The position numbers and the translations under genes are program-made. Below, piece by piece: positions 1 to 64,000 of a DNA stretch of 64,000 bases. A model generated the notes under the pieces. It did not search any database, had not been told where the DNA came from, and was given only the letters and a program-made list of their open reading frames with translations. Positions within the stretch are counted from its first letter, which is position 1. Each line of letters opens with the position of its first letter. Source of the stretch: Armatimonadota bacterium (GTDB lineage: Bacteria; Armatimonadota; Fimbriimonadia; Fimbriimonadales; ATM1). The stretch spans positions 62,001 through 126,000 of the forward strand of contig QEUM01000002.1 of assembly GCA_003577165.1 (NCBI GenBank). The letters run 5' to 3'.

Positions 1-155
1 CCATGGGGAGCGTCCGCAGCGACGAGAGACATGTCGAAGTGGACGAGGAGTCGAAGGCGGCGTTGCGGACGCTGCAGGCGACCACCGAGGCTCTCCTGAG
101 CACCGCGAGCGCGCCCACGAGCCGGGCGCCCGTCATCTTCAAGTTCCCGAACTAG
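1..155 (+). CDS. C-terminal end of an unidentified gene (partial)
   Basis: An open frame runs in from the left edge and ends at TAG 153-155, giving about 50 residues that finish in VIFKFPN. The tail is rich in Ala, Thr, Ser and acidic residues, with no domain I recognise. An ATG at position 3 is in frame, but the gene probably starts outside the window. Its stop codon overlaps the stop of the convergent DinB-like gene, a compact arrangement that supports it being real. Function cannot be assigned. Confidence 0.45.
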   Translation, partial: MGSVRSDERHVEVDEESKAALRTLQATTEALLSTASAPTSRAPVIFKFPN

Positions 156-637
156 GACGGGAATTCCGGATGCTGCGTCAGCAGAACGATCTGGCCGGTG
201 TGATAGCCTGCGTGCTGGGCTAAGCGAGCCAGGCCTGCAAGCCCGTCCACCGGATCACCAATCGGTGAGATCAGCGAGGCTGCTAATTGCTCCTGCGACG
301 GTGCCGTGATGATGGGCCGGATCAGAGATCCTGAGTAGTCCAAGGCGTCCCTCACGCTCGAGACGGTGATTTCCTCATCCGAGAACTCAAAGGGTCCCTC
401 GGCAAGAAAGCCGCCGAAGACGGCACGCTCTAACCGATCGGCAACCGGGCTCGGGGCGAGGCCCGCAGAGAGCCGCGTTGCCCAGTAACACTCAGCTCCG
501 GCGACGTGGAGGGCGTACTCGCCGGCACTGTGTCCCGTGGGGAAGGGGCGGAAGCGGAGTTGCGCGTCGCTCAGGCCATCCAGGACGTCCGCCAACCTTT
601 TGCGCGTGAACTGCCAGACGACGCCGAGTGGATACAT
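152..637 (-). CDS. DinB-like four-helix-bundle protein
   Basis: A 161-residue protein of the DinB/YfiT-like superfamily, small metal-binding helical bundles that often act as thiol-dependent transferases or have no known substrate. The family-typical first histidine lies in the helix with EYALHVAGAECYW and the last in QHAGYHTGQIV, where paired histidines normally bind a divalent metal. The ATG at 637 was chosen because the frame continues upstream only as a non-coding shadow of the divergent gene. It overlaps the stop of the partial gene on the left and is transcribed away from the sugar dehydrogenase gene. The specific substrate is unknown. Confidence 0.75.
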   Translation of the reverse strand: MYPLGVVWQFTRKRLADVLDGLSDAQLRFRPFPTGHSAGEYALHVAGAECYWATRLSAGLAPSPVADRLERAVFGGFLAEGPFEFSDEEITVSSVRDALDYSGSLIRPIITAPSQEQLAASLISPIGDPVDGLAGLARLAQHAGYHTGQIVLLTQHPEFPS

Positions 638-739
638 GAATCTACGGTACCCCAGTAATTTGGCGGGTGTCGGTTCACGCAATCGTGTGTTATTCTGAGG
701 TTGATATTTGCCCGGGTGGCGGGCAGAAGGGAGAACAAG

Positions 740-2452
740 ATGGATAGGTTCAAATCGAGCCGACTGGCGCTCAGCGTGATCTTCGCTTGCTTCGTTGCGA
801 CGCAGGCGGCAAGCCAGACGATCAACCTTGCCTCGTACTTCGTGGAGTTGTACACGACGGGGCTTTCGTTCCCGACGACCATGTGCAACATCGGTCCGAA
901 CGAGTGGCTCGTCTGCGAGAAGAACACGGGCCAGGTGGAACGCGTTCTTAACGGGTCCATGGTCGGAGTTGCGCTCGACCTCGCGGTTTCGAACAACAGC
1001 GAGCGGGGTTTGCTGGGAATCACCAAGCACCCGAACTTCGCGAGCAACGGGTTCATCTATCTGTACTATTCCCGCGCGACAGTAGACGGAGGCACCTGGC
1101 TCGACAATCGTGTCGAGCGATTCGTCTACAGCGGCGGCTCGCTGACGTTCAACCAAACGATCATCATCTTTCCGTCCGACGCGTCGCAGGCGAACGGCGC
1201 CAACCATGACGGCGGAATTATCGAGTTCGGACCTGACGGGAAGTTGTACGTCATTACCGGCGACCTGAACCGAGGACGGTTCGCGAATCCGCGGATCGAG
1301 CAAAACACGAGCACTGTTGCCGTTGCAGGGGTGGGAGGAATTCATCGGCTGAACGATGACGGGACGATTCCTGCGGACAACCCGTTCATCGGTCACGCGG
1401 ACCCGAGGATCCAGGGGCTGTTTGCATACGGGATTCGCAACTCCTTCGGGTTGACCTTCGATCCCTTCACCAACAGGCTTTGGATTACCGAAAACGGCCC
1501 AAACGTCTACGACGAAGTGAACTACTGTCCGATGGGGTTCAACTCGGGTTGGCTCAAGATTATGGGCCCCGACTCGCGAAACGCAACTTACTCGGAGAAT
1601 GGAAACACTGCATACGATGCGAGTCAATTGACCGTTTTAGGTGGTTCGGCCTATCGTGATCCGGAGTTCAGCTGGCTTGCTCCCATCGGCGTCACGGCCA
1701 TTCTCTTCGCGCGAGGGCTTAAGTTCGAGGAAGGGGACAGAGGCAATGTCTTTATCGGCGCGAACAACACAGGCCAAATCTACTACTTCAATATGAACGC
1801 GACGCGGGATGGGTTCATCCTGGGCGGATCGCTGAGCGACAAGGTTGCAGACACGACAACGGAACGCAACATGAACGCGATCGGCACCGGGTGGGGCGTG
1901 ACGACGGACATGAAGATCGGCGCGGACGGATACCTGTATATCACGCACTTCACGAACGGCAGCGTGTATCGCGTGCGACCGGTATCAGAAGAGTGCGGAC
2001 CCGACCTCCTTACTCTATTGCGCGGCAACTACGTGTCCGGCGACCTTGCGGCGACCCACTTTGCAGACGATGTTCGCTACGTTGCGTCGAAGGGGATCGC
2101 TTTCGGGACTCAAGATCCGCCGATCCAAGTTCAGGTTGAGGCGACTGCTCCGGTCGCGTCCACCCTGGAACTGCAGTTCAAGTTCGAAGGGTCTGTCAAT
2201 TCCGTGAATCTGCAGCAGACGATCGAACTTTTCAACTGGACGACAAATCAGTTCGAGGTCATGGACCAGCGAGCCGCGACTTTGACGGATTCAGCGGTGG
2301 ACATCGTCGAGCCGACGAACCCCAACCGGTTCATTCGTGCGTCCGACCGGAGAATGCGGGCGAAGATCAGCTACAGGGCCACAGGCATAGTGTCCAGTTC
2401 GATCTGGCAGGCGCGGATCGACCGGGCCACGTTCAAGGTTCAGGTCCTGTAG
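740..2452 (+). CDS. Exported PQQ-dependent sugar dehydrogenase (glucose/sorbosone dehydrogenase family), copy 1
   Basis: A 570-aa exported protein. Residues 1-27 form a signal peptide ending near ATQAASQT. Residues about 30-430 match the six-bladed beta-propeller of soluble glucose/sorbosone dehydrogenases, which oxidise aldoses in the periplasm using PQQ. Family motifs include NHDGG (from residue 155), GPDGKLYVITGDLN, HRLNDDGTIPADNPF and YGIRNSFGL. The last 120 or so residues are a separate beta-rich module ending in FKVQVL, also found in the next gene. The ATG at 740 follows GAAGGGAGA; an in-frame TTG at 701 would place extra residues before the signal peptide. Whether PQQ is really bound is inferred from the family. 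Confidence 0.85.
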   Translation: MDRFKSSRLALSVIFACFVATQAASQTINLASYFVELYTTGLSFPTTMCNIGPNEWLVCEKNTGQVERVLNGSMVGVALDLAVSNNSERGLLGITKHPNFASNGFIYLYYSRATVDGGTWLDNRVERFVYSGGSLTFNQTIIIFPSDASQANGANHDGGIIEFGPDGKLYVITGDLNRGRFANPRIEQNTSTVAVAGVGGIHRLNDDGTIPADNPFIGHADPRIQGLFAYGIRNSFGLTFDPFTNRLWITENGPNVYDEVNYCPMGFNSGWLKIMGPDSRNATYSENGNTAYDASQLTVLGGSAYRDPEFSWLAPIGVTAILFARGLKFEEGDRGNVFIGANNTGQIYYFNMNATRDGFILGGSLSDKVADTTTERNMNAIGTGWGVTTDMKIGADGYLYITHFTNGSVYRVRPVSEECGPDLLTLLRGNYVSGDLAATHFADDVRYVASKGIAFGTQDPPIQVQVEATAPVASTLELQFKFEGSVNSVNLQQTIELFNWTTNQFEVMDQRAATLTDSAVDIVEPTNPNRFIRASDRRMRAKISYRATGIVSSSIWQARIDRATFKVQVL

Positions 2453-2459
2453 AAATTCG

Positions 2460-2514
2460 GCGGCCGAAGAAAAATGAATTCTTCGGCCGCTGGCTTTCCC
2501 CAGTGTGCGGGGAA
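2460..2514 (+). terminator. Two consecutive hairpins between the dehydrogenase copies
   Basis: A perfect 12-bp inverted repeat (GCGGCCGAAGAA, 2460-2471, and its complement 2479-2490) with a 7-nt loop starts eight bases after the stop of copy 1. A second 6-bp hairpin (TTCCCC 2496-2501, GGGGAA 2509-2514) follows. Neither has a clear T-run, so an attenuator or mRNA-stabilising element is as likely as a simple terminator. Confidence 0.45.
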
Positions 2515-2581
2515 GGTGCATATTGATAGAGCGCGGAGCGAGGTGATGCTGTCGCGACTCAAACATGAGAGGATGATCGGA

Positions 2582-4300
2582 ATGGTGAAAATTCGGTCGA
2601 GAATCTCGCGAGGGCTCCTGACGGCCGCCCTTGCCGGCGCTGTTTGCTTCCAGGGCCACGCCCAGACGATAACCTTGCCGGGGTACTTCGTCGAACTCGT
2701 TGTGGGCGGACTGACCTTTCCGACACAGCACTGCTTCGTCGGACCCGGGGAGATCCTTGTCGGCGAGAAGAACTCCGGGATCGTAAAGCGGATCGTCAAC
2801 GGCGCAATCGTCGGCAATGCGCTGGACCTGGCAGTTGCAAACAACAGCGAACGCGGGCTGCTCGGTATTGTCGCTCACCCCAATGTCAGCACCAACGGGT
2901 ATGTCTACATCTTCTACTCAAAGGCTGACGTCGATGGCGGCACGTGGATTGATAATCGCGTCGAACGATTCACTTACAACGGCCAGACGCTTGCGTTTGA
3001 TTCGCTGATCTTCTCGATCCCGTTCGATGCATCGCAACAGAATGGGCCGTACCACGACGGCGGAATGCTCGCATTCGGTCCGGACGGGAAGCTCTACGTG
3101 ACCTCCGGCGACCTTAATCGGGGTAGGTTCGGCAATCCGAGGATCGAACAGAACACCGGATCGTCGTCGTCGGCAGGCACAGGCGCGATCTACCGACTGA
3201 ACGACGATGGCTCGGTCCCGGCCGACAACCCTTTCGCCTGGCATGGCGATCCGAGGGTTCAGAAAATATGCGTATACGGGGTGCGCAACTCCTATGGGAT
3301 CGCCTTTGATTCGATCACATCGAGCCTGTGGTTCACCGAGAACGGCCCGGATAAATTCGATGAGATCAACCTTGCGACTCTGGGCATGAACTCCGGCTGG
3401 CTCAAGATCATGGGGCCAGACGACCGAGAAGCGACGTATGCGGAGAACAACTTCACGGCGTACGATGCGGAAGATCTGATCATGCTTCAGGGGGCCGTAT
3501 ATCGCGATCCGAAGTTCAGTTACTACCACCCCAACGGGATCACCGACCTCGCATTTGCAAACAGCATTAAGTACGACCCTACTGTGCGCGGCAATCTATT
3601 TGTGGGCGACGTCAATTCAAGTTGGCTCTACTATTTCGTTATGAACCAGAGCCGTGACGAGTTCGTTCTTTCGGGCGCGCTGGCGGATAAGGTTGCCGAT
3701 GACCTCAACGAGCGCGCTTTAACTGCCGTCGGTAGTGATTGGGGGATGATCGTTGACATTGGCATGGGCCCGGATGGCTATTTGTACACAGTGTCATTCT
3801 CGTCGGGGAAGATCCACAGGATTCGGCCTGCCCTCGACGAAACTGCCCCGACGACGATCATGCTCGTGCGTGGCAATTTCGTTTCCGGATCACTGCCCGA
3901 CGTTCACTTCTCGGACGATCTGCGATACGTGGGGTCTCGAGGAATTACCTTCTCGACGCAGGACCCACCACTTCAGATTCAGTTTGAAGCCAATGCGGTG
4001 ACGGCGACGACGAACGAACTGCAGTTCCACCTGGAAGCCTCCGTGAGCTCCGTGAACCTGCAGCAGACGATCGAACTCTTCAACTGGTCTACCGGGCTCT
4101 ACGAAACTGTGGACGTAAGAAGCGCAACCGTGTCCGATGCGACCGTTGATGTCGCAGTCACCGCGAACGCGGCCCGTTTTATTCGCGCAGGGGACGCCTT
4201 GATGAGGGCAAAAGTGAGTTACAAAGCGGTTGGCCCGGTCTCTGTTGGCCAATGGCAGGCGAGGATCGACCGCGCGACCTGGCACGTGCGCGTCCAGTAA
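2582..4300 (+). CDS. Exported PQQ-dependent sugar dehydrogenase (glucose/sorbosone dehydrogenase family), copy 2
   Basis: A 572-aa paralogue of the preceding gene, similar along its whole length. It has a signal peptide (about residues 1-26, ending CFQGHAQ), the beta-propeller with YHDGG, GPDGKLYVTSGDLN, YRLNDDGSVPADNPF and FTENGPDKFDEIN, and the same C-terminal module ending WHVRVQ. The ATG at 2582 is preceded by GAGAGG with about 9 nt spacing; upstream in-frame ATGs would put hydrophilic residues before the signal peptide. The 130-bp gap to copy 1 contains two hairpins, so the pair could share a transcript with unequal output. The tandem arrangement indicates a local duplication, and divergence at many positions suggests different substrates. 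Confidence 0.85.
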   Translation: MVKIRSRISRGLLTAALAGAVCFQGHAQTITLPGYFVELVVGGLTFPTQHCFVGPGEILVGEKNSGIVKRIVNGAIVGNALDLAVANNSERGLLGIVAHPNVSTNGYVYIFYSKADVDGGTWIDNRVERFTYNGQTLAFDSLIFSIPFDASQQNGPYHDGGMLAFGPDGKLYVTSGDLNRGRFGNPRIEQNTGSSSSAGTGAIYRLNDDGSVPADNPFAWHGDPRVQKICVYGVRNSYGIAFDSITSSLWFTENGPDKFDEINLATLGMNSGWLKIMGPDDREATYAENNFTAYDAEDLIMLQGAVYRDPKFSYYHPNGITDLAFANSIKYDPTVRGNLFVGDVNSSWLYYFVMNQSRDEFVLSGALADKVADDLNERALTAVGSDWGMIVDIGMGPDGYLYTVSFSSGKIHRIRPALDETAPTTIMLVRGNFVSGSLPDVHFSDDLRYVGSRGITFSTQDPPLQIQFEANAVTATTNELQFHLEASVSSVNLQQTIELFNWSTGLYETVDVRSATVSDATVDVAVTANAARFIRAGDALMRAKVSYKAVGPVSVGQWQARIDRATWHVRVQ

Positions 4301-4309
4301 GCAATCCGC

Positions 4310-5242
4310 TTATCTCGAGAACAGACTGCGCAGGAAGAAGGCGAGATTCGCAGGCCTCTCTGCGAGTCTGCGAGTGAAGTAGGGATACCAACTGTCTCCG
4401 TACGGGCAGTAGACCCGCACGATGCGCCCTTCGCGCTTGAGGTCTCGCTGAAGCCGTCGCGCGATTCCGTACAGCATTTGAAACTCGAATCGGCCCGGAC
4501 CGACGGCATTGGCGTCGGCGTAATCCGCAATGGCGCGTGCGAGTGTGGCGTCATGGGTCGCGAAGGCTGGAAAGATCCCGTCGAGGGCGAGCCTTTGAGC
4601 GTATTGCAGGTAGGCCGCGTCCACTTCGCTCTTCTTCTGCAGGGCAACTGCCGGTGGTTCAAGATACGCGCCCTTCACGAGCCGAACGCGTATGCGCCTC
4701 GCGATCGCCCAGTCAAGGTCAGTCGCCGTTCTGTGGAGCATGGCTTGCAGAACGATTCCGACGTTTCTGTGTTTGCAGAAGGCAGCTTCCGCGAGTTCGA
4801 GGGTTGCATCCACGGTCGAACTCGATTCCATGTCGATGCGCACGAAGATGCGGTACTTTTCTGCGGCTTCAAGGAGCCGGATCAAGCGTCTGCCACATCC
4901 CTGAAAGTCGGCCAGTAACCCCAACTGCGACAACTTGATCGAGATGTTGATGTTCTCCGGTTGCCAGCCCCCCCGGTGCGGACTCGCTGCGATCGCGTCT
5001 ACGACTCGGAGGTACTCCGCGAGCGCGGCGTCCGCCTCTTCTGGGTTCGTGGTGTCTTCCCCCAGGAAGTCGAGACTCGTCTTATATCCCGACTCGACAA
5101 GGCCCTCGACGATCGGCATCGCCTCGTCCAGGCAGTTTCCCGCAATGAATCGCCGGACGACCCGCTTGGTGAGGGAAGAGTTTCGAACGAAGTTCTCGAT
5201 GAGTCGGCGTTTCGCAACGGAGAGGATTACGTTTCGCAGCAT
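4310..5242 (-). CDS. Proline dehydrogenase
   Basis: A 310-aa monofunctional proline dehydrogenase of the PRODH/PutA TIM-barrel family, which oxidises L-proline to pyrroline-5-carboxylate with FAD and passes electrons to the quinone pool. Family signatures are DFLGEDTTN, NINISIKLSQLG, VRIDMESS, VRLVKGAYLEP, FATHDATLA and the C-terminal VRVYCPYGDSWYPYFTRRLAERPAN that closes over the substrate. Its length is usual for single-domain bacterial and Deinococcus/Firmicute-type enzymes, not the PutA fusion. No P5C dehydrogenase lies nearby. It is convergent with the second sugar dehydrogenase with only 9 bp between stops. Confidence 0.9.
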   Translation of the reverse strand: MLRNVILSVAKRRLIENFVRNSSLTKRVVRRFIAGNCLDEAMPIVEGLVESGYKTSLDFLGEDTTNPEEADAALAEYLRVVDAIAASPHRGGWQPENINISIKLSQLGLLADFQGCGRRLIRLLEAAEKYRIFVRIDMESSSTVDATLELAEAAFCKHRNVGIVLQAMLHRTATDLDWAIARRIRVRLVKGAYLEPPAVALQKKSEVDAAYLQYAQRLALDGIFPAFATHDATLARAIADYADANAVGPGRFEFQMLYGIARRLQRDLKREGRIVRVYCPYGDSWYPYFTRRLAERPANLAFFLRSLFSR

Positions 5243-5272
5243 TGCGGGCGGGCGAATACTACCCGCACCAAA

Positions 5273-6499
5273 TTAGCGCTTCCCGACGTACTTCTGGCGC
5301 GTGATGCCGCCGCGGTTTGCGAGCGTGAGCGCGCTTCCGGGGACCGTGATCAACTGAGCGCCTGGGTAGTAGGCGGCGAGGATCTGCTTGTAGTCCTGAC
5401 CCGCTTTCGCTCGGCCGACCGCTCCGGCCTGGCACATCCCGACCCCATGGCCCCACCCCCGGCCCCGGAGTTTCCAACCGTCGGGAGTTCGTTCGAGGGT
5501 GAAGAACGTCGATCGAAGGACGTTTACGCCGAGGGCGGCCCGGAGGGAAGTGGCGGGAATCCTCCGGTCGCTGACGGGGCCGACGACGACCACAGCGGCA
5601 ACACGTCCGCTCTCTGTCGTGCCGTCGATTCGAAGATCAGTGACGGGGCCGGTAAACAGGCCCGCCTTCTGTAGGAGGTCGGAAACCTGCACCTGCGTGA
5701 AGGATGCCTCCCACTCGAAGTACTTCGCCCCCGTCGCAAAAGGCCTGCCTGATTCGTCCACGTCCGGTACCGACCTCAGGTACGGGACTTCCGAGCCGAA
5801 CGCCTCGCGTGCAGAAGCGGTCACTCCGCCACTCACCGTGGCATAGAGAGCGCTGATTGGTCGGCCGTCGAAGATCAGGATTTGATTCGCCGTCTGGCGC
5901 ACGGCTTCGTTCGTTCGCTCTGCCTCGGCTGTTGCGCCTCGGTAGGTTTGGGCTCGCGTGTTGTCCACCAGGTCGCAGCCCTCCTTCACGAAGTCGCCAA
6001 TGCGGCTCAGGGCATACGTCCGGGCCGCCACCGCCTGGGCTTTGAGCGCTTCGAGCGGGTTCGAGGCCCCCAGTTCGCAGGGCAGAACGCCCGTAAGGTA
6101 GGCCTCAAGCGGCAGTTCGTTTACAGGCCAAATCCGGCTGCCGCGTATGGACAGTTGAATCCAGCCTCGGTACTCCCGGGTGCTGGAGGGGCCGACCACC
6201 TTGAGGGTGGGCCCTTCTGCGCTGAAGTAAAGCGCCGGAGCGCTGAGGCGGCCCACTTGAAGCGAGCCTGCATCGAGGCGCACCTTCGCCGCCTCGCCGG
6301 CTTCCCACTCGGCCAGGACCTTGTGGGAATCGGGATCGAACGCTGCGAAAGGGGTCGAGGAGGTGAGGGTGACTTCCTGGGCGACGCCGAGGGACTCGAG
6401 GCCGACCCGAATCAGTTGAACTCGGTCCGCCGCGCGAACTCCGGCTACGGCAGACGAAGCAGCGGCCAAGCATCCGAGGGCCAGACAAGGAACGCGCAT
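5273..6499 (-). CDS. Exported SpoIID/LytB-domain protein
   Basis: A 408-aa protein with a signal peptide (residues 1-24, cleavage near VRAADR) and a SpoIID-like domain. Hallmarks are LPLEAYLTGVLPCELG, LEALKAQAVAARTYAL, ALYATVSGG, RSVPD and the terminal GRGWGHGVGMCQAGA. SpoIID enzymes are lytic transglycosylases acting on peptidoglycan strands lacking stem peptides. Outside spore formers the domain is common in cell-wall remodelling proteins. Nothing else in the window points to sporulation. It is transcribed divergently from rpoB across a 177-bp gap. Confidence 0.85.
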   Translation of the reverse strand: MRVPCLALGCLAAASSAVAGVRAADRVQLIRVGLESLGVAQEVTLTSSTPFAAFDPDSHKVLAEWEAGEAAKVRLDAGSLQVGRLSAPALYFSAEGPTLKVVGPSSTREYRGWIQLSIRGSRIWPVNELPLEAYLTGVLPCELGASNPLEALKAQAVAARTYALSRIGDFVKEGCDLVDNTRAQTYRGATAEAERTNEAVRQTANQILIFDGRPISALYATVSGGVTASAREAFGSEVPYLRSVPDVDESGRPFATGAKYFEWEASFTQVQVSDLLQKAGLFTGPVTDLRIDGTTESGRVAAVVVVGPVSDRRIPATSLRAALGVNVLRSTFFTLERTPDGWKLRGRGWGHGVGMCQAGAVGRAKAGQDYKQILAAYYPGAQLITVPGSALTLANRGGITRQKYVGKR

Positions 6500-6613
6500 G
6501 TCGTCAGGGAGATTATGAGCCGGTCAAAGGGCCTCTTTCAGGGTCGGCTGTCGGGAAGTCCGGGCGCACCGGACAAAGTAATGGGCATATACGGACGATT
6601 TGAGGCGAAAACC

Positions 6614-6643
6614 TTGACCCGACAGGGTGCGGCGAGGTAGGCT
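6614..6643 (+). promoter_or_regulatory. Possible sigma-70-type promoter of rpoB
   Basis: TTGACC (6614-6619) and TAGGCT (6638-6643) are separated by 18 bp, about 34 bp upstream of the rpoB ATG, in the gap between the divergent SpoIID gene and rpoB. The hexamers are close to, but not at, consensus. Called by eye only. Confidence 0.4.
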
Positions 6644-6676
6644 CACAGTTTGTCGCTACCTTGCCCGGAGGTCTGA

Positions 6677-9600
6677 ATGAAGGAGATTAGACACGCCTCG
6701 AAGCGGCTCGGCGCCGTGCTCGAGGTGCCCAATCTCATTGAGCTGCAGTTAAATTCTTATCGGTCGTTTGTTGAACGCGGTCTACCGGAGTTACTCCAAA
6801 GTTTCTCGCCAATATGGGATTTTACCCATTCGAATTACATCGAGTTCCTCGATTTCACCCTTGGCCAGCCGAAGTATTCGCTGGAAGAATGTCGCGATAG
6901 AGATGTGACGTATGAGGCCCCGATCAAGGTTCAGGTTCGCCTGGGCGGAAAGGAGCGGGAGGTCATTGAATCGGAGGTCTACCTCGGCGATCTGCCGTTG
7001 ATGACAGACCACGGTACGTTCATCATCAACGGTCGTGAGCGGGTCATCGTCTCGCAGTTGAGCCGAAGTCCTGGCATCTACTTCTTCGACGAACCTCAGC
7101 AGGCCACGAAGTGGGAGCTTCGCCACGTCCTCATGCATCGTCTCCCGATGCGATCTGAGATCCTTCCCAACCAGGGCAAGTGGCTCGAGATCGCTGAAGT
7201 GGAGCCGGATTTCGTTCTGCAGGTGACTCTCAGCCAAAGCAAGAGAGTGCCTCTGACACAAGTCATGAAGGCGTTCTGGGGGCTGCCCCAAGCGCGCACG
7301 TTCATCAATCGGCCCCTCGAACGCGCGATTCACATGAGGCTCGCGGAGCCTTTGGTGGACAAGAAGACCGGAGAAGTGCTGGGCGATAAGGACGCCCTGA
7401 TTACAGAGTCCTTCGTCAAGAGCCTTCCGAAGGCTCTCCTGGCGGCGCCTCATCCCGTTTACTCGCGAACGGAGACCAACGAGGACCTGCTTCTCTTGTT
7501 CGGCACGAATAAGAAGCTCAAGTCTCCGACGGCGGAAGACCTGGTAGGTAAGCGCGCGAATGAGGACATCAAGGACGGGGAATCTCTCATCGTCGCGAAG
7601 CACGGGCGGATCGATCGCGATACGGCCAAGAAGATTGAGTCCCTCAAACTCAAAACGGTGGACGTGTTGGAAGTCAATCCGTTCATCGATGCGACGCTCG
7701 CCGCCGACACGACGGACAACACTGCTTCAGCACTGAAAGACTTGCACCGCAAACTCCGACCTGGCGAAACGCCCGACCCGGAGAACGCCAAAACGCAACT
7801 GTTCGGCCTCTACTTCGATCCGAGGAACTACGACCTCGGTCGGGTGGGCCGCCACCAAATCAATCGCCGGCTCGGCATCGACATCTCAGATTCGGTTCGC
7901 AATCTGACTGCGGAAGACCTGGTGCACATGGTCTATCGCATGACGAGGCTGCTCGAGGGCGAGATTAGCGGCGACGACATCGACCACCTGCAGAACAAGC
8001 GGATTCGTTCGATCGGCGACCTGTTGCAGGCTCAAATGAGAGTCGGCCTGGGTCGAATGGAGAAAGTTGCTCGCGAAAGGATGACGAGCGCGGAGCCTGA
8101 GGCACTCCTGCCCGGCATCATTCTGAGCGTCAAGCCCGTGATGGCGAGCATCAAGAGCTTCTTCAGCAGCAGCCACCTCAGCACGTTCATGGATCAGACA
8201 AACCCCATGAGCGAGATTTCGAACAAGCGTCGCTTGTCGACGCTTCCGGATCGTCGGCCTTCGGCGAGCGGAAAGCCGGGCGTCGTCGACGCCCAGCGAG
8301 AAGTGCAGCCGAGCGAATACGGGCGCATCTGCCCGATCGAAACTCCGGAAGGGCCGAACGTCGGCCTGATGAAGCAGTTGACCGTCTTCGCTAAGATCGA
8401 CGACGACGGCTTCCTCCATGCGCCGTTCCGAAAAGTCGAGAACGGATACGTCACGGATGAAATCGAGTACCTCGTCGCCGGCGAAGAGGACGGCCGAAAG
8501 GTCGCCCCACCGGATGCGCTGGTAGACGACAGGGGCCGCTTAGCGACGGAATACGTTCAGGTTCGGTTTCGCGGCGAGTTCCCTGAGGTTAAGAGAGAAG
8601 ACGTCGAATTGATGGACGCTTCGCCGGTCATCTTCTCCGTTGCCGCGGCCTGCATTCCGTTCCTCAACCACGACGACGGCGCGCGCGCCCTGATGGGCTC
8701 GAACATGCAGAGGCAAGCGGTGCCGCTGCTGCGTTCGGAGCGGCCGATCGTCGGAACCGGATACGAGGAGCGAATCGCCGTGGACAGCGGCTCCTCGATT
8801 CGCGCCGAGCGAACGGGCACCGTTGAATATGTGACGGCCCAGGAGATCGTGATTCGGCCGGACGGTAACGGCAGCGTCGACCGCTACGTGCTGAACCACA
8901 TGCGGCAGAGCAATAAGTCCACTTGCTTCACGCATCGCCCCATCGTGTTCCCTGGTCAGAGAGTTCGCGTCGGCCAACCGATTGCCGACGGACCTTCGTG
9001 CGACCAGGGCCACCTCGCCCTGGGGAAGAACCTCGTCGTGGCGTTCATGCCGTGGCGTGGCTACAACTATGAAGACGCGATCGTCGTGAGCGAGCGGCTC
9101 GTGCGCGACGACGTGTTCACGTCCATTCACATCGAGCGTTACGACACAGAAGCGGTCGACACGAAACTCGGGCCCGAAGAGATCACGCGCGACATTCCGA
9201 ACGTCGGCGAAGATTCGCTCAAGGACCTCGACGAAAGTGGAATCGTTCGGATCGGTGCCGACGTGCGGCCCCTCGACATCCTTGTCGGCAAGGTCGCCCC
9301 GAAGGGGCAGGTCGAACTTACGGCCGAAGAAAGGCTGATCATCGCGATCTTCGGAAAGAAGGCCGAAGAGACTCGCGACGTTTCGCTGCGCGTCCCCCAC
9401 GGGGAGCAGGGCACCGTCGTAGACGTCAAGGTGTTCAGCCGATACAAGTATCGCTGCAAGGACACGGGCAAGATCTTCTACGAATCGAAGAAGCGCGAGC
9501 ACATGGTGAGTGAAATCACCGGTGGTGAACTCGAGCAGATTCCCGGTGACGAGTTGCCTGCGGGCACGAACATGACGGTGCAGGTGCACGTCGCGCAGAA

Positions 9601-10693
9601 GCGCAAGCTGACGGTGGGCGACAAGATGGCCGGCCGGCATGGCAACAAGGGCGTCATCAGCCGCATCGTTGCGGTCGAAGATATGCCCGTGCTCGAAGAC
9701 GGCACGCCCGTTGACATCGTTCTGAACCCGCTCGGCGTTCCGAGCCGCTTGAACGACGGCCAGATGTTGGAAACAATGCTGGGCCTCGTCGGCAAGCAAC
9801 TTGGCTTGCGGTTCTTCTGCCCGGCATTCGAGGGCAGCCGCCCTGAGCAGGTGTTCGACGAACTCACGCGCATCGCCGAGAAGATGCGCGCGGACGTGCT
9901 GCAGGCTTACGCGAACTCGGAACTCGGGCTCGGCGTGGAATTCGAGTACGGAGCGACCGTCGACGAGATGCTCGCGGAAATCGAAACTGCGCTCAAGAGT
10001 TTGGGCAAGACTCGACTCGAACAGGTGTCCCAGATCGTCGCCGCGGACCCAGCGTTTACGATCGGCGACATGGATCCGGACGCGGTGTTGGAAGTCGCGG
10101 ACAATGAGCCGCCTTACAAGGCGCCGAAGGCAGTCTACGAGTCCATTCTCAACCGAATCCGCACGAACGTGTGGGTGCGGGCTGGAATCGACGAGGAGAC
10201 CGGCAAGAGTCTTTTGCGCGACGGCGTTACGGGAGAGAGATTCGAATTCCCTGTGGCCGTCGGCGTGATGTACATGTTCAAACTCGAGCACCTCGCGGAA
10301 GAGAAGATCCACGCAAGGAGCATCGGCCCGTACTCGCTGGTCACCCAGCAGCCGCTGGGCGGCAAGGCTCAATTCGGCGGACAGCGCTTCGGTGAAATGG
10401 AAGTCTGGGCGCTTGAGGCGTATGGAGCGGCCAACACGCTGCAGGAGATCATCACCATCAAATCTGACGACGTGATGGGTCGAGTCCGCACGTATGAAAG
10501 CATCGTGCGCGGAGAGACCCTGCTTGAACCTGGCGTGCCGGAGTCATTCAAGATTCTGGTCAACGAATTGCGAAGCCTTGGCTTGCGCGTTACAGTCGAG
10601 GACAAGGGTGGTCGCGAAATCAACCTTCGCGATCTGGACGAACAATCTTACGGAGACGACATGAAGTTGGCTCGCTCCGTTGGTTTCTTCTAA
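6677..10693 (+). CDS. rpoB: DNA-directed RNA polymerase beta subunit
   Basis: A 1338-aa beta subunit, half of the RNA polymerase catalytic core. The ATG follows GGAGG. Landmarks are INGRERVIVSQLSRSPG, the rifampicin-pocket segment (residues 496-523), YGRICPIETPEGPN, MPWRGYNYEDAI, the active-site segment GDKMAGRHGNKG (981-992) and the C-terminal clamp segment with LGGKAQFGGQRFGEMEVWALEAYGAA. Unusually, residues 524-540 (PDRRPSASGKPGVVDAQ) replace the normally near-invariant GPGGLTRERAGFEV of fork loop 2, and T503 and N516 occupy the positions of E. coli Q513 and H526, both rifampicin contacts. Upstream rplJ/rplL are absent. A small gene and rpoC follow in the same direction. Confidence 0.97.
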   Translation: MKEIRHASKRLGAVLEVPNLIELQLNSYRSFVERGLPELLQSFSPIWDFTHSNYIEFLDFTLGQPKYSLEECRDRDVTYEAPIKVQVRLGGKEREVIESEVYLGDLPLMTDHGTFIINGRERVIVSQLSRSPGIYFFDEPQQATKWELRHVLMHRLPMRSEILPNQGKWLEIAEVEPDFVLQVTLSQSKRVPLTQVMKAFWGLPQARTFINRPLERAIHMRLAEPLVDKKTGEVLGDKDALITESFVKSLPKALLAAPHPVYSRTETNEDLLLLFGTNKKLKSPTAEDLVGKRANEDIKDGESLIVAKHGRIDRDTAKKIESLKLKTVDVLEVNPFIDATLAADTTDNTASALKDLHRKLRPGETPDPENAKTQLFGLYFDPRNYDLGRVGRHQINRRLGIDISDSVRNLTAEDLVHMVYRMTRLLEGEISGDDIDHLQNKRIRSIGDLLQAQMRVGLGRMEKVARERMTSAEPEALLPGIILSVKPVMASIKSFFSSSHLSTFMDQTNPMSEISNKRRLSTLPDRRPSASGKPGVVDAQREVQPSEYGRICPIETPEGPNVGLMKQLTVFAKIDDDGFLHAPFRKVENGYVTDEIEYLVAGEEDGRKVAPPDALVDDRGRLATEYVQVRFRGEFPEVKREDVELMDASPVIFSVAAACIPFLNHDDGARALMGSNMQRQAVPLLRSERPIVGTGYEERIAVDSGSSIRAERTGTVEYVTAQEIVIRPDGNGSVDRYVLNHMRQSNKSTCFTHRPIVFPGQRVRVGQPIADGPSCDQGHLALGKNLVVAFMPWRGYNYEDAIVVSERLVRDDVFTSIHIERYDTEAVDTKLGPEEITRDIPNVGEDSLKDLDESGIVRIGADVRPLDILVGKVAPKGQVELTAEERLIIAIFGKKAEETRDVSLRVPHGEQGTVVDVKVFSRYKYRCKDTGKIFYESKKREHMVSEITGGELEQIPGDELPAGTNMTVQVHVAQKRKLTVGDKMAGRHGNKGVISRIVAVEDMPVLEDGTPVDIVLNPLGVPSRLNDGQMLETMLGLVGKQLGLRFFCPAFEGSRPEQVFDELTRIAEKMRADVLQAYANSELGLGVEFEYGATVDEMLAEIETALKSLGKTRLEQVSQIVAADPAFTIGDMDPDAVLEVADNEPPYKAPKAVYESILNRIRTNVWVRAGIDEETGKSLLRDGVTGERFEFPVAVGVMYMFKLEHLAEEKIHARSIGPYSLVTQQPLGGKAQFGGQRFGEMEVWALEAYGAANTLQEIITIKSDDVMGRVRTYESIVRGETLLEPGVPESFKILVNELRSLGLRVTVEDKGGREINLRDLDEQSYGDDMKLARSVGFF

Positions 10694-10754
10694 CGCATGG
10701 ACGCTTTGGGCTCGCTAAGTTAAGGCGGCCCAGATAATGGAGAACAAAAAATCA

Positions 10755-11036
10755 ATGGCAAAAGTTAGATTCGTGTTTGACGGAAATACTGAGGTAGTCG
10801 TCGGCGCGGCCACGGATCGTGGCGCGAAGTTGATGGTTACCGGCGTTCGCCGACGTCTCGAGGGAGGCGAAACCCTCATCGAGGTGAAGGGAACGGACGG
10901 CTCGGTCTTCTTGAACGCTGAGCGGCTGGCATTCGTCGTCCCGATCGTTTCGGGCGAGAAGAAGTCCGGCGGAGCGAAGAAGGCTCGCGCTGCTGCCCCG
11001 AAGAAAGCGAAGGGCGGGAAGCGAGGCCGGAGGTAG
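10755..11036 (+). CDS. Small basic protein of unknown function between rpoB and rpoC
   Basis: A 93-aa protein if started at ATG 10755 (MAKVRFVFDG), preceded by TGGAGA with 11 nt spacing; an in-frame ATG at 10737 would add six residues. Residues about 1-62 look like a compact beta-rich domain (alternating hydrophobics, LIEVKGTDGSVFLNAERLAFVVPIV). Residues 65-93 are a disordered Lys/Arg/Ala/Gly tail of the kind that binds nucleic acid. I do not recognise a family. It lies 61 bp after rpoB and 64 bp before rpoC on the same strand, so it is almost certainly co-transcribed with the polymerase genes. An RNA-polymerase-associated or RNA-binding role is inference from position and charge only. Confidence 0.75.
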   Translation: MAKVRFVFDGNTEVVVGAATDRGAKLMVTGVRRRLEGGETLIEVKGTDGSVFLNAERLAFVVPIVSGEKKSGGAKKARAAAPKKAKGGKRGRR

Positions 11037-11100
11037 GCGACGCATCCGACAAACACACGACACGTTGAAACTGTCATCACGAGGAGCTGCCGAATAGTAC

Positions 11101-15804
<4,704 letters not shown>

Positions 15805-15819
15805 CCTTACGGGCAAAGG

Positions 15820-15853
15820 AGAGGGGCGGAGGCCGAGAGGTCCCCGCCCCTCT
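15820..15853 (+). terminator. Terminator hairpin after rpoC
   Basis: A perfect 10-bp stem AGAGGGGCGG (15820-15829) and CCGCCCCTCT (15844-15853) with a 14-nt loop lies 15 bp after the rpoC stop and is followed by TGGCTTTG. Position and stability fit the end of the rpoB-rpoC transcript, although the T-run is weak. Confidence 0.65.
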
Positions 15854-15894
15854 TGGCTTTGACTCCGCGGCGACGGAGTGGGTAAACGTAAGGC

Positions 15895-16368
15895 ATGGCC
15901 TCAGCACCTCAGACCGTAGAGCAGTACATCGCTTCGCTCCCGGCGGAGCGGCAAACTGCAATTCGCGAGATTCGGAAGACGATCCTCAAGAACCTTCCCA
16001 AGGGAGTCGAAGAAGGGATTCAGTATGGGATGATCGGCTACTTCGTGCCCCACAAGATCTACCCTGACGGTTACCACTGCGATCCGAAGCAGCCACTGCC
16101 GTTTGCCAGTCTGGCTTCGCAGAAGAGTGCCATCTCGCTTTACGCGTTCATGATCTATGGCGACTCAGAGTCGGAGGCCTGGCTAAAAGCAGAATTCAAG
16201 GCGGCCGGGAAGAAACTCGACATGGGGAAGTCGTGTATCCGATTCAAATCCCTGGACGACGTGCCGCTGAACGTGATTGGGAAACTCTTCTCGAGAATGA
16301 CCGTGAAGCAGTACATCGAAAAGTACGAAGCTTCGAAGCCGGCAAGCGCGAAGAAGAAGTCGAAGTAG
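15895..16368 (+). CDS. DUF1801 (YdhG-like) family protein
   Basis: A 157-aa protein of the DUF1801/YdhG family, with the typical start VEQYIASLPAERQTAIREIR, the central GIQYGMIGYFVP, and KSAISLYAF followed by the C-terminal KSCIRFKSLDDVPLNVIGKL. The family has no established biochemical function; structures show a compact alpha/beta fold. The tail ends in AKKKSK. It sits 41 bp beyond the rpoC terminator, so it probably has its own promoter, and is convergent with the nuclease gene with 8 bp between stops. Confidence 0.85.
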   Translation: MASAPQTVEQYIASLPAERQTAIREIRKTILKNLPKGVEEGIQYGMIGYFVPHKIYPDGYHCDPKQPLPFASLASQKSAISLYAFMIYGDSESEAWLKAEFKAAGKKLDMGKSCIRFKSLDDVPLNVIGKLFSRMTVKQYIEKYEASKPASAKKKSK

Positions 16369-16376
16369 GGCGCAGA

Positions 16377-17183
16377 CTAAGCGTCGGCTCCCTCGGGTTC
16401 TCGCCGAGCGATCGCTTCGACCTCTTCGGCAAAGTCCTCGTGCCTCTTGCACAACTGAAGGAAGTCGCACTCGAGGCAGATGTCCTTCGCAGTGGGAAGG
16501 AGCGACTCATAGTCGCGATTGAGGATTTCCGTCCCGACTGCGACGATGTCGCGCTCGAACTGCTCCAGCGCGGCTGGATCCGGTTCAACGGTCGTGCGCG
16601 ACTGCGTGCGGAGTGCGACAATCGTCGAGAGCACCTTTCGATCGGGAAGCATGCTCCGAACTAACAGCTGGTAGCAGTTCATCGCGACGTCGTTGAGCAG
16701 GTCCTCAGAATCGGTCTCAGACCTTCCACTCTTGTAGTCGATGATCTCGATAGTGCCGTCGTCTCTCTCGTCGATGCGATCGATGCGTCCGATCAGAACG
16801 AACTGCCCCAATTCCTTTCGGAGCTGCTTTTCTACGTAGAGAGTGCGGCCGATCGGCCCGCGGCGATAGTGCTCTTCGACATACGTCGCGACCAGGTCAC
16901 GGCCTTCGGCGAGGGCGACTTCGGCCTCTTCGGGTGAGGCGAACCCCGCCGTGATCCAGTTCTCCTCCAATGCGGCCACAGCCTGTTCTGCGGTTTGGAC
17001 GCCCCGGTCACCTTCGTCGTGAAACCTCTGGAGCACGGAGTGAAGACTTGCACCGAACGAGTAGTACGACTTCGACCTTAGAAACCACTTGCCTCGTGGA
17101 TCAACGTACGTCCACTTGTACTTCACGGGGCACGCGAGATACGTCGTGATCTTGCTCGGAGAGAGACTGGGTTTGCGCGGCAT
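16377..17183 (-). CDS. PD-(D/E)XK nuclease-family protein with a probable Fe-S cluster
   Basis: A 268-aa RecB/Cas4-like nuclease domain protein. Active-site candidates are E118 (VEKQL), D135 in GRIDRID, and D149 with K151 in EIIDYKSG. A cysteine near the N-terminus (C18, in TYLACPVKYKW) and C236, C239, C245 (CLECDFLQLC) match the four ligands of the [4Fe-4S] cluster seen in AddB and Cas4 nucleases. Such proteins resect DNA ends, but this one is a stand-alone domain with no helicase or CRISPR genes nearby. It lies 5 bp downstream of the methyltransferase gene on the same strand, in an apparent operon with dnaG. Confidence 0.85.
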   Translation of the reverse strand: MPRKPSLSPSKITTYLACPVKYKWTYVDPRGKWFLRSKSYYSFGASLHSVLQRFHDEGDRGVQTAEQAVAALEENWITAGFASPEEAEVALAEGRDLVATYVEEHYRRGPIGRTLYVEKQLRKELGQFVLIGRIDRIDERDDGTIEIIDYKSGRSETDSEDLLNDVAMNCYQLLVRSMLPDRKVLSTIVALRTQSRTTVEPDPAALEQFERDIVAVGTEILNRDYESLLPTAKDICLECDFLQLCKRHEDFAEEVEAIARREPEGADA

Positions 17184-17188
17184 GGTGC

Positions 17189-17983
17189 TCAGGGCTTCGA
17201 GAGGAGCAGCGTCAACTCATTGAGATGAAATGTGAGCAGGTCGCCGGATCCGTGCGGGCGCAGGTGCTCGCGAAACCAGCCGGATGCGTCCTCGATCATG
17301 AACAGAGCTTCGCTGCGCCGGGGCTCCTCGACATTTAAACGGTTCAGCCATTCCACGGCGTTGATCGGCTTGGACACGACGTCTTCGAAGTCGATCCAAA
17401 ATCCCGCGCGCCGAGCGAGCCTCTTCCACTCTTTCGCTGTGTGGCAGCGCACATGAGTCGGGTCTCGCAAAGTCTCCAACTCGTGAACGCGGCGATCCGT
17501 GTCTGGATCTTCGTTTCCAACGTTGTCAATGACCAGTGCCTTCTGCCCGGCTTTGAGAACGCGGAAGGCTTCGGCGAGGAATCGCTGCACATCGGTGAAG
17601 TGGTGCGCGGCAGTTCTGCACACTACGCCGTCGAAAGCGCCCGATCGGAACGGAATCCGATCCGCGGTTCCTCGGGTAGTGATCAGGTTATGCAGGCCGA
17701 GATTGCTCGCTTCGCGATGTATGAGCCGGAGCATTCCGGGCGAGGAATCGCATGCCACAACCACATCCACGAACGGGGCAATAGCGTAAGAACAGTGGCC
17801 GGCTCCAGCCGCGACATCGAGGTAGGCGCCGCCGGACGGCTTGAGCAAATCCACGATCCTGCTGAGGGCTGCCTCGTCACCATGGACGCTCGATTTCAAG
17901 TAGGCTTCCGCGGCTCCTCCCCAAGTGTCTTCGGCGCGCTCCACGGGCCTATTATGCGCCGCCCCGGCTGTCGTGTGGTTCAT
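17189..17983 (-). CDS. Class I SAM-dependent methyltransferase
   Basis: A 264-aa methyltransferase of the UbiE/Methyltransf_11 type. Motif I is YLDVAAGAGHCSYAIA, an acidic residue ends strand 2 (VVACDSS), and AFDGVVCRTAAHHFTDVQRFLAEAFRVLKAGQ forms motifs IV-VI. The C-terminal part contains WLNRLNVEEPRRSEA, a segment seen in a subset of bacterial methyltransferases with a small-molecule or unknown substrate. Its start ATG at 17983 lies 32 nt inside the end of dnaG, implying translational coupling. The substrate is not deducible. Confidence 0.85.
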   Translation of the reverse strand: MNHTTAGAAHNRPVERAEDTWGGAAEAYLKSSVHGDEAALSRIVDLLKPSGGAYLDVAAGAGHCSYAIAPFVDVVVACDSSPGMLRLIHREASNLGLHNLITTRGTADRIPFRSGAFDGVVCRTAAHHFTDVQRFLAEAFRVLKAGQKALVIDNVGNEDPDTDRRVHELETLRDPTHVRCHTAKEWKRLARRAGFWIDFEDVVSKPINAVEWLNRLNVEEPRRSEALFMIEDASGWFREHLRPHGSGDLLTFHLNELTLLLSKP

Positions 17984-19676
17984 TGAGTACCTGTCTTCGA
18001 TAGATGATATCGTCGCGCCGCTTCTTCTCGTTTTGGGCCCTGATGCGCTCCACCGCTAACTCGAGTGTCGCCTGGGTGACTGGGCCGACGATGCCCGCTT
18101 CCATCGTGTCGAAGGCGAATCTCACATCCGGCTCGAGCTGACGAAGAATCTGGTCACGGCTCCCCTCGGGGGCGTTCGGCCATTGCGTCAGGAACGCATC
18201 CCTGATGCGACGCCCAGCCTCGGATGCAAAAAGGTCTGGTTCCTTGAGGAGCTCCCACGCTCTCGCCCTGCACTCGGGATCCAATGCTCCTCGCAGGATG
18301 GACCTTTCATCACGAGCTGGGAGATTGATCGACGATGGTTGTAACGACTTCTGTGCCTCTGCCTCGCTGCGCTCGTTTCGAACTCCTTTTGTGAGCTTCC
18401 GTCGCGTAATCTCAAGCATGATTTCCAGCCGTTTTTTTGTGCCTTGTTTGTCCAGCGTGCCTCTCGGATGAAGCCCTGCGAGTTCATCGAGGATTCGGTC
18501 GGCTTCGACTTGGTCTTGAGCAACGGCTAAGAGCTCGATGGCTCCGCGCCAAAAACTGTCGGGAGGGGACGATCCGGATGGGAGGGATGCCACCCTCGAT
18601 CTGATCTGAAATCGCAATGGGCTCATCGCATCTTCGACATGACGAACGAGCCGCGCCGCATCACCGCGCTGGACGAACGATGCAGGGTCATCCTCGGGAT
18701 CGAATTCGGCGATCGTGCAGGCGATGCCGGCGTTCTCCAACACCTCCGCCGCACGCGTCGCCGCGCTTCTTCCCGCTGTGTCGCCGTCATACGCGATGAC
18801 TGCGCTGTCGGCATAACGGCGCAGCAGCGTCGCGTGTCGTTGCCCGAGCGCTGTGCCGAGCGTTGCCACGGCCGTCGCCAGGCCGGCTTTGTGGCAGGCG
18901 ACTACGTCGAGATAGCCTTCGACCAACAGAACCCTGCGCTGATCGCGAAGCGCTTTAAGCGATTGGTGCAAGCCATAGAGCGTCGCACTCTTGTTGAACA
19001 GCTGCGTCTCTCGCGTGTTCTTGTATTTAGGCTCCTGCGAGCCGAGTGAACGTCCACCGAATGCAACCAGTCGCCCGCGTTCGTCGCGAATCGGAAACGT
19101 GATGCGATCGATGAAGAAATCAACCCATCCCGCTCGGTCGTCTCCGCTGACGAGGCCTGCTGAGTTTGCGTCATACAGCCGGATGCCCTTGCGGCGCAGG
19201 TGCGCGACCAGCGCTTCACCGATGGCAGGCGCATAGCCGATTTCCCAAGTGGAAATCTGGTCCGCTGAAATTCCCCGCCTTTCGAGATATTGGCGTGCAG
19301 GAGCGGCGCTTTCGAGTTGCGACCGGAAAAACAGGCTGGCTTCTTCGTTGACCTGGATAAGCCGTTCGGCGTCCCCTTTGGCTTGCGGAGCCGTGCTTCC
19401 GAGTTCGACGCCGGCACGTGCGGCCAACTTCTCGAGCGCGCCGCGGAAGTCCGTGTTTTCCAACGCCATCACCCAGTTGAAGATGTCCCCCTTTGCCTGG
19501 CAGCCGAAGCAGTGATAGCGTTGTCGAGAGGGGCTCACAAAGAACGAAGGGGTCTTTTCCGTGTGGAACGGACAAAGACCCTTCCAATTCTGTCCCGACC
19601 GGCTCAGCCGGACGCGCTCGCTTATGAGTTCAACAATGTCAACCCGAGAGCGTATGGCGTCGAGTTCGTCCGGCAT
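17952..19676 (-). CDS. dnaG: DNA primase
   Basis: A 574-aa DnaG primase that synthesises RNA primers for lagging-strand replication. The N-terminal CHC2 zinc domain uses C35, H38, C56 and C59 (CPFH ... CFGC). The catalytic TOPRIM domain shows VLLVEGYLDVVA and AYDGDTAGRSAA. The C-terminal DnaB-binding region is present but short and poorly conserved. The gene reads into the methyltransferase gene by 32 nt. The frequent dnaG-rpoD partnership is absent here; instead it heads a unit with a methyltransferase and a nuclease. Confidence 0.95.
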   Translation of the reverse strand: MPDELDAIRSRVDIVELISERVRLSRSGQNWKGLCPFHTEKTPSFFVSPSRQRYHCFGCQAKGDIFNWVMALENTDFRGALEKLAARAGVELGSTAPQAKGDAERLIQVNEEASLFFRSQLESAAPARQYLERRGISADQISTWEIGYAPAIGEALVAHLRRKGIRLYDANSAGLVSGDDRAGWVDFFIDRITFPIRDERGRLVAFGGRSLGSQEPKYKNTRETQLFNKSATLYGLHQSLKALRDQRRVLLVEGYLDVVACHKAGLATAVATLGTALGQRHATLLRRYADSAVIAYDGDTAGRSAATRAAEVLENAGIACTIAEFDPEDDPASFVQRGDAARLVRHVEDAMSPLRFQIRSRVASLPSGSSPPDSFWRGAIELLAVAQDQVEADRILDELAGLHPRGTLDKQGTKKRLEIMLEITRRKLTKGVRNERSEAEAQKSLQPSSINLPARDERSILRGALDPECRARAWELLKEPDLFASEAGRRIRDAFLTQWPNAPEGSRDQILRQLEPDVRFAFDTMEAGIVGPVTQATLELAVERIRAQNEKKRRDDIIYRRQVLNEPHDSRGGA

Positions 19677-19692
19677 TCATGCCTATCGGGGC

Positions 19693-20436
19693 TTATGCTT
19701 TGCCTGCGGAAACGACGATCCCGGTTACGCGATACGGGCTCTTCGCCGTCTCGCGGGCGAATCGGAACGCGACCTTCCAATGTCGGAGGAAGCGGACCAT
19801 GTAGTAGTCGCCGGAGATGTCGTACCCATCAGGGTTCTGATACTTCTTGATGACGTCTGCCATCGTGCTGCCGAGGGTGATGCCTTGGGTGGTTCGGGCA
19901 GACCGGTTGTACAAGCCGAGAGCCTCGATTTGGACGACCTTGTTGAACTTGTTCAACACGAAATTGATGCTGCTTCCTGCGCCTCGGCTGTAAATCCATC
20001 GGACGAGTTCGATCTTCTGGGTGCCCTGAGTTCCGCCGCTGCCGGAGCCGCCGCCGCTCGAGCCGCCTCCCGTGTCGCTCGGGCCTCCGCCCGCAGCCGG
20101 GGTCGGCCGATTGATCCGCCCGGGATCCTGTCCCATCGGGGGCGCGATGAAGTCGACGGAGCCGCCGCCAACGCCTCCACCCGGCGCGCCGGCAAAGCCG
20201 CCGGTCCCAGGTCCACCCGCCGGAGCGCCAGTGCCACCACCGCCGGTTGCCGTGGTGCCAAAGGTCACAGGCTGGATGTCCGTCGGCGAGCCGAACTTCT
20301 TGACGACGTCGACGCCGGTGTCATAAAGCTTGATGCCGAGCAGGCCGTTCTCGGCCTTCGGGGTCTGGCCGATCGGGCCAACCGCCAATACTCCTACCGC
20401 TGCCGCGGCGATCGTGGAACGCAGAATGATCTTCAC
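19693..20436 (-). CDS. Exported protein with a long glycine-rich linker, function unknown
   Basis: A 247-aa protein with a signal peptide (MKIILRSTIAAAAVGVLAV). A short N-terminal segment (about 25-60) contains GLLGIKLYDTGVDVVKKFGSP and a C-terminal segment contains GITLGSTMADVIKKYQNPDGY. Both resemble the repeated GxxLGxsxxdVxkkyG units of secreted beta-rich proteins. They are separated by about 85 residues of Gly/Ala/Pro/Ser-rich linker. An envelope protein with two copies of a small domain on a flexible tether is my reading; no enzyme motif is visible. It lies 16 bp upstream of dnaG on the same strand. Confidence 0.75.
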   Translation of the reverse strand: MKIILRSTIAAAAVGVLAVGPIGQTPKAENGLLGIKLYDTGVDVVKKFGSPTDIQPVTFGTTATGGGGTGAPAGGPGTGGFAGAPGGGVGGGSVDFIAPPMGQDPGRINRPTPAAGGGPSDTGGGSSGGGSGSGGTQGTQKIELVRWIYSRGAGSSINFVLNKFNKVVQIEALGLYNRSARTTQGITLGSTMADVIKKYQNPDGYDISGDYYMVRFLRHWKVAFRFARETAKSPYRVTGIVVSAGKA

Positions 20437-20602
20437 GCTACTCGGGTCCTCCTTGGTGCTGCGGTCGGCCGGAGCCGACCTTCGCTATTTTGACGCAATC
20501 AGGGCCGGAATGTTACCGGCCAAGGTCCCAGCCTGGCCTGTAATTCGGGCCCCCCTGGGGTAATCTCGGCTGCAAAGAAACATTATGGAGGCAACCAATC
20601 CC

Positions 20603-20929
20603 ATGACGACGGCTTTGGCCCTGAAAGGGGCGGATTTCGACGAAAAGGTGCTCCGCGCCGGGCGACCCGTGCTCATTGACTTCTGGGCTCCCTGGTGTGG
20701 GCCCTGCAAGCAGATCGCCCCGCACGTCGAGGCCATCGCGCAGGAGTTCGCCGGCAAGGTCGACGTCTACAAGGTCGATGTCGACGAGGAGTCGGACTTG
20801 ACTCTTCGGTTCGGCATCCTGAGCATCCCCACCCTGCTCATCTTCAAGAACGGTGAACTGGTGTCGCAGATGGTGGGCGGCCGCAGCAAGGACGAAATTC
20901 GGCAGGCCCTCGAGAGAGTTCTCGCCTAA
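20603..20929 (+). CDS. trxA: Thioredoxin
   Basis: A 108-aa thioredoxin with the WCGPC redox motif, the cis-proline loop SIPTLLIFKNGE and the GGRSKDEI end. It reduces cytoplasmic disulfides with electrons from thioredoxin reductase; trxB is in this window at 33.5 kb, not adjacent. I chose the ATG at 20603 because GGAGG lies 11 nt upstream and the active-site cysteines then fall at residues 32 and 35, as in E. coli thioredoxin. An in-frame ATG at 20585 would add six residues. It is divergent from the glycine-rich exported protein. Confidence 0.95.
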   Translation: MTTALALKGADFDEKVLRAGRPVLIDFWAPWCGPCKQIAPHVEAIAQEFAGKVDVYKVDVDEESDLTLRFGILSIPTLLIFKNGELVSQMVGGRSKDEIRQALERVLA

Positions 20930-20960
20930 CGTCGCCGCCTCCGGCTAACCCCTAACACCC

Positions 20961-22559
20961 GTGGCAGCGCCGAAGCCGATGTCAGTGGCCGGCGCAAGCG
21001 GCTTGATGGCGGCCGCGCTCCTTCTGAGCCGAGCGCTTGGGCTCGTTCGCGACGCGATCATCTCCGCGAGTTTCGGAATCGACAGCGTCCGGGATGCCTA
21101 CCAAGCCGCGTTCACCATCCCGGACCTCCTGTTCTACTTGGTCGCCGGGGGAGCTCTCAGTTCTGCCTTCATTCCCGTATTCACCCGGCACTGGTCGCAG
21201 GGCGAGCACGAAGATGCGTGGAAGGTGTTCAGCACGATCGTGACCGTGATGGGCATTGCGATCGTCGCGTTCATCGTCGTTGCCGAGATCTTTGCTCTGC
21301 CGCTGATTAACCTCCTAACGCCGGGGCTTCCGGAATCCGTGCAGCCGCTTGCGGCTGACATGGCGCGCATTCTGCTTCCGAGCCAACTTGGATTCCTCAT
21401 CGGCGCGATGATGTTCGCGACGATGAACGCGAGGGGCCACTTCGCAGTTCCCGCGATGAGTCCCAACATCTACAACCTCGGGATCATCTTTGGGGCCGCG
21501 TTCCTCGCTCCCGTGCTTCCGATTCCGATCTTTGGCCCGACTTGGGGCGCGCTCGTCGGAGCGCTTCTCGGAAACCTTTTGATTCCCATCCTGGCCATGA
21601 GGCGGTTCGGCGCGAAGTTCCGACCCTCGCTCGATGTAAGTCATCCGAGCGTGCGCAGGGTTTTCGCGCTCATGGTTCCAGTTGTGTTCGGCCTCAGTCT
21701 TCCCGGCGTCTTTCCCATCGTCAACAAGTGGTTTGCTTCATTCCACGGGGAAGGCGTCATCTCTGCGCTCGAAATCGGCAACCGGATCATGCAGGCGCCG
21801 CTCGGCGTGTTCGGTCAGGCTTTCGCCATCGCCGTGTTCCCGACGCTGATCACATTGCATGTACAGAAGAAGCCGGAACTGTTCCTCGGCGCGATGAGCC
21901 GAACGCTACGAACGGTGATGTTCATTGGCGTGTTCGTTTCGGTGATCCTCTACGTTCTAAGCGAGGACGTGATTCGCGTGCTGAATCAATGGGGCAAGTT
22001 CGACGAGTCGGACACTCAATTAGTGACAGGCGGCCTCCAAATGTACGCAATCGGCGTGTTCGCATGGTGCGGGCATCCCGTCCTGATGCGCTCTTTCTTC
22101 GCGCTGGAGGACACGCTGACGCCGATCCTCCTCGGCACTTTGACCTCCTTCGTTTTCGTCGGCCTCTGTTGGGCGCTTGGCGGCACAGCGCTCGGCTACA
22201 AGGGCCTGGCGCTCGCCGTATCGCTGTCCGCGGTGCTCCTTCTGGTGCTGCTCCTGCTGGGCTTGCGGGCGAGGCTCGGGCGGATTGACGGAGCGAGGAT
22301 CGCGAGGATGCTCCTCTTGTCCGCTCTCGCCGCACTGGCGACGGGTCTTGCGGTCTGGTACCTCGCCTCGCTCGTTCCGAGCCCAGAGGGGGTCAAGGGC
22401 AACCTTCTGGCTGCAGTCCGGCTCGTGGTTCTCGGCCTGGGGGCGGCGTGGGTGTACCTGTTCGTTGGGAAGGCGCTCCGGCTGGAGGAAGCTGAATATG
22501 CCCTCCGGGCCGTTTTGAGGCGGAATCGCCCTCAGAACGGCGGCGATTCCAGCCGATAA
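20961..22559 (+). CDS. murJ: Lipid II flippase MurJ
   Basis: A 532-aa polytopic membrane protein of the MurJ/MviN family with about 14 transmembrane helices, which moves lipid II across the inner membrane for peptidoglycan synthesis. The N-terminus has the family signature LLLSRALGLVRDAIISASFG; PDLLFYLVAGGALSSAFIPVF and RIMQAPLGVFGQAFAIAVFP follow in the expected order. The start is uncertain: GTG 20961 or ATG 20979, neither with a clear ribosome binding site. It is 31 bp after trxA, so the two are probably co-transcribed. Confidence 0.93.
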   Translation: MAAPKPMSVAGASGLMAAALLLSRALGLVRDAIISASFGIDSVRDAYQAAFTIPDLLFYLVAGGALSSAFIPVFTRHWSQGEHEDAWKVFSTIVTVMGIAIVAFIVVAEIFALPLINLLTPGLPESVQPLAADMARILLPSQLGFLIGAMMFATMNARGHFAVPAMSPNIYNLGIIFGAAFLAPVLPIPIFGPTWGALVGALLGNLLIPILAMRRFGAKFRPSLDVSHPSVRRVFALMVPVVFGLSLPGVFPIVNKWFASFHGEGVISALEIGNRIMQAPLGVFGQAFAIAVFPTLITLHVQKKPELFLGAMSRTLRTVMFIGVFVSVILYVLSEDVIRVLNQWGKFDESDTQLVTGGLQMYAIGVFAWCGHPVLMRSFFALEDTLTPILLGTLTSFVFVGLCWALGGTALGYKGLALAVSLSAVLLLVLLLLGLRARLGRIDGARIARMLLLSALAALATGLAVWYLASLVPSPEGVKGNLLAAVRLVVLGLGAAWVYLFVGKALRLEEAEYALRAVLRRNRPQNGGDSSR

Positions 22560-22593
22560 CCCGAGTAGAACACCTCTTGACGGGGCAACTACT

Positions 22594-23199
22594 ATGATTC
22601 ATCCTGGAGACAACGTCATTCTCGTCACGTCCTTGATCGGCCAGGCGCAGGCCGGTGAAGTCCACGTCGAATCGAATCCTCCGCTCACGGTTTCGGCTCC
22701 GACCGACAACTGGAAGGGGGCGCTGGGCGTGGGTACCAAGGTCACCCTGATTCACAAGGAGCCCACCACGATGTTCCATGCCGAGGCGGTGGTGAGGAAC
22801 CTCACCCGGTACGGCCTGAGCACCGTGGCCGAACTCGAGATGGGGGAATGGGTGGAAGTCGACCGGCGAAGGTCACCGAGAGTTCCCGTCAGCCTTCCCG
22901 CGACCGCGACCGTCGTCGGCGAATCCGGCGGGCAGGTAGAGCTGCTTCGCTTCGCGGGCACCATTCAGGACCTGAGCGAGGTCGGCTGTGCCGTCGCGAG
23001 CGACTGCAAGTTCGAACGAGGAACCCTCGTCAGCATCGAGATGCATCTGGCCGAGGATGAGAGCCCGATTCAGGTGCTTGGGATCGTTGCGCGATGCGAG
23101 GAACCGAACGTTGCAGGGATCGAGTTTTTCGACTTCTCGTCGAACTCGAAGCATCGGCTTGCGAACTTCATTCGACGCAGGATGATCAGCGCCGCCTAA
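22594..23199 (+). CDS. PilZ-domain c-di-GMP-binding protein
   Basis: A 201-aa protein with a YcgR-like beta-barrel N-terminal half and a C-terminal PilZ domain. The c-di-GMP ligands are visible as R92-x3-R96 (RRSPR) and D126-x-S-x2-G131 (DLSEVG). PilZ proteins relay c-di-GMP levels to motility, adhesion or polysaccharide machinery. An HD-GYP phosphodiesterase lies at 28-29 kb and exopolysaccharide-type genes at 41-43 kb. The stop overlaps the dapF stop by 4 nt, convergent. Confidence 0.88.
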   Translation: MIHPGDNVILVTSLIGQAQAGEVHVESNPPLTVSAPTDNWKGALGVGTKVTLIHKEPTTMFHAEAVVRNLTRYGLSTVAELEMGEWVEVDRRRSPRVPVSLPATATVVGESGGQVELLRFAGTIQDLSEVGCAVASDCKFERGTLVSIEMHLAEDESPIQVLGIVARCEEPNVAGIEFFDFSSNSKHRLANFIRRRMISAA

Positions 23200-24047
23200 C
23201 TCAGCGGCCAGCGTCCCTCGAAAACGGACTCCGCGGGACCCGTCATGTAGACAGTCCCGTCTTCTGCGTATTCGATCTCCAGATCGCCGCCCGGTAGGTG
23301 CGCCAACGCACATCTTTCGGTTCGACCCGTGACGTAAGACGCGACGACGGATGCGCATGCTCCTGTCCCGCACGCAAGTGTTGCCCCCGCGCCTCGCTCC
23401 CAAGTTCGCATTCGGATTTCGGATCGCCCGAGCACCTGTACGAAGTGGACGTTCGTTCTCTGTGGGAACAGGGGATCGCTTTCAACGGCTGTGCCCCACG
23501 TTTCAAGGGGAACCGCTTCGACGGCTTCGACGAAAACCACGACGTGCGGATTGCCCATCGAGACGGCCGTGCCGACCAGGCGGGCTCCTGGAACTTCGAG
23601 TTCGAATTCGCTTGCTTGCGCAGTTGGATCGCCGGTCATTGGGATCTCGCCTCGCAGAAGTCGGGCGACACCCATATTGACTCGCACGTTTACGACTTCC
23701 TCGGAGGTCCCCTTCGTCTCCAATTCAAGGAGTCCTGCGCCGGTCTCGATAGGTATGGGATCGAGCGTGGTCAGCCCGCGCTCGCGGACATATTTGGCAA
23801 CGCATCGGATGCCGTTGCCGCACATCTCCGCTTCCGATCCATCGGGGTTGAACATCCGCATCCGAAACGGGGCGCGATCGCCCTTCATCACGAGGATGAG
23901 CCCGTCCCCCCCCACTCCGTGCTTGCGGTCGTTGATCGCTCGCGATAATTCCGGCGCGCGGTCGGCGTTGATGCTGCCGTCAGTTGCGTCGACAACGATG
24001 AAGTCGTTGCCGATGCCGTGCATTTTGATGAATGGCAGGGTCTTCAT
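23196..24047 (-). CDS. dapF: Diaminopimelate epimerase
   Basis: A 283-aa cofactor-independent epimerase converting LL- to meso-diaminopimelate for lysine and peptidoglycan synthesis. The two catalytic cysteines are C76 (MCGNGIRC) and C226 (LACGTGACA), and MHGIGNDFIVVD marks the N-terminus. Its ATG overlaps the hfq stop in an ATGA arrangement, so it is the last gene of a miaA-hfq-dapF operon. meso-DAP as a product implies DAP-type peptidoglycan. Confidence 0.95.
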   Translation of the reverse strand: MKTLPFIKMHGIGNDFIVVDATDGSINADRAPELSRAINDRKHGVGGDGLILVMKGDRAPFRMRMFNPDGSEAEMCGNGIRCVAKYVRERGLTTLDPIPIETGAGLLELETKGTSEEVVNVRVNMGVARLLRGEIPMTGDPTAQASEFELEVPGARLVGTAVSMGNPHVVVFVEAVEAVPLETWGTAVESDPLFPQRTNVHFVQVLGRSEIRMRTWERGAGATLACGTGACASVVASYVTGRTERCALAHLPGGDLEIEYAEDGTVYMTGPAESVFEGRWPLS

Positions 24048-24310
24048 GCGTCGTCGGAGTCGAAGTCGGCGCGTGCCGCGACGGGTGGCTTGTAGCCTGG
24101 AATCTGCCGTGATGGAATGATCGCGGTCACGGCGTGCTTGTAGACCAGTTCGGTCGGTTTTCCCGGCGCCTCGAGGAGAATTGTAAACGCGTCGAATCCC
24201 TTCACGAGACCGCGCAACTGGACACCGCCGGACAGGTACACCGTGACCGAGATGGCCTCCTTTCTCACTTGATTCAAGAACATTTCCTGCAGGTTAATTG
24301 CTTTCGCCAT
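24044..24310 (-). CDS. hfq: RNA chaperone Hfq
   Basis: An 88-aa Sm-like protein that forms hexamers and promotes small-RNA/mRNA pairing. Sm1 is visible as FLNQVRKEAISVTVYLSGGVQLRGLV and Sm2 as LVYKHAVTAIIPSR, close to the canonical YKHAI motif. The start MAKAINLQEMF at 24310 lies 17 nt inside the upstream miaA gene. The loop between strands is two residues longer than in E. coli, and the tail (KPPVAARADFDSDDA) is short and acidic at its end. Confidence 0.93.
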   Translation of the reverse strand: MAKAINLQEMFLNQVRKEAISVTVYLSGGVQLRGLVKGFDAFTILLEAPGKPTELVYKHAVTAIIPSRQIPGYKPPVAARADFDSDDA

Positions 24311-25223
24311 TCTGTCCTCCCCCCAACTTGTCAATTTCGTCGAGAACCCTCCCGGCAATCTCTTCGACCCCTCCGTTTGCCGGGAACCAGAGCACGTCTG
24401 GTTCGGCCCTCAACCATGTCATCTGTCGCTTCGCGTATTGCCGCGTCCGGACGGCAATCCTCGACACAGCCTCTGTCAGATCTGTCCTGCTCTCCACGAC
24501 ATCAATCAACTCTCGGTAACCGATCGCTCGAAACGCCGGAGATTCGCGCGGCCATCTGCTCAGAAGTTCTCGGACTTCGTCCAGCCATCCATTTTGCAGC
24601 ATTTGAGACAGACGCTTCTCGATCCTGGTTACGATCTCAGCCCTTGGCCTCAAAATCGCGACCTTGTAGCGTCGGGCCGACCAGAGGACGGGTGGCTCGG
24701 CTCGACCGACGATCGCGCGTTCCGCCGCTCGCACGAGATGCACGGGGTTCATCAGAGACTGAGCGTTCAGGTCCTCACGGTTAAGTTTGGCTTCAGCCAG
24801 CAGCCCCTCCACGCCGGAGTCTTCGAGCGTCTTCCTGAGCCTCTCCCTAAGGCCAGCGGGTGGTGGCAAAGACAGTGCGGATGAGTCGTCGAGAAGACGA
24901 CGCACATAGAGGCCGGTTCCCCCGACGATGACCACGTTGGTTCCGAGGTCCGTCGTTCGCGCGCAAATAGGCCGGGCCTCCGATACGTATCTGCCGACTG
25001 TGTAGGTTTCCGAAGGATCCGCGACGTCGATCATCGCGTAGCGATCCGTCCGCAGGGGCTTATTCGTTCCGATGTCGAGTCCGCGATACACCTGAAAGGC
25101 GTCTGCGCTGACCAACCGAGCGTCGAGTCGTTCGGCGATCGCCTCGGCGAGTTCGGACTTTCCCGAAGCAGTGGGGCCCATCACGGCGATGGCGATCCCC
25201 GATTCGGAGCGTTCACGAGACAT
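24294..25223 (-). CDS. miaA: tRNA dimethylallyltransferase
   Basis: A 309-aa enzyme that adds the dimethylallyl group to A37 of tRNAs reading UNN codons. The P-loop is GPTASGKSE, followed by SADAFQVYRGLDIGTNKP (usually SADSRQVYRG) and VGGTGLYVRRLL, then AIGYRELIDV and RTRQYAKRQMTW. I chose ATG 25223 (MSRERSESG); the open frame extends further but runs into the divergent kinase gene. The miaA-hfq order is the common bacterial arrangement. Confidence 0.95.
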   Translation of the reverse strand: MSRERSESGIAIAVMGPTASGKSELAEAIAERLDARLVSADAFQVYRGLDIGTNKPLRTDRYAMIDVADPSETYTVGRYVSEARPICARTTDLGTNVVIVGGTGLYVRRLLDDSSALSLPPPAGLRERLRKTLEDSGVEGLLAEAKLNREDLNAQSLMNPVHLVRAAERAIVGRAEPPVLWSARRYKVAILRPRAEIVTRIEKRLSQMLQNGWLDEVRELLSRWPRESPAFRAIGYRELIDVVESRTDLTEAVSRIAVRTRQYAKRQMTWLRAEPDVLWFPANGGVEEIAGRVLDEIDKLGGGQNGESN

Positions 25224-25254
25224 ACGGCGGCTGGGCAATAATCCATGATGAACT

Positions 25255-26142
25255 ATGCCGAAGTACCTCGGCATCGACTGTGGCGGAACTCGGACGCGCG
25301 CCGTCCTCGTCGAGCCGGACCGGGCCGTATGGCGCGGCGAAGGAGGGCCGATCAACTTAGCCTGGAGTTCGCCCGATCAAGTGGCGAACACGCTAAAAGA
25401 GATCCTTTCCGATTGTCCGGCGCCCGACTCTGTGTGCGGGGCGTTTGCGGGTCTGCTCGGGCCGGATTCCGCCAACCTTGCGGAATCTGTGCTTCGCGAT
25501 GTCACAGGAGCCAGCAGTTGCGTCGCCGTCGCCGACTTCGTCGCTGCTTTCGAGGCGAGCGAGGGAATTGACATCTGCGTGATCGCCGGTACTGGAAGTC
25601 TCATCTGCAGCCGCTCTGCGAGGGGCGACATCGTCTCGTCCGGCGGACGAGGATACGTGCTGGGCGACGAGGGCTCCGCTTTCCAATACGGCCGGGAGGC
25701 GCTGCTGCACTTCCTCGACGCGCCTCCTGATGACGTGAGCGCGGAGCTGCGTCGCGCAGTCGAAGAGATCTTCGGAACGCTCAAAAAGAACGAGGTTATC
25801 TCTCGTCTGTATGGAGAGGCGAATCTGGTCACTCGACTCTCCAAGCTCGCCTGTGCGTTCGATCGCGACGCAGGGTCCGGCGCGATCTACGCTCTGAAGG
25901 CTCTGAGAATTCATCCCGCGAAGCTTGCGCACCGCGTTTCGATGCACATCCGCGATCACCATCAGCAAACGACGCGCCTCACCATTGGCTGCCGGGGGGG
26001 AGTGTGGAACAGCGCGAGCATTCGTCGCGCATTCATCGAGCTGTTGGCCTTCTGGTGCCCCTCCCACGCGCTCGAGACCGTGTTTGAATTGCCGGAAGCG
26101 GTGCTCGGAGCCGTGAGCATTGCGAAGAGGGCATTGCGCTGA
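25255..26142 (+). CDS. BadF/BadG-type sugar kinase (N-acetylglucosamine kinase-like)
   Basis: A 295-aa ASKHA-fold ATPase. Phosphate 1 motif is GIDCGGTRTRAVL, phosphate 2 is CVIAGTGS, followed by the RGYVLGDEGSAFQYGREAL stretch typical of bacterial N-acetylglucosamine/muramic acid kinases. It reads directly into murQ, so it probably phosphorylates amino sugars recovered from the wall. The stop codon overlaps the proposed CTG start of murQ. The gene is divergent from miaA with a 31-bp gap. A different hexosamine substrate is possible. Confidence 0.85.
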   Translation: MPKYLGIDCGGTRTRAVLVEPDRAVWRGEGGPINLAWSSPDQVANTLKEILSDCPAPDSVCGAFAGLLGPDSANLAESVLRDVTGASSCVAVADFVAAFEASEGIDICVIAGTGSLICSRSARGDIVSSGGRGYVLGDEGSAFQYGREALLHFLDAPPDDVSAELRRAVEEIFGTLKKNEVISRLYGEANLVTRLSKLACAFDRDAGSGAIYALKALRIHPAKLAHRVSMHIRDHHQQTTRLTIGCRGGVWNSASIRRAFIELLAFWCPSHALETVFELPEAVLGAVSIAKRALR

Positions 26143-26954
26143 ACACGGAATCTCCGAATCCACGGTCTGGGTCCTTGTCGCAGATGAGCGCGGCAGAGAT
26201 CATGGAACTCATGTGCGAAGAGGATCAGCGAATGCTCGCCGCCGTTCGAGCGGCCCTTCCCCAACTGTCCACCGCCTCCGAGATGCTGGCCGTCGCGATC
26301 CGAGACACGAAGCGCATCGTCTTCGTTGGCGCAGGGACGAGTGGCCGAATTGCGGCCATGGAGGCGGCCGAGTGGCGACCGACATTTGGAGTCGGAGAGG
26401 AGCAGGCGCGGGCTGTGGTGGCTGGCGGAAGCCCTTCACTCGCGTCGAGCGTCGAAGGCGCGGAGGACGACCAGGAGGCGGCCCGAGAGGCTGTTCGCTT
26501 GGCCGTGCTGGCGGATGGTGGCGTCCCAGGATGCATCGTCGCGGTTTCAGCGAGCGGCGAGACGCCGTTCACGGTGGCCGGAGCCGACGAGGGCCGCCGA
26601 CTTGGGACGAAGGTGATTGGCGTTGCCTGTAATCCAGGCAGTTCGCTGCTTCGGGCAGCGGATTGTCCGGTGCTTCTCGATACTGGGCCGGAGGTGGTCC
26701 GCGGGTCGACTCGCCTCAAGGCAGGAACTGCCCAGAAGATCGCGCTGAACATGATCTCGGTCGCCGCGATGTGCGCCGCTGGGCGAGTGCTCGGTGATCG
26801 GATGTCGCACATGACGCCCGTCAACAGGAAGCTTCGCGACCGAGCCATTTCCATCGTCTCCGAGACTCTCGGAATCGACAGAGGCGCGGCTGAGGAACGG
26901 CTGACGAATTGCGACTGGAATCTGCCGGCGGCCCTCGGCGTGACACGCGAGTAA
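26139..26954 (+). CDS. murQ: N-acetylmuramic acid 6-phosphate etherase
   Basis: A SIS-domain etherase that splits MurNAc-6-phosphate into GlcNAc-6-phosphate and D-lactate during cell-wall recycling. Motifs are FVGAGTSGRIAAMEAAEW, VEGAEDDQ, AVSASGETPF and GSTRLKAGTAQKIALNM. The only usual start is TTG 26175, but the frame just upstream encodes NTESPNPRSGSLSQ, which matches the family's conserved TESRNP N-terminus. No ATG, GTG or TTG precedes it. CTG 26139, overlapping the kinase stop and 8 nt after GAAGAGGG, is therefore my preferred start (271 aa). ATT 26133 is an alternative. Confidence 0.9.
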   Translation: MNTESPNPRSGSLSQMSAAEIMELMCEEDQRMLAAVRAALPQLSTASEMLAVAIRDTKRIVFVGAGTSGRIAAMEAAEWRPTFGVGEEQARAVVAGGSPSLASSVEGAEDDQEAAREAVRLAVLADGGVPGCIVAVSASGETPFTVAGADEGRRLGTKVIGVACNPGSSLLRAADCPVLLDTGPEVVRGSTRLKAGTAQKIALNMISVAAMCAAGRVLGDRMSHMTPVNRKLRDRAISIVSETLGIDRGAAEERLTNCDWNLPAALGVTRE

Positions 26955-26963
26955 ACTCACCGT

Positions 26964-28040
26964 GTGTCGACGTTGCTCCAAACCCCCCTTCACGATTGCC
27001 ATGTAGCCGCGGGCGCGAAGCTCGTCGACTTTGCAGGCTGGGACATGCCGGTGCAGTACGAAGGGGTCATTTCCGAAGCCAAGGCCGTCCGAGAACGTGC
27101 TGGGATGTTCGACGTGAGCCACATGGGGCGCACATGGTTCCGAGGTCCGGAATGCATCTCGCTCCTGGAGCGAGTGACGACGAACGACGTTTCCAAACTG
27201 AACGACGGGGACTCGCAGTACTCGCTTTTGTGTTACGACAACGGCACCTGCGTGGACGACCTCATCGTGTACAGGATTCGGAGCGACGTTTTTCGTCTCG
27301 TCATCAACGCCTCGAATCGAGAGAAAGACTTGGATTGGATACGAAGTCACAATGAGGAAGGTGTGGACATTCACGACGAGACATTCGATACGGCGATGAT
27401 TGCCGTCCAGGGGCCGCAAGCCGTCGCCATCGTCAATTCCCTCTCGGAGACGGGCCTTTCGTCGGTACCGAAGTTCTCAACCGCAGAAGCGAGTGTGGCG
27501 GGCGTCCCCTGCTTCTTGGCGAGAACGGGGTACACGGGCGAAGACGGATTCGAACTGATCGCGCCCGCAGCAGGCGCATCGAGAATTTGGAATGCGCTTC
27601 TGGGCTCCGGTGTCACGCCTTGCGGGCTTGCGGCAAGGGACGTACTTCGCGTCGAAGCGGGGCTGCCGCTTTACGGCCACGAGTTGAGCGACGCGATCAA
27701 CCCGATCGAAGCGGGTTTGGGATGGGTCTGCTCCAAGACGAAGGAGTACATCGGCAGCGGGCCCATCAACGAAATGAGGACGAACGGGGCGCCACGAAAA
27801 CTCATGGGCATTCGGATGGAATCGAAACTCGTGCCGAGGGACGGTTATCGAGTGTTCGTGGGCGAGAGGGAGGCGGGCCATATTGCGAGCGGCGTGTACT
27901 CTCCAACGCTGGAGTGCGGAATCGCCTTCGCCTTTTTGAAGTCCGACTTGGCAGTGGCCGACTCGCCCTGCTTCGTCGAAGTCCGTGAAAAGCTGCAGCC
28001 GGCGACAGTCGTGTCGAAGAGGTTCTTGAAGAAGGATTAG
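26964..28040 (+). CDS. gcvT: Aminomethyltransferase (glycine cleavage T protein)
   Basis: A 358-aa GcvT of the glycine cleavage system, which releases ammonia from the aminomethyl-lipoyl H protein and forms methylene-tetrahydrofolate. Signatures are LVDFAGWDMPVQYEG, GMFDVSHMGR, LVINASNREKD, RTGYTGEDGFEL and LRVEAGLPLYGHEL. It starts at GTG 26964, 9 bp after murQ. The H and P protein genes are not in the window. Its stop overlaps that of the convergent HD-GYP gene by 4 nt. Confidence 0.95.
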   Translation: MSTLLQTPLHDCHVAAGAKLVDFAGWDMPVQYEGVISEAKAVRERAGMFDVSHMGRTWFRGPECISLLERVTTNDVSKLNDGDSQYSLLCYDNGTCVDDLIVYRIRSDVFRLVINASNREKDLDWIRSHNEEGVDIHDETFDTAMIAVQGPQAVAIVNSLSETGLSSVPKFSTAEASVAGVPCFLARTGYTGEDGFELIAPAAGASRIWNALLGSGVTPCGLAARDVLRVEAGLPLYGHELSDAINPIEAGLGWVCSKTKEYIGSGPINEMRTNGAPRKLMGIRMESKLVPRDGYRVFVGEREAGHIASGVYSPTLECGIAFAFLKSDLAVADSPCFVEVREKLQPATVVSKRFLKKD

Positions 28041-29185
28041 GCGGCAGGCAGGGAAGAACTGCTCCAGATTCCCTTCGGCCGGTGGCTAAACACGTGCGTG
28101 AACTGACCGGCGTGGTGCAGTTCTCGGAATATCTCGAAGAACCGTTCGTCCCACCATCCTCGCTCCACCTCTTGCGCGATGATCGCGAGCGCCGCGTCTT
28201 CCGCCATTGCAGGGCGGTACGGCCGCGCAGTCGTGAGCGCGTCGAACACGTCTGCGAGGGTTACGCATCGAACCTGCCAACCGATCTGGTCGCCGGCGAG
28301 GCCGTCAGGATAGCCGGTTCCATCGAGGCGCTCATGGTGATTGCGAACGATCTTCAGAATCTCGTCGAATCCCGGCGCGCCGGAAAGGATGTTGTATCCG
28401 GTGAGCGGGTGCTGCTTAATGGAGTCGTACTCTGCTTCGGTGAGCGGCCCTGTTTTGCCGAGGATGCTATCGGGCACGCCAATCTTGCCGATGTCGTGAA
28501 GAAGGGCGCCCATTTCGATGGTCCGCAGGTCTTCTGCAGTCGCCCCAGGGAAGAACTTCGCCATCGTCGCCGCGTACTGGCTGACGCGGAAGCTGTGGCC
28601 CGCTGTGTGCGGATCGCGCGCGTCGACCGCGGCGGTCAGCGCCTGTACCGTTGCCAAGGCGTTGGCCTCGACTGCGGACAGCGCCAACCTGAGTTCGGTC
28701 GAGTACGCGACCATTAACTCTGCGCGCCGATCCAACTCCTCGGTTTGCTCTTCCAGCAGGCGATTCTGCTGCTCCAATTCCTGCTTTTGGCGCATCAGTT
28801 CGGCGTGGATCGCCAGATCGCAGGTCGAAGGCTCCAGGGAGATCATGTAGGCGAGCACTTCGCCGGATGGCGAGCGAACGGGCTGAACCACTTCGAGGAG
28901 GTGCTCACTCCTCGAGGATGCCCGACTCCTCTTGTCACCAGGGCCGGGGCAGATGGAGGCGAGTGACTGGGGGTCGAGAGAGGGTTCGAAGTCGGTGAGG
29001 GACGAGGCGGCCTGGTTTGAGAAGAGGATCTCGCCCTCTACGCTTGCCACGTAGATCGGTTGCGAGAGTCCGTCGATGCAGTCCGCAAGGGAAGACAGGA
29101 CCGCCCTGCTCTGTGGACAGATGACAGAACGTACAAGCCTCTCCCTCGCCTCGAACCGACTTTCACCGGTCCCGAATGTCCCCAT
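28037..29185 (-). CDS. PAS-like sensor with HD-GYP phosphodiesterase domain
   Basis: A 382-aa protein. Residues about 35-125 resemble a PAS fold (PIYVASVEGEILFSNQAA), about 130-165 form a Gln/Glu-rich coiled coil, and about 180-350 are an HD-GYP domain. The metal-binding motifs HDIGKIG and HHERLDGTGYPDGL are intact, so it probably degrades c-di-GMP. There are no transmembrane helices, so it senses a cytoplasmic signal. It forms a natural pair with the PilZ protein at 22.6 kb, though they are not linked. Confidence 0.9.
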   Translation of the reverse strand: MGTFGTGESRFEARERLVRSVICPQSRAVLSSLADCIDGLSQPIYVASVEGEILFSNQAASSLTDFEPSLDPQSLASICPGPGDKRSRASSRSEHLLEVVQPVRSPSGEVLAYMISLEPSTCDLAIHAELMRQKQELEQQNRLLEEQTEELDRRAELMVAYSTELRLALSAVEANALATVQALTAAVDARDPHTAGHSFRVSQYAATMAKFFPGATAEDLRTIEMGALLHDIGKIGVPDSILGKTGPLTEAEYDSIKQHPLTGYNILSGAPGFDEILKIVRNHHERLDGTGYPDGLAGDQIGWQVRCVTLADVFDALTTARPYRPAMAEDAALAIIAQEVERGWWDERFFEIFRELHHAGQFTHVFSHRPKGIWSSSSLPAA

Positions 29186-29318
29186 TTTGCGTTCCTAACC
29201 AGTTACGTTATCGGCAAATCCCGGCCGCGACGTAAGCGCTGGGAACACTCGAGACGCCGAAGCAGGTAGTTTTGCCCGACGCGGGGCCGTTAGGCCCGCC
29301 TTGGGAGGAGTGACACGA

Positions 29319-31826
29319 ATGCGACTTGCCCTGCTTTTGGGCCTGGTTTGGGCCGCCATTACGGCGGTCGGGCAGCCCACCGACGCCGACCTGCTCTCGG
29401 CATTTCAGTTCCGAAACATCGGGCCGGCCGCAACGGGAGGGCGGATCGTGGACATCGAGGCCCATCCGGCGAAGCCGTTCTTCGTCCTTGCTGCTTCGGC
29501 CTCCGGAGGCGTGTGGAGGTCGGTCAACAACGGAACGACTTGGCAGCCTGTATTCGATGATTCGCCCGTTTCATCCATTGGCGATATTGCGATCGCCCCG
29601 AGCAACCCGGACATTGTGTGGGTCGGCACTGGAGAGCACAACAATCAGCGGAGTTGCCACTTCGGGGACGGTGTCTACAAGTCAGTGGACGGAGGTAAGA
29701 CCTGGACTAACGTAGGCTTGAAAGAAAGCCTCCACATCGGCAGGATCGCGATCGATCCCAAGCAGCCTGACATCGTTTACGTCGCGTCGGCTGGGCCGTT
29801 GTACAAAGGGGGGGGCGAGAGAGGAGTCTACAAAACGACGGACGGCGGCAAGACTTGGACGCGCATTCTGGAGGGCCCGAATGACACGACAGGTTTCATT
29901 GACATCGCCATCAACCCCAAGGATGGCAAGACGCTTTACGCCTGCGCCTACGATCGGCTGAGGCGCGCCTGGCACATTCGAGACAACGGTCCCGGATCAG
30001 GAGTGTATCGGTCAAAGGACGCGGGCAAGACCTGGACGAAGCTGACGAAGGGTCTCCCGGCCAATCCGAACAATGGCCGCATTGGTGTCGCCGTTTACGC
30101 GAAGGATCCGAAGATCGTTTACTTGACATGGGAGAGCATGGCGGAGCGCACGACGATCGACATCTATCGGAGCGCAGACGGCGGAGATTCGTGGACCAAG
30201 ATGAACGACCGCAACGCGCCGGGCGGCTATTACTACGGGCAGATTCGCGTGGACCCCGAGGTTGCGGATCGAATCTACGTCCCCGGCGTGCAATTGGGAA
30301 GAAGCGACGACGGCGGAAAGACGATGCGATCCATCAACAGCCGTGTGCACGTGGACTTTCATGCCATCTGGGTCGATCCCTCGAACAACAACAAGGTCTA
30401 CATCGGAAACGACGGTGGCTTTTATGTCACCTATGACGGAGGCGAGACCTACGACTTCGTCAACAACCTGCCGATCCCGCAGTTTTACGCAATCGGCGCG
30501 GACATGGCCCTTCCATATAACGTCTTTGGAGGTTTTCAGGACAACGGCGTTTGGCACGGCCCGAGTCGAACACGCAAGCCGTCCGGGATTTCCAACGACG
30601 ATTGGATTAACATCCTCGGAGGCGACGGATTCATCGCGCTCGCAGATCCTGAGGATCCCTCGACAATCTATACATCTTCTCAGTTCGGCGCACTCGCCCG
30701 AGTGGATGTGAAGCGCAGACGCAGCGTTTCGATTCGGCCTCGTGATCGCGGTCTCCGCTGCAACTGGATGACACCATTCATCATCTCCCCGCACAACGCG
30801 AAGACTGTGTATTGGGGCGTACAGCGTCTGTTCAAGTCGCTGAACCGCGGGGATTCGTGGGTTCCGGTCAGCGAGGATCTCACTACCAATGATCCGGAGA
30901 AGACCCGTGGCAACGTCCCGCACTGCACGATTACTTCAATAGACGAATCCCCGGTTCGCCAGGGCGTTCTTTGGGTCGGCACGGATGACGGGAATGTTTG
31001 GGTCACGGAAAACGACGGAGTGACTTGGACACAAGTCAACGGGAACATCCCAGGCGCGCCCAAGAACTGGTGGGTGAGCCGGGTGCACGCTTCACCGCAC
31101 GACGCCGGAACCGCGTTCGTTACGTTCACCGGCTATCGCGAGGACGACTTCACGCCCTACGTCTTCAAGACAGACGATTACGGAAAGACGTGGAAGTCCA
31201 TCGTCTCGAACCTGCCCAACCAGATGGTGTCGGTCGTCAAGCAGGACGCGATCAATCCGAAACTGCTGTTCGTTGGCACGGAACAGGGGCTGTTTGCGAG
31301 TCTGGATGGCGGAGGCACATGGAACCGCTTTATGCCAGGCGTGCCGACGGTTCCGTGTCAGGATTTGATCATCCATCCTCGCGAGGGAGACCTCATCGTC
31401 GGAACGCACGGCCGCGGTGCTTTCATCACGAACATCACACCCCTGCGGCAACTTACGGACGAGATCCGAGGCAAAGCGGTTCACCTGTTCGACCCAGATG
31501 GCGCGTTGGCATTCGAGCCGATCGGCGACATGTTCGATGAGTTCAGCGGCCATAGGCGCTACGCAGCGCCGAATCCTCCCGATGGCGCGGCCATTTGGTA
31601 CTACCTCAAAGAGGAGCCTGCCACCGAGCCGAAAGTCGAAATCCTCGATGCGACCGGCGCGGTCATTCGGGAGTTTGCGGGAACGAAGAAGGTTGGACTG
31701 AATCGAGTTCAGTGGAACCTTCGACAAGGCCGCGCGCTGGTGCCGGCAGCGGAGTACGGAGTGCGGCTTACCCTCGGAGAGACGACGATCGTCACGAAGG
31801 TGAAAGTCACGGACTGGATTCGCTAA
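29319..31826 (+). CDS. Exported BNR/sortilin-like beta-propeller protein
   Basis: An 835-aa exported protein. The ATG at 29319 lies 8 nt after GGAGGAG, and [19 protein letters not shown] is a signal peptide. The body is built of BNR/Asp-box repeats (SVDGGKTWT, TTDGGKTWT, SKDAGKTWT, SADGGDSWT, SLDGGGTWN), the signature of multi-bladed propellers as in sortilin/VPS10 and exo-xyloglucanase-like glycosidases. A C-terminal beta-sandwich-like segment (VRLTLGETTIVTKVKV) resembles the FlgD-Ig-like ends of these proteins. Automated annotation often calls such proteins 'glycosyl hydrolase', but no catalytic pair can be assigned by eye. It is convergent with the Tat protein. Confidence 0.85.
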   Translation: MRLALLLGLVWAAITAVGQPTDADLLSAFQFRNIGPAATGGRIVDIEAHPAKPFFVLAASASGGVWRSVNNGTTWQPVFDDSPVSSIGDIAIAPSNPDIVWVGTGEHNNQRSCHFGDGVYKSVDGGKTWTNVGLKESLHIGRIAIDPKQPDIVYVASAGPLYKGGGERGVYKTTDGGKTWTRILEGPNDTTGFIDIAINPKDGKTLYACAYDRLRRAWHIRDNGPGSGVYRSKDAGKTWTKLTKGLPANPNNGRIGVAVYAKDPKIVYLTWESMAERTTIDIYRSADGGDSWTKMNDRNAPGGYYYGQIRVDPEVADRIYVPGVQLGRSDDGGKTMRSINSRVHVDFHAIWVDPSNNNKVYIGNDGGFYVTYDGGETYDFVNNLPIPQFYAIGADMALPYNVFGGFQDNGVWHGPSRTRKPSGISNDDWINILGGDGFIALADPEDPSTIYTSSQFGALARVDVKRRRSVSIRPRDRGLRCNWMTPFIISPHNAKTVYWGVQRLFKSLNRGDSWVPVSEDLTTNDPEKTRGNVPHCTITSIDESPVRQGVLWVGTDDGNVWVTENDGVTWTQVNGNIPGAPKNWWVSRVHASPHDAGTAFVTFTGYREDDFTPYVFKTDDYGKTWKSIVSNLPNQMVSVVKQDAINPKLLFVGTEQGLFASLDGGGTWNRFMPGVPTVPCQDLIIHPREGDLIVGTHGRGAFITNITPLRQLTDEIRGKAVHLFDPDGALAFEPIGDMFDEFSGHRRYAAPNPPDGAAIWYYLKEEPATEPKVEILDATGAVIREFAGTKKVGLNRVQWNLRQGRALVPAAEYGVRLTLGETTIVTKVKVTDWIR

Positions 31827-31857
31827 CGCATCCCGGTTCGAAGCGCAGGGGGCCGAA

Positions 31858-33138
31858 TTAGGCCGCCCTGCGCTGATCGAAATATCCCGAAGGGGTTTGC
31901 GAGAACCAGCGACCGGAACCGCGGCCTCTGTCGTAGCCGTTTCCGCCACGGGATGCTCCTCGCGACTCGGACGTCAACTGTCGAATCACACTCTGCATCG
32001 CCGGGCCGGCTGCCGGGTCCATCATCACGGCCGAATAGGGAGTCGGAGCCTGTCGGCCGTCGGTCATGCTGGCTTTCAACTGCGCGAACCGCCTCGGGTT
32101 CCACAGAGGCCGTGTGTCGCCTCGTTGCCAGAGATCGAAGAAGCCTGGGTCGAGAGGTTCGTGAAGGAACATCTCAAGGATGTTATAGCGGACGCCCGTC
32201 GAGTCGACGACCTCGTGACCATTGAGTGCGTAATCCTGGATCATCTTGATCGGCATCTGCTGCAATTCCTGAGCCCAGTTGTTCACGTCGAAGCGATTCA
32301 CTCCGAATTCAGAGATGTATGGAGTCCACCTTTCGGGCTGCCAGGGATAGTAGTGGATGATCGTGCCCCACTGCGATGAGTACTTATACGGGTGGCAGGC
32401 ATCCGGCATGACAAGCGTTCCCCACAAAGCGCTCAGTTCGCCTTTGAAACTCTCGTAATTTGCGGCGACCAGCGCGTTCATCTGCTCCGGATCCGATAGT
32501 TCAGTCGGCATGGGAAAACCGATGGATCTCGCGTAGTCTCGGAAATCTTCGTCATACATGTTCCACGGCGCCGCGCCATCGAGTTCCGGTCCGTTGTACG
32601 GCTGGAGCCGGACGCCGGCGGGGAAGAGACCTCGCAGATAGCTGACGCTGTCGAGGAGCCATCCGCGGATGATTGGATCGTCTGCGCCGATCCCGATCGC
32701 TGCGATCGCTCGTCGGGCGTCGTCTGCTTTCCCGTACCGGGCCATGAGCGCAGCCCACTGATCTGCGGAAACGAGGTTCTCAAGTCCGACGTTTCGGTCA
32801 GCTCCCACGATCGTGTATTCGATCCCCTGTTCGAGGCACTCTTCCGCAACGGCTCGAGCATGGTACATGTCGTAGCCTTGATTGGAGAGCCCGAGGGGGT
32901 TGTTGTCGCGAAGTTTCGTGTAGCCCCAGCGGGTCAACTGCTTGATCTGATCTCTTCGGTATCGCCGCGACTTGTCAAACGCCCAGAACTTGATGTTTCC
33001 ACCGAAGTGCTTCACCCTTAGGTAGGTTGGAACAGAACTCCTCGTATTCGCACCAGCGTATCGAAGCGCGGAAAACGCGCCGACTCCAATAATCGCTTTG
33101 CCAGCCACACTAAATAAGTCCCTTCGAGACAGGCTCAT
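31858..33138 (-). CDS. Tat-exported protein of unknown function, possibly a TIM barrel
   Basis: A 426-aa protein beginning MSLSRRDLFSVAGKAI, a twin-arginine signal (SRRDLF followed by a hydrophobic stretch). The mature part has aromatic-rich segments such as KFWAFDKSRRYRRDQI, WGYTKLRDNN, YTIVGADRN, YHYPWQP-like (IIHYYPWQPERWTPY) and EMFLHEPLDPG, which look like the strands and loops of a glycoside-hydrolase-type barrel. I cannot place it in a family. The tail is Gly/Arg/Ser-rich. Tat export implies folding, possibly with a cofactor or metal, before secretion. Confidence 0.75.
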   Translation of the reverse strand: MSLSRRDLFSVAGKAIIGVGAFSALRYAGANTRSSVPTYLRVKHFGGNIKFWAFDKSRRYRRDQIKQLTRWGYTKLRDNNPLGLSNQGYDMYHARAVAEECLEQGIEYTIVGADRNVGLENLVSADQWAALMARYGKADDARRAIAAIGIGADDPIIRGWLLDSVSYLRGLFPAGVRLQPYNGPELDGAAPWNMYDEDFRDYARSIGFPMPTELSDPEQMNALVAANYESFKGELSALWGTLVMPDACHPYKYSSQWGTIIHYYPWQPERWTPYISEFGVNRFDVNNWAQELQQMPIKMIQDYALNGHEVVDSTGVRYNILEMFLHEPLDPGFFDLWQRGDTRPLWNPRRFAQLKASMTDGRQAPTPYSAVMMDPAAGPAMQSVIRQLTSESRGASRGGNGYDRGRGSGRWFSQTPSGYFDQRRAA

Positions 33139-33512
33139 TCCGATCGCTCCTCGGCAATAGGGAATTGGCCCGCTCGTTGGCGACGCTGCCGCGGGCCGTA
33201 ACTTCCCCTGCTGGAAATCGTATTCCGCGAGAAGTTCGATGGAGTGCTGGTATTGGTGTCAGACAAAAGGAGAGGCCGGCACCTGGTTAGGACGCCGGCC
33301 GGGGTTGGGAGGGTGTTGGGTTGTGAGGTTGTATGTTTTGAAGGAGAAGTGCATCGCCGATCTTTTTCACCGGCCACCGTCTTTGACGGCTTTGTTGCCC
33401 TGTACTCCTTGTTTCTAATCAGTTGGACGCGCGGAACCGCAGGATGTTCCGTCCGAACTTTCCGTTCCCTCTCGGGTGGGGAGAAAGTCCCAGGCTGGTA
33501 AAGTTGACATAC
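33139..33512 (+). other. 374-bp gap with a GC-rich hairpin
   Basis: This region separates the divergent Tat protein and trxB genes. It contains the inverted repeat GGCCGGC (33274-33280) / GCCGGCC (33294-33300) with a 13-nt loop. A short open frame at 33244-33501 has no family resemblance and implausible composition, so I do not call it a gene. Promoters for both flanking genes must lie here, but none stands out. Confidence 0.4.
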
Positions 33513-34466
33513 GTGAGTTCGCCTACAACTGAGAACGTTGTCATCCTTGGATCGGGGCCGGCAGGATACACAGCGGCCCTGTACGCTGCACGAGCCGGCC
33601 TGAAGCCAGTCGTTTTCGCAGGCCCGACGCCGGGCGGTCAGTTGACGATTACCACCGACGTCGAGAACTACCCCGGGTATCCGGAAGGGCGGATGGGGCC
33701 CGACATGATGGTGGACTTTCGGGTCCAGGCCGAGCGGTTCGGCGCCCGCGTTATCGAGAAGACGGCAACCCGAGTGGACTTGAGCCAGAGGCCGTTCCGC
33801 GTGCAGGCGGACGATGAGCAGGTGCTCGCCGAGACCCTGATCGTGGCCACAGGGGCAGTTGCAAAGTGGACGGGAGTGCCGGGGGAAACGGAGTTCGGTG
33901 GCCGCGGTGTCAGCGCGTGCGCGACCTGTGACGGCTTCTTCTTCCGAGGGAAGGAGGTCGTCGTGATCGGCGGGGGCGACACGGCGATGGAGGAAGCGAC
34001 GTGCCTCACTCGACACGCATCCAAGGTGACGGTCATCCACCGTCGAGACACACTCCGCGCAAGCAAAGTGATGCAGGAGCGCGCGTTCTCGAACCCAAAG
34101 ATCGATTTCATTTGGAACACCGTCCTCGAAGAGGTAATGGGCGAGCGACAGCCCGTGCCGAAAGTGACCGGAGTCAGGCTGCGCAATGTGGAGACGGACG
34201 AAGTCACGGAGTTGCGGACCGACGGCGTCTTTATCGCAATCGGCCACTCCCCGAACAGCCAACTCTTCCAAGGTGTCCTCGACATGGATGAGTTGGGCTA
34301 CATTCGCGTGCAGCCGTTCTGCACGCGAACCAATGTCGAAGGGGTGTTCGCTTGTGGCGACGTTGCGGACAAGGTTTACCGCCAAGCGGTCACGGCTGCC
34401 GGAACAGGCTGCATGGCAGCTCTCGATGCAGAAAGATATCTGGAAGCGAAAGGCCACGGGTCGTAA
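33513..34466 (+). CDS. trxB: Thioredoxin reductase
   Basis: A 317-aa FAD/NADPH enzyme that reduces thioredoxin. The FAD-binding motif is ILGSGPAGYTAALYAARAGL, the redox pair is C136 and C139 (SACATCDG), the NADPH motif is VVIGGGDTAMEEA, and GVFACGDV marks the second FAD segment. I chose GTG 33513; an in-frame TTG lies at 33504, and a longer frame back to 33423 would add residues outside the family. It is followed by a lipoprotein gene starting 41 nt inside it. Confidence 0.93.
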   Translation: MSSPTTENVVILGSGPAGYTAALYAARAGLKPVVFAGPTPGGQLTITTDVENYPGYPEGRMGPDMMVDFRVQAERFGARVIEKTATRVDLSQRPFRVQADDEQVLAETLIVATGAVAKWTGVPGETEFGGRGVSACATCDGFFFRGKEVVVIGGGDTAMEEATCLTRHASKVTVIHRRDTLRASKVMQERAFSNPKIDFIWNTVLEEVMGERQPVPKVTGVRLRNVETDEVTELRTDGVFIAIGHSPNSQLFQGVLDMDELGYIRVQPFCTRTNVEGVFACGDVADKVYRQAVTAAGTGCMAALDAERYLEAKGHGS

Positions 34467-36435
34467 GGGCCTCATCGGCTCCATCGCGGCCCTCACCGTC
34501 TTGTCCGCCTGCTCGAAGCAAGTCGAACAGCGGCCCGAAGATGCGCCGATCGACGGATGGTCGTCGACTCTGCTCACCCCATCGAGCACTCCAGCGTACG
34601 TCGGGAATGGGAATTTGGGTCTTCGACTCCCCGCGGCGGGCTACTGCGATCCCGCAGATGAAGTGTCCTCCCCAGCATTCCTTCTTCTTCGAGATCGACT
34701 TTACAAGTTCAGGAATCCGCTCACGATGTCGGTTCGCTTTGGCGATTGGAATCCGTCGGGTGAGCAATCGTGGGCGAAGTATCGGGATGAACTGGATTTT
34801 CGCACGGGGGTGAGGACGGTTCACCTCGTCGAGAATGCGAGGGGAGAGATGAGGCGTGTGCGCGTGTCCGTTCGCGTGCACCCGATTCTCAACTCGGTGC
34901 TGCTCAAGATGCGATTTGAGTCCCCGCTTGATGAGCCGCAGAAACTTTCGATTCAATGCGTCGGGGCGGGGGAGGCGGCGCGCGTGCCTGGCGATGCCGA
35001 CCGCTTCCGATTCATGGCGGAGTTGCAGCCCGTCTCACCCGGTGAAGCGAGCGGAACCGAGCGAATCCAGGGCGAACTGCTGATCTCTTCCAGGCCGGAA
35101 CAGAGAAGTTGGAGCCTGACCGAAACGGAGTCGGGGCTTCGCGCCGAAGCGCAGTTGGAAGGCGGAGCAGAAGAAGTCGAGCTTCTTGTTTCATTCGACA
35201 ACGGATCTGAGCTTCGCAATGCGGAGGATTTCGACGCGAGCGCAAATGACGTTTGGCGAACGCGGTGGAAGACAGACATCGAAGTCGACGGGCCGGCTGA
35301 AGATCAGCGTGCCGTTCGTTCGTTTCTCTATTACCTCTGGTCGAACTCATCTGAAAAGCTCCCTCCGATGGGGGTGAGTCACGATCGTTACAAGGGGCAT
35401 CGGTTCTGGGACGCTGAGGCCTGGATGCTGCCAGTCTTGTGCTTCATCGATCCAGAACTGGCGGAGCGAGCGACTCAGTGGAGGCTGAAGAGGACAAACG
35501 GCAAAGTCCCGTGGGAGGCAGGCGCCGATGGAGAGGAGCTCGCCCCCCCCGAGTTCCAAGAAGCGTACCACGCCACCGGCTGGGTCGCGTGGTGGGCGCA
35601 TCGGGCTCACGCTCTCGGCTTCATTCCCGCCGATGACGCCGACAGGGCAGCCGTAAATGCGGCAAACGTCTTCCTGGAGCGTGCGAGCAAGACCCAGCGC
35701 GGTTGGGAGATCCTCAAGGTCGAGAGTCCCGACGAGGGCAGGCTCCGCAACAACGACCTGGTGACAAACCTCCTGGCAAAGTGGTGCGCTGAGCGTGCCG
35801 CCCTGACCGGGGCGGCCCGAACGGCCGAAGACGCCTCGACTTTCCTGGCGTTTGCGGAGGGGATCCACGTACCCACCGACTCTTCCGGGGTGCCGATCAC
35901 ATACGAGGGCGACGCTCTGAAGGGGTACCAGCAGGCTGCCGCCCTACTCGCCCTGTACCCTCTGGAGTGGCCTTTTTCCGCCGCCACTTCGGAGGCGATG
36001 TTCGACCGGTACAAGGGCCTCGCGTGGAGAGACGGACCGGCAATGTCCGACTCGATCCACGCAACCATCGCCTGCCGCCTCGCACGACGCGACGAGGCGT
36101 ATCGCCTGTGGAAAGAGTCGTGGACGGCCTTTTTGCGGGAGCCTCACCTGCTCTTTGCGGAACGGGCCGACTCGGGTGATGCCTACTTCTCGACGGGGGC
36201 CGCTGGGTGCCTGCAGACGGTGATTTACGGTTTCCTTGGGGTAAGACTCGAACCTGCCGAAGGACCTCCGCCGAGGGCGTCGAAACCCTTAGACGGAGGC
36301 GTTCGATTGACATTGAACCCGTGCTTGCCGTCGGAGTGGCGAAGAGTCACGTTTAAGAATGTTCCGATCTTAGGCAAGCGATATACACTCGAGGCTACGC
36401 ATGGCGGAGTCTCCATCCGAGAAGGAGGCGAATAG
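34426..36435 (+). CDS. Lipoprotein of the GH65-like glycoside hydrolase/phosphorylase clan
   Basis: A 669-aa protein starting inside the end of trxB. A lipoprotein signal (GLIGSIAALTVLSACSKQ, lipobox LSAC) anchors it to a membrane. The N-terminal half is a beta-sandwich-like super-domain (YVGNGNLGLRLP). The second half is an (alpha/alpha)6 barrel with the GH65-type motif YKGHRFWDAEAWMLPVL, followed by a small C-terminal beta domain. GH65 enzymes act on alpha-glucosides such as trehalose, kojibiose or glucosyl-galactosyl groups. This looks closest to the PGGHG/acid-trehalase branch, but the catalytic acid is not certain. Translational coupling with trxB is implied by the 41-nt overlap. Confidence 0.8.
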   Translation: MQKDIWKRKATGRKGLIGSIAALTVLSACSKQVEQRPEDAPIDGWSSTLLTPSSTPAYVGNGNLGLRLPAAGYCDPADEVSSPAFLLLRDRLYKFRNPLTMSVRFGDWNPSGEQSWAKYRDELDFRTGVRTVHLVENARGEMRRVRVSVRVHPILNSVLLKMRFESPLDEPQKLSIQCVGAGEAARVPGDADRFRFMAELQPVSPGEASGTERIQGELLISSRPEQRSWSLTETESGLRAEAQLEGGAEEVELLVSFDNGSELRNAEDFDASANDVWRTRWKTDIEVDGPAEDQRAVRSFLYYLWSNSSEKLPPMGVSHDRYKGHRFWDAEAWMLPVLCFIDPELAERATQWRLKRTNGKVPWEAGADGEELAPPEFQEAYHATGWVAWWAHRAHALGFIPADDADRAAVNAANVFLERASKTQRGWEILKVESPDEGRLRNNDLVTNLLAKWCAERAALTGAARTAEDASTFLAFAEGIHVPTDSSGVPITYEGDALKGYQQAAALLALYPLEWPFSAATSEAMFDRYKGLAWRDGPAMSDSIHATIACRLARRDEAYRLWKESWTAFLREPHLLFAERADSGDAYFSTGAAGCLQTVIYGFLGVRLEPAEGPPPRASKPLDGGVRLTLNPCLPSEWRRVTFKNVPILGKRYTLEATHGGVSIREGGE

Positions 36436-36438
36436 AAT

Positions 36439-37176
36439 ATGCCCACAGTTGCGCTTACGGTGGACTGCAAAGCGGCCCACCACGATCGCTGTTACACAAA
36501 AGACATTATTGACTTAGCGGAAAAGCACTTCGTGCCTATCACCTGGCTGATCCACATTTCGGAACTCGACCCCTCAGCCAACACGAATCTCTACTACAAA
36601 GAGTTCTTTCACAAGATCCCAAGCTGGCACGAGATAGGGATGAACGTTCATTTCGAAAACGACCGGGGCTACGTGGAAGACCAGAAAGAGCGCGCCAACA
36701 TCATTCAGATGGCGAAAGACATACTGAAGTCGCATCGGGTGAAGGCGACGAGTTTTCGCGCTGGGTGCTTTGCCCTTAAACCGTCGGACCTCCGATACAT
36801 GGAGGATGTCGGAATCGTCGTCGATTCCAGTTCGGTTGCAGGCAGCGATTACAAGATGTTTGTGGACTGGAATGGGGCGCCGACTCAGCCGTATCACCCG
36901 GCATACGACAACGTCACGGTGGAGGGGGACAGCAAGATTCTCATGGTCCCCGTCACATGCGCCAACGGCAATTACGCCTACTTGGATCGCGGCTACGACG
37001 AGGTCAAGGCCATTCTCGACGCGTGTTCGGGGCACGAGGTGCTCTGCATCGGCATGAGGGACTACATCGACTCCGTCGAGGCACTCGATAAACTCATCTC
37101 AGACCTCCGTTCGCGGGGGGCGCACTTCAGCACGCTCACTCAGACGGCAAGCGAGCATTACGAACACCACCGATAG
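36439..37176 (+). CDS. Polysaccharide-deacetylase-fold protein
   Basis: A 245-aa cytoplasmic protein starting 3 bp after the GH65-like gene, with GGAGG (in GAAGGAGGCG) within that gene's last codons. The N-terminal VALTVDCKAAHHDRCY, the central SFRAGCFALKPSDLRYMEDVGI and WHEIGMNVHF resemble the NodB (carbohydrate esterase 4) barrel, in which an Asp and two His bind a metal. An Asp (D9) is in place, but the exact His pair is uncertain. A deacetylase or related deformylase-type role on a sugar is inferred; a degenerate, non-catalytic member is possible. Confidence 0.7.
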   Translation: MPTVALTVDCKAAHHDRCYTKDIIDLAEKHFVPITWLIHISELDPSANTNLYYKEFFHKIPSWHEIGMNVHFENDRGYVEDQKERANIIQMAKDILKSHRVKATSFRAGCFALKPSDLRYMEDVGIVVDSSSVAGSDYKMFVDWNGAPTQPYHPAYDNVTVEGDSKILMVPVTCANGNYAYLDRGYDEVKAILDACSGHEVLCIGMRDYIDSVEALDKLISDLRSRGAHFSTLTQTASEHYEHHR

Positions 37177-37198
37177 TAAGCGCGGTCAATAGCGTAAG

Positions 37199-37227
37199 CG
37201 GGTGAGGAGCGATTCGCTCCTCACCCG
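37199..37227 (+). terminator. Bidirectional terminator hairpin
   Basis: A 12-bp perfect stem CGGGTGAGGAGC (37199-37210) and GCTCCTCACCCG (37216-37227) with a 5-nt loop lies between two convergent genes. It is followed by GTTTGCCTT on the plus strand and could serve both directions. Confidence 0.75.
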
Positions 37228-37245
37228 TTTGCCTTCGTCGAGGTG

Positions 37246-38661
37246 CTACTCGGGAACGTTCAGCCCTTCAGCGAACTTCACAAGCTGCTTCACATCGAGC
37301 GTCGTCGAGGCGAGCGCGAAGTGCACGGTGCCGCGCTTCCAGGTGATCGCTGTCAATTTGAACGGCACGTCGCAGTGATGCGCCTTCGCGCCCCCCAACT
37401 TGGAGTCCTTAATCTCCTCGGAAGACTTGAACGCCAGTGGGCCGAGGCCGCCGATCGCCGGCAGGCCGCGAACCTGAACGAGCGTCATCGTGTCTCCCGT
37501 TTTGGGATTGACGAAATCGCTTTTGGCGAAGAGGCTCGGTCCCTGATTTGCCCCGCCGGCCCCAGAGCCGGAGCCGCCGCCGGCTTCCTGGCCCGGATCG
37601 CCGAATGTCAAGAGGTTCCCGTTCTCGTCGCTCACGATGAAGAACTCTCGGCGGCCCTGCTCTCCCTGCCCGTCGGCTCGGACTACGATCTGGACCTCTC
37701 TCCGGGCTTCGGTGGACGGCACGAAGGTCGCGGTCACGGCGACCGGCGGACCGTTCTCGCCGCCCAGGAACTGGATGTCTCGATTCCCGAACTGGTTTCC
37801 TCGCGTCTGCCCGCCCTGAGGCTGCCCATTGGACACCCTGAGGGGCGAGATCTCTCGGTAGGTCGTTTGGGCGTAGCCGAATGGGTTGCTCACTGCGGCA
37901 ACTCCGGCCCAAGGCTTGGCCGGACTCTTTGCCTTGGCGTTGATTCCCTCGATGTCTGCCTTCAGTTGCTGCACGTCCTTGAGCTGGTCAATGGTAAGCA
38001 GCGTTCGAGCAGCAACAGGCCCGCGGATGACGAGGGCTTTGGAGCTGGGAGCGAAATCCGATTGCGAACTGTTCACGTTATAGGAGATGTTGAGAAACTC
38101 CCTCTCATACGTGAGTTTTCCGCCAAAGTAATCCTGCAGTTTCAGTGTGATGCCAGTCTCCCGATCGACCCACAGTCGCTGGTAGTCGGAATTCAACGAG
38201 TCTGGACGATCGAGCACGTTGAGCACCAAGCAGTCTCGCCCGGCGACCTTCTCCGCCTTCCCAACGAGCACGCGCTTGTTTAGGGCCTTCTCGATGCCTT
38301 TAAGATTGAATTCGAGGTCCGCCCGAGAAAAGCGCGGTCTCGCAACGAATTCGTTCCAGTCCAGTTCCGTGGGCATGATGAGTTGGAGTGCGCGTTGGGG
38401 TTGATCCGCCAGCCAGGTGTAGATGCCGGATTTGGACAACACCTCAATTCGCTTCATGCCTCCGAGGTCTCCGCCGATAGACTTGTCGGTTTCGATCCGC
38501 ACGCCTTCTTGGCCCTGGAGCAGTGACAGGGTCCGTGTGGGGCGTTCGGCGGCTTGTTCACGGACTGTGCCCTGGATGCTCGTGATCTGCTTCCACCCGC
38601 TTTGGGCCGCCGACATGCCGGCGAGGCAGACGAGTGCGGCGAGGCTAACGACTTTTCTCAT
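37246..38661 (-). CDS. Exported LolA/RseB-like protein
   Basis: A 471-aa protein with a signal peptide (MRKVVSLAALVCLAGMSAAQ). Residues about 25-210 resemble the LolA/RseB half-barrel that binds lipid or lipoprotein groups (RIEVLSKSGIYTWLADQPQ, GRDCLVLNVLDRP, LWVDRETGITLKLQDY). A Gly/Gln-rich linker leads to a C-terminal region ending ITWKRGTVHFALASTTLDVKQLVKFAEGL, similar to the DUF4367 domain found on anti-sigma and sporulation sensors. An envelope-stress or lipid-sensing role is plausible, but no sigma or anti-sigma gene is nearby. AGGGAAGG precedes the ATG. Confidence 0.75.
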   Translation of the reverse strand: MRKVVSLAALVCLAGMSAAQSGWKQITSIQGTVREQAAERPTRTLSLLQGQEGVRIETDKSIGGDLGGMKRIEVLSKSGIYTWLADQPQRALQLIMPTELDWNEFVARPRFSRADLEFNLKGIEKALNKRVLVGKAEKVAGRDCLVLNVLDRPDSLNSDYQRLWVDRETGITLKLQDYFGGKLTYEREFLNISYNVNSSQSDFAPSSKALVIRGPVAARTLLTIDQLKDVQQLKADIEGINAKAKSPAKPWAGVAAVSNPFGYAQTTYREISPLRVSNGQPQGGQTRGNQFGNRDIQFLGGENGPPVAVTATFVPSTEARREVQIVVRADGQGEQGRREFFIVSDENGNLLTFGDPGQEAGGGSGSGAGGANQGPSLFAKSDFVNPKTGDTMTLVQVRGLPAIGGLGPLAFKSSEEIKDSKLGGAKAHHCDVPFKLTAITWKRGTVHFALASTTLDVKQLVKFAEGLNVPE

Positions 38662-38767
38662 AAATGGTCCTTCCCTTACTTGTCCAGACGTTCAGACCGG
38701 CAGGGCCGGTACAAATTACTACGCCGCCGTGGGCTAATGCTGGTTCCGTCGCGGGTAACTTCGGGCC

Positions 38768-40783
38768 ATGAGTCGCCGGTCCCTCGTTCCAGAGGATCTT
38801 CTTCGAATCGTCGTCCCAAGTACCGCTTCGATGCTGCCAGACGGCCTCGGGGCCGTCGTTGCGACTCGCTCGGTCGGGGAAAAGTACAAGTATCACTCGC
38901 ATCTCTGGATGTTCTCCGCGGACGGCACGCGCCAGTTGACAGTCGGGGATGTGGCAGACAGCCAACCCCGCGTCCGGCCGACGGGCGACGGTGTGGCTTT
39001 CGTATCGAATCGCGCCAAACCCGGTAAGCAGATCTTTTGGCTCCCGTTCGACGGCGGGGAGCCGAGGCCGATTACCAGCCTGCCGGAAGGCGAGATCGGC
39101 GAGTTCCGCTGGTCTCCCCTCGGAAACGAGATCGCTTTCCTCTTTCGCAAGACGCTGGATGAGCGGACAGAAGACGCGAAGAAGAAAAGGGAGGAGTCCG
39201 GCGAGAGTGCGCCGCCATGGATTGTTGAAGATCTGACGTGGCGCTATGACGGCGACGGAATCTTCGGCGCGGCTCGCTACCAAGTTTGGGTAGCGGATTT
39301 CGAAACGGGCGTGGCGCGCCCCGTTTTCTGTGAAGCGAAGAAGGGTGAATGCCAATTCGCGTGGTCGCCCGATGGCAAACAGCTCGCGATCGCATTTAAC
39401 CCAAAGGAAAGGCCGACGATGGAACCGTTCGGCGAGACGATCGTGCGGGTCGAATTGGAGTCTGGCCGAGTCGTTCGAACGGACTCTCTGCCGGTTGTCA
39501 ACTTCAGCAAGTTGGCGTGGTCGCCGAACGGCGAGTGGATTGCCACGCTTTACGAAGACCGCGAAACAGACCGATTCGGTTACAAGAACAACTGCCTCGC
39601 CCTCGTGGGAGCGCGTGATTTCGAATTCCGAAGCATCACAGGGAAGCTCGACATTGATTTTGCATGCTCGATGCTGAGCGATCTAAGAGAGTCGGGCGCC
39701 TCCCCGGAACTGTTCTGGACTTCCGACTCCAGCCAGATTCTGCTGTCGGTCGCCCGGAGAGGCGGCAGCCATTTGGCGAGACTCGATCTGCGAGCCAGCG
39801 GATTCGGGCCGGCCGAACCCGAGTTCCTGACCGAAGGGATGGAGGAGTTCACTCTTTGCACGTGCAGCAGCGATGGCCGGATCGCCGTTTGCGCTGTCTC
39901 CCGGCCCGACGGCCTTCCCGAGTTTCGCCTTGTCGAGGTTCTCGATTCCGGGGTTCGGCCCGCAGCGGAGACAGGTTTCAACGACGCATTCGCATCCGAG
40001 ATCGAGGTTCTTCCACTTGACGAGCACTGGGTCGAGTCCGAACCGGGCGTCCAGGTTCACACTTGGGTCATTCGCCCGAAATTCGCCGAAGGAGAGAGGA
40101 GGCCCTGCGTCTTGGAAGTCCACGGCGGACCTCACGGAATGTACACACGCGCGTTCTTCTTTGAGATGCAGTTGCTGGCTGCGAACGGATACGTCGTCGT
40201 CTTCAGCAACCCGCGCGGGAGCACAGGCTACGACGAGTCGTTCGCGCGCTGCATTGACGGAGACTGGGGCGTGAAAGACTGGCGCGATGTGCAGGCCATT
40301 GCGGACTTCGCGAGCACGCTCGATTTCGTGGATGCCGAGAGACTTGCGATCATGGGCGGAAGTTACGGCGGATACATGGTCAACTGGGCGATCTCTCACA
40401 CGAACCGCTACAAGTGTGCAATCACGGATCGATGCGTCTCGAATCTTCTGAGCAAGAGCGGGAACAGCGATTACACGTTCGTTCCCAACGGCGTGTGGCC
40501 GGGAGCGGCGTACGGCGACTACGAGATCCTATGGGACAGAAGTCCGGTGAAACACTTTGCGAACGTGGAAACTCCGACGATGGTCATCCACAGCGAAGGC
40601 GATCTTCGCTGCAACGTCGAACAGGGAGAGCAGGTCTTCGCGTTCCTTCAGATGCGCGGCATTCCGTCGCGGTTTGTCCGATATCCTTCGAATACGAGCC
40701 ACGGGATGAGCCGCGCTGGGCCGCCGGACTTGCGCATCGACCGCCTCCGGCGCATCCTATCCTGGTATTCCGAACGGCTTTGA
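38768..40783 (+). CDS. S9 family (acylaminoacyl-peptidase/DPP-like) serine peptidase
   Basis: A 671-aa prolyl-oligopeptidase-family peptidase. Residues about 1-400 form the WD40-like propeller that limits substrate size (DSQPRVRPTGDGVAFVSNR, FAWSPDGKQLAIAF). Residues about 400-671 are the alpha/beta-hydrolase domain with S532 (GGSYGGYM), D612 (SEGDLRCN) and H645 (SHGMS). There is no signal peptide, so it acts in the cytoplasm on oligopeptides. It is divergent from the exported LolA-like gene across a gap with a small hairpin (38696-38710). Confidence 0.92.
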   Translation: MSRRSLVPEDLLRIVVPSTASMLPDGLGAVVATRSVGEKYKYHSHLWMFSADGTRQLTVGDVADSQPRVRPTGDGVAFVSNRAKPGKQIFWLPFDGGEPRPITSLPEGEIGEFRWSPLGNEIAFLFRKTLDERTEDAKKKREESGESAPPWIVEDLTWRYDGDGIFGAARYQVWVADFETGVARPVFCEAKKGECQFAWSPDGKQLAIAFNPKERPTMEPFGETIVRVELESGRVVRTDSLPVVNFSKLAWSPNGEWIATLYEDRETDRFGYKNNCLALVGARDFEFRSITGKLDIDFACSMLSDLRESGASPELFWTSDSSQILLSVARRGGSHLARLDLRASGFGPAEPEFLTEGMEEFTLCTCSSDGRIAVCAVSRPDGLPEFRLVEVLDSGVRPAAETGFNDAFASEIEVLPLDEHWVESEPGVQVHTWVIRPKFAEGERRPCVLEVHGGPHGMYTRAFFFEMQLLAANGYVVVFSNPRGSTGYDESFARCIDGDWGVKDWRDVQAIADFASTLDFVDAERLAIMGGSYGGYMVNWAISHTNRYKCAITDRCVSNLLSKSGNSDYTFVPNGVWPGAAYGDYEILWDRSPVKHFANVETPTMVIHSEGDLRCNVEQGEQVFAFLQMRGIPSRFVRYPSNTSHGMSRAGPPDLRIDRLRRILSWYSERL

Positions 40784-40840
40784 GGGTGGGGGCTGCTGTC
40801 ATCGTCGGTATACTCCGAACCTCTTAACCGGGAATCTCTG

Positions 40841-42142
40841 ATGCGCATTTCTGTCTTTGGCATGGGCTACGTCGGAGCCACGACCAGCGCGTGCCTCGCA
40901 AAGGAAGGGCATTCGATCATCGGAGTGGACCCCGACGAGAACAAGCGCTCCCAAATATCCGCAGGCCAGAGTCCAATCGTCGAAGAGGGCCTCGACGATC
41001 TCATTGCGGACGGAGTTCGCCAGGGCAGGATCGTCATGACGGACGATTACACTCAGGCGGTCGCCGAAACCGAGATGTCGCTCATCTGCGTGGGCACACC
41101 GTCCCGCCGAAACGGCAGCCTGAGGACGGACTTCCTGGAGAAGGTCGCGCGCGAAATCGGCGAGGCGATCCGCAAGAAGGGAAGTCGGCACAGCGTCGTC
41201 GTCCGGTCAACGGTTTTGCCCGGGACGACGGAAGGCCTCGTGAGGCCGATCCTCGAAGAAGCGACGGGAGGTGTGCCGTTCGGCCTGAGCATGAACCCCG
41301 AATTCCTCCGAGAGGGCGTCTCCATCTACGATTTCTACAATCCGCCGTTCACTGTGATAGGGACCGATTCCAAAGACGAGTTCGAGCGGGTGAAGTTGGT
41401 TTACGAGGGACTGCCGGGCGAGATGATTCACTGCGCCGTGCCGACAGCGGAAGCCATGAAGTACGGCTGCAACATCTTTCATGCGATCAAGATCACGTTT
41501 GCGAACGAGATGGGCATGCTTTGTAAAAGGCTCGGAGTGGACTCCGGAGAGGTCATGGACATCCTTTGCAGGGATACGAAGTTGAACATCTCCGCTCGCT
41601 ATATGAAGCCGGGCTTTGCATTCGGCGGAAGCTGTTTGCCGAAGGATCTGAGGGGCTACACCTACAAAGCGCGAGAGATGGACGTGCCGCTCCCGATGTT
41701 TGAGGGGATATTGGCGAGCAATCGCACGCAGATCGAGAGAGTCGCCGACCGCGTGTTGGAAACGAAACAGAAGAAAGTGGGCATGCTTGGAATTGCCTTC
41801 AAGGAGGGCACGGACGACCTTCGTGAGAGCCCGCTTGTCACTCTCGCTGAGATCCTCATCGGGAAGGGAATCGACATGAGGGTCTTCGATCCAAACGTCC
41901 ACTACGCTTCTCTCTACGGATCGAATAAGGAGTTCATCGATCGTGAACTTCCGCACCTCAAGAAGATCCTCGTCGGTGGTGAGGAAGTTCTGCAGCATGC
42001 GAACCTCATCATCGCAGGCCACAAAGCAGCGCCGTATGAGGGGCTGATTCCCCTATTGGAGGAGAGGCATCAAGTTCTCGACCTGACGGGGCTTCTCCGT
42101 GACGTTCCCACGCGAGCATCGGTCGACGGACTGTATTGGTGA
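40841..42142 (+). CDS. UDP-glucose/GDP-mannose-type 6-dehydrogenase
   Basis: A 433-aa nucleotide-sugar dehydrogenase that oxidises the sugar 6-hydroxyl to a uronic acid in two NAD-dependent steps. The Rossmann motif is VFGMGYVGATTSACLAKEGH, the catalytic cysteine is C265 (GGSCLPKDL), and GIAFKEGTDDLRESP lies in the C-terminal NAD half. Length and details recall GDP-mannose dehydrogenase (AlgD) as much as UDP-glucose dehydrogenase; the substrate is not settled by sequence. The next gene, a glycosyltransferase, overlaps it by 4 nt, pointing to an exopolysaccharide or glycan pathway. Confidence 0.9.
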   Translation: MRISVFGMGYVGATTSACLAKEGHSIIGVDPDENKRSQISAGQSPIVEEGLDDLIADGVRQGRIVMTDDYTQAVAETEMSLICVGTPSRRNGSLRTDFLEKVAREIGEAIRKKGSRHSVVVRSTVLPGTTEGLVRPILEEATGGVPFGLSMNPEFLREGVSIYDFYNPPFTVIGTDSKDEFERVKLVYEGLPGEMIHCAVPTAEAMKYGCNIFHAIKITFANEMGMLCKRLGVDSGEVMDILCRDTKLNISARYMKPGFAFGGSCLPKDLRGYTYKAREMDVPLPMFEGILASNRTQIERVADRVLETKQKKVGMLGIAFKEGTDDLRESPLVTLAEILIGKGIDMRVFDPNVHYASLYGSNKEFIDRELPHLKKILVGGEEVLQHANLIIAGHKAAPYEGLIPLLEERHQVLDLTGLLRDVPTRASVDGLYW

Positions 42143-43335
42143 GCAAGGGCCACATACTCATCCTGGTCGAGAACCTTCCCGTGCCGTTCGATCGGCGCGT
42201 TTGGATGGAGTCGCTCGCCTTGACGGAGGCGGGATACAAAGTGAGCGTCATCTCGCCCTGTCCGCCGACCGAAAGCGAAGAGCCGGACAAAGTCATCGAA
42301 GGCATCTCGGTGTATCGGTATCCAATGCCCGCGCCGACGAAGAGCAAACTGAGTTTTTTACGGGAGTTCTACTACTGTTATCGTCAAACCCAAAAGCTCG
42401 TCGAGCACGTTTGGAAGATCGATCCGTTCGATGTCATTCACACCTGCAACCCGCCGGACACGTTCTGGAAGATTGCTCGGGCGTACAAGAAGCGTAGAGT
42501 GAAGTTCGTGTTCGACCACCACGATCTCTGCCCAGAATTGTACGAATCGAAGTTCCAGCGCAAAGACTTCTTTTACAAGGCGCTGCTGTGGTTCGAAAGG
42601 AAGCAGTTCGAAACGGCCGACGCGGTGATCGCGACGAACGAGAGTTACAAGGAGGTTGCGATCCAGCGTGGAGGAAAACGACCGGACCAGGTCACCGTCG
42701 TGCGAAGCGGGCCGATGCTCGCTCGCTTCGAGCGGGTTCCGCCGGACGACATGTTGAAGCGCGGGAAGAAGCATCTCTGCGTCTACTTAGGGGTGATGGG
42801 GCCGCAGGATGGAGTCGATTACGCGCTGCGCGCCGTCAAGGCCGCGCGAGACCACGGTCTCGAGGACGCGCACTTCGCGTTCATCGGATCGGGCGACAGT
42901 TATGACGACCTTCTCGCCCTGAGGAGCGAACTCGGAGTCGAGGACATCACGGAGTTCACGGGCAGGATTTCCGACGCCGATCTGAAGCGCTACTTGTGTA
43001 CCGCTTCGCTCGGCATCGCCCCCGACCCCAAGAATCCGCTGAACGATGTCAGCACGATGAACAAGATCATCGAATACATGGCGATGAGCCTTCCGATCGT
43101 GAGTTTCGATCTGAAGGAATCGCGATACAGCGCAGGGGATGCAGCCGTGTATATTGAAAACGACGACCCCGATGCGATGGGCCGCGCAATTATCGAACTG
43201 CTGAACGACCCTGCGCAACGAGAGAAGATGGGGATGATCGGCCGGGAGAGAGTCGAATCGTCCTTAGCCTGGGATTACTCTCGCCAAGTTCTCATCGAGT
43301 TCTACGATCGCCTCCTCGGTCATCGAACGGCATAG
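42139..43335 (+). CDS. GT4-type glycosyltransferase
   Basis: A 399-aa GT-B glycosyltransferase. The N-terminal half opens with ILILVENLPVPFDRRVWMESLALTEAGYKV and the C-terminal half has YLGVMGPQDGVDYALRA, FTGRISDADLKRYL and a donor-binding Glu segment (MNKIIEYMAMSLPIVSF) typical of group 4 transferases. GTG 42139 overlaps the dehydrogenase stop (GTGA), so the two are translationally coupled and probably act in the same uronate-containing glycan pathway. A TTG three bases upstream is an alternative start. The acceptor is unknown. Confidence 0.92.
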   Translation: MSKGHILILVENLPVPFDRRVWMESLALTEAGYKVSVISPCPPTESEEPDKVIEGISVYRYPMPAPTKSKLSFLREFYYCYRQTQKLVEHVWKIDPFDVIHTCNPPDTFWKIARAYKKRRVKFVFDHHDLCPELYESKFQRKDFFYKALLWFERKQFETADAVIATNESYKEVAIQRGGKRPDQVTVVRSGPMLARFERVPPDDMLKRGKKHLCVYLGVMGPQDGVDYALRAVKAARDHGLEDAHFAFIGSGDSYDDLLALRSELGVEDITEFTGRISDADLKRYLCTASLGIAPDPKNPLNDVSTMNKIIEYMAMSLPIVSFDLKESRYSAGDAAVYIENDDPDAMGRAIIELLNDPAQREKMGMIGRERVESSLAWDYSRQVLIEFYDRLLGHRTA

Positions 43336-43349
43336 GGTAGAAACCGTCC

Positions 43350-45008
43350 ATGCCGGACTATGCGCTCGGCCTGGATTTCGGGACGAACTCTGCCCGCGCA
43401 GTCGTCGTCCGCCTCGACACCGGCGATCAGATCGCCGTCGACGTCTTCGCCTACCCGTCGGGAGACGATGGCATCATCGAATCGAGTCGCGATCCCGATC
43501 TTGCTCGCCAGGAACCTGCCGACTACATCACGGCGTGCAAAAGCCTCCTCTCGTCCGCTATGCAGAAGGCGCAAGGCGCAGATCCGCAGTTCGATGCCGG
43601 AAGGGTCGTCGGAATCGGAGTGGATTTCACGGCGAGCACGCCGATGCCGGTGGACGTCAATGGTGAACCCCTGGCGTTCCGGGAAGCCTTCGCGGATGTT
43701 CTCGGGGCGAAGGCGTGGCTATGGAAGGACCATACCTCCCATGAGGAAGCGAAAGAGATCACGCTGCTTGCGGAGAAGGAGCATCCGGAATACCTAGCGA
43801 AGTGCGGCGGGCAGTATTCGAGTGAGTGGTTCTGGTCCAAGGCGCTGCGATGCGCTCGAACCGCACCTGATGTGATCGCGGCCGCGCACACTTGGATCGA
43901 AGCCTGCGACTGGGTGACTGGCGTTCTGACAGGCAGCGCGTCGAATCCATTGCGTGGCATTTGCGCGGCCGGACATAAGGCGATGGCGAACCCTGGGTGG
44001 GGGGGATATCCGGATGCGCCCTTCCTTGCGAAACTTCATCCGGAACTTGCCCGAATCCGTGCCTCCCTTCCAGAGGAACTGCATCCGGTGGGCGTGTGTG
44101 CGGGCTATCTCGCATCGAGCTTCGCGGCTCCCGCCGGACTTGGCGAGCGCGTGGCAGTCAGCGTGGGCGCCATCGACGCGCATCTTGGGGCAGTGGGCGC
44201 AGGGATTCGACAGGGGAGGCTCGTCAAGATCATGGGGACGAGCACCTGCGACATGGCCGTCTGGCCTCTTGAGCAGACCTTGCAGGACATACCCGGGATC
44301 AGCGGTGTCGTTCCCGAATCGATTCTTCCCGGAATGTACGGGCTTGAGGCGGGTCAGAGCGCGGTCGGTGATCTGTTCAATTGGTTTGTCGGCCCGATGA
44401 ACGGAGGGACTCACGAGTCGCTCACGTCGGCCGCTTCCAAACTGCTTCCCGGAGAGAGTGGCCTGATCGCGCTCGACTGGAACAACGGCAATCGCTGCCC
44501 CTATGGGGATTCCAGATTGCGCGGTGTGCTGATCGGCCAGTCGCTGCGAACGAAGCCGCACGAAATCTATCGGGCCCTCGTCGAAGCCACCGCGTTCGGG
44601 GCAAGGCAGATCATCGAGATTTATGAGAAACATGGAGTTCGCGTCGAGGAGGTCGTTTGCACGGGCGGGATCGCGGAGCGCAACGAGTGGCTCCTTCAGG
44701 TGTATGCCGACATCTGCGGACGGCCCATCCGCGTGAGCGCAGTTCCGCACGGCTCGGCGCACGGTGCGGCGATCTGCGGAGCGGTCGCAGGCGGAGCGTT
44801 CTCGTCGTTCTCCGAGGCGCAGAGCCGTTTGTGTCCCGAACCGGAAGAAAGTTACGAGCCAGACTCGAACGCAGTACAAACCTACGATCGGCTATATCGG
44901 CTGTACTTAGATCTCGGCACGGCGTTCTCCGGTCGCACGAGCGGCGCCGATGTGGGAGGCGTGATCAAGGAACTTCTCGCCATCAGGGAGGATGCGCTTT
45001 CTAGTTAG
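43350..45008 (+). CDS. araB: Ribulokinase
   Basis: A 552-aa FGGY-family kinase that phosphorylates L-ribulose in arabinose degradation. Family features are YALGLDFGTNSARAVVV, GIGVDFTASTPMPVD, LWKDHTSHEEAKEI, the GTSTCDMAVWP loop, EAGQSAVGDLFNWFV and the C-terminal ATP site CTGGIAERNEWLLQVYADI. Isomerase and epimerase genes are not adjacent, and the gene follows a glycosyltransferase by 14 bp. It is convergent with the large permease fusion, overlapping stops by 4 nt. Confidence 0.92.
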   Translation: MPDYALGLDFGTNSARAVVVRLDTGDQIAVDVFAYPSGDDGIIESSRDPDLARQEPADYITACKSLLSSAMQKAQGADPQFDAGRVVGIGVDFTASTPMPVDVNGEPLAFREAFADVLGAKAWLWKDHTSHEEAKEITLLAEKEHPEYLAKCGGQYSSEWFWSKALRCARTAPDVIAAAHTWIEACDWVTGVLTGSASNPLRGICAAGHKAMANPGWGGYPDAPFLAKLHPELARIRASLPEELHPVGVCAGYLASSFAAPAGLGERVAVSVGAIDAHLGAVGAGIRQGRLVKIMGTSTCDMAVWPLEQTLQDIPGISGVVPESILPGMYGLEAGQSAVGDLFNWFVGPMNGGTHESLTSAASKLLPGESGLIALDWNNGNRCPYGDSRLRGVLIGQSLRTKPHEIYRALVEATAFGARQIIEIYEKHGVRVEEVVCTGGIAERNEWLLQVYADICGRPIRVSAVPHGSAHGAAICGAVAGGAFSSFSEAQSRLCPEPEESYEPDSNAVQTYDRLYRLYLDLGTAFSGRTSGADVGGVIKELLAIREDALSS

Positions 45009-48000
45009 GCGGGCTGAGGGGTGATGTAAATGGCCTTCTCGTGCGGCGTGAGGGTTCTCCAGAACAAGAACTGTCGGCGCAGCGCGCCGAAGAAGCGATG
45101 GTTGAGGGATTGCCATTGCTCCGGATCTCCGCTCACTCGTGAGATGTGAAGTCGAATTTGCCAGACGGACTCGATTTCTGCGGGCTGGAACTCGATTCGA
45201 AGCGTCTGCTGAATGCCCAGATCATAAGGGGCTAACCAGAGGCGCGACGACACAGAGATTCTCTCGTGATCCTCCTCGAGCGTGGTGGACTCCGAGACGA
45301 ATTCGCCGATGCTGTATTGCTCGCAGCTCCGCAACCACTCCGCATAGAATCGCGCCAAGCCCCGCGCATGTCCGGTTGAAACCGTGAACGGCAATTCGAC
45401 AGCCCACTGATCTCCCTCCGGCGGCTCCATCTCCCACAAGTCGCTCTTCGCGGGGTTCGCAACTCGTGCGGCGATGCGCGCCGGATAAAGAGTCGAAAGC
45501 AGCACGATGCCGACGACGAGCAGCGTCGCGAAGACTGCAGACGCGCTGCTGTAATTCAGGGTCAGTCCGGGGAACAGACCGAACTCCGCGATCGCCACGG
45601 CCGCGACCTGGGCCGCAAGATAGCCGACGAAGGAACCGAGGACAGCGTAGACCAGCGACTCGACGAAGAAGAGCGCGGCGATGTGGGATGGCGCCAAACC
45701 GACGGCGCTAAAGATCGAAATCTCACGCTTCCTCTCCATCACGCTGGCGATCATGGTGTTGAGAACGATGATCGCGGCGATCAGCACGGGGATCACGACA
45801 AGTTCCAAGCCGCGAGTCTGGCTTCCAGCGACCGTGCTGAACCGGCGCGTCTCGGGCCCGCTCGGTCCGAGCACCGCTCCATAGAGGTTCAGCCCGGTTC
45901 GAGGCATGAAGTCGGCGAGAACTTCGGACGTTCTCTCCATGCTGCCTGTCGAAACGGCGATGGAAAAGGTCTCGGCGCCCAGCGCGAGGGCAGTGCGGGC
46001 GGGGACGAAGAACACTCCGGAAGCATCCAAACGCACGAACTTGCGAAATGCCCGGTCTCCCCCCCCGGACTGACGCTGCTGCTGACGGGATTGCGCGAAG
46101 TTCGCAGGCAAGATACTCTCGTCGTCCAGATCTCGAATGCCGCGTAGTTTGGCGTCCTCGAGGATGCCGATAAGCTTGAACTCCTGACCGCCGTACTCGA
46201 CGGTCTCCTTACCGACGTCCCGCGGGCCGAGACCGAGGCGGTTCGCGACCGACCTCGGTAGAATCATCGTAAAGCGATCTTCACCGGTGAACCACTTGCC
46301 TCCGGCCGCCATCGCCTCATGAATCCGCGTAAGTTTCGCCTCGTCGGGATCGAGTCCAAACATGCACGCAACTTCTGTGGACGAAGTTCGGCTCGTCAGG
46401 GTCAGCACGCTCTGGGTTCCGATCTCCGCGCCGAAGAACCATGCTCGCCGCGAAATCGGCGTAGCCGCGGGGAACTCGCTGCGGAGACTCGAGAAGGCGC
46501 TCTCGTCGAGTACGAAGAAGTCCGGATAGCGAAAGAGAACGCCGGCGTAGCGAGGAGTGCCAGGAGCGGGAACGTCGTTGAACCTTAGCGCGGGCACAAC
46601 GCTGGTGAAACTGAGCACGATAAAGGTCACGAGGCAGAGCGTGATACTCGTCAAGAGCGTCCGCGCCTTGCGACGCCTCATGTTGCTCAGCCCGATGTTG
46701 AGCGCTGTGAGCGCGATACCGACTCTGCCGATCCTTTTGTCCGCCTGTCCGACCGCCTGCTGCTCAAGTTGGGAGATGCTGCTCTCGAACTTGCCCGAAA
46801 TGAACGCGATCACGATCAGGCTCAGCGCACCCATCGTGAACGCGACAAAAATCATGAAGGTGTTGCCAGTCAGGTCGAACGCAGGATGGAGGAGGCGCAA
46901 GAGGATGAAAACCAGAATGAAGATCGCGCCAGAACGGAGCATCTGCTTCGTGAGTTCCTTGCTCGCGAACAGCAGGCGTTCGGCAAAGTACGCGAAGGGA
47001 AGCAACAAGAATAGATAGAAGATCAGCCCGTTCAGCACGTCGCGGGTCGTCGCCAAGAGAAGCGGATGTGCGCGGAGCGCGTACGCCCACGCCGCTCGTG
47101 CATGAGAGATAGACTCGCGATGTTGAAGAGCCTGATGCGCTTTCTCCGCGGCGATGACTTCCTTTTCCGCCCGCTCGGTCAGATCTGAAATGCTGGGATT
47201 GATGATTCGGTGCTCTGCCAGCCGCTTCATCCGCCAACGGTTGATCGCCAGCAGGTCGCGTGCGCAAGAAAGGGCGGGATTCGTCGTGGGCAACGACTCA
47301 CGCCCTTTCGTCGCGATGTAACCCTCTCCATCCGGGTGCTGAGGCGTTGCGCCGGTTAGGACGAGGCGCGCTTCTCCCGGCACGATGAATCCAAGCACCT
47401 TGTATCGGGTGCCTGCCTGCAAGTAGAGAACCGCAGAGTCATCTACGTTTCCGGTCGAGAAAATCGCCTCCCAGGGGAGCACAAACGAGTACTCTCGCGG
47501 CGTGCCGTTGTTGCGCGCATCGAGAACCTGCAACTCCTGATACATCCTGTACAGATGGGGATCGGAGAGGCCATGCAGGTCTATCTGTACGGCTTCGAAG
47601 ACGACCAGCGTCGCCTCTCGATAACTCGTGCTCAGTGTGAAGTACGACGAGAAGTCGCCCACTTCTTCTCTCTTGAAGTCGAGCGCATGGGTGATCGAAC
47701 CGTTCTTGTCCAGAGTGAAAGCCCAGATGGGCGTCGGGAAGCGGCGACTCTCCAAGTGCGCCGTCAGCGGAACGCATCCATAGAGCACATACCTCGCATC
47801 TGGCGCGTCCGCCCGAGCGACCGCCTGTCCGCGAACGCCCATGTACGCCTTTTCCGTGTTGGGCTTCACAACGAGAGAGCCGACCATTGAGACATCAGGC
47901 AAAAACCCGTGCCGAGGGTCGTACTTCAGCACTCGTCCGGAGATCGTCGCGAATCCCGCGATGAGGGCCATGCGCTTAAAGGAGCTTCCCCCCCCGAACG

Positions 48001-49426
48001 GCATCCTCGACTCGATCGGCGTCTCTTCGCTTTGGGAGTCGTTGCAGGCGTCCCAAAGAAGGCACGCGATCGTCTGCGCCTGCGTGGTGAGGCGATACGT
48101 GTCGACGTTTTCGAGTCGGTCCTCTGGCGTGTCCTGCCGAACTCTTCGATCGTTGCAGGTCATGAACGTAATCGAATTCAAACCCGCTAAGTTGTGGATC
48201 TCGGATTCGACCGCAAACTTAGCTGGGACCGTGTTCTTCCAGTGCCGCCCATCGGGATTGTTGACGCCGTCGAGAAAGAGCTCTCGCTCGGATAGGCCAA
48301 GGACGGAAGCGATTCTGCCGACGCGCGAACGCATCGCCGCGGCCACATCGCGCTCTTGAGATATGTTCTCATCCCGATACTCGACCCACCAGCCCTGCGC
48401 GAGCGCGGCGATTGTGGGGCTGCCGCTGCTCAGGTCGAGAGTGAAGGCGAATTGTGGGACGTTGCCGTCGGTGATCTCCCAACCATCCTCGAAGCGGCGC
48501 TCGATGAATCGGCGCGCACCTTCCATCGCTTGGTAATGCCCGCTCGTGAGCAGAAACAGCACGCTGCGTTTGGGCCGAAGCGACTTGAGTGCTTTCGCAA
48601 TCTCGATCAGCGCCGCGGCGCTGCAGGATTGATCCGCGCCGTGATTGAGGCCCGGCACCACTGAGACGGAGTCTGCGTAGGCAGACACCAAGACCCACTC
48701 AGCGCTCAAGGCTTGGTCGGATCCGCGAACCGTTACGAACAGGTTTTGCGCCTGAGTCTCGGTCCATGTTTGGTTGCATTTGACGGTGGCTTCACTTCCG
48801 ATTGCAGCGAAGAGGGGGCCGGCGTCCGCGGCGGGCACGTAAAACCGTGGGACATCGAGCGGGAGCATGGACCACTTCTCGTCTGCCTCTGCGCGTGTCG
48901 GAGGCGCAAGATTCGCGTCCACGAAGACGACGGCGCTTGCGCCGAGCTGGGCGGCAGTCCGCCAGCCGTCTCCGCTGTCGAAGTTGAGGACCACGATCGA
49001 GCCCTCCACCCGCAGTCCGTCAAACGAGCCCAACTGGCCGTCGCCTGCATAGACGAGTCGGCCTCGGACGGAGCAGGTCGAGGTGCGGACGCCGTTGGGC
49101 CAGAGGGGAAACGCCGTGACGACGCCGGACCCCGTCCGAATCTCGGCCCGCGCGGACGGGTCAGGCAGGATCACGGGGAACGCTTCTGAGCGGACCTCAC
49201 CGACCGCGCCGAGGAGCCTCTGAGAGCGGATGGCACCGAGCATCCGGGCTGACGGCGAGCCAAGCCTTGGCTCGGCCGCAATCTCGCGCAACGTGCGGGC
49301 GATCGCCCCTTCGCGAATCTGAAGAGCCAGGCTCCTGTACTCGGCGGCCGAGTCGCTTTCGGCTTGTGCCGCTCCCAAGGTCCACGCGAGGAGCGGGATA
49401 GCGATGATCCGCGCGCAGAGCCGCAC
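45005..49426 (-). CDS. Giant fusion of an M28-peptidase-like domain and an FtsX-type permease
   Basis: A 1473-aa membrane protein started at GTG 49426, the first start in front of a signal peptide (VRLCARIIAIPLLAWTLGAAQA). A protease-associated-like insert (GSFDGLRVEGSIVVLNFDSG) and an M28 aminopeptidase-like fold follow. Key metal ligands look lost: the usual HYD reads Y250-A-D252 and the usual EE pair reads H297-Y298, while D265 persists. Next come a beta-rich region, three transmembrane helices, and an FtsX/MacB-type permease with a periplasmic domain and three further helices (VIPVLIAAIIVLNTMIASV). A C-terminal domain of about 150 residues ends the protein. No ABC ATPase gene is near. Probably a non-catalytic envelope mechanotransmission-type protein. 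Confidence 0.85.
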   Translation of the reverse strand: MRLCARIIAIPLLAWTLGAAQAESDSAAEYRSLALQIREGAIARTLREIAAEPRLGSPSARMLGAIRSQRLLGAVGEVRSEAFPVILPDPSARAEIRTGSGVVTAFPLWPNGVRTSTCSVRGRLVYAGDGQLGSFDGLRVEGSIVVLNFDSGDGWRTAAQLGASAVVFVDANLAPPTRAEADEKWSMLPLDVPRFYVPAADAGPLFAAIGSEATVKCNQTWTETQAQNLFVTVRGSDQALSAEWVLVSAYADSVSVVPGLNHGADQSCSAAALIEIAKALKSLRPKRSVLFLLTSGHYQAMEGARRFIERRFEDGWEITDGNVPQFAFTLDLSSGSPTIAALAQGWWVEYRDENISQERDVAAAMRSRVGRIASVLGLSERELFLDGVNNPDGRHWKNTVPAKFAVESEIHNLAGLNSITFMTCNDRRVRQDTPEDRLENVDTYRLTTQAQTIACLLWDACNDSQSEETPIESRMPFGGGSSFKRMALIAGFATISGRVLKYDPRHGFLPDVSMVGSLVVKPNTEKAYMGVRGQAVARADAPDARYVLYGCVPLTAHLESRRFPTPIWAFTLDKNGSITHALDFKREEVGDFSSYFTLSTSYREATLVVFEAVQIDLHGLSDPHLYRMYQELQVLDARNNGTPREYSFVLPWEAIFSTGNVDDSAVLYLQAGTRYKVLGFIVPGEARLVLTGATPQHPDGEGYIATKGRESLPTTNPALSCARDLLAINRWRMKRLAEHRIINPSISDLTERAEKEVIAAEKAHQALQHRESISHARAAWAYALRAHPLLLATTRDVLNGLIFYLFLLLPFAYFAERLLFASKELTKQMLRSGAIFILVFILLRLLHPAFDLTGNTFMIFVAFTMGALSLIVIAFISGKFESSISQLEQQAVGQADKRIGRVGIALTALNIGLSNMRRRKARTLLTSITLCLVTFIVLSFTSVVPALRFNDVPAPGTPRYAGVLFRYPDFFVLDESAFSSLRSEFPAATPISRRAWFFGAEIGTQSVLTLTSRTSSTEVACMFGLDPDEAKLTRIHEAMAAGGKWFTGEDRFTMILPRSVANRLGLGPRDVGKETVEYGGQEFKLIGILEDAKLRGIRDLDDESILPANFAQSRQQQRQSGGGDRAFRKFVRLDASGVFFVPARTALALGAETFSIAVSTGSMERTSEVLADFMPRTGLNLYGAVLGPSGPETRRFSTVAGSQTRGLELVVIPVLIAAIIVLNTMIASVMERKREISIFSAVGLAPSHIAALFFVESLVYAVLGSFVGYLAAQVAAVAIAEFGLFPGLTLNYSSASAVFATLLVVGIVLLSTLYPARIAARVANPAKSDLWEMEPPEGDQWAVELPFTVSTGHARGLARFYAEWLRSCEQYSIGEFVSESTTLEEDHERISVSSRLWLAPYDLGIQQTLRIEFQPAEIESVWQIRLHISRVSGDPEQWQSLNHRFFGALRRQFLFWRTLTPHEKAIYITPQPA

Positions 49427-49486
49427 GTCCCCAGTTTCGACGCGACGCTGCCGCCGACCTCTATCCAATAGGGCTAAACTCCCCGC

Positions 49487-50005
49487 GTGACGCTGGTTGT
49501 CGACTTCGAGGACTTCGCCGAGGCCGTGCGACGCTACGGCCGGGAGACGGATGACACGGTCTACTTTCGGAGATCCGGCTCCTCGATTCACTGGTCCTAT
49601 CTGAACCCCGACACGGGAGTCCACGTAGCGTGCTTCTATAGAGGCGATGCCGACGAAGCGAAGTCGTCGTTAATGGCGCGAGGCCTGAAAGCGAAGAGGG
49701 GGCTGTGGGTCACAGAGGCTTCGTTAGAACATCTCGAGCAACTCGCCGGAGAGACGTACGTCGCTGCCGTCGCCTATGAAACCAAAGAGGGGCCGGGGCT
49801 GTGGATGGACGCTTACTCCGCTCCCCCGACTGACGGCATGGTGCTTCGCGCGATCTTCGACGAGTTCGTTTCCGAAGGACGCATCGCCGAAGATCAGTTC
49901 GACGTTTTCCTTGCGGTCGCGAAGCCCAATGTGCGGCTGCTCGGTCCGGAGCAGATCGAGCGATTCCAGAAGCAGAAGCCAAAAGAAAAAGGAGGCCTGC
50001 AGTGA
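49487..50005 (+). CDS. Hypothetical protein
   Basis: A 172-aa soluble protein starting at GTG 49487, divergent from the giant fusion with a 60-bp gap. It is acidic in the middle and lysine-rich at the end (QKQKPKEKGGLQ). Segments such as TVYFRRSGSSIHWSYLNPDTGVHVACFYRG and LEQLAGETYVAAVAYETKEG look like an alternating beta structure. I recognise no family. The composition and lack of internal stops over 172 codons support a real gene. Confidence 0.7.
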   Translation: MTLVVDFEDFAEAVRRYGRETDDTVYFRRSGSSIHWSYLNPDTGVHVACFYRGDADEAKSSLMARGLKAKRGLWVTEASLEHLEQLAGETYVAAVAYETKEGPGLWMDAYSAPPTDGMVLRAIFDEFVSEGRIAEDQFDVFLAVAKPNVRLLGPEQIERFQKQKPKEKGGLQ

Positions 50006-50028
50006 AAGGAGAGCAAAGCCTGCAGGCC
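49994..50028 (+). terminator. Hairpin spanning the end of the hypothetical gene
   Basis: GGCCTGCAG (49994-50002) pairs with CTGCAGGCC (50020-50028) across a 17-nt loop that contains the TGA stop. There is no T-run. It may be a weak terminator or a stability element. Confidence 0.4.
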
Positions 50029-50152
50029 CCAAGAGAGTGATTTCGTTCCGCGATACTTTTCGGCCAGGTCGGCCCAATACGTTATGTTCCATAGGCGACA
50101 GGGCCGGCGAATCTGGTGAAAATACTGGGCTTAGTTAGGTCGCCCGCATTCG

Positions 50153-51358
50153 ATGAAGTTGCCAGCCGCTCTGTCCGTCGCGCTCCGGTCGATTCGTGAG
50201 AACGCGACGCGGTCGCTCTTGAGCGGCGTCGGGATCATGATGGGCTCCGTCGCCGTCATGCTGCTCATCTCAATCGCGCAGGGGGTTCGCGACGACGTGC
50301 GAACGAATGTCGAGTCGCTCGGTGTCAACCTGCTCATCGTCGTCCCCGGGGTCGTGGATGTTTCGAGCCCGATGTCTGGCAGCGGGAACATCGGGTTGAG
50401 CCCCTTCACGGACAAGGATGTCCAAGCAGCGAGGGCAGTGGAGGGCGCCCGGAGAGTTGCGAGGTGGACGTTCGTCGGAGGAGTCGTCACCGCAGGGGGC
50501 CAGCCGGCGCGTGCGTTTCCAATCGGCGTAGACCCGATGTGGTTCGAAATGCGGCCTCACAAGTTCCTTTCCGGGGGGGCGTTCGAATCGCCTCGCGATC
50601 GAAACGCAGTGATTGGCTCCAGCGTTGCCGAACAACTCTTCGGGAGCACAACCGTCGTCGGCCGCGAGATCGACGTCAACGGCTTCAAGTTTGAAATCGT
50701 GGGCGTGACCGACGAGTCGGGGAGCGCGAGTCCTCTCGGAACAAATCCGTTCCAGATCATCGTCTACTTGCCTTTCGGCGCGGTCGTCGACACACTCGCC
50801 AAGGGCCGAACGCAGATCGATCGCATTTTCGTGCAGACGGATCCCGAACAGAACCCGCGAGCAGTGAAGGAGCGCATCCAGAACGCCGTTCGGTCGAGCC
50901 AGGGCGGAGAGGTGACCTTCAGCGTCCTGACGCAAGAAGACCTGTTGGTCGCGATCTACAAGGTTCTGGACGTGCTCACGTACCTCGTGGTCGGCATCTC
51001 AGCCATCGCCCTGATCGTGGGTGGCGTCGGCATCATGACGGTGATGCTGATGAACGTCAATGAGCGACGGCGCGAGATTGGCATCCGAAAGACGGTCGGA
51101 GCGCAGAGGCGGGACATCTTTGCCCAATTCCTAGTCGAGGCGGTCGTTCTGACCACCGGGGGCGGCCTCATGGGCCTGGGTCTCACGTTGCTCGGCATCG
51201 CCGCCCTGGAGGCTTGGACGCCGATCAAGGCCTCCCTGACACCCGGCACCATCGCCCTCGGAATGGGGCTGAGCATCGGCGTGGGAGGGGTCTTCGGAAT
51301 CGTCCCGGCGCTGCGGGCGGCGGCGAAGGACCCCGTCGAGAGCATGAGGAACGAGTAG
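50153..51358 (+). CDS. MacB-like ABC transporter permease
   Basis: A 401-aa permease of the MacB/FtsX family. An N-terminal transmembrane helix (LLSGVGIMMGSVAVMLLISIA), a large MacB-type periplasmic domain (about 50-270) and three C-terminal helices (YLVVGISAIALIVGGVGIMTVML, then NERRREIGIRKTVGAQRRDIF in the cytoplasmic loop) match the family. MacB-type proteins couple to an ATPase to move proteins, peptides or toxins or to signal across the envelope. No ATPase or membrane-fusion gene is adjacent. The start ATG at 50153 is preceded by a 147-bp gap containing a hairpin. Confidence 0.9.
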   Translation: MKLPAALSVALRSIRENATRSLLSGVGIMMGSVAVMLLISIAQGVRDDVRTNVESLGVNLLIVVPGVVDVSSPMSGSGNIGLSPFTDKDVQAARAVEGARRVARWTFVGGVVTAGGQPARAFPIGVDPMWFEMRPHKFLSGGAFESPRDRNAVIGSSVAEQLFGSTTVVGREIDVNGFKFEIVGVTDESGSASPLGTNPFQIIVYLPFGAVVDTLAKGRTQIDRIFVQTDPEQNPRAVKERIQNAVRSSQGGEVTFSVLTQEDLLVAIYKVLDVLTYLVVGISAIALIVGGVGIMTVMLMNVNERRREIGIRKTVGAQRRDIFAQFLVEAVVLTTGGGLMGLGLTLLGIAALEAWTPIKASLTPGTIALGMGLSIGVGGVFGIVPALRAAAKDPVESMRNE

Positions 51359-51429
51359 CCACCCGTATGCCATAATTCGGGGGTTGCCGCCAGTCTGGGG
51401 CAGCCAATCACCTCGAGGTTCCATCAGCC

Positions 51430-53244
51430 TTGGCGAAAACCGTCCAGAACTCAAAATTCGACGTCGCGCGCGCGTATGCGGATCGCATCGTGCTGTCCGG
51501 CATTGCCCGAGTCACGTCGACGCTCCGGCTCGGCGAATTGGCTCAGGAGATCGCAGATAAGGGGATCACGCTTTCGGACCTTCGCCAGTTGCTGGCCACC
51601 AACCCGGAACGGTTCGCCTACCATGACCGGAGGTGGCTCCCGAGGCCACGGGTCGAGGTTGCTCAGGGGCCGTTGAGCGAACTGGTATCGAGGACACTGA
51701 AGAACTACGCCGCGCCGATGCCGATGTCCGAACTCGCGTCGGAGATCGCCCTCACGAAGGGGATCAGCCGCGGATCAGTAGAGCCGCGCGTGCAGGCGAT
51801 CCTCCAGAGTGACGAGCGGTTCTTCCTCACGCCCTCAGGTTACGCCGGTCTGTCCGAGTGGATGTTCATCGCTTCCGACGAGAGCGATGACGAGGCCCTC
51901 TTCAAGAACGGACTGACCGAAGACGACGTCGCACCGTACCGAACTTCGGTCGGAAGGACCTCCTTCGACGATTTCGAAAGGGCCGCCAGAACTACGCTCA
52001 ATCACGTTCCGATTTCACCGAAAATCATCGGCTACTACGCTTGGAAGCAGTTGAATCCAACCGAACCGTACGAGCCGATGCTCTACGATCCCGTCGAACT
52101 CTTCGACGCGCTCCTGCAGACTCCGGGCGTCGTATTCGGCGCAGACGGCAAGTTCCATTCGAGTTCTGAGGTTCCAGGGTGGCTCAAGCTCGCCCTGAAG
52201 GAAGCAGAGAAGGCGACGCCGTTCGTCGAAGTCGAGGAAGCCGCTCCGCTCGAACTGGGCGAGGGCGACATCGACGAGATGGCGAACCGCGTCCTCGCTT
52301 CGCCCGTTTCGCTGAGCGTCGGCAAACTTCTGCAGGAGAAGTACGAACTGACGCCTGCGGATCGAACGTATCCGGAGGACTTGGCGAACGCAGTCCGGGC
52401 GCTAAAGGATTCGGGCCTCGTTTGGCACGTCGGTGGAGACCGGTTCCGGAAGCCCGATTCTGCGCCGGAGTTCATCTACACGATTCCGGAGTTCTTCCAC
52501 TTTTACAGATCCGAATTCCTCGACGACGACGGCGAGCCGATCGACGTCGAACTTTCCGACGACGGATTCGGCAGTTCGCTGCGCAAGGAAATGGGGCACA
52601 CGCTCGCCCAGGACGTGCTGGACGAGGATGAGCAGATCAAGCCGAAAAAGATGCCGGAATCCGTTCGGCTGGTGCTCAAGTCTCTTCACCGCGAGATCGG
52701 GACTTTCCCGCTCTGTCAGTTCCCGCCCGGATGGCTGGACTTCGATCCGAAAGTGCAGGAGTTGGTCTTCGTCGATTCTTCAGGCAAGGAACTGTACGTG
52801 TGGCTGAACAATGAGACGAGGCTCCTGTACAACTTGCTCGACTGGTGGTTCGAACAGCAGATCGAAAGCGGCGCCGTGTTCACACTGACGCGGACGCAGC
52901 GGCCCAATGTATTCGACTTCCGGTGGGAAGACGAGGCCGATCCACTCCTCTTCATCAGTTCGGAGCGGATGGAACAACTTCGCGACCTTGCGGCGCGCGC
53001 TGAGGACCTCTCGACTTACGAAATCTTGATGGAAGTGCTCTCGCATTACAACAAGGGTGCAGAGTTCGTCACGATCCTCGCGGAGACGAACGTGGTGAGG
53101 CGCGTGACCCGCCGCACAGTCGCTTCGATCTTGACCGGATACCACTGCTTCTATCAGAGGAAGGGATCGCCCGTCTGGCACTTCGATCCTAAGAAGGTCG
53201 AACAGGGCTTCGACAAGACGAAGAGGAAGTACGTACGGACTTAG
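51430..53244 (+). CDS. Winged-helix protein with HARE-like N-terminal repeats, function unknown
   Basis: A 604-aa soluble acidic protein from TTG 51430. Residues about 15-72 and 80-145 read as two tandem winged-helix modules. The second (PMPMSELASEIA ... RVQAILQSDERFFLTPSGYAGLSEW) resembles the HARE-HTH domain of RNA polymerase delta and chromatin/restriction proteins. A further helical unit around 290-350 may be a third copy. The C-terminal half has beta-rich segments (YVWLNNETRLLYNLLDWWFEQQIESGAVF) but no catalytic motif. It probably binds DNA or a transcription complex; this is inference from the fold-like pattern. It lies 71 bp after the permease and 75 bp before rpsT. Confidence 0.8.
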   Translation: MAKTVQNSKFDVARAYADRIVLSGIARVTSTLRLGELAQEIADKGITLSDLRQLLATNPERFAYHDRRWLPRPRVEVAQGPLSELVSRTLKNYAAPMPMSELASEIALTKGISRGSVEPRVQAILQSDERFFLTPSGYAGLSEWMFIASDESDDEALFKNGLTEDDVAPYRTSVGRTSFDDFERAARTTLNHVPISPKIIGYYAWKQLNPTEPYEPMLYDPVELFDALLQTPGVVFGADGKFHSSSEVPGWLKLALKEAEKATPFVEVEEAAPLELGEGDIDEMANRVLASPVSLSVGKLLQEKYELTPADRTYPEDLANAVRALKDSGLVWHVGGDRFRKPDSAPEFIYTIPEFFHFYRSEFLDDDGEPIDVELSDDGFGSSLRKEMGHTLAQDVLDEDEQIKPKKMPESVRLVLKSLHREIGTFPLCQFPPGWLDFDPKVQELVFVDSSGKELYVWLNNETRLLYNLLDWWFEQQIESGAVFTLTRTQRPNVFDFRWEDEADPLLFISSERMEQLRDLAARAEDLSTYEILMEVLSHYNKGAEFVTILAETNVVRRVTRRTVASILTGYHCFYQRKGSPVWHFDPKKVEQGFDKTKRKYVRT

Positions 53245-53319
53245 GATTCTGGGCGCGGGCGCGCCGGAATGGATCAGCGAATCTGAACAGAGAATTACCG
53301 AGTACAAGGAAACACAGAT

Positions 53320-53574
53320 ATGCCAAACATCAAGTCAATGAAGAAGGACCTGAAGCGCAACGCCAAGCGGCGCACGCGCAATCAGGCCACGAAGTCGGCT
53401 TTAAAGACGTTCGTCAAGAAGGCGAAAGCCGCCGAGCCCGGCTCGCCCGTCGTCGTGCAGGCGATCAAGGCGCTCGATAAGGCGGCAGAGCGCGGCATCA
53501 TCCACAAGAATCAGGCTGCGCGAAGAAAGAGCCGGCTCATGCTCGCTGCGAAGAAGAACACCGCGGTCGCTTAG
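53320..53574 (+). CDS. rpsT: 30S ribosomal protein S20
   Basis: An 84-aa basic helical protein binding 16S rRNA in the 30S body. Features are the MPNIKSMKKDLKRNAKRRTRNQ N-terminal helix, a central ALDKAAERGIIHKNQAARRKSRL and the alanine/lysine-rich tail. Length is typical of the family. AAGGA lies 8-10 nt before the ATG. It stands alone, as is usual for rpsT. Confidence 0.96.
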   Translation: MPNIKSMKKDLKRNAKRRTRNQATKSALKTFVKKAKAAEPGSPVVVQAIKALDKAAERGIIHKNQAARRKSRLMLAAKKNTAVA

Positions 53575-53625
53575 TCGTCCGCGTCGTTCCAATAATCCTC
53601 CCCATCGCCGTTCCACGGGTCGAAT

Positions 53626-54288
53626 ATGCCTCGAGCACAAGCGAAACGAAAATCGAAGCCGGCAAAGGGACCGGATGGTCGATACATCGTAAAGGTCGGA
53701 GGACGCATCGTTCTTCGGGCACTGCCCCCAGAGAAGGAAAAGGCGCTCGTCTCAGATTACAACGACGGTTTGATTACCGTCCGAGCGCTGCTCAAAAAGT
53801 ACGACATCTCCCTACCGACTCTGTACAACATCTTGAACCGGCACAAGACCTACCGACCGCGCGGTAGGGGAAGTTGGGCGGAGAAGGAGCTGAGCCTCAG
53901 TGAGATGAAGCGCATCTGGGCGGAGTACGTCGCGAACGAAATCAGTTTGCCGAAACTCGCGAAGAAGTGGGGAATCACAACAGCGCGCATCTTTGACATC
54001 GGCGACCAACTTGGGCGCACCGAAAGACGCCGCCCGAACCATCGTGGGAAGAGCCGCAAACTGAGCGACGCCCAAGAACTCCGCGTGTGTAAGATGTACA
54101 CGCAGGGGAAGATCGAAGTCGATGAGATCGCGGCGAAGTTCGACATCGACCGAACCACGTTGTACGACATCCTCCATCGGCGCCAGGTCACCATTCGACG
54201 CCAAGCGCCTGCATCGGGCGAGGCGGTTCTCGAATCCGGTCGTTACTTGAAGCAGCAGAGGAAGCGGCTCACTCACCCGGACGAGTAG
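53626..54288 (+). CDS. Protein with three tandem resolvase-type helix-turn-helix domains
   Basis: A 220-aa basic protein. Residues 33-80, 89-136 and 146-192 are three diverged copies of a unit in which an acidic or basic helix is followed by an I/V-x-x-L-x-x-K-Y/W-x-I turn and a recognition helix (TLYNILNRHKTYR, RIFDIGDQLGRTE, TLYDILHRRQVTI). Each resembles the C-terminal HTH of Hin/gamma-delta invertases and resolvases (HTH_7). No serine-recombinase catalytic domain is present, so it is a DNA-binding protein of unknown role. A short Lys-rich N-terminus and Gln/Lys-rich C-terminus flank the repeats. It overlaps the convergent oxidoreductase gene by 20 nt. Confidence 0.8.
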   Translation: MPRAQAKRKSKPAKGPDGRYIVKVGGRIVLRALPPEKEKALVSDYNDGLITVRALLKKYDISLPTLYNILNRHKTYRPRGRGSWAEKELSLSEMKRIWAEYVANEISLPKLAKKWGITTARIFDIGDQLGRTERRRPNHRGKSRKLSDAQELRVCKMYTQGKIEVDEIAAKFDIDRTTLYDILHRRQVTIRRQAPASGEAVLESGRYLKQQRKRLTHPDE

Positions 54289-56992
54289 TCGCGTCCGACT
54301 CTTCTAAGTAATAGCAGCGCTCCGTAGGTCGGTTTACTCGATCCAGCCAAAGCGGCCGCCGAAGCCCACCAGGACCGGGAGCCGGGCGGGTGATCGCAAG
54401 CCATTCTCGATAGACTTCGAGTGACTTCGACGTGTCGACGACCACATCTCCGTAAACATCACCCGGCTCAGCGCGATGCACTCGGACCCTCTGATGCCAG
54501 CAATGCTGGCCGGAAAGAGGATCGGGCTGCACTGGGAAGGTCAAGTTCTGATGCACACCTCCGTCCTTCCACCATATCCTCTTCGTGTCCGGATCCGAAC
54601 TCTCATAAGCATGGATTCCTTCGACGCGCCGAAATCGCACGACGCCATTTCCCATGTCCTCCTTTCGGACTTTTGGGGCGGCCATCGAATCCGTGCCGGT
54701 GTCATGAAGCCTCCACCGGCCCAGGTGATGAGAGCAGGCAATCACACCCGGCCGAATCCCTTCCGTCACCCAAGCGCGGTTGACGAAGTGTCCAATTCTG
54801 GTGGACACGCGCAGCAGATCTCCTGTTTCGACTCCAATCCTCGACGCGTCCGAAGGATGAATCCAAACAGGATTCGAGTTGGAGAGTTCGTACAGCCACT
54901 TCGCGTTCGCGGACCGCGTGTGAATCAAAGTGGGCAATCGAAACGTCGGCACAAGCACCATCTCATCAGGCGCCTTTTCGGAGGATTCCGCGACGTGGCT
55001 TTTGATGTAGCACGGGAGCGCGTACTCAGGCCAACCCCAATCTGCGAGCGTCTTGCTGTAGAGTTCCAAAAGAGATGACGGCGTCTTGAAGCCTTGCTCG
55101 AAACCGTCGTCCTTCTTGGAAGTGTAAGTTCCGTAGGCCTCGCTCTTCACCTCGAACGCCCCGTACCGGGACATGTACTCGTAGGTGGAAAGCCCCTTCG
55201 CTGCTGCGGCTTCTGGCAGACCGGGAACGGAGTTGTCGAAAATCCATTGGTAGTACTCCTGAATGCGGATCTTCTCGCCAGGGCGATAAGGAGATTCGAA
55301 GTACTTTCGAATCCCAAGGCTGCCGTCCGGGTCGATTCGCCACGACAGTTCGATCCAAAACTCCGTCTCCTCCCAAACTTCTCCGGGATTCGCTTGGTAT
55401 GTGAACTCAAATTTTTCGCCGAGCCTCTCTCGCGCCACCCTCGTCACAGGCTGCCGGAAGCCGATCCACTTTCCAGCATGAGTCTCTTGGCTCATCAAAT
55501 CGTGACGCTCCGCGCCATTGCCCATGGGGAGCACGTAGTCCGCGTATTGCGCCGTCTCGCTCCAAACCGGGGTGAGGGCGGCATGCAGTCCGATGAGCGA
55601 CTCATCGGTCAAAACGCGCTCCCAAGTGAGCCCATCGGGATTCGTCCACACCGGGTTGTACACGCGAGTGAAGTAGGTGTCAATCTTGCCTCTTCCATCG
55701 AGTAAGAAGTGCGGGAGCAAGTATGAAAGTTCGTGGTAAGCGAAGGGGTACTCGCGTGGATACAGGAGTTCGTTCCAATCGTCCTGGGGTGGGGGCTTGA
55801 CGAAAGGTGCGGGCACGAATTTGTTGTCGCTGTGAAGGTTGGTTCCTCCCTTGGCGCCGATCGCGCCTACAAGCGCGTTCACAAACTGCAGGCACCGGGA
55901 CACCTGCCAACCGCCCAGATTGCCGGCCGCGCAGTTCCTCCACACGTGCGACGCGAACCGCGTTCCGGCCTTGCCGATCTCCCTCGCGATTTGCACGACG
56001 GTTTCTCCCGGCACGCCGCACTCGGCCTCGACGGCCTCAGGAGTCGCGAAGTCGTACTGTTTCCGAAGTGCCTCGATGAAGTTCTCGAAGGACAGATCGG
56101 CGCCCGGCTGGAGCGCCTCCAGCGTTTCGCGCCAGTTCACCCACTTTTCGACGAACTCGCGGTTGTACAGTCCCTCGGACAGGATGATTCGCGCGATCGC
56201 GAGCAGCAACAGAGCCTCCGTTCCCGGCTTCGGGCTTAGCCACCAATCGGCTTTGCTCGCCGTGTTCGACAGCCGCACGTCGACGACGCAAAGTTTCGCA
56301 CCAGAGGTCTTGCCCTCGATGATTCGCTGCGCATGAGGGTTGAAATAGTGGCCCGTCTCAAGGTGAGATGACAGCAGCAGAATGAACTTCGCGTTCGCGT
56401 GATCGGGCGAGGGTCGGTCCGATCCGGACCACATCGCGTAGCCTAAGCGCGCTCCCGAGGAACACACATTGGTGTGCGAGTTGTGGGCATCGAGGCCCCA
56501 AGCCTGCAGCACTCGATTGGCGTAACCGTCCTCTCCGGGTCGGCCGACGTGGTACATGACCTCCTTTCCGCGCCCATCGAGAATCGCAGCCCGGATTCGG
56601 CCTGCAAATGTGTCCAGAACTTCATCCCAGGTGGTGCGCTCCCACTCGCCAGATCCCCGCGGACCGACGCGCTTCAGGGGGTGGAGAATGCGGTTCGGAT
56701 CGCGGATCTGGTTGATCGTCGCGGGGCCCTTTGCGCAATTTCTCCCGCGCGATCCAGGATGGTGTGGATTGCCCTCGAGTCGCTGGACTTCAAGCGTCTC
56801 TTTGTCCACATACGCCATCAGCCCGCACGCGGCCTCGCAGTTGAAGCAGATGGTGGGGACCAGCATGTACCGCCGCTCGCGCCGCTTCGGCCAGGCACTC
56901 GGATCGAACTCCACCCAGTCGTCCCAACTTTCTTCCGCTGGAAAGCTGCGAAGGTCTACGGACTCGAATCGTTCTGCGTTTTCTGATTCCAT
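54269..56992 (-). CDS. Molybdopterin oxidoreductase of the DMSO reductase/formate dehydrogenase family
   Basis: A 907-aa catalytic subunit. The [4Fe-4S] ligands are C49, C52, C56 and C86 (CFNCEAAC ... NCAKGP) and the likely molybdenum ligand is C177 (HTNVCSSGARLG). Bis-MGD-binding segments follow (VVDVRLSNTASKADWWLSPKPGTE, LPMGNGAERHD) and the C-terminal GD-type beta barrel includes RIGVETGDLLRVS. No twin-arginine signal is visible, so it probably stays on the cytoplasmic side. Its partner gene follows 6 bp upstream of its start. The substrate cannot be told; formate, polysulfide and thiosulfate reductases share this layout. Confidence 0.9.
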   Translation of the reverse strand: MESENAERFESVDLRSFPAEESWDDWVEFDPSAWPKRRERRYMLVPTICFNCEAACGLMAYVDKETLEVQRLEGNPHHPGSRGRNCAKGPATINQIRDPNRILHPLKRVGPRGSGEWERTTWDEVLDTFAGRIRAAILDGRGKEVMYHVGRPGEDGYANRVLQAWGLDAHNSHTNVCSSGARLGYAMWSGSDRPSPDHANAKFILLLSSHLETGHYFNPHAQRIIEGKTSGAKLCVVDVRLSNTASKADWWLSPKPGTEALLLLAIARIILSEGLYNREFVEKWVNWRETLEALQPGADLSFENFIEALRKQYDFATPEAVEAECGVPGETVVQIAREIGKAGTRFASHVWRNCAAGNLGGWQVSRCLQFVNALVGAIGAKGGTNLHSDNKFVPAPFVKPPPQDDWNELLYPREYPFAYHELSYLLPHFLLDGRGKIDTYFTRVYNPVWTNPDGLTWERVLTDESLIGLHAALTPVWSETAQYADYVLPMGNGAERHDLMSQETHAGKWIGFRQPVTRVARERLGEKFEFTYQANPGEVWEETEFWIELSWRIDPDGSLGIRKYFESPYRPGEKIRIQEYYQWIFDNSVPGLPEAAAAKGLSTYEYMSRYGAFEVKSEAYGTYTSKKDDGFEQGFKTPSSLLELYSKTLADWGWPEYALPCYIKSHVAESSEKAPDEMVLVPTFRLPTLIHTRSANAKWLYELSNSNPVWIHPSDASRIGVETGDLLRVSTRIGHFVNRAWVTEGIRPGVIACSHHLGRWRLHDTGTDSMAAPKVRKEDMGNGVVRFRRVEGIHAYESSDPDTKRIWWKDGGVHQNLTFPVQPDPLSGQHCWHQRVRVHRAEPGDVYGDVVVDTSKSLEVYREWLAITRPAPGPGGLRRPLWLDRVNRPTERCYYLEESDATTRPGE

Positions 56993-56998
56993 GATCTA

Positions 56999-58549
56999 CT
57001 AAGAAAGGGGGGGCAATTGGCCCGCGCGGACGAAGGCGTGCTCGTAGGCAAACAGACTCGCGGTGGCGAATGCTGCTGCAACGAGTGCGCCCAAAGGTAG
57101 AAACGCTAAGATCGCAGCGGCGGCCGCGAGGGCAATGGAAAGAGAGCGAGCGGACACACCGAGCAAGGGAAGACTCGTCAGGTAGCCCAACGCCTGCTTT
57201 CCGTTTTCTGTGGGGTGAGGGAGGAAATTTTCAGCGACAATTAGAGCGATGTGCATACCCGCGCAGATCGCAAACAGGAATTGCGCGGCGCCCACGCCCT
57301 GTGTCCACGGAATGCAGATCGCTGCGCCGCAGAGCGCGGCCTGCACGATGAGATGAGGAAGCACGGTCGGTCCCTCCCAAAGGTCGCGTCCTTTGCACTG
57401 TCGGAACAAGAATGCGGTGTAGCCGGCAACCAGAGCGCCGAGGAGTGCGTTCACCCATCGCAGCGGCTCCACAAGTTCCCCTCCCGGGCTGAACACATCC
57501 AAGACAAGAATGGCGGCAGTCGTCGCGCCGAAGACGCTGAGCAACACGCCACCCTTTACCAACCAACTGTTCCAGTTCGGTCGAGTGAACAGACGATAAA
57601 ACGCCATCGGCTTGGCGAGGTCCTCGACCAACAGGAAGACGGTGATCGCAGTGAACGCGAGTGCGATCGCTTCGAAGAAGAACCGCGGCGGCGCAACTCC
57701 CAACACACTGGAGAACGGTGCGAGAAGAGCCGCCCCGCCCGCAATGCTCTTCGTCAGAAGATACAAGGCTACCGGCCACCCCCACTCGACCTTTGCCTCG
57801 ACGTCGAGTGACACCGTGGCATCGGGTCGAACGTCTCGGTCCGTGTTCGGGGATTCGACTTGGCTGCTCGGCCGCTCCGACCACATATAGGATCTTTCGC
57901 GACGCGCAATGCCAGGCACCAGCGTAAGTTCAGAAGCGCCGACGTAGCGGACATTCGGCCCTGTCCCCTGCTCCTCACGCCTCGCGCGGGTCGCTTTCAT
58001 TCGCACTAACTGCGAAACTTCCGACTCCGGATCGTCGAAGTCGCCCGGGATGATTGCGCGAACCGGACACACGACCGCGCAGGCGGGTTCGAGTCCGCGC
58101 TCGACCCGATGCGCGCAGAAGTGGCACTTCTCTACGGCCCGCAAGTCCTCGTTGAGATAGATCGCGTCGTAAGGACACGCCTGCATACAAGCGCGGCACC
58201 CGATGCACGCCTCCCGGTCGACATCCACGATGCCATCGGGTCTCTTCACGAGCGCGTTCACCGGACAGATCGCGACGCACGGCGCAGACGTACATTGGTT
58301 GCACCTCTGTACTAAGAACTGGCGCGTGACGTCCGGGTAAGAGCCCACGTCGACGTACTTGACGAAGGTGCGAAACGAGCCGACCGGAACGTTGTTCTCG
58401 GCCTTGCACGCGACGGTGCATGCGTGGCAGCCGATGCAGGCCTCCTGGTCGATGACGAATCCGTACTGCAAGAGGAATGTAGATTCGCCGCGACGAGGCG
58501 GTTTCCCTCTCGGCCCCATGTCCGTCGGCTCCCGGGCTCCGACGGCCAT
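56999..58549 (-). CDS. Fused NrfC-type ferredoxin and NrfD-type membrane subunit
   Basis: A 516-aa protein from ATG 58549 (an ATG at 58603 is also in frame but lies inside the divergent gene). Residues about 30-170 hold four [4Fe-4S] cluster motifs: C38/41/44/48, C83/86/91/95, C115/118/121/125 and C142/145/157/161. Residues about 245-510 contain about eight transmembrane helices of the NrfD/PsrC type that exchange electrons with quinones. These are usually two separate genes. It is 6 bp downstream of, and co-oriented ahead of, the molybdopterin subunit, giving a two-gene quinone-linked oxidoreductase complex. Confidence 0.88.
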   Translation of the reverse strand: MAVGAREPTDMGPRGKPPRRGESTFLLQYGFVIDQEACIGCHACTVACKAENNVPVGSFRTFVKYVDVGSYPDVTRQFLVQRCNQCTSAPCVAICPVNALVKRPDGIVDVDREACIGCRACMQACPYDAIYLNEDLRAVEKCHFCAHRVERGLEPACAVVCPVRAIIPGDFDDPESEVSQLVRMKATRARREEQGTGPNVRYVGASELTLVPGIARRERSYMWSERPSSQVESPNTDRDVRPDATVSLDVEAKVEWGWPVALYLLTKSIAGGAALLAPFSSVLGVAPPRFFFEAIALAFTAITVFLLVEDLAKPMAFYRLFTRPNWNSWLVKGGVLLSVFGATTAAILVLDVFSPGGELVEPLRWVNALLGALVAGYTAFLFRQCKGRDLWEGPTVLPHLIVQAALCGAAICIPWTQGVGAAQFLFAICAGMHIALIVAENFLPHPTENGKQALGYLTSLPLLGVSARSLSIALAAAAAILAFLPLGALVAAAFATASLFAYEHAFVRAGQLPPLS

Positions 58550-58557
58550 ACTGTGGC

Positions 58558-58977
58558 GTGACAAGTCGTGACCTGCTGAGTTTCCAGTTCGAACACCTGA
58601 CAACCCAATTCGAGGCCGTCTACCGGGATCTGCCTTCGGACACTTGGGACGTCAAAACGGTCCCGCACGGGATGAGTTTCCGAGAGACGACCGTTCACCT
58701 CATGGAGTGCTGCGAAGCGTTCCTCGCTGTGGTCCGAGGCGAGAAGTGGCCGTGGGGGACGTACTCCGTGGAAGACGACTCGGCTTCGGCGCTCATCGGC
58801 GCCTTCTTCGCGAAGCGGCGGGAAGCCATCGGCGTTGCCCTTGCAAGAGATGACGAAACCCTTGCGAAGGAAGCTTCGCTGTACCTAATCTGCCACGACC
58901 CCTACCACGTTGGACAGCTTTGCCAACTTCGCCTCTCCTTCCAACCAGATTGGAACTCGAACTCGATTTACGGATAG
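58558..58977 (+). CDS. DinB-like four-helix-bundle protein (second copy)
   Basis: A 139-aa DinB-superfamily protein from GTG 58558, only 8 bp from the divergent NrfCD fusion start, so each promoter must lie inside the other gene. Histidines H45-like in TTVHLMECCEAF and in ICHDPYHVGQLCQLR match the metal-binding helices. It is shorter than the copy at the left edge and not closely similar. The role is unknown; family members include bacillithiol or other thiol transferases. Confidence 0.75.
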   Translation: MTSRDLLSFQFEHLTTQFEAVYRDLPSDTWDVKTVPHGMSFRETTVHLMECCEAFLAVVRGEKWPWGTYSVEDDSASALIGAFFAKRREAIGVALARDDETLAKEASLYLICHDPYHVGQLCQLRLSFQPDWNSNSIYG

Positions 58978-58978
58978 G

Positions 58979-59806
58979 CTAAGGTCGAATCCGAACGCTC
59001 GTGGATTCCGCTACATACACTGTCAGGCGTTTCCCAACTGGGATGCGGATGTTCGCGCCCTTCAACATGCCGGCGATGCGATCGCCGACATCGTTAACCA
59101 CGCTCCCGAGTTCGGTGAGTGTCGAGAAGAGCAGCGACAGCTCTGGGGCGGCGAGTTGAAGAGCTTCGCCCGCCCGCGCACGTGAAAGTGCACCGATGAG
59201 TGCGGAGAGACCATCGCCCTCGATGGTGCGCTCCGCATCGTCCAGCCCCAACTCGCGAACGGCGAGTTCGACATCCTGTCGCGCGGGGCCTTCAGGAGCG
59301 CTGCCGGTTCGCATCGCTTCGTATAAGGCGACGAGTCCGTTGCGCACCCTCTCATTCTTCCAAAGCGCGTCGATCTCTGCGGATCGCGTTGTGCCCCCGT
59401 CGTTTCGCCCGAATCGCAGCACCTCGTCAGGCTGATCCTTGTGCGCGCACAGGACGACTTCTCCGCCGTCCACCGATGTCGTCGAAGTCAGCGAGATGGC
59501 GAGTCGCGCGGGCTGATTGGCAAGGGCCGTGAAGGTGGTCGCGCCACGAGACCAAACGACGACGCCGCGCGCGGGCGCGCCGGCGGGGATGAGTACGTTC
59601 CCGCTCGCGTCGACGACTGGTTCGGACACGATGAAGTGAACCGGTTCGCCTTCCTTCGAGCCTCCGCTCGATAGCGGCGTCGCGAGGAGAAGATTGACCT
59701 CCGTTCCGGCCCTCAATGCGGCGCCAGCGGGACTCGTGGCGGCCTCATCGGGTGCGGTGCAGGCGGATAGGGCGGCCAGACAAAGTAGTGGGAGCGCCTT
59801 CCTCAC
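58979..59806 (-). CDS. Lipoprotein of unknown function
   Basis: A 275-aa protein with a lipobox signal (MRKALPLLCLAALSACTAP). An N-terminal beta domain resembles the SAF/TrbI-like segments seen in envelope proteins (AGTEVNLLLATPLSSGGSKEGEPVHFIVSEPV, VLIPAGAPARGVVVW). The middle is alpha-helical and acidic. The last 35 residues return to a beta segment (GANIRIPVGKRLTVYVAES) that repeats the N-terminal flavour. No catalytic motif. It overlaps no neighbour and lies 41 bp after the oxidoreductase start region. Confidence 0.7.
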   Translation of the reverse strand: MRKALPLLCLAALSACTAPDEAATSPAGAALRAGTEVNLLLATPLSSGGSKEGEPVHFIVSEPVVDASGNVLIPAGAPARGVVVWSRGATTFTALANQPARLAISLTSTTSVDGGEVVLCAHKDQPDEVLRFGRNDGGTTRSAEIDALWKNERVRNGLVALYEAMRTGSAPEGPARQDVELAVRELGLDDAERTIEGDGLSALIGALSRARAGEALQLAAPELSLLFSTLTELGSVVNDVGDRIAGMLKGANIRIPVGKRLTVYVAESTSVRIRP

Positions 59807-59847
59807 AGCCGTAGATACGCCACCGGAAGTCCGATCGCTTCCGACCC

Positions 59848-60912
59848 CTACAGTTCCACGCGCTCTTCGCGTCCTGATTCTCCGCTTCGATACATCGCAT
59901 CGAAGATCGCATTCAGGATGAGGCCCTGCTCTCCGGGCACTGGGGAAGGCTCGCCATTCAGTATCGCACGAACAAACGCAACGACTTCGTCGGTGTGCAT
60001 CGACTTCACGCGCGGTAAGTTGCGCGGCTTCATGTCGAACAACTGCTGATCCAATTCCGTGTAGATCGTGACCGGATCGTCAGAGAACAGGTCGAGTTCA
60101 GCGCCCGCTTCGGTTCCGAACAACTGGCATCCAAAGAACTCCTGCCGGATGTTGCTCATGAACGACGACTCCAAAGTTACCGCGGACCCATCCTCGAAAC
60201 GGATAAATCCTGCGGCGAAGTCCTCGACCGTGAACTTGCTCCGATCGTAATCCCCCCACGCGTTCCAGTGCTTGGGGTCTTTGGCCATCGCTTGGTAGAT
60301 GTTCGCCGTCGCGGTTACAGGCTTGGGATAGCCCATCAGAAAGAGCGTGAAGTCGAGGATGTGCACGCCAATGTCGATCAGCGGACCGCCGCCTTGCTGC
60401 TCCTTGTCGATGAACACCCCCCACCCAGGAACTTCTCGGCGTCTTAGCGCTTGTGCGCGGGCGTAGTAGACCTTGCCCATGTTTCCGCCGTCTATGAACT
60501 TCCTCATAAATCGGGCGATGGCCGAAAAACGCCACTGGAGGGCTATCTGAAGAAGCATGCCGCTCTGCTTCTCTGCGGCGATCATCTCCCGACACTCCTG
60601 CGCGTTCATCGCCATCGGCTTTTCACAGAGAACGTGCTTTCCTGCGAGGAGAGCGTCGATCGTCGGCTGCCTATGGAGCCGATTCGGCGTTGCAACGCTT
60701 ACCGCGTCCACGTCGGGCAGCGCGAGGAGTTCGCGATAGTCCGAGAAGACATTGGGCACTCCAAACTTTTCGGCAGCCGCTTTCGCGGCCGCTTCGTTCG
60801 TGTCGGCGACGGCTACGATCTCGCACAGGTCGGGCATCGAAGCGTAACCCGGCATATGACAGCCCTGGGCGATTCCGCCCGCGCCGATGATCCCGATTCC
60901 GAGCTTCTTCAT
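59848..60912 (-). CDS. Gfo/Idh/MocA family NAD(P)-dependent oxidoreductase
   Basis: A 354-aa sugar-type oxidoreductase. The N-terminal Rossmann motif is GIGIIGAGGIAQGCHMPGY, the catalytic-loop CEKPMAMN gives the characteristic EKP, and the GGGPLIDIGVHILDFTLFLMG segment of the C-terminal domain carries the usual Asp and His. The family oxidises or reduces sugars and inositols; the substrate cannot be deduced from neighbours. A terminator-like hairpin lies just upstream, so it probably has its own promoter. Confidence 0.9.
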   Translation of the reverse strand: MKKLGIGIIGAGGIAQGCHMPGYASMPDLCEIVAVADTNEAAAKAAAEKFGVPNVFSDYRELLALPDVDAVSVATPNRLHRQPTIDALLAGKHVLCEKPMAMNAQECREMIAAEKQSGMLLQIALQWRFSAIARFMRKFIDGGNMGKVYYARAQALRRREVPGWGVFIDKEQQGGGPLIDIGVHILDFTLFLMGYPKPVTATANIYQAMAKDPKHWNAWGDYDRSKFTVEDFAAGFIRFEDGSAVTLESSFMSNIRQEFFGCQLFGTEAGAELDLFSDDPVTIYTELDQQLFDMKPRNLPRVKSMHTDEVVAFVRAILNGEPSPVPGEQGLILNAIFDAMYRSGESGREERVEL

Positions 60913-60944
60913 GGCGTGGTGGGCAAACCTCCAATCAGAACAGA

Positions 60945-60972
60945 GGGCGCGGCGCGCACGTGCGCCGCGCCC
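60945..60972 (-). terminator. GC-rich hairpin between two minus-strand genes
   Basis: An 11-bp perfect stem GGGCGCGGCGC (60945-60955) and GCGCCGCGCCC (60962-60972) with a 6-nt loop lies 18 bp beyond the stop of the lipoprotein gene at 60991-61467. On the minus strand it is followed by CTCTGTTCTG, a weak U-rich tail. Confidence 0.65.
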
Positions 60973-60990
60973 AAAGTCAGGACGAACCGC

Positions 60991-61467
60991 TTACCCAGCG
61001 GTGGGGGCCTCGTTAATCGCCTTGGCAGTTCCGTTGACGTACGCCGTCGCACGGCCGTGCGGCTTGATGTTAATCGGGTCCCAGATTAGTTTTTGGTTTG
61101 CCGGATTGGGGATCTCGGAGGGAGCCTTCCCCCCGACCACATGACCCATGTACTGGAGCCACACCTTACCGTTGTGGCTGACCCAGCACTCTTCAAAACC
61201 GGGCTCCTGCCCAAACTCCGGCCTGAGCTTCTCTTTCAAGTCCTTGGAATTCTCGGCCTCCGGAAACTTGCCGTGCTTCTCGGCATACTTCAGCAGGAAG
61301 TCCGCCGCCAGCTGTACTCGGGCCACAGCGGCATCGATTCCCTGATCGGTGATCGGCTCCTGAAGTTGGGGGCGTCCCCCGACGTCAGCCTGCTGTTTCT
61401 TTTGTGAATCGCACGCCACGCTGACCAAGCTTGCGACCAGCGCTGCGAGCATCAAAATCTTCCTCAT
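60991..61467 (-). CDS. Small lipoprotein with pseudopilin-like C-terminus
   Basis: A 158-aa protein with a lipobox (ASLVSVACDSQKK). After a Gln/Lys-rich linker, an amphipathic helix (AAVARVQLAADFLLKYAEKHGKFPEAENSKDLKEKL) is followed by WVSHNGKVWLQYMGHVVGG, LIWDPINIKPHGRATAYVNG. The last part resembles the small domains of type II pseudopilin/prepilin proteins, which are often found on lineage-specific secreted proteins. Function is unknown. It is 17 bp after the TerC gene on the same strand. Confidence 0.75.
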   Translation of the reverse strand: MRKILMLAALVASLVSVACDSQKKQQADVGGRPQLQEPITDQGIDAAVARVQLAADFLLKYAEKHGKFPEAENSKDLKEKLRPEFGQEPGFEECWVSHNGKVWLQYMGHVVGGKAPSEIPNPANQKLIWDPINIKPHGRATAYVNGTAKAINEAPTAG

Positions 61468-61484
61468 TGGTTCTAAGTCTCCTG

Positions 61485-62198
61485 TTATTCAGGTCGTTCG
61501 GCCGCGGGCGTCTCCCGCTTGCGCGCCGACATCCATGTACCGAGGATTAGTATGGCAAACGTTCCCGACCAAAAGAGCCAAGTGGGCATCTCCGGGACGG
61601 CGGTCGGCAGAACTTTCGCCTCGTGGGCCGAGTGCGCCGACAGGAAGGCCAGCTTCACCGCCACCCACGCCACGATCACGTACGCCATGTGCTCAAGCCC
61701 GGGCCACTTCTCGATCATGCGAACCAGGACGAAGGCGGCGAATCGAAGAAGGACCACGCCCGAGATCGCCCCGGTGTACACGATGTAGATGTTGTCGCTC
61801 ACTGCGACCGCAACGAGGATGCTGTCGATCGCGAAGACCAGGTCCGTCAACTCAACCAGCACGACGGTCTTCCAGAAGGAGGGGGGCGCTGCGACAGGAC
61901 GGTCGCCGTGGTTGGAGGCCGAGCGCCCGATGAAGTGCTTGAGGGGCAAGTAGAGCAGATACGCCGCCCCGAAAGCCTGCAAGTACCAGAAGGCGATGAG
62001 GTGCTTCGCGCTCAGAAGAGCGAGAAAGCGCATCGTGAACGAGCCGACCAGCCCGACGAGAAGAGCCTTGCGACGCTCTTTTGGCGGCAGGTGCCGAACC
62101 AGAAGCGCGATGACGAGGGCATTGTCTGCCGAGAGAAGGCCCTCGAGCAGAATCAGCAAGCCGATCGTGCCAGCGTTGACTAGGATCTCGTGGGACAT
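61485..62198 (-). CDS. TerC/Alx-family integral membrane protein
   Basis: A 237-aa protein with about seven transmembrane helices. Conserved acidic membrane residues appear in LEGLLSADNALVIALLVRHLP and LVELTDLVFAIDSILVAVAVS, the TerC signature thought to handle metal ions such as Mn. MSHEILVNAGTIGLL at 62198 is the first start at the beginning of the first helix; upstream frames run into the divergent zinc-ribbon gene. Members are linked to manganese export and metal loading of secreted proteins. Confidence 0.9.
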   Translation of the reverse strand: MSHEILVNAGTIGLLILLEGLLSADNALVIALLVRHLPPKERRKALLVGLVGSFTMRFLALLSAKHLIAFWYLQAFGAAYLLYLPLKHFIGRSASNHGDRPVAAPPSFWKTVVLVELTDLVFAIDSILVAVAVSDNIYIVYTGAISGVVLLRFAAFVLVRMIEKWPGLEHMAYVIVAWVAVKLAFLSAHSAHEAKVLPTAVPEMPTWLFWSGTFAILILGTWMSARKRETPAAERPE

Positions 62199-62282
62199 TT
62201 TCCTGCGCCTGGCATGACCTCGGCAGGCTTGACAAGCTGCGCAATAATACTCAACCGAATCTTCGACCCAAGGGGTGTTTCT

Positions 62283-62558
62283 ATGCCGACATACGAGTAC
62301 GAATGCCGAGCCTGCAGCCACACCTTCGAGGCCGAACAGAGGATCGTCGAGGACCCGATGAAGGATTGCCCTTCGTGCGGGCAAGAGAACTCCCTCAAGC
62401 GGCTCGTCCAGCCTGCGGCCATCCACTTCAGGGGATCCGGCTTCCACGTCACCGACTACGCCGCCAAGCCCAAGGACGAAAGACCCGAGGGTGCGAGTCC
62501 GGGCTGCACGGGAGACCAGTCCTCCTGCCCGACCTGCGCTACTGAGCAAGGGGCGTAG
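62283..62558 (+). CDS. FmdB-type zinc ribbon protein
   Basis: A 91-aa protein. MPTYEYECRACSHTFE with C8/C11 and DCPSCG with C29/C32 form the zinc ribbon of the FmdB/CxxC_CXXC_SSSS family, and a Gly/Ser/Thr-rich tail with two more cysteines (SCPTCATEQGA) ends it. Members are small putative regulatory proteins of unknown mechanism. It is divergent from TerC, with an 84-bp gap, and precedes the palindrome of the SPFH gene. Confidence 0.88.
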   Translation: MPTYEYECRACSHTFEAEQRIVEDPMKDCPSCGQENSLKRLVQPAAIHFRGSGFHVTDYAAKPKDERPEGASPGCTGDQSSCPTCATEQGA

Positions 62559-62600
62559 GTCAACAGGCCCAACTTCGCCAGGAAACGGACTGCAACCCAG

Positions 62601-62642
62601 TCTCCTTGATACTGGTATGATATCATACTGGTATCAAGGAGA
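62601..62642 (+). promoter_or_regulatory. 42-bp interrupted palindrome, probable operator over the SPFH promoter and ribosome binding site
   Basis: TCTCCTTGATA (62601-62611) and TATCAAGGAGA (62632-62642) are 11-bp inverted arms around a perfect 14-bp core GTATGATATCATAC (62615-62628). Within this, ATACTGGTAT occurs twice as a direct repeat (62609-62618 and 62625-62634), each an imperfect dyad. TATGAT (62616-62621) would serve as a -10 box and AAGGAG is the ribosome binding site for the ATG at 62648. The layout fits binding by a dimeric repressor, plausibly the ribbon-helix-helix protein encoded downstream. Confidence 0.7.
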
Positions 62643-62647
62643 CACCG

Positions 62648-63541
62648 ATGAAGCAAGAAAAAGAAGTCCGAACCCCGTCCGGGTGGCTAATGTTGGCGGT
62701 CGTGATCGCCCTATTCCTCTCGGCCGGCTATGTCCTCTACCTCACGATCACTCGAGCGATCGGCGATCAGGAGTTCGCGCGAGGCGCAGTGGGTTGGTGG
62801 ATCGCCGGGGACGCGATCCTGTGGATCCTGGGAGGCCTTTTCTCAGCCGGGTTCTTCGTGGTCGAGCCGAACGGGAGCAAAGTGCTTCTGCTCTTCGGAG
62901 CCTACAAGGGCACGGTGAAAGACGCGGGCTTCCACTGGGCCAATCCGTTCATTAGCAAGCGGTCGGTTTCGCTTCGCGTGCGCACATTCAACGGAGAGAA
63001 ACTCAAGGTCAACGACTCGGTCGGCAACCCCATCGAGATCGCGACGATCATCGTTTGGGCGGTGCGCGATACGTACAAGGCCTCCTTCGAGGTGGACGAC
63101 TACCAGGAGTTCGTCGCGCTGCAGACGGAGACTGCGCTCCGCCACACTGCGAGCTCGCATCCATACGATGCCGAAGACGAAGAGATCTCGCTGAGAAGAA
63201 ACACCGACGAAGTGTCCGCTCATCTCCGTGAGGAACTGGAGAAGAAGTTGGCCATCGCCGGAGTCGACGTCATCGACGCAAAACTCTCGCACCTCGCTTA
63301 CTCTCCAGAGATCGCCGGCGCGATGCTGCGAAGGCAGCAGGCTGCTGCGGTCATCGCTGCGCGTCAGCGAATCGTGGACGGAGCCGTCGGCATGGTTGAA
63401 ATGGCTCTGCAGCGAATGGAGGCGGAGGGCGTTCTGAAACTCGACGAAGAGCGAAAGGCGCACATGGTCTCCAACCTCATGGTGGTTCTCTGCAGTGAGC
63501 ATGCGGCACAGCCGGTTCTGAACACTGGCTCGCTCTACTAA
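62648..63541 (+). CDS. SPFH/band-7 domain membrane protein
   Basis: A 297-aa protein. Two N-terminal transmembrane helices ([22 protein letters not shown] and [22 protein letters not shown]) precede an SPFH domain ([48 protein letters not shown]) and a helical coiled segment ([31 protein letters not shown]). Such flotillin/HflK-like proteins form microdomain scaffolds or modulate membrane proteases. This class is usually paired with a ribbon-helix-helix protein, as here, 6 bp downstream. Expression is probably controlled by the palindrome that overlaps its ribosome binding site. Confidence 0.9.
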
Positions 63542-63547
63542 GCCCTC

Positions 63548-63745
63548 ATGGCGAGGAAGAGTTTCCTGCTGCGGATCAGCCCAGATCTCTGGGCTGAACT
63601 GCAGCGTGTGGCAGCGGAGGAGTTCCGGAGCGTAAACGCTCAGATCGAGGTACTCCTCCGCGAAGCGCTCAAGCGGCGAGGACGGAGCCTTCCGTTATCC
63701 GCTGCCGACTCGAACGACGGAGACGAAGCGGAAGGCGACGGTTAA
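63548..63745 (+). CDS. Ribbon-helix-helix (Arc-type) DNA-binding protein
   Basis: A 65-aa protein. A short strand (KSFLLRIS) followed by two helices (DLWAELQRVAAEEF and VNAQIEVLLREALKRRG) is the Arc/MetJ-type RHH fold, and a short acidic tail (NDGDEAEGDG) ends it. It lies 6 bp after the SPFH gene, so the pair is one operon. Its likely target is the direct-repeat palindrome at 62601-62642, giving autoregulation. No toxin gene is adjacent, which argues against a classical toxin-antitoxin module. Confidence 0.85.
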   Translation: MARKSFLLRISPDLWAELQRVAAEEFRSVNAQIEVLLREALKRRGRSLPLSAADSNDGDEAEGDG

Positions 63746-63754
63746 GGCGGGCCT

Positions 63755-64000
63755 TTATCGCGGGCGCATCGGCGAGTCGGGGCTCTCCCCGGCGCGCAGA
63801 GCGATTTCTGCGCCCTCCTCGCCCGCTTCGAGCGTTTCAAAGAGGTTTCGAACCGATTGGCCGATTCGGTCCTCTTGAAGAGCTTCTGCCTCGATTTCGT
63901 CCACCAGCCTACGGCCGAGTTCGATGGCTCGGTCACGGGCTTCCTGCGCTTCTTCGGCCTCCGGGTTTTCTCCTTCTAAGCGGTATGGAACCAGGAGTTC
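63755..64000 (-). CDS. C-terminal end of an unidentified gene (partial)
   Basis: A frame open from the right edge ends at TAA 63755-63757, encoding 81 residues. The sequence is strongly acidic and helical (EAEEAQEARDRAIELGRR, VDEIEAEALQED) and ends in MRPR. The codon composition is regular and no stop occurs up to the edge, so I treat it as the end of a real gene entering from the right. It is convergent with the RHH gene. Function is unknown. Confidence 0.5.
   Translation of the reverse strand, partial: ELLVPYRLEGENPEAEEAQEARDRAIELGRRLVDEIEAEALQEDRIGQSVRNLFETLEAGEEGAEIALRAGESPDSPMRPR

Follow-up and report, generated by a model that had tools for sequence, protein, structure and literature searches.

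The genes rpoB and rpoC, which encode the beta and beta' subunits of RNA polymerase, are nearly always direct neighbours. What, then, is a small basic protein doing between them? In the window (the whole stretch of Armatimonadota DNA that was analysed, 64,000 nucleotides in length), a 93-aa protein, here called X, had been predicted to separate the two genes, and its reading frame was confirmed at 10755–11036 on the plus strand, between bona fide neighbours. The features of the locus are as follows.

6677–10693, plus strand: rpoB, RNA polymerase beta (1338 aa; NCBIfam TIGR02013, 1400 bits), the upstream partner, in which SRLNDGQ replaces SRMNIGQ.
10737–10754, plus strand: the stretch 5′ of the X start, with an in-frame ATG at 10737 and GGAG at 10739–10742 (read by eye).
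10755–11036, plus strand: X, a 93-aa SRB/DUF3107-like basic protein (open reading frame listing, homologues and codon selection).
10755–10946, plus strand: folded domain of X as modelled, residues 1–64, beta-beta-alpha-beta-beta-beta (AlphaFold2, Foldseek and hhalign).
10947–11033, plus strand: basic tail of X, residues 65–93, with 12 K/R of 29, predicted disordered, without the AT-hook core GRP (composition and model).
11101–15804, plus strand: rpoC, RNA polymerase beta' (1567 aa; NCBIfam TIGR02386, 1373 bits), the downstream partner, with changes in bridge helix, trigger loop and F-loop and an intact NADFDGD.

The X reading frame consists of 93 codons plus a stop (product MAKVRFVFDGNTEVVVGAATDRGAKLMVTGVRRRLEGGETLIEVKGTDGSVFLNAERLAFVVPIVSGEKKSGGAKKARAAAPKKAKGGKRGRR) and is separated by 61 nt from rpoB and by 64 nt from rpoC, with all three genes on the plus strand. 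The GGAG at 10739–10742, 12 nt ahead of the 10755 start, may be a ribosome-binding site. Translation from the ATG at 10737 would yield 99 aa, but 10755 is preferred as the start because the starts of homologues align there instead. X is a real gene under strong purifying selection: in a codon alignment of the domain (64 codons, four genomes), 39 first, 41 second and 6 third codon positions were invariant, and pairwise comparison of the four genomes gave dN of 0.21–0.34 and dS of 1.1–2.4 (one pair saturated), with dN/dS of ∼0.1–0.27 for those pairs for which both values were computable. GC3 of X (0.71) was close to that of rpoB and rpoC (0.75–0.76), and X therefore shows no obvious sign of recent import. 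A consensus scan detected neither a promoter nor a terminator on the plus strand of the rpoB–rpoC gap; such an absence between rpoB, X and rpoC is compatible with a single transcript, although it is no proof of one. On the 5′ side of rpoB lie proline dehydrogenase-like and SpoIID-like genes on the minus strand (4310–6693), with no ribosomal protein genes, so that the common rplKAJL-rpoBC arrangement is disrupted at this locus.

To establish the distribution of X, a profile of its domain was searched against 291 Armatimonadota genomes and matched five (G000, which contains the window, G001, G003, G005 and G007), all from one family within the Fimbriimonadales. In 5/5 of these genomes, X occupies the rpoB–rpoC interval, co-oriented with both genes and separated from them by short gaps, the distance from X to rpoC ranging from 19 to 81 nt. 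The original prediction had named scattered homologues at unrelated loci as evidence against it, and no such scatter was seen. Whole-genome searches of relatives returned the four homologues with the same conserved N-terminus and in the same place, and the named records of X came from four Fimbriimonadales/Armatimonadetes MAGs in a scan of 84,980 species that reaches close relatives only. The shared synteny points to a single origin of X, and its conservation between rpoB and rpoC across several genera suggests that the product is made in step with the polymerase. X was absent from three genomes of the same family (G002, G004 and G006), where the rpoB–rpoC gap is ∼40–80 bp and no copy was found elsewhere in the genome; two of the three have polymerases close to those of X-bearing genomes. 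Each genome has one copy of rpoC, and on an RpoC tree, which was built on the N-terminus without the bridge helix and trigger loop and has several poorly supported forks, the distribution of X requires three changes, the simplest course being a single gain followed by two losses. X was thus probably lost twice and is therefore no obligatory polymerase subunit. A weak match in G008 (E = 0.003), which covers 44 residues of an open frame of 413, was discarded as chance. No relatives of X were found in IMG/VR or among plasmids, and with its host-like GC3 a virus or plasmid origin was rejected. In G037, a relative from another family, the sequence directly 5′ of rpoC is unlike the end of rpoB.

A beta-rich core followed by a Lys/Arg tail had been anticipated for X, and the model agrees on both counts: the domain has five strands and one helix (AlphaFold2, mean pLDDT of 94), and the K/R-rich C-terminus is modelled as disordered (pLDDT of ∼50). 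Among homologues, the domain is 43–62% identical to the window copy. Conservation is lowest in the tail, whose length is 29–30 residues in the window copy and G003 and 140–171 in the other three. In the window copy it carries 12 K/R versus 1 D/E. The isoelectric point of the whole protein is 10.6–12, compared with 5.3–9.6 for the domain alone (near neutral in several members), so that the charge sits in the tail. The tails of G001 and G007 contain AT-hook-like KRGRP/RRGRKP repeats with eight to nine RGR repeats, and the GRP core occurs six times in G001 and three times in G007, compared with none in the window copy; G003 also lacks an AT-hook core, and the tail of G005 contains RRKRR repeats. 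The AT_hook family of Pfam (PF02178) scored 14.5–14.8 bits on X from G001 and G007, below its cut-off of 17.4. We regard the recurrence of a basic, low-complexity tail of variable length as the best sequence argument for putative nucleic acid binding by X.

Structural and profile comparisons of the domain point to one protein family. Foldseek of the X model against the PDB returned Rv3208A (DUF3107) for all of the top five matches (probability 1.00, TM 0.61–0.74, E = 0.005–0.011), with Hfq as the next group (E = 0.2 or worse). DUF3107 was also the sole weak Pfam match common to more than one domain-only sequence of X (G001, E = 0.0039; G007, E = 0.029; both collinear). The best member reached 17.9 bits, below the PF11305 cut-off of 27; the window copy had no DUF3107 match in Pfam, and no match to PF11305 above cut-off was found in the Armatimonadota genomes, where matches fell mostly inside long frames. 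The X family was aligned by hhalign with five DUF3107 proteins (Rv3208A, its sequence taken from the PDB, plus copies from Nonomuraea, Paenarthrobacter, Tsukamurella and Nocardia), giving a probability of 77 and P = 2 × 10−5 over 54 columns; the score of 29.4 was reached by 0/200 column shuffles (mean 11.0, maximum 19.8). This profile similarity is suggestive of remote homology and does not prove it.

The order of strands and helix and the domain length of DUF3107/SRB (PF11305; Rv3208A/TB9.4; PDB 7rur, 7rus and 9nip) are as in X. In contrast, the strongly basic tail is an addition of X, and the genomic setting differs: X is embedded in an rpo locus, and the annotated DUF3107 neighbourhoods of actinobacteria that were read are non-rpo loci. 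A C-terminal VGF, invariant in the five DUF3107 proteins, is missing from all X proteins. Moreover, the fold of X alone is unspecific, because small folds of such topology are common, and many unrelated, unnamed phage proteins in a viral fold library matched the model equally well. Since the Pfam scores stay under the cut-off, VGF is missing and phage folds score equally, we call X SRB-like and not a member of DUF3107, the similarity being remote. The name derives from the PDB title of 9nip (“Small RNA-Binding protein (SRB)”), an entry for the mycobacterial member of DUF3107, and this title is the source of the RNA-binding label, and the oligomeric states (octamer and hexadecamer entries of Rv3208A) are likewise taken from titles. 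On a plasmid of Paenarthrobacter ureafaciens, a DUF3107 gene lies near a gene for a site-specific DNA-methyltransferase.

Other known systems were compared with X, which had no match above cut-off to any family in Pfam, NCBIfam, PHROGs or PADLOC. Matches of the window copy to CbiG_N (E = 0.036) and PRK10904 (E = 0.041) were considered chance, CbiG_N appearing in no other member. Hfq and bacterial Lsm proteins (PF17209), the second group of fold matches, have a small beta-rich domain like that of X, and Hfq also bears a disordered tail; however, the helix is internal in X and N-terminal in Hfq, with a TM of ∼0.5. The Sm1/Sm2 motifs of Hfq/Lsm were not detected in X by Pfam, and hhalign against local Hfqs found no sequence similarity (P = 0.89). 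A standard Hfq gene is present in the window (24101–24292, minus strand), and X as a replacement for Hfq was rejected because of this true Hfq. AT-hook/histone H1-like tailed proteins (PF02178) share RGRP/RGRKP repeats with two X homologues, but the window copy is without such repeats and homologue scores are under the curated cut-off. Epsilon (RpoY) and omega (RpoZ) are, like X, small proteins tied by gene order to polymerase genes. Omega is encoded elsewhere, as a separate gene, in 10/10 genomes tested, which excludes X as its replacement, and X was rejected as being Hfq or omega itself because it matches neither family.

Taken as a whole, we give roughly even chances to X being an accessory protein of this lineage alone, SRB-like and tailed, that binds nucleic acid and is co-expressed with RNA polymerase. 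X would be translated from a presumed rpoB-X-rpoC message and hence be made in step with the polymerase. Its 64-residue domain would be distantly related to DUF3107/SRB of actinobacteria and probably assembles into a small, ring-like homo-oligomer, on which many basic, disordered tails would be displayed; these tails may hold RNA and/or DNA non-specifically. X could then work close to transcription, much like an RNA chaperone or a nucleoid protein, and would be optional and no core subunit. A more specific version, in which a ring-forming, SRB-like X with many basic tails travels on the transcribing polymerase or alongside it and catches nascent RNA or DNA, is doubtful; if true, X would represent a transcription accessory factor of a new, lineage-specific type.

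The original prediction had proposed an accessory polymerase subunit or a nucleic-acid-binding factor. The fold and tail fit nucleic acid binding, but the absence of X from G002, G004 and G006 speaks against an obligatory subunit. That X is nonetheless a true accessory subunit (epsilon/RpoY- or delta-like), with its domain docked on beta/beta' and its tail holding nucleic acid inside the main channel or close to it, we consider unlikely. The strict linkage to rpoB and rpoC (5/5 genomes), the basic tail and the balanced expression that such a gene order should bring would all be in keeping with such a subunit, but X was lost from or is absent in three relatives of the family, two of which have closely related polymerases, and it is not tied to the altered catalytic centre described below. 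In addition, X has no match to polymerase subunit families in Pfam or NCBIfam, epsilon is absent among the 50 best fold matches listed for the X model, and omega is present in every genome tested.

Nucleic acid binding could also be unconnected to the polymerase: X may be a nucleoid-associated DNA-binding protein with an AT-hook/H1-like tail and a small oligomerising domain, for which the locus would provide high growth-linked expression and no functional tie to the polymerase. The KRGRP/RRGRKP repeats of G001 and G007, the RRKRR repeats of G005 and the tails of 140–171 residues agree with this, but neither the window copy nor G003 has the AT-hook core, and their tails measure just 29–30 residues; the best AT_hook score (14.8 bits) is under the cut-off of 17.4, and no part of the protein is less conserved than the tail. 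Such a role is improbable. We hold it very unlikely that X is a local autoregulator that binds the rpoB-X-rpoC message (e.g., the rpoC leader) and adjusts translation of RpoC: its RNA-binding-like domain and its position immediately 5′ of rpoC in 5/5 genomes would suit a regulator of this kind, but the X–rpoC gap varies from 19 to 81 nt and basic tails suggest unspecific binding. With an SRB-like, co-expressed accessory protein as the preferred reading, what is new in X is an SRB-like domain with an added tail in a new genomic context; the literature searched, which lay mostly outside subscription journals, yielded nothing on SRB or on any gene placed between rpoB and rpoC. If X is SRB-like, an actinobacterial fold with one member named as RNA-binding reaches another phylum, with a tail and a transcription locus added. 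X is unusual and well defined, but small and restricted to one lineage, and its function is putative. Among relatives with otherwise close polymerases, some have X and others lack it, which makes for a clean natural comparison.

The catalytic centre had been noted as altered on both sides of X, and the changes in RpoB and RpoC are real, with NADFDGD intact, but they are not linked to X. Altered bridge helix, trigger-loop start and F-loop were found in RpoC of G000, G003, G004 and G005, and of G006 where read: the bridge helix has LLMGYSGF, the trigger loop FHHGG, and the F-loop departs from QLAGMRGLMSDP. In RpoB of the altered polymerases, SRLNDGQM (SRLNAGQM in G004) replaces SRMNIGQI. The catalytic NADFDGD is intact in these polymerases and its catalytic aspartates are kept. 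A back-translated pattern of the altered bridge helix matched exactly those five of 291 Armatimonadota genomes and no viral contigs. X occurs with a canonical centre in G001 and G007, and the altered centre occurs without X in G004 and G006, a distribution that rules out X as compensation for the altered catalytic centre; most simply, X predates the change of the polymerase active site. The coordinated changes affect nearly universal elements of the active site and are a separate finding, stronger than X. The altered active site may make these polymerases naturally resistant to inhibitors binding at this site. Also in rpoC of the window, ∼100 residues lie between FHHGGVATG and VERLLEAR (residues ∼1115–1210), including a K-rich low-complexity stretch, and related genomes carry an rpoC insert of different sequence at the same site.

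Follow-up and report, generated by a model that had tools for sequence, protein, structure and literature searches.

In an Armatimonadota bacterium, the gene for MurQ, the N-acetylmuramic acid 6-phosphate etherase, follows a sugar kinase gene on the same strand, and direct reading of the MurQ frame confirmed an earlier observation that it contains no ATG, GTG, or TTG upstream of a TTG at position 26175. A gene caller restricted to these three codons would shorten MurQ by 12 residues and drop an invariant glutamic acid. The question is, then, at which codon translation of this murQ begins. We addressed it in the window, that is, the whole 64,000-nucleotide stretch analysed (G000:C8:62001-126000), which belongs to a genome of 2.75 Mb in 23 contigs (G000), and in the relatives of this genome.

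The kinase-murQ junction and its candidate start codons

The features of the locus are collected in Table 1. The best solved-structure match of the kinase is 8zo3 (N-acetylmuramic acid/N-acetylglucosamine kinase, 1.5e-11), and its match to the solved "Putative novel MurNAc kinase" 8ow9, which we infer to be a Tannerella forsythia protein, is weak (2.4e-4). The MurQ frame lies at -1 relative to the kinase and, after a TGA at 26085, is open from 26088 to 26954. Its product belongs to the MurQ family by NCBIfam PRK05441 (2e-83; 279.9 bits, cut-off 168; residues 2-266), and two more MurQ models score below their cut-offs (PRK12570, 239 of 255; TIGR00274, 236.8 of 302). E78 and E109, which we take to be the two glutamates proposed as catalytic from work on E. 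coli MurQ, are invariant in 47 MurQ sequences, the window included. Because the kinase is, among solved structures, most like a MurNAc/GlcNAc kinase, the two enzymes probably act in series. Genes for a MurNAc kinase and a MurQ etherase that carry out consecutive steps also stand together in murTKQ of T. forsythia; unlike the present pair, murTKQ is given no start-codon peculiarity in the part of its description available to us (PMC10465942). In-frame fusions of a BadF-type kinase with MurQ occur in an Armatimonadetes MAG, SKYB36 (L041 927-2837, 637 aa), and in a Hydrogenedentota MAG (L047 3-1706, 568 aa).

Table 1. Features of the kinase-murQ locus in window coordinates. Duplex, pairing with the 16S 3' end of the same genome in kcal/mol.
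Feature	Position	Strand	Remarks
BadF/BcrA-family sugar kinase gene, likely MurNAc/GlcNAc kinase	25255..26142	+	stop TGA 26140-26142; Pfam BcrAD_BadFG 3.4e-14
GAGG, Shine-Dalgarno core	26127..26130	+	8 nt before CTG 26139, 2 nt before ATT 26133
ATT, alternative start, less likely	26133..26135	+	SD spacing 2 nt; shared start here in 0 of 80 other loci; duplex -3.9
CTG, proposed murQ start codon	26139..26141	+	CTGA overlap with kinase stop; 79 of 81 order-level loci (window included) have ATG or TTG here; duplex -6.3
murQ, N-acetylmuramic acid 6-phosphate etherase	26139..26954	+	271 aa counted from CTG
Codons of residues 2-12, NTESPNPRSGS	26142..26174	+	missing if translation starts at TTG 26175
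TTG, first standard start codon in frame	26175..26177	+	without SD core; duplex -3.9
ATG, residue 16, possible internal start	26184..26186	+	Met in 77 of 80 relatives; duplex -5.6, only GGG at 12 nt

The codons of the MurQ frame before 26190 that differ from ATG by at most one mismatch are ATT 26088, ATT 26133, CTG 26139, ACG 26145, TTG 26175, and ATG 26184, so that a start upstream of TTG 26175 would be near-cognate. The original prediction admitted only CTG 26139 or ATT 26133; this list was incomplete, ATT 26088 and ACG 26145 being near-cognate as well, and the picture is unchanged by them. CTG is favoured over ATT 26133, a codon that is not conserved and has its SD only 2 nt away. As had been predicted, both the CTGA at 26139-26142, a four-base stop/start overlap in the right frame with the geometry of an NTGA pair, and the GAGG 8 nt upstream were read directly.

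The 16S rRNA of G000 ends with GGATCACCTCCTTTA and carries the anti-SD CCTCC. The SD of the CTG is modest, its duplex energy of -6.3 kcal/mol being reached by 20% of 4000 random positions of the window. A relaxed initiator tRNA or an altered anti-SD was considered and rejected: a typed, canonical initiator-tRNA pattern with GGGCTCATAACCC, searched with up to 3 mismatches allowed, gave one match in G000, which was exact, and this tRNA has the canonical GGG/CCC anticodon stem pairs.

How telling CTGA is in this genome was judged from a sample of 464 kb, made up of the window and 20 further stretches of 20 kb each, in which 409 coding frames were called by a home-made codon score. At the 57 same-strand junctions that combine a TGA stop with a downstream frame at -1, the overlapping codon was ATG in 23, GTG in 14, CTG in 10, and TTG in 10; at other-frame junctions TGA was most often preceded by C (8 of 16). 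Since CTG stands at 10 of the 57, the CTGA overlap alone is weak evidence for a CTG start. What identifies CTG 26139 as the putative start is its aligned position together with the conserved N-terminus, not the overlap. At three of the ten CTG junctions, namely murQ, C4 97381, and C1 122612 (the last two given in strand coordinates of the joined stretches), the interval between 75 nt upstream and 29 nt downstream is devoid of ATG, GTG, and TTG; at C4 97381 and C1 122612 an ATG at +30 or +36 is a possible start. The first standard codon lies more than 30 nt past the upstream stop at 13 junctions, among them murQ, C1 21357, C1 122612, and C18 48042. Further near-cognate starts in G000 are conceivable.

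The MurQ N-terminus and its start position in relatives

With an HMM built from 80 order-level relatives, the window excluded, the CTG form of MurQ (271 aa) scored 291.7 bits, a gain of 19.6 bits over the form starting at TTG 26175 (272.1), and the form starting at ATG 26184 scored 269.5. None of 3000 random N-termini, used as a control, reached 291.7 (median 275.6, best 286.7). The expectation that the frame upstream of the TTG encodes the conserved start of MurQ proteins is borne out by this gain. The PRK05441 alignment begins at residue 2 of the CTG form, as do the alignments of two sequences of solved structure, 4lzj (N-acetylmuramic acid 6-phosphate etherase, 1.6e-52) and 1nri (HI0754, 1.7e-52), both of which pass through TE..NP.S. 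A structure-based alignment of 47 of the 91 available sequences (window plus 90), drawn from several phyla, shows Glu4 to be invariant and Thr3 to be conserved in at least 90%. The AlphaFold2 model of the 271-aa protein has a mean pLDDT of 94.9 (87 over residues 1-10), and the N-terminus is accordingly predicted to be ordered. The codon-usage signal before the TTG was uninformative (LLR -3.4 across 29 codons that partly overlap the kinase).

The start codons of relatives were compared, as had been proposed. The MurQ search covered 121 genomes, of which 113 belong to the order. A strong match was obtained in 84 of the order-level genomes, and 81 loci including the window were examined, leaving out G054 (not fetched), G101 (in two pieces), and G107 (truncated by the end of its contig). 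From outside the order, the MurQ loci L032-L064, L084, L122, and L123 were read and kept outside the counts (G118 was not fetched). The shared start falls exactly at CTG 26139, and the aligned codon is ATG in 64 loci, TTG in 15, CTG in one (the window), and ATC in one (G066). The window has the only CTG among the 81; to call initiation there unusual was right. The kinase and murQ overlap by 4 nt (NTGA) in 31 of these loci and by 11 nt in 28, and no kinase was matched in 7. Some relatives within the order have further in-frame start codons upstream (for example, L076 an ATG at -3 codons, L023 several), position 0 being the one in common. A relative with ATG at another position was to have counted against the CTG; such cases were found only outside the order, in more distant phyla, in which the nearest candidate start often lies 2-9 codons further upstream.

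CTG at 26139 is known from one genome, and there is no same-genus genome among the 120 relatives. A pattern scan of the 113 order genomes for CTG followed by the full MurQ N-terminal motif gave 0 matches, with a pattern that required Arg at residue 6 and that the window itself, with Pro there, is unable to match. Apart from the window, the readable MurQ genes of the same family have ATG in 3 of 3, and the tree groups the four.

The second genome without a standard codon at the shared position, G066 (L012, G066:C6 2293-2295, minus strand), has AAAGGAG, 7 nt, and then ATC GCA ACT GAA GCT CGG AAT CCA CGC. The SD duplex of this ATC is -11.0; upstream of it in frame there are only another ATC and a stop, and the first standard start is an ATG at residue 16. 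At the shared position, the closest relative of G066 MurQ (84.5% identical) carries ATG; G066 MurQ keeps all 88 conserved columns, being itself among the 77 rows that define them. Because G000 and G066 are far apart in the tree, the loss of a standard start at the kinase-murQ junction probably happened twice. Among the order-level loci, SDs are stronger before the 17 murQ starts other than ATG than before the 64 ATG starts (Mann-Whitney p 1.5e-8), and the same holds for the 12 non-ATG compared with the 16 ATG starts within the 11-nt overlap class (p 5.5e-6), both values ignoring shared ancestry. These stronger SDs resemble the compensation reported in the part of PMC5622118 available to us.

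How the junction may have arisen and how it may be translated

The reading that we consider likely is that an ATGA junction became CTGA and that MurQ starts with fMet at CTG 26139 by coupled initiation. In the ancestor, the kinase stop TGA would have overlapped a murQ ATG, and an A-to-C change would have produced CTGA without changing the kinase, in which CGA and CGC both encode Arg. This is the simplest history because ATG occupies the shared start in other family members and relatives. Ribosomes ending the kinase would already be on the junction, helped by the GAGG, and would restart on the CUG with the initiator tRNA, presumably by reinitiation, leaving MurQ with its fMet and its conserved TE motif. 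It is the anatomy of the junction that points to translational coupling of the kinase and murQ.

The CTG is probably a weak start that IF3 disfavours, since both the initiator tRNA and the anti-SD of the genome are canonical and its infC is without ATG, GTG, or TTG. CUG gives about 0.86% of the expression of AUG in E. coli (PMC11497404) and makes up about 0.024% of annotated bacterial starts (PMC11497404, PMC9845219), and in one survey 2 of 61,358 reconstructed AUG starts had switched to CUG (PMC5622118), as stated in the parts of these sources available to us. On the first two of these figures, the MurQ yield per kinase would probably be lower than in relatives, CUG being a poor start discriminated against by IF3. 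The suggestion that the CTG keeps the MurQ level low is plausible by analogy with the E. coli data.

Among the alternatives, a sequencing or assembly error at 26139, where the true base would be A, T, or G and the start an ordinary one in an NTGA overlap, is in our judgement unlikely. The assembly in 23 contigs, the lack of a same-genus genome, and the ATG of the readable family relatives would fit such an error. However, the frame and the flanking features are intact, a C is unremarkable at what is a wobble position of the kinase and is found before TGA at half of the other-frame junctions sampled, and G066 shows a non-standard codon at the same position in a second genome.

Another possibility is that MurQ starts inside the frame, at TTG 26175 or ATG 26184, and that the TES.NPRS codons are an untranslated relic. 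These two are the first standard codons in frame, and the duplex before ATG 26184 is near that of the CTG. The window also differs from the family consensus at residues 6, 11, 12, and 14; residue 6 is Pro in the window and Arg in 79 of 80 relatives, and residue 14 is Ser in the window and Asp in 75 of 80. Nevertheless, erosion is no greater at the N-terminus than in the rest of the protein: of the conserved columns, the window retains 6 of 8 within residues 1-15 and 54 of 80 beyond them. There is no well-placed SD core before either codon, an internal start would give up the near-invariant Thr3 and the invariant Glu4, and G066 is the only one of the 80 other order loci without a standard codon at the shared start. 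We regard an internal start as improbable.

We give the same low probability to the idea that murQ is decaying, that the loss of its ATG was an early step, and that little or no MurQ is made, an idea that overlaps with weak initiation at the CTG. No end branch in the tree is longer than that of the window MurQ (2.58; median 0.24; family members 0.84-1.27); the bootstrap of this tree is not settled, and in it two long branches, L002 and L067, come together, which leaves their pairing within the family unsure. Full MurQ was also not found by genome search in four of the eight family genomes (G001, G004, G006, and G007), two of which are less than 90% complete and two 97% complete; murQ may have been lost repeatedly in the family. 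Given this branch and these four genomes, some relaxation of constraint on the window MurQ is possible. On the other hand, the frame is intact across 271 codons. Three of the 31 columns that are invariant in the other 80 sequences have changed, which speaks for decay, but the changes (Y62F, D75E, and T159V) are all mild, and the 20 columns invariant in the 47 aligned sequences, E78 and E109 among them, include the window. The window MurQ has an identity of 0.428, averaged over 70 relatives, which is only slightly lower than the 0.452-0.483 of the ATG-started family members. In the comparison of the kinases, 72 of 74 sequences were kept by length, L066 being one of the two dropped.

Production of MurQ as a kinase fusion by -1 ribosomal frameshifting at the end of the kinase, with no initiation at all, is very improbable: the in-frame fusions L041 and L047 give it a precedent, but the last 60 nt of the kinase contain no X XXY YYZ slippery heptamer, the fold energy of the RNA from 26100 to 26190 is ordinary (z -0.16), and standard start codons stand here in 79 of 81 order loci.

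A wider conjecture, which extends coupled initiation at the CTG to the whole order, is that termination-reinitiation supplies the ribosome and the kinase-murQ start is therefore free to drift, that standard starts were lost independently at least twice, that non-ATG starts acquired stronger SDs, and that these genes come under IF3 control together with infC. We consider it doubtful. If it were true, the recycling of cell-wall sugars would be tied to translation status.

A probable near-cognate start in infC and comparison with known systems

The gene for IF3, infC, is present in G000 (L126), and the part of its frame that runs from the upstream stop to the IF3_N domain is free of ATG, GTG, and TTG. 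Behind GAGGTG and 19 codons before the Ile-Asn of the domain stands an ATA (L126 about 1429; G000:C1 about 138165), at which infC probably starts. Since infC lacks a standard codon upstream of IF3_N, near-cognate initiation in G000 seems to extend to at least one gene besides murQ. The infC check in relatives gave loci from 30 of the 104 matching order genomes, of which 16 were read and 14 were unread, a single strand having been searched. In addition to the G000 locus, nine of these loci, from families f1 and f4, have ATA, ATT, or ATC 15-17 codons upstream; four of the nine also have an ATG just before Ile-Asn, and one has a GTG at Ile-Asn. Six loci of family f2 are less clear, with ATT, ATC, or ATA 6 codons upstream and, in one, a GTG at 8.

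A near-cognate start behind an SD would be common to infC and murQ. infC belongs to the translation machinery and is autoregulated; murQ, a metabolic gene, is not known to be linked to IF3. A CTG start, as proposed for murQ, is rare, but it is a known kind of thing. The infC start is ATT in E. coli and ATC in Streptomyces, and IF3 represses near-cognate starts in both, according to the available part of PMC5472188. The same source describes sigR of Streptomyces, in which a GTC start was shown experimentally to hold the protein below its partner; for murQ the same idea is only proposed, and its CTG is private to one of the genomes examined. Coupled NTGA (-4) pairs, as described in the portions of PMC6728339 and PMC12548453 available to us, share with kinase-murQ the geometry, the SD inside the upstream gene, and functionally linked neighbours. 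The present pair differs from them in that N is C; CTGA was not found in the portion of PMC6728339, nor CUG in that of PMC12548453. In the literature on MurQ, the kinase, overlap, and translational coupling, and under the name of the etherase with start codon, we found no report of a non-AUG murQ. The locus offers a comparative case in an overlapping pair that, together with the second loss (ATC), would help to ask whether coupling relaxes selection on the start codon.

Two further observations were made in G000. On the minus strand of L161 (17383-18735; G000:C1:117383-118735), a frame of 450 codons has its first standard codon about 60 codons in; by eye it carries BNR/sortilin-like repeats, and either a frame-shifted gene, of which it would be the 3' part, or an assembly indel may account for it. 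In L166 (1124-1216; G000:C4), ARAGORN called a selenocysteine tRNA with the anticodon tca.
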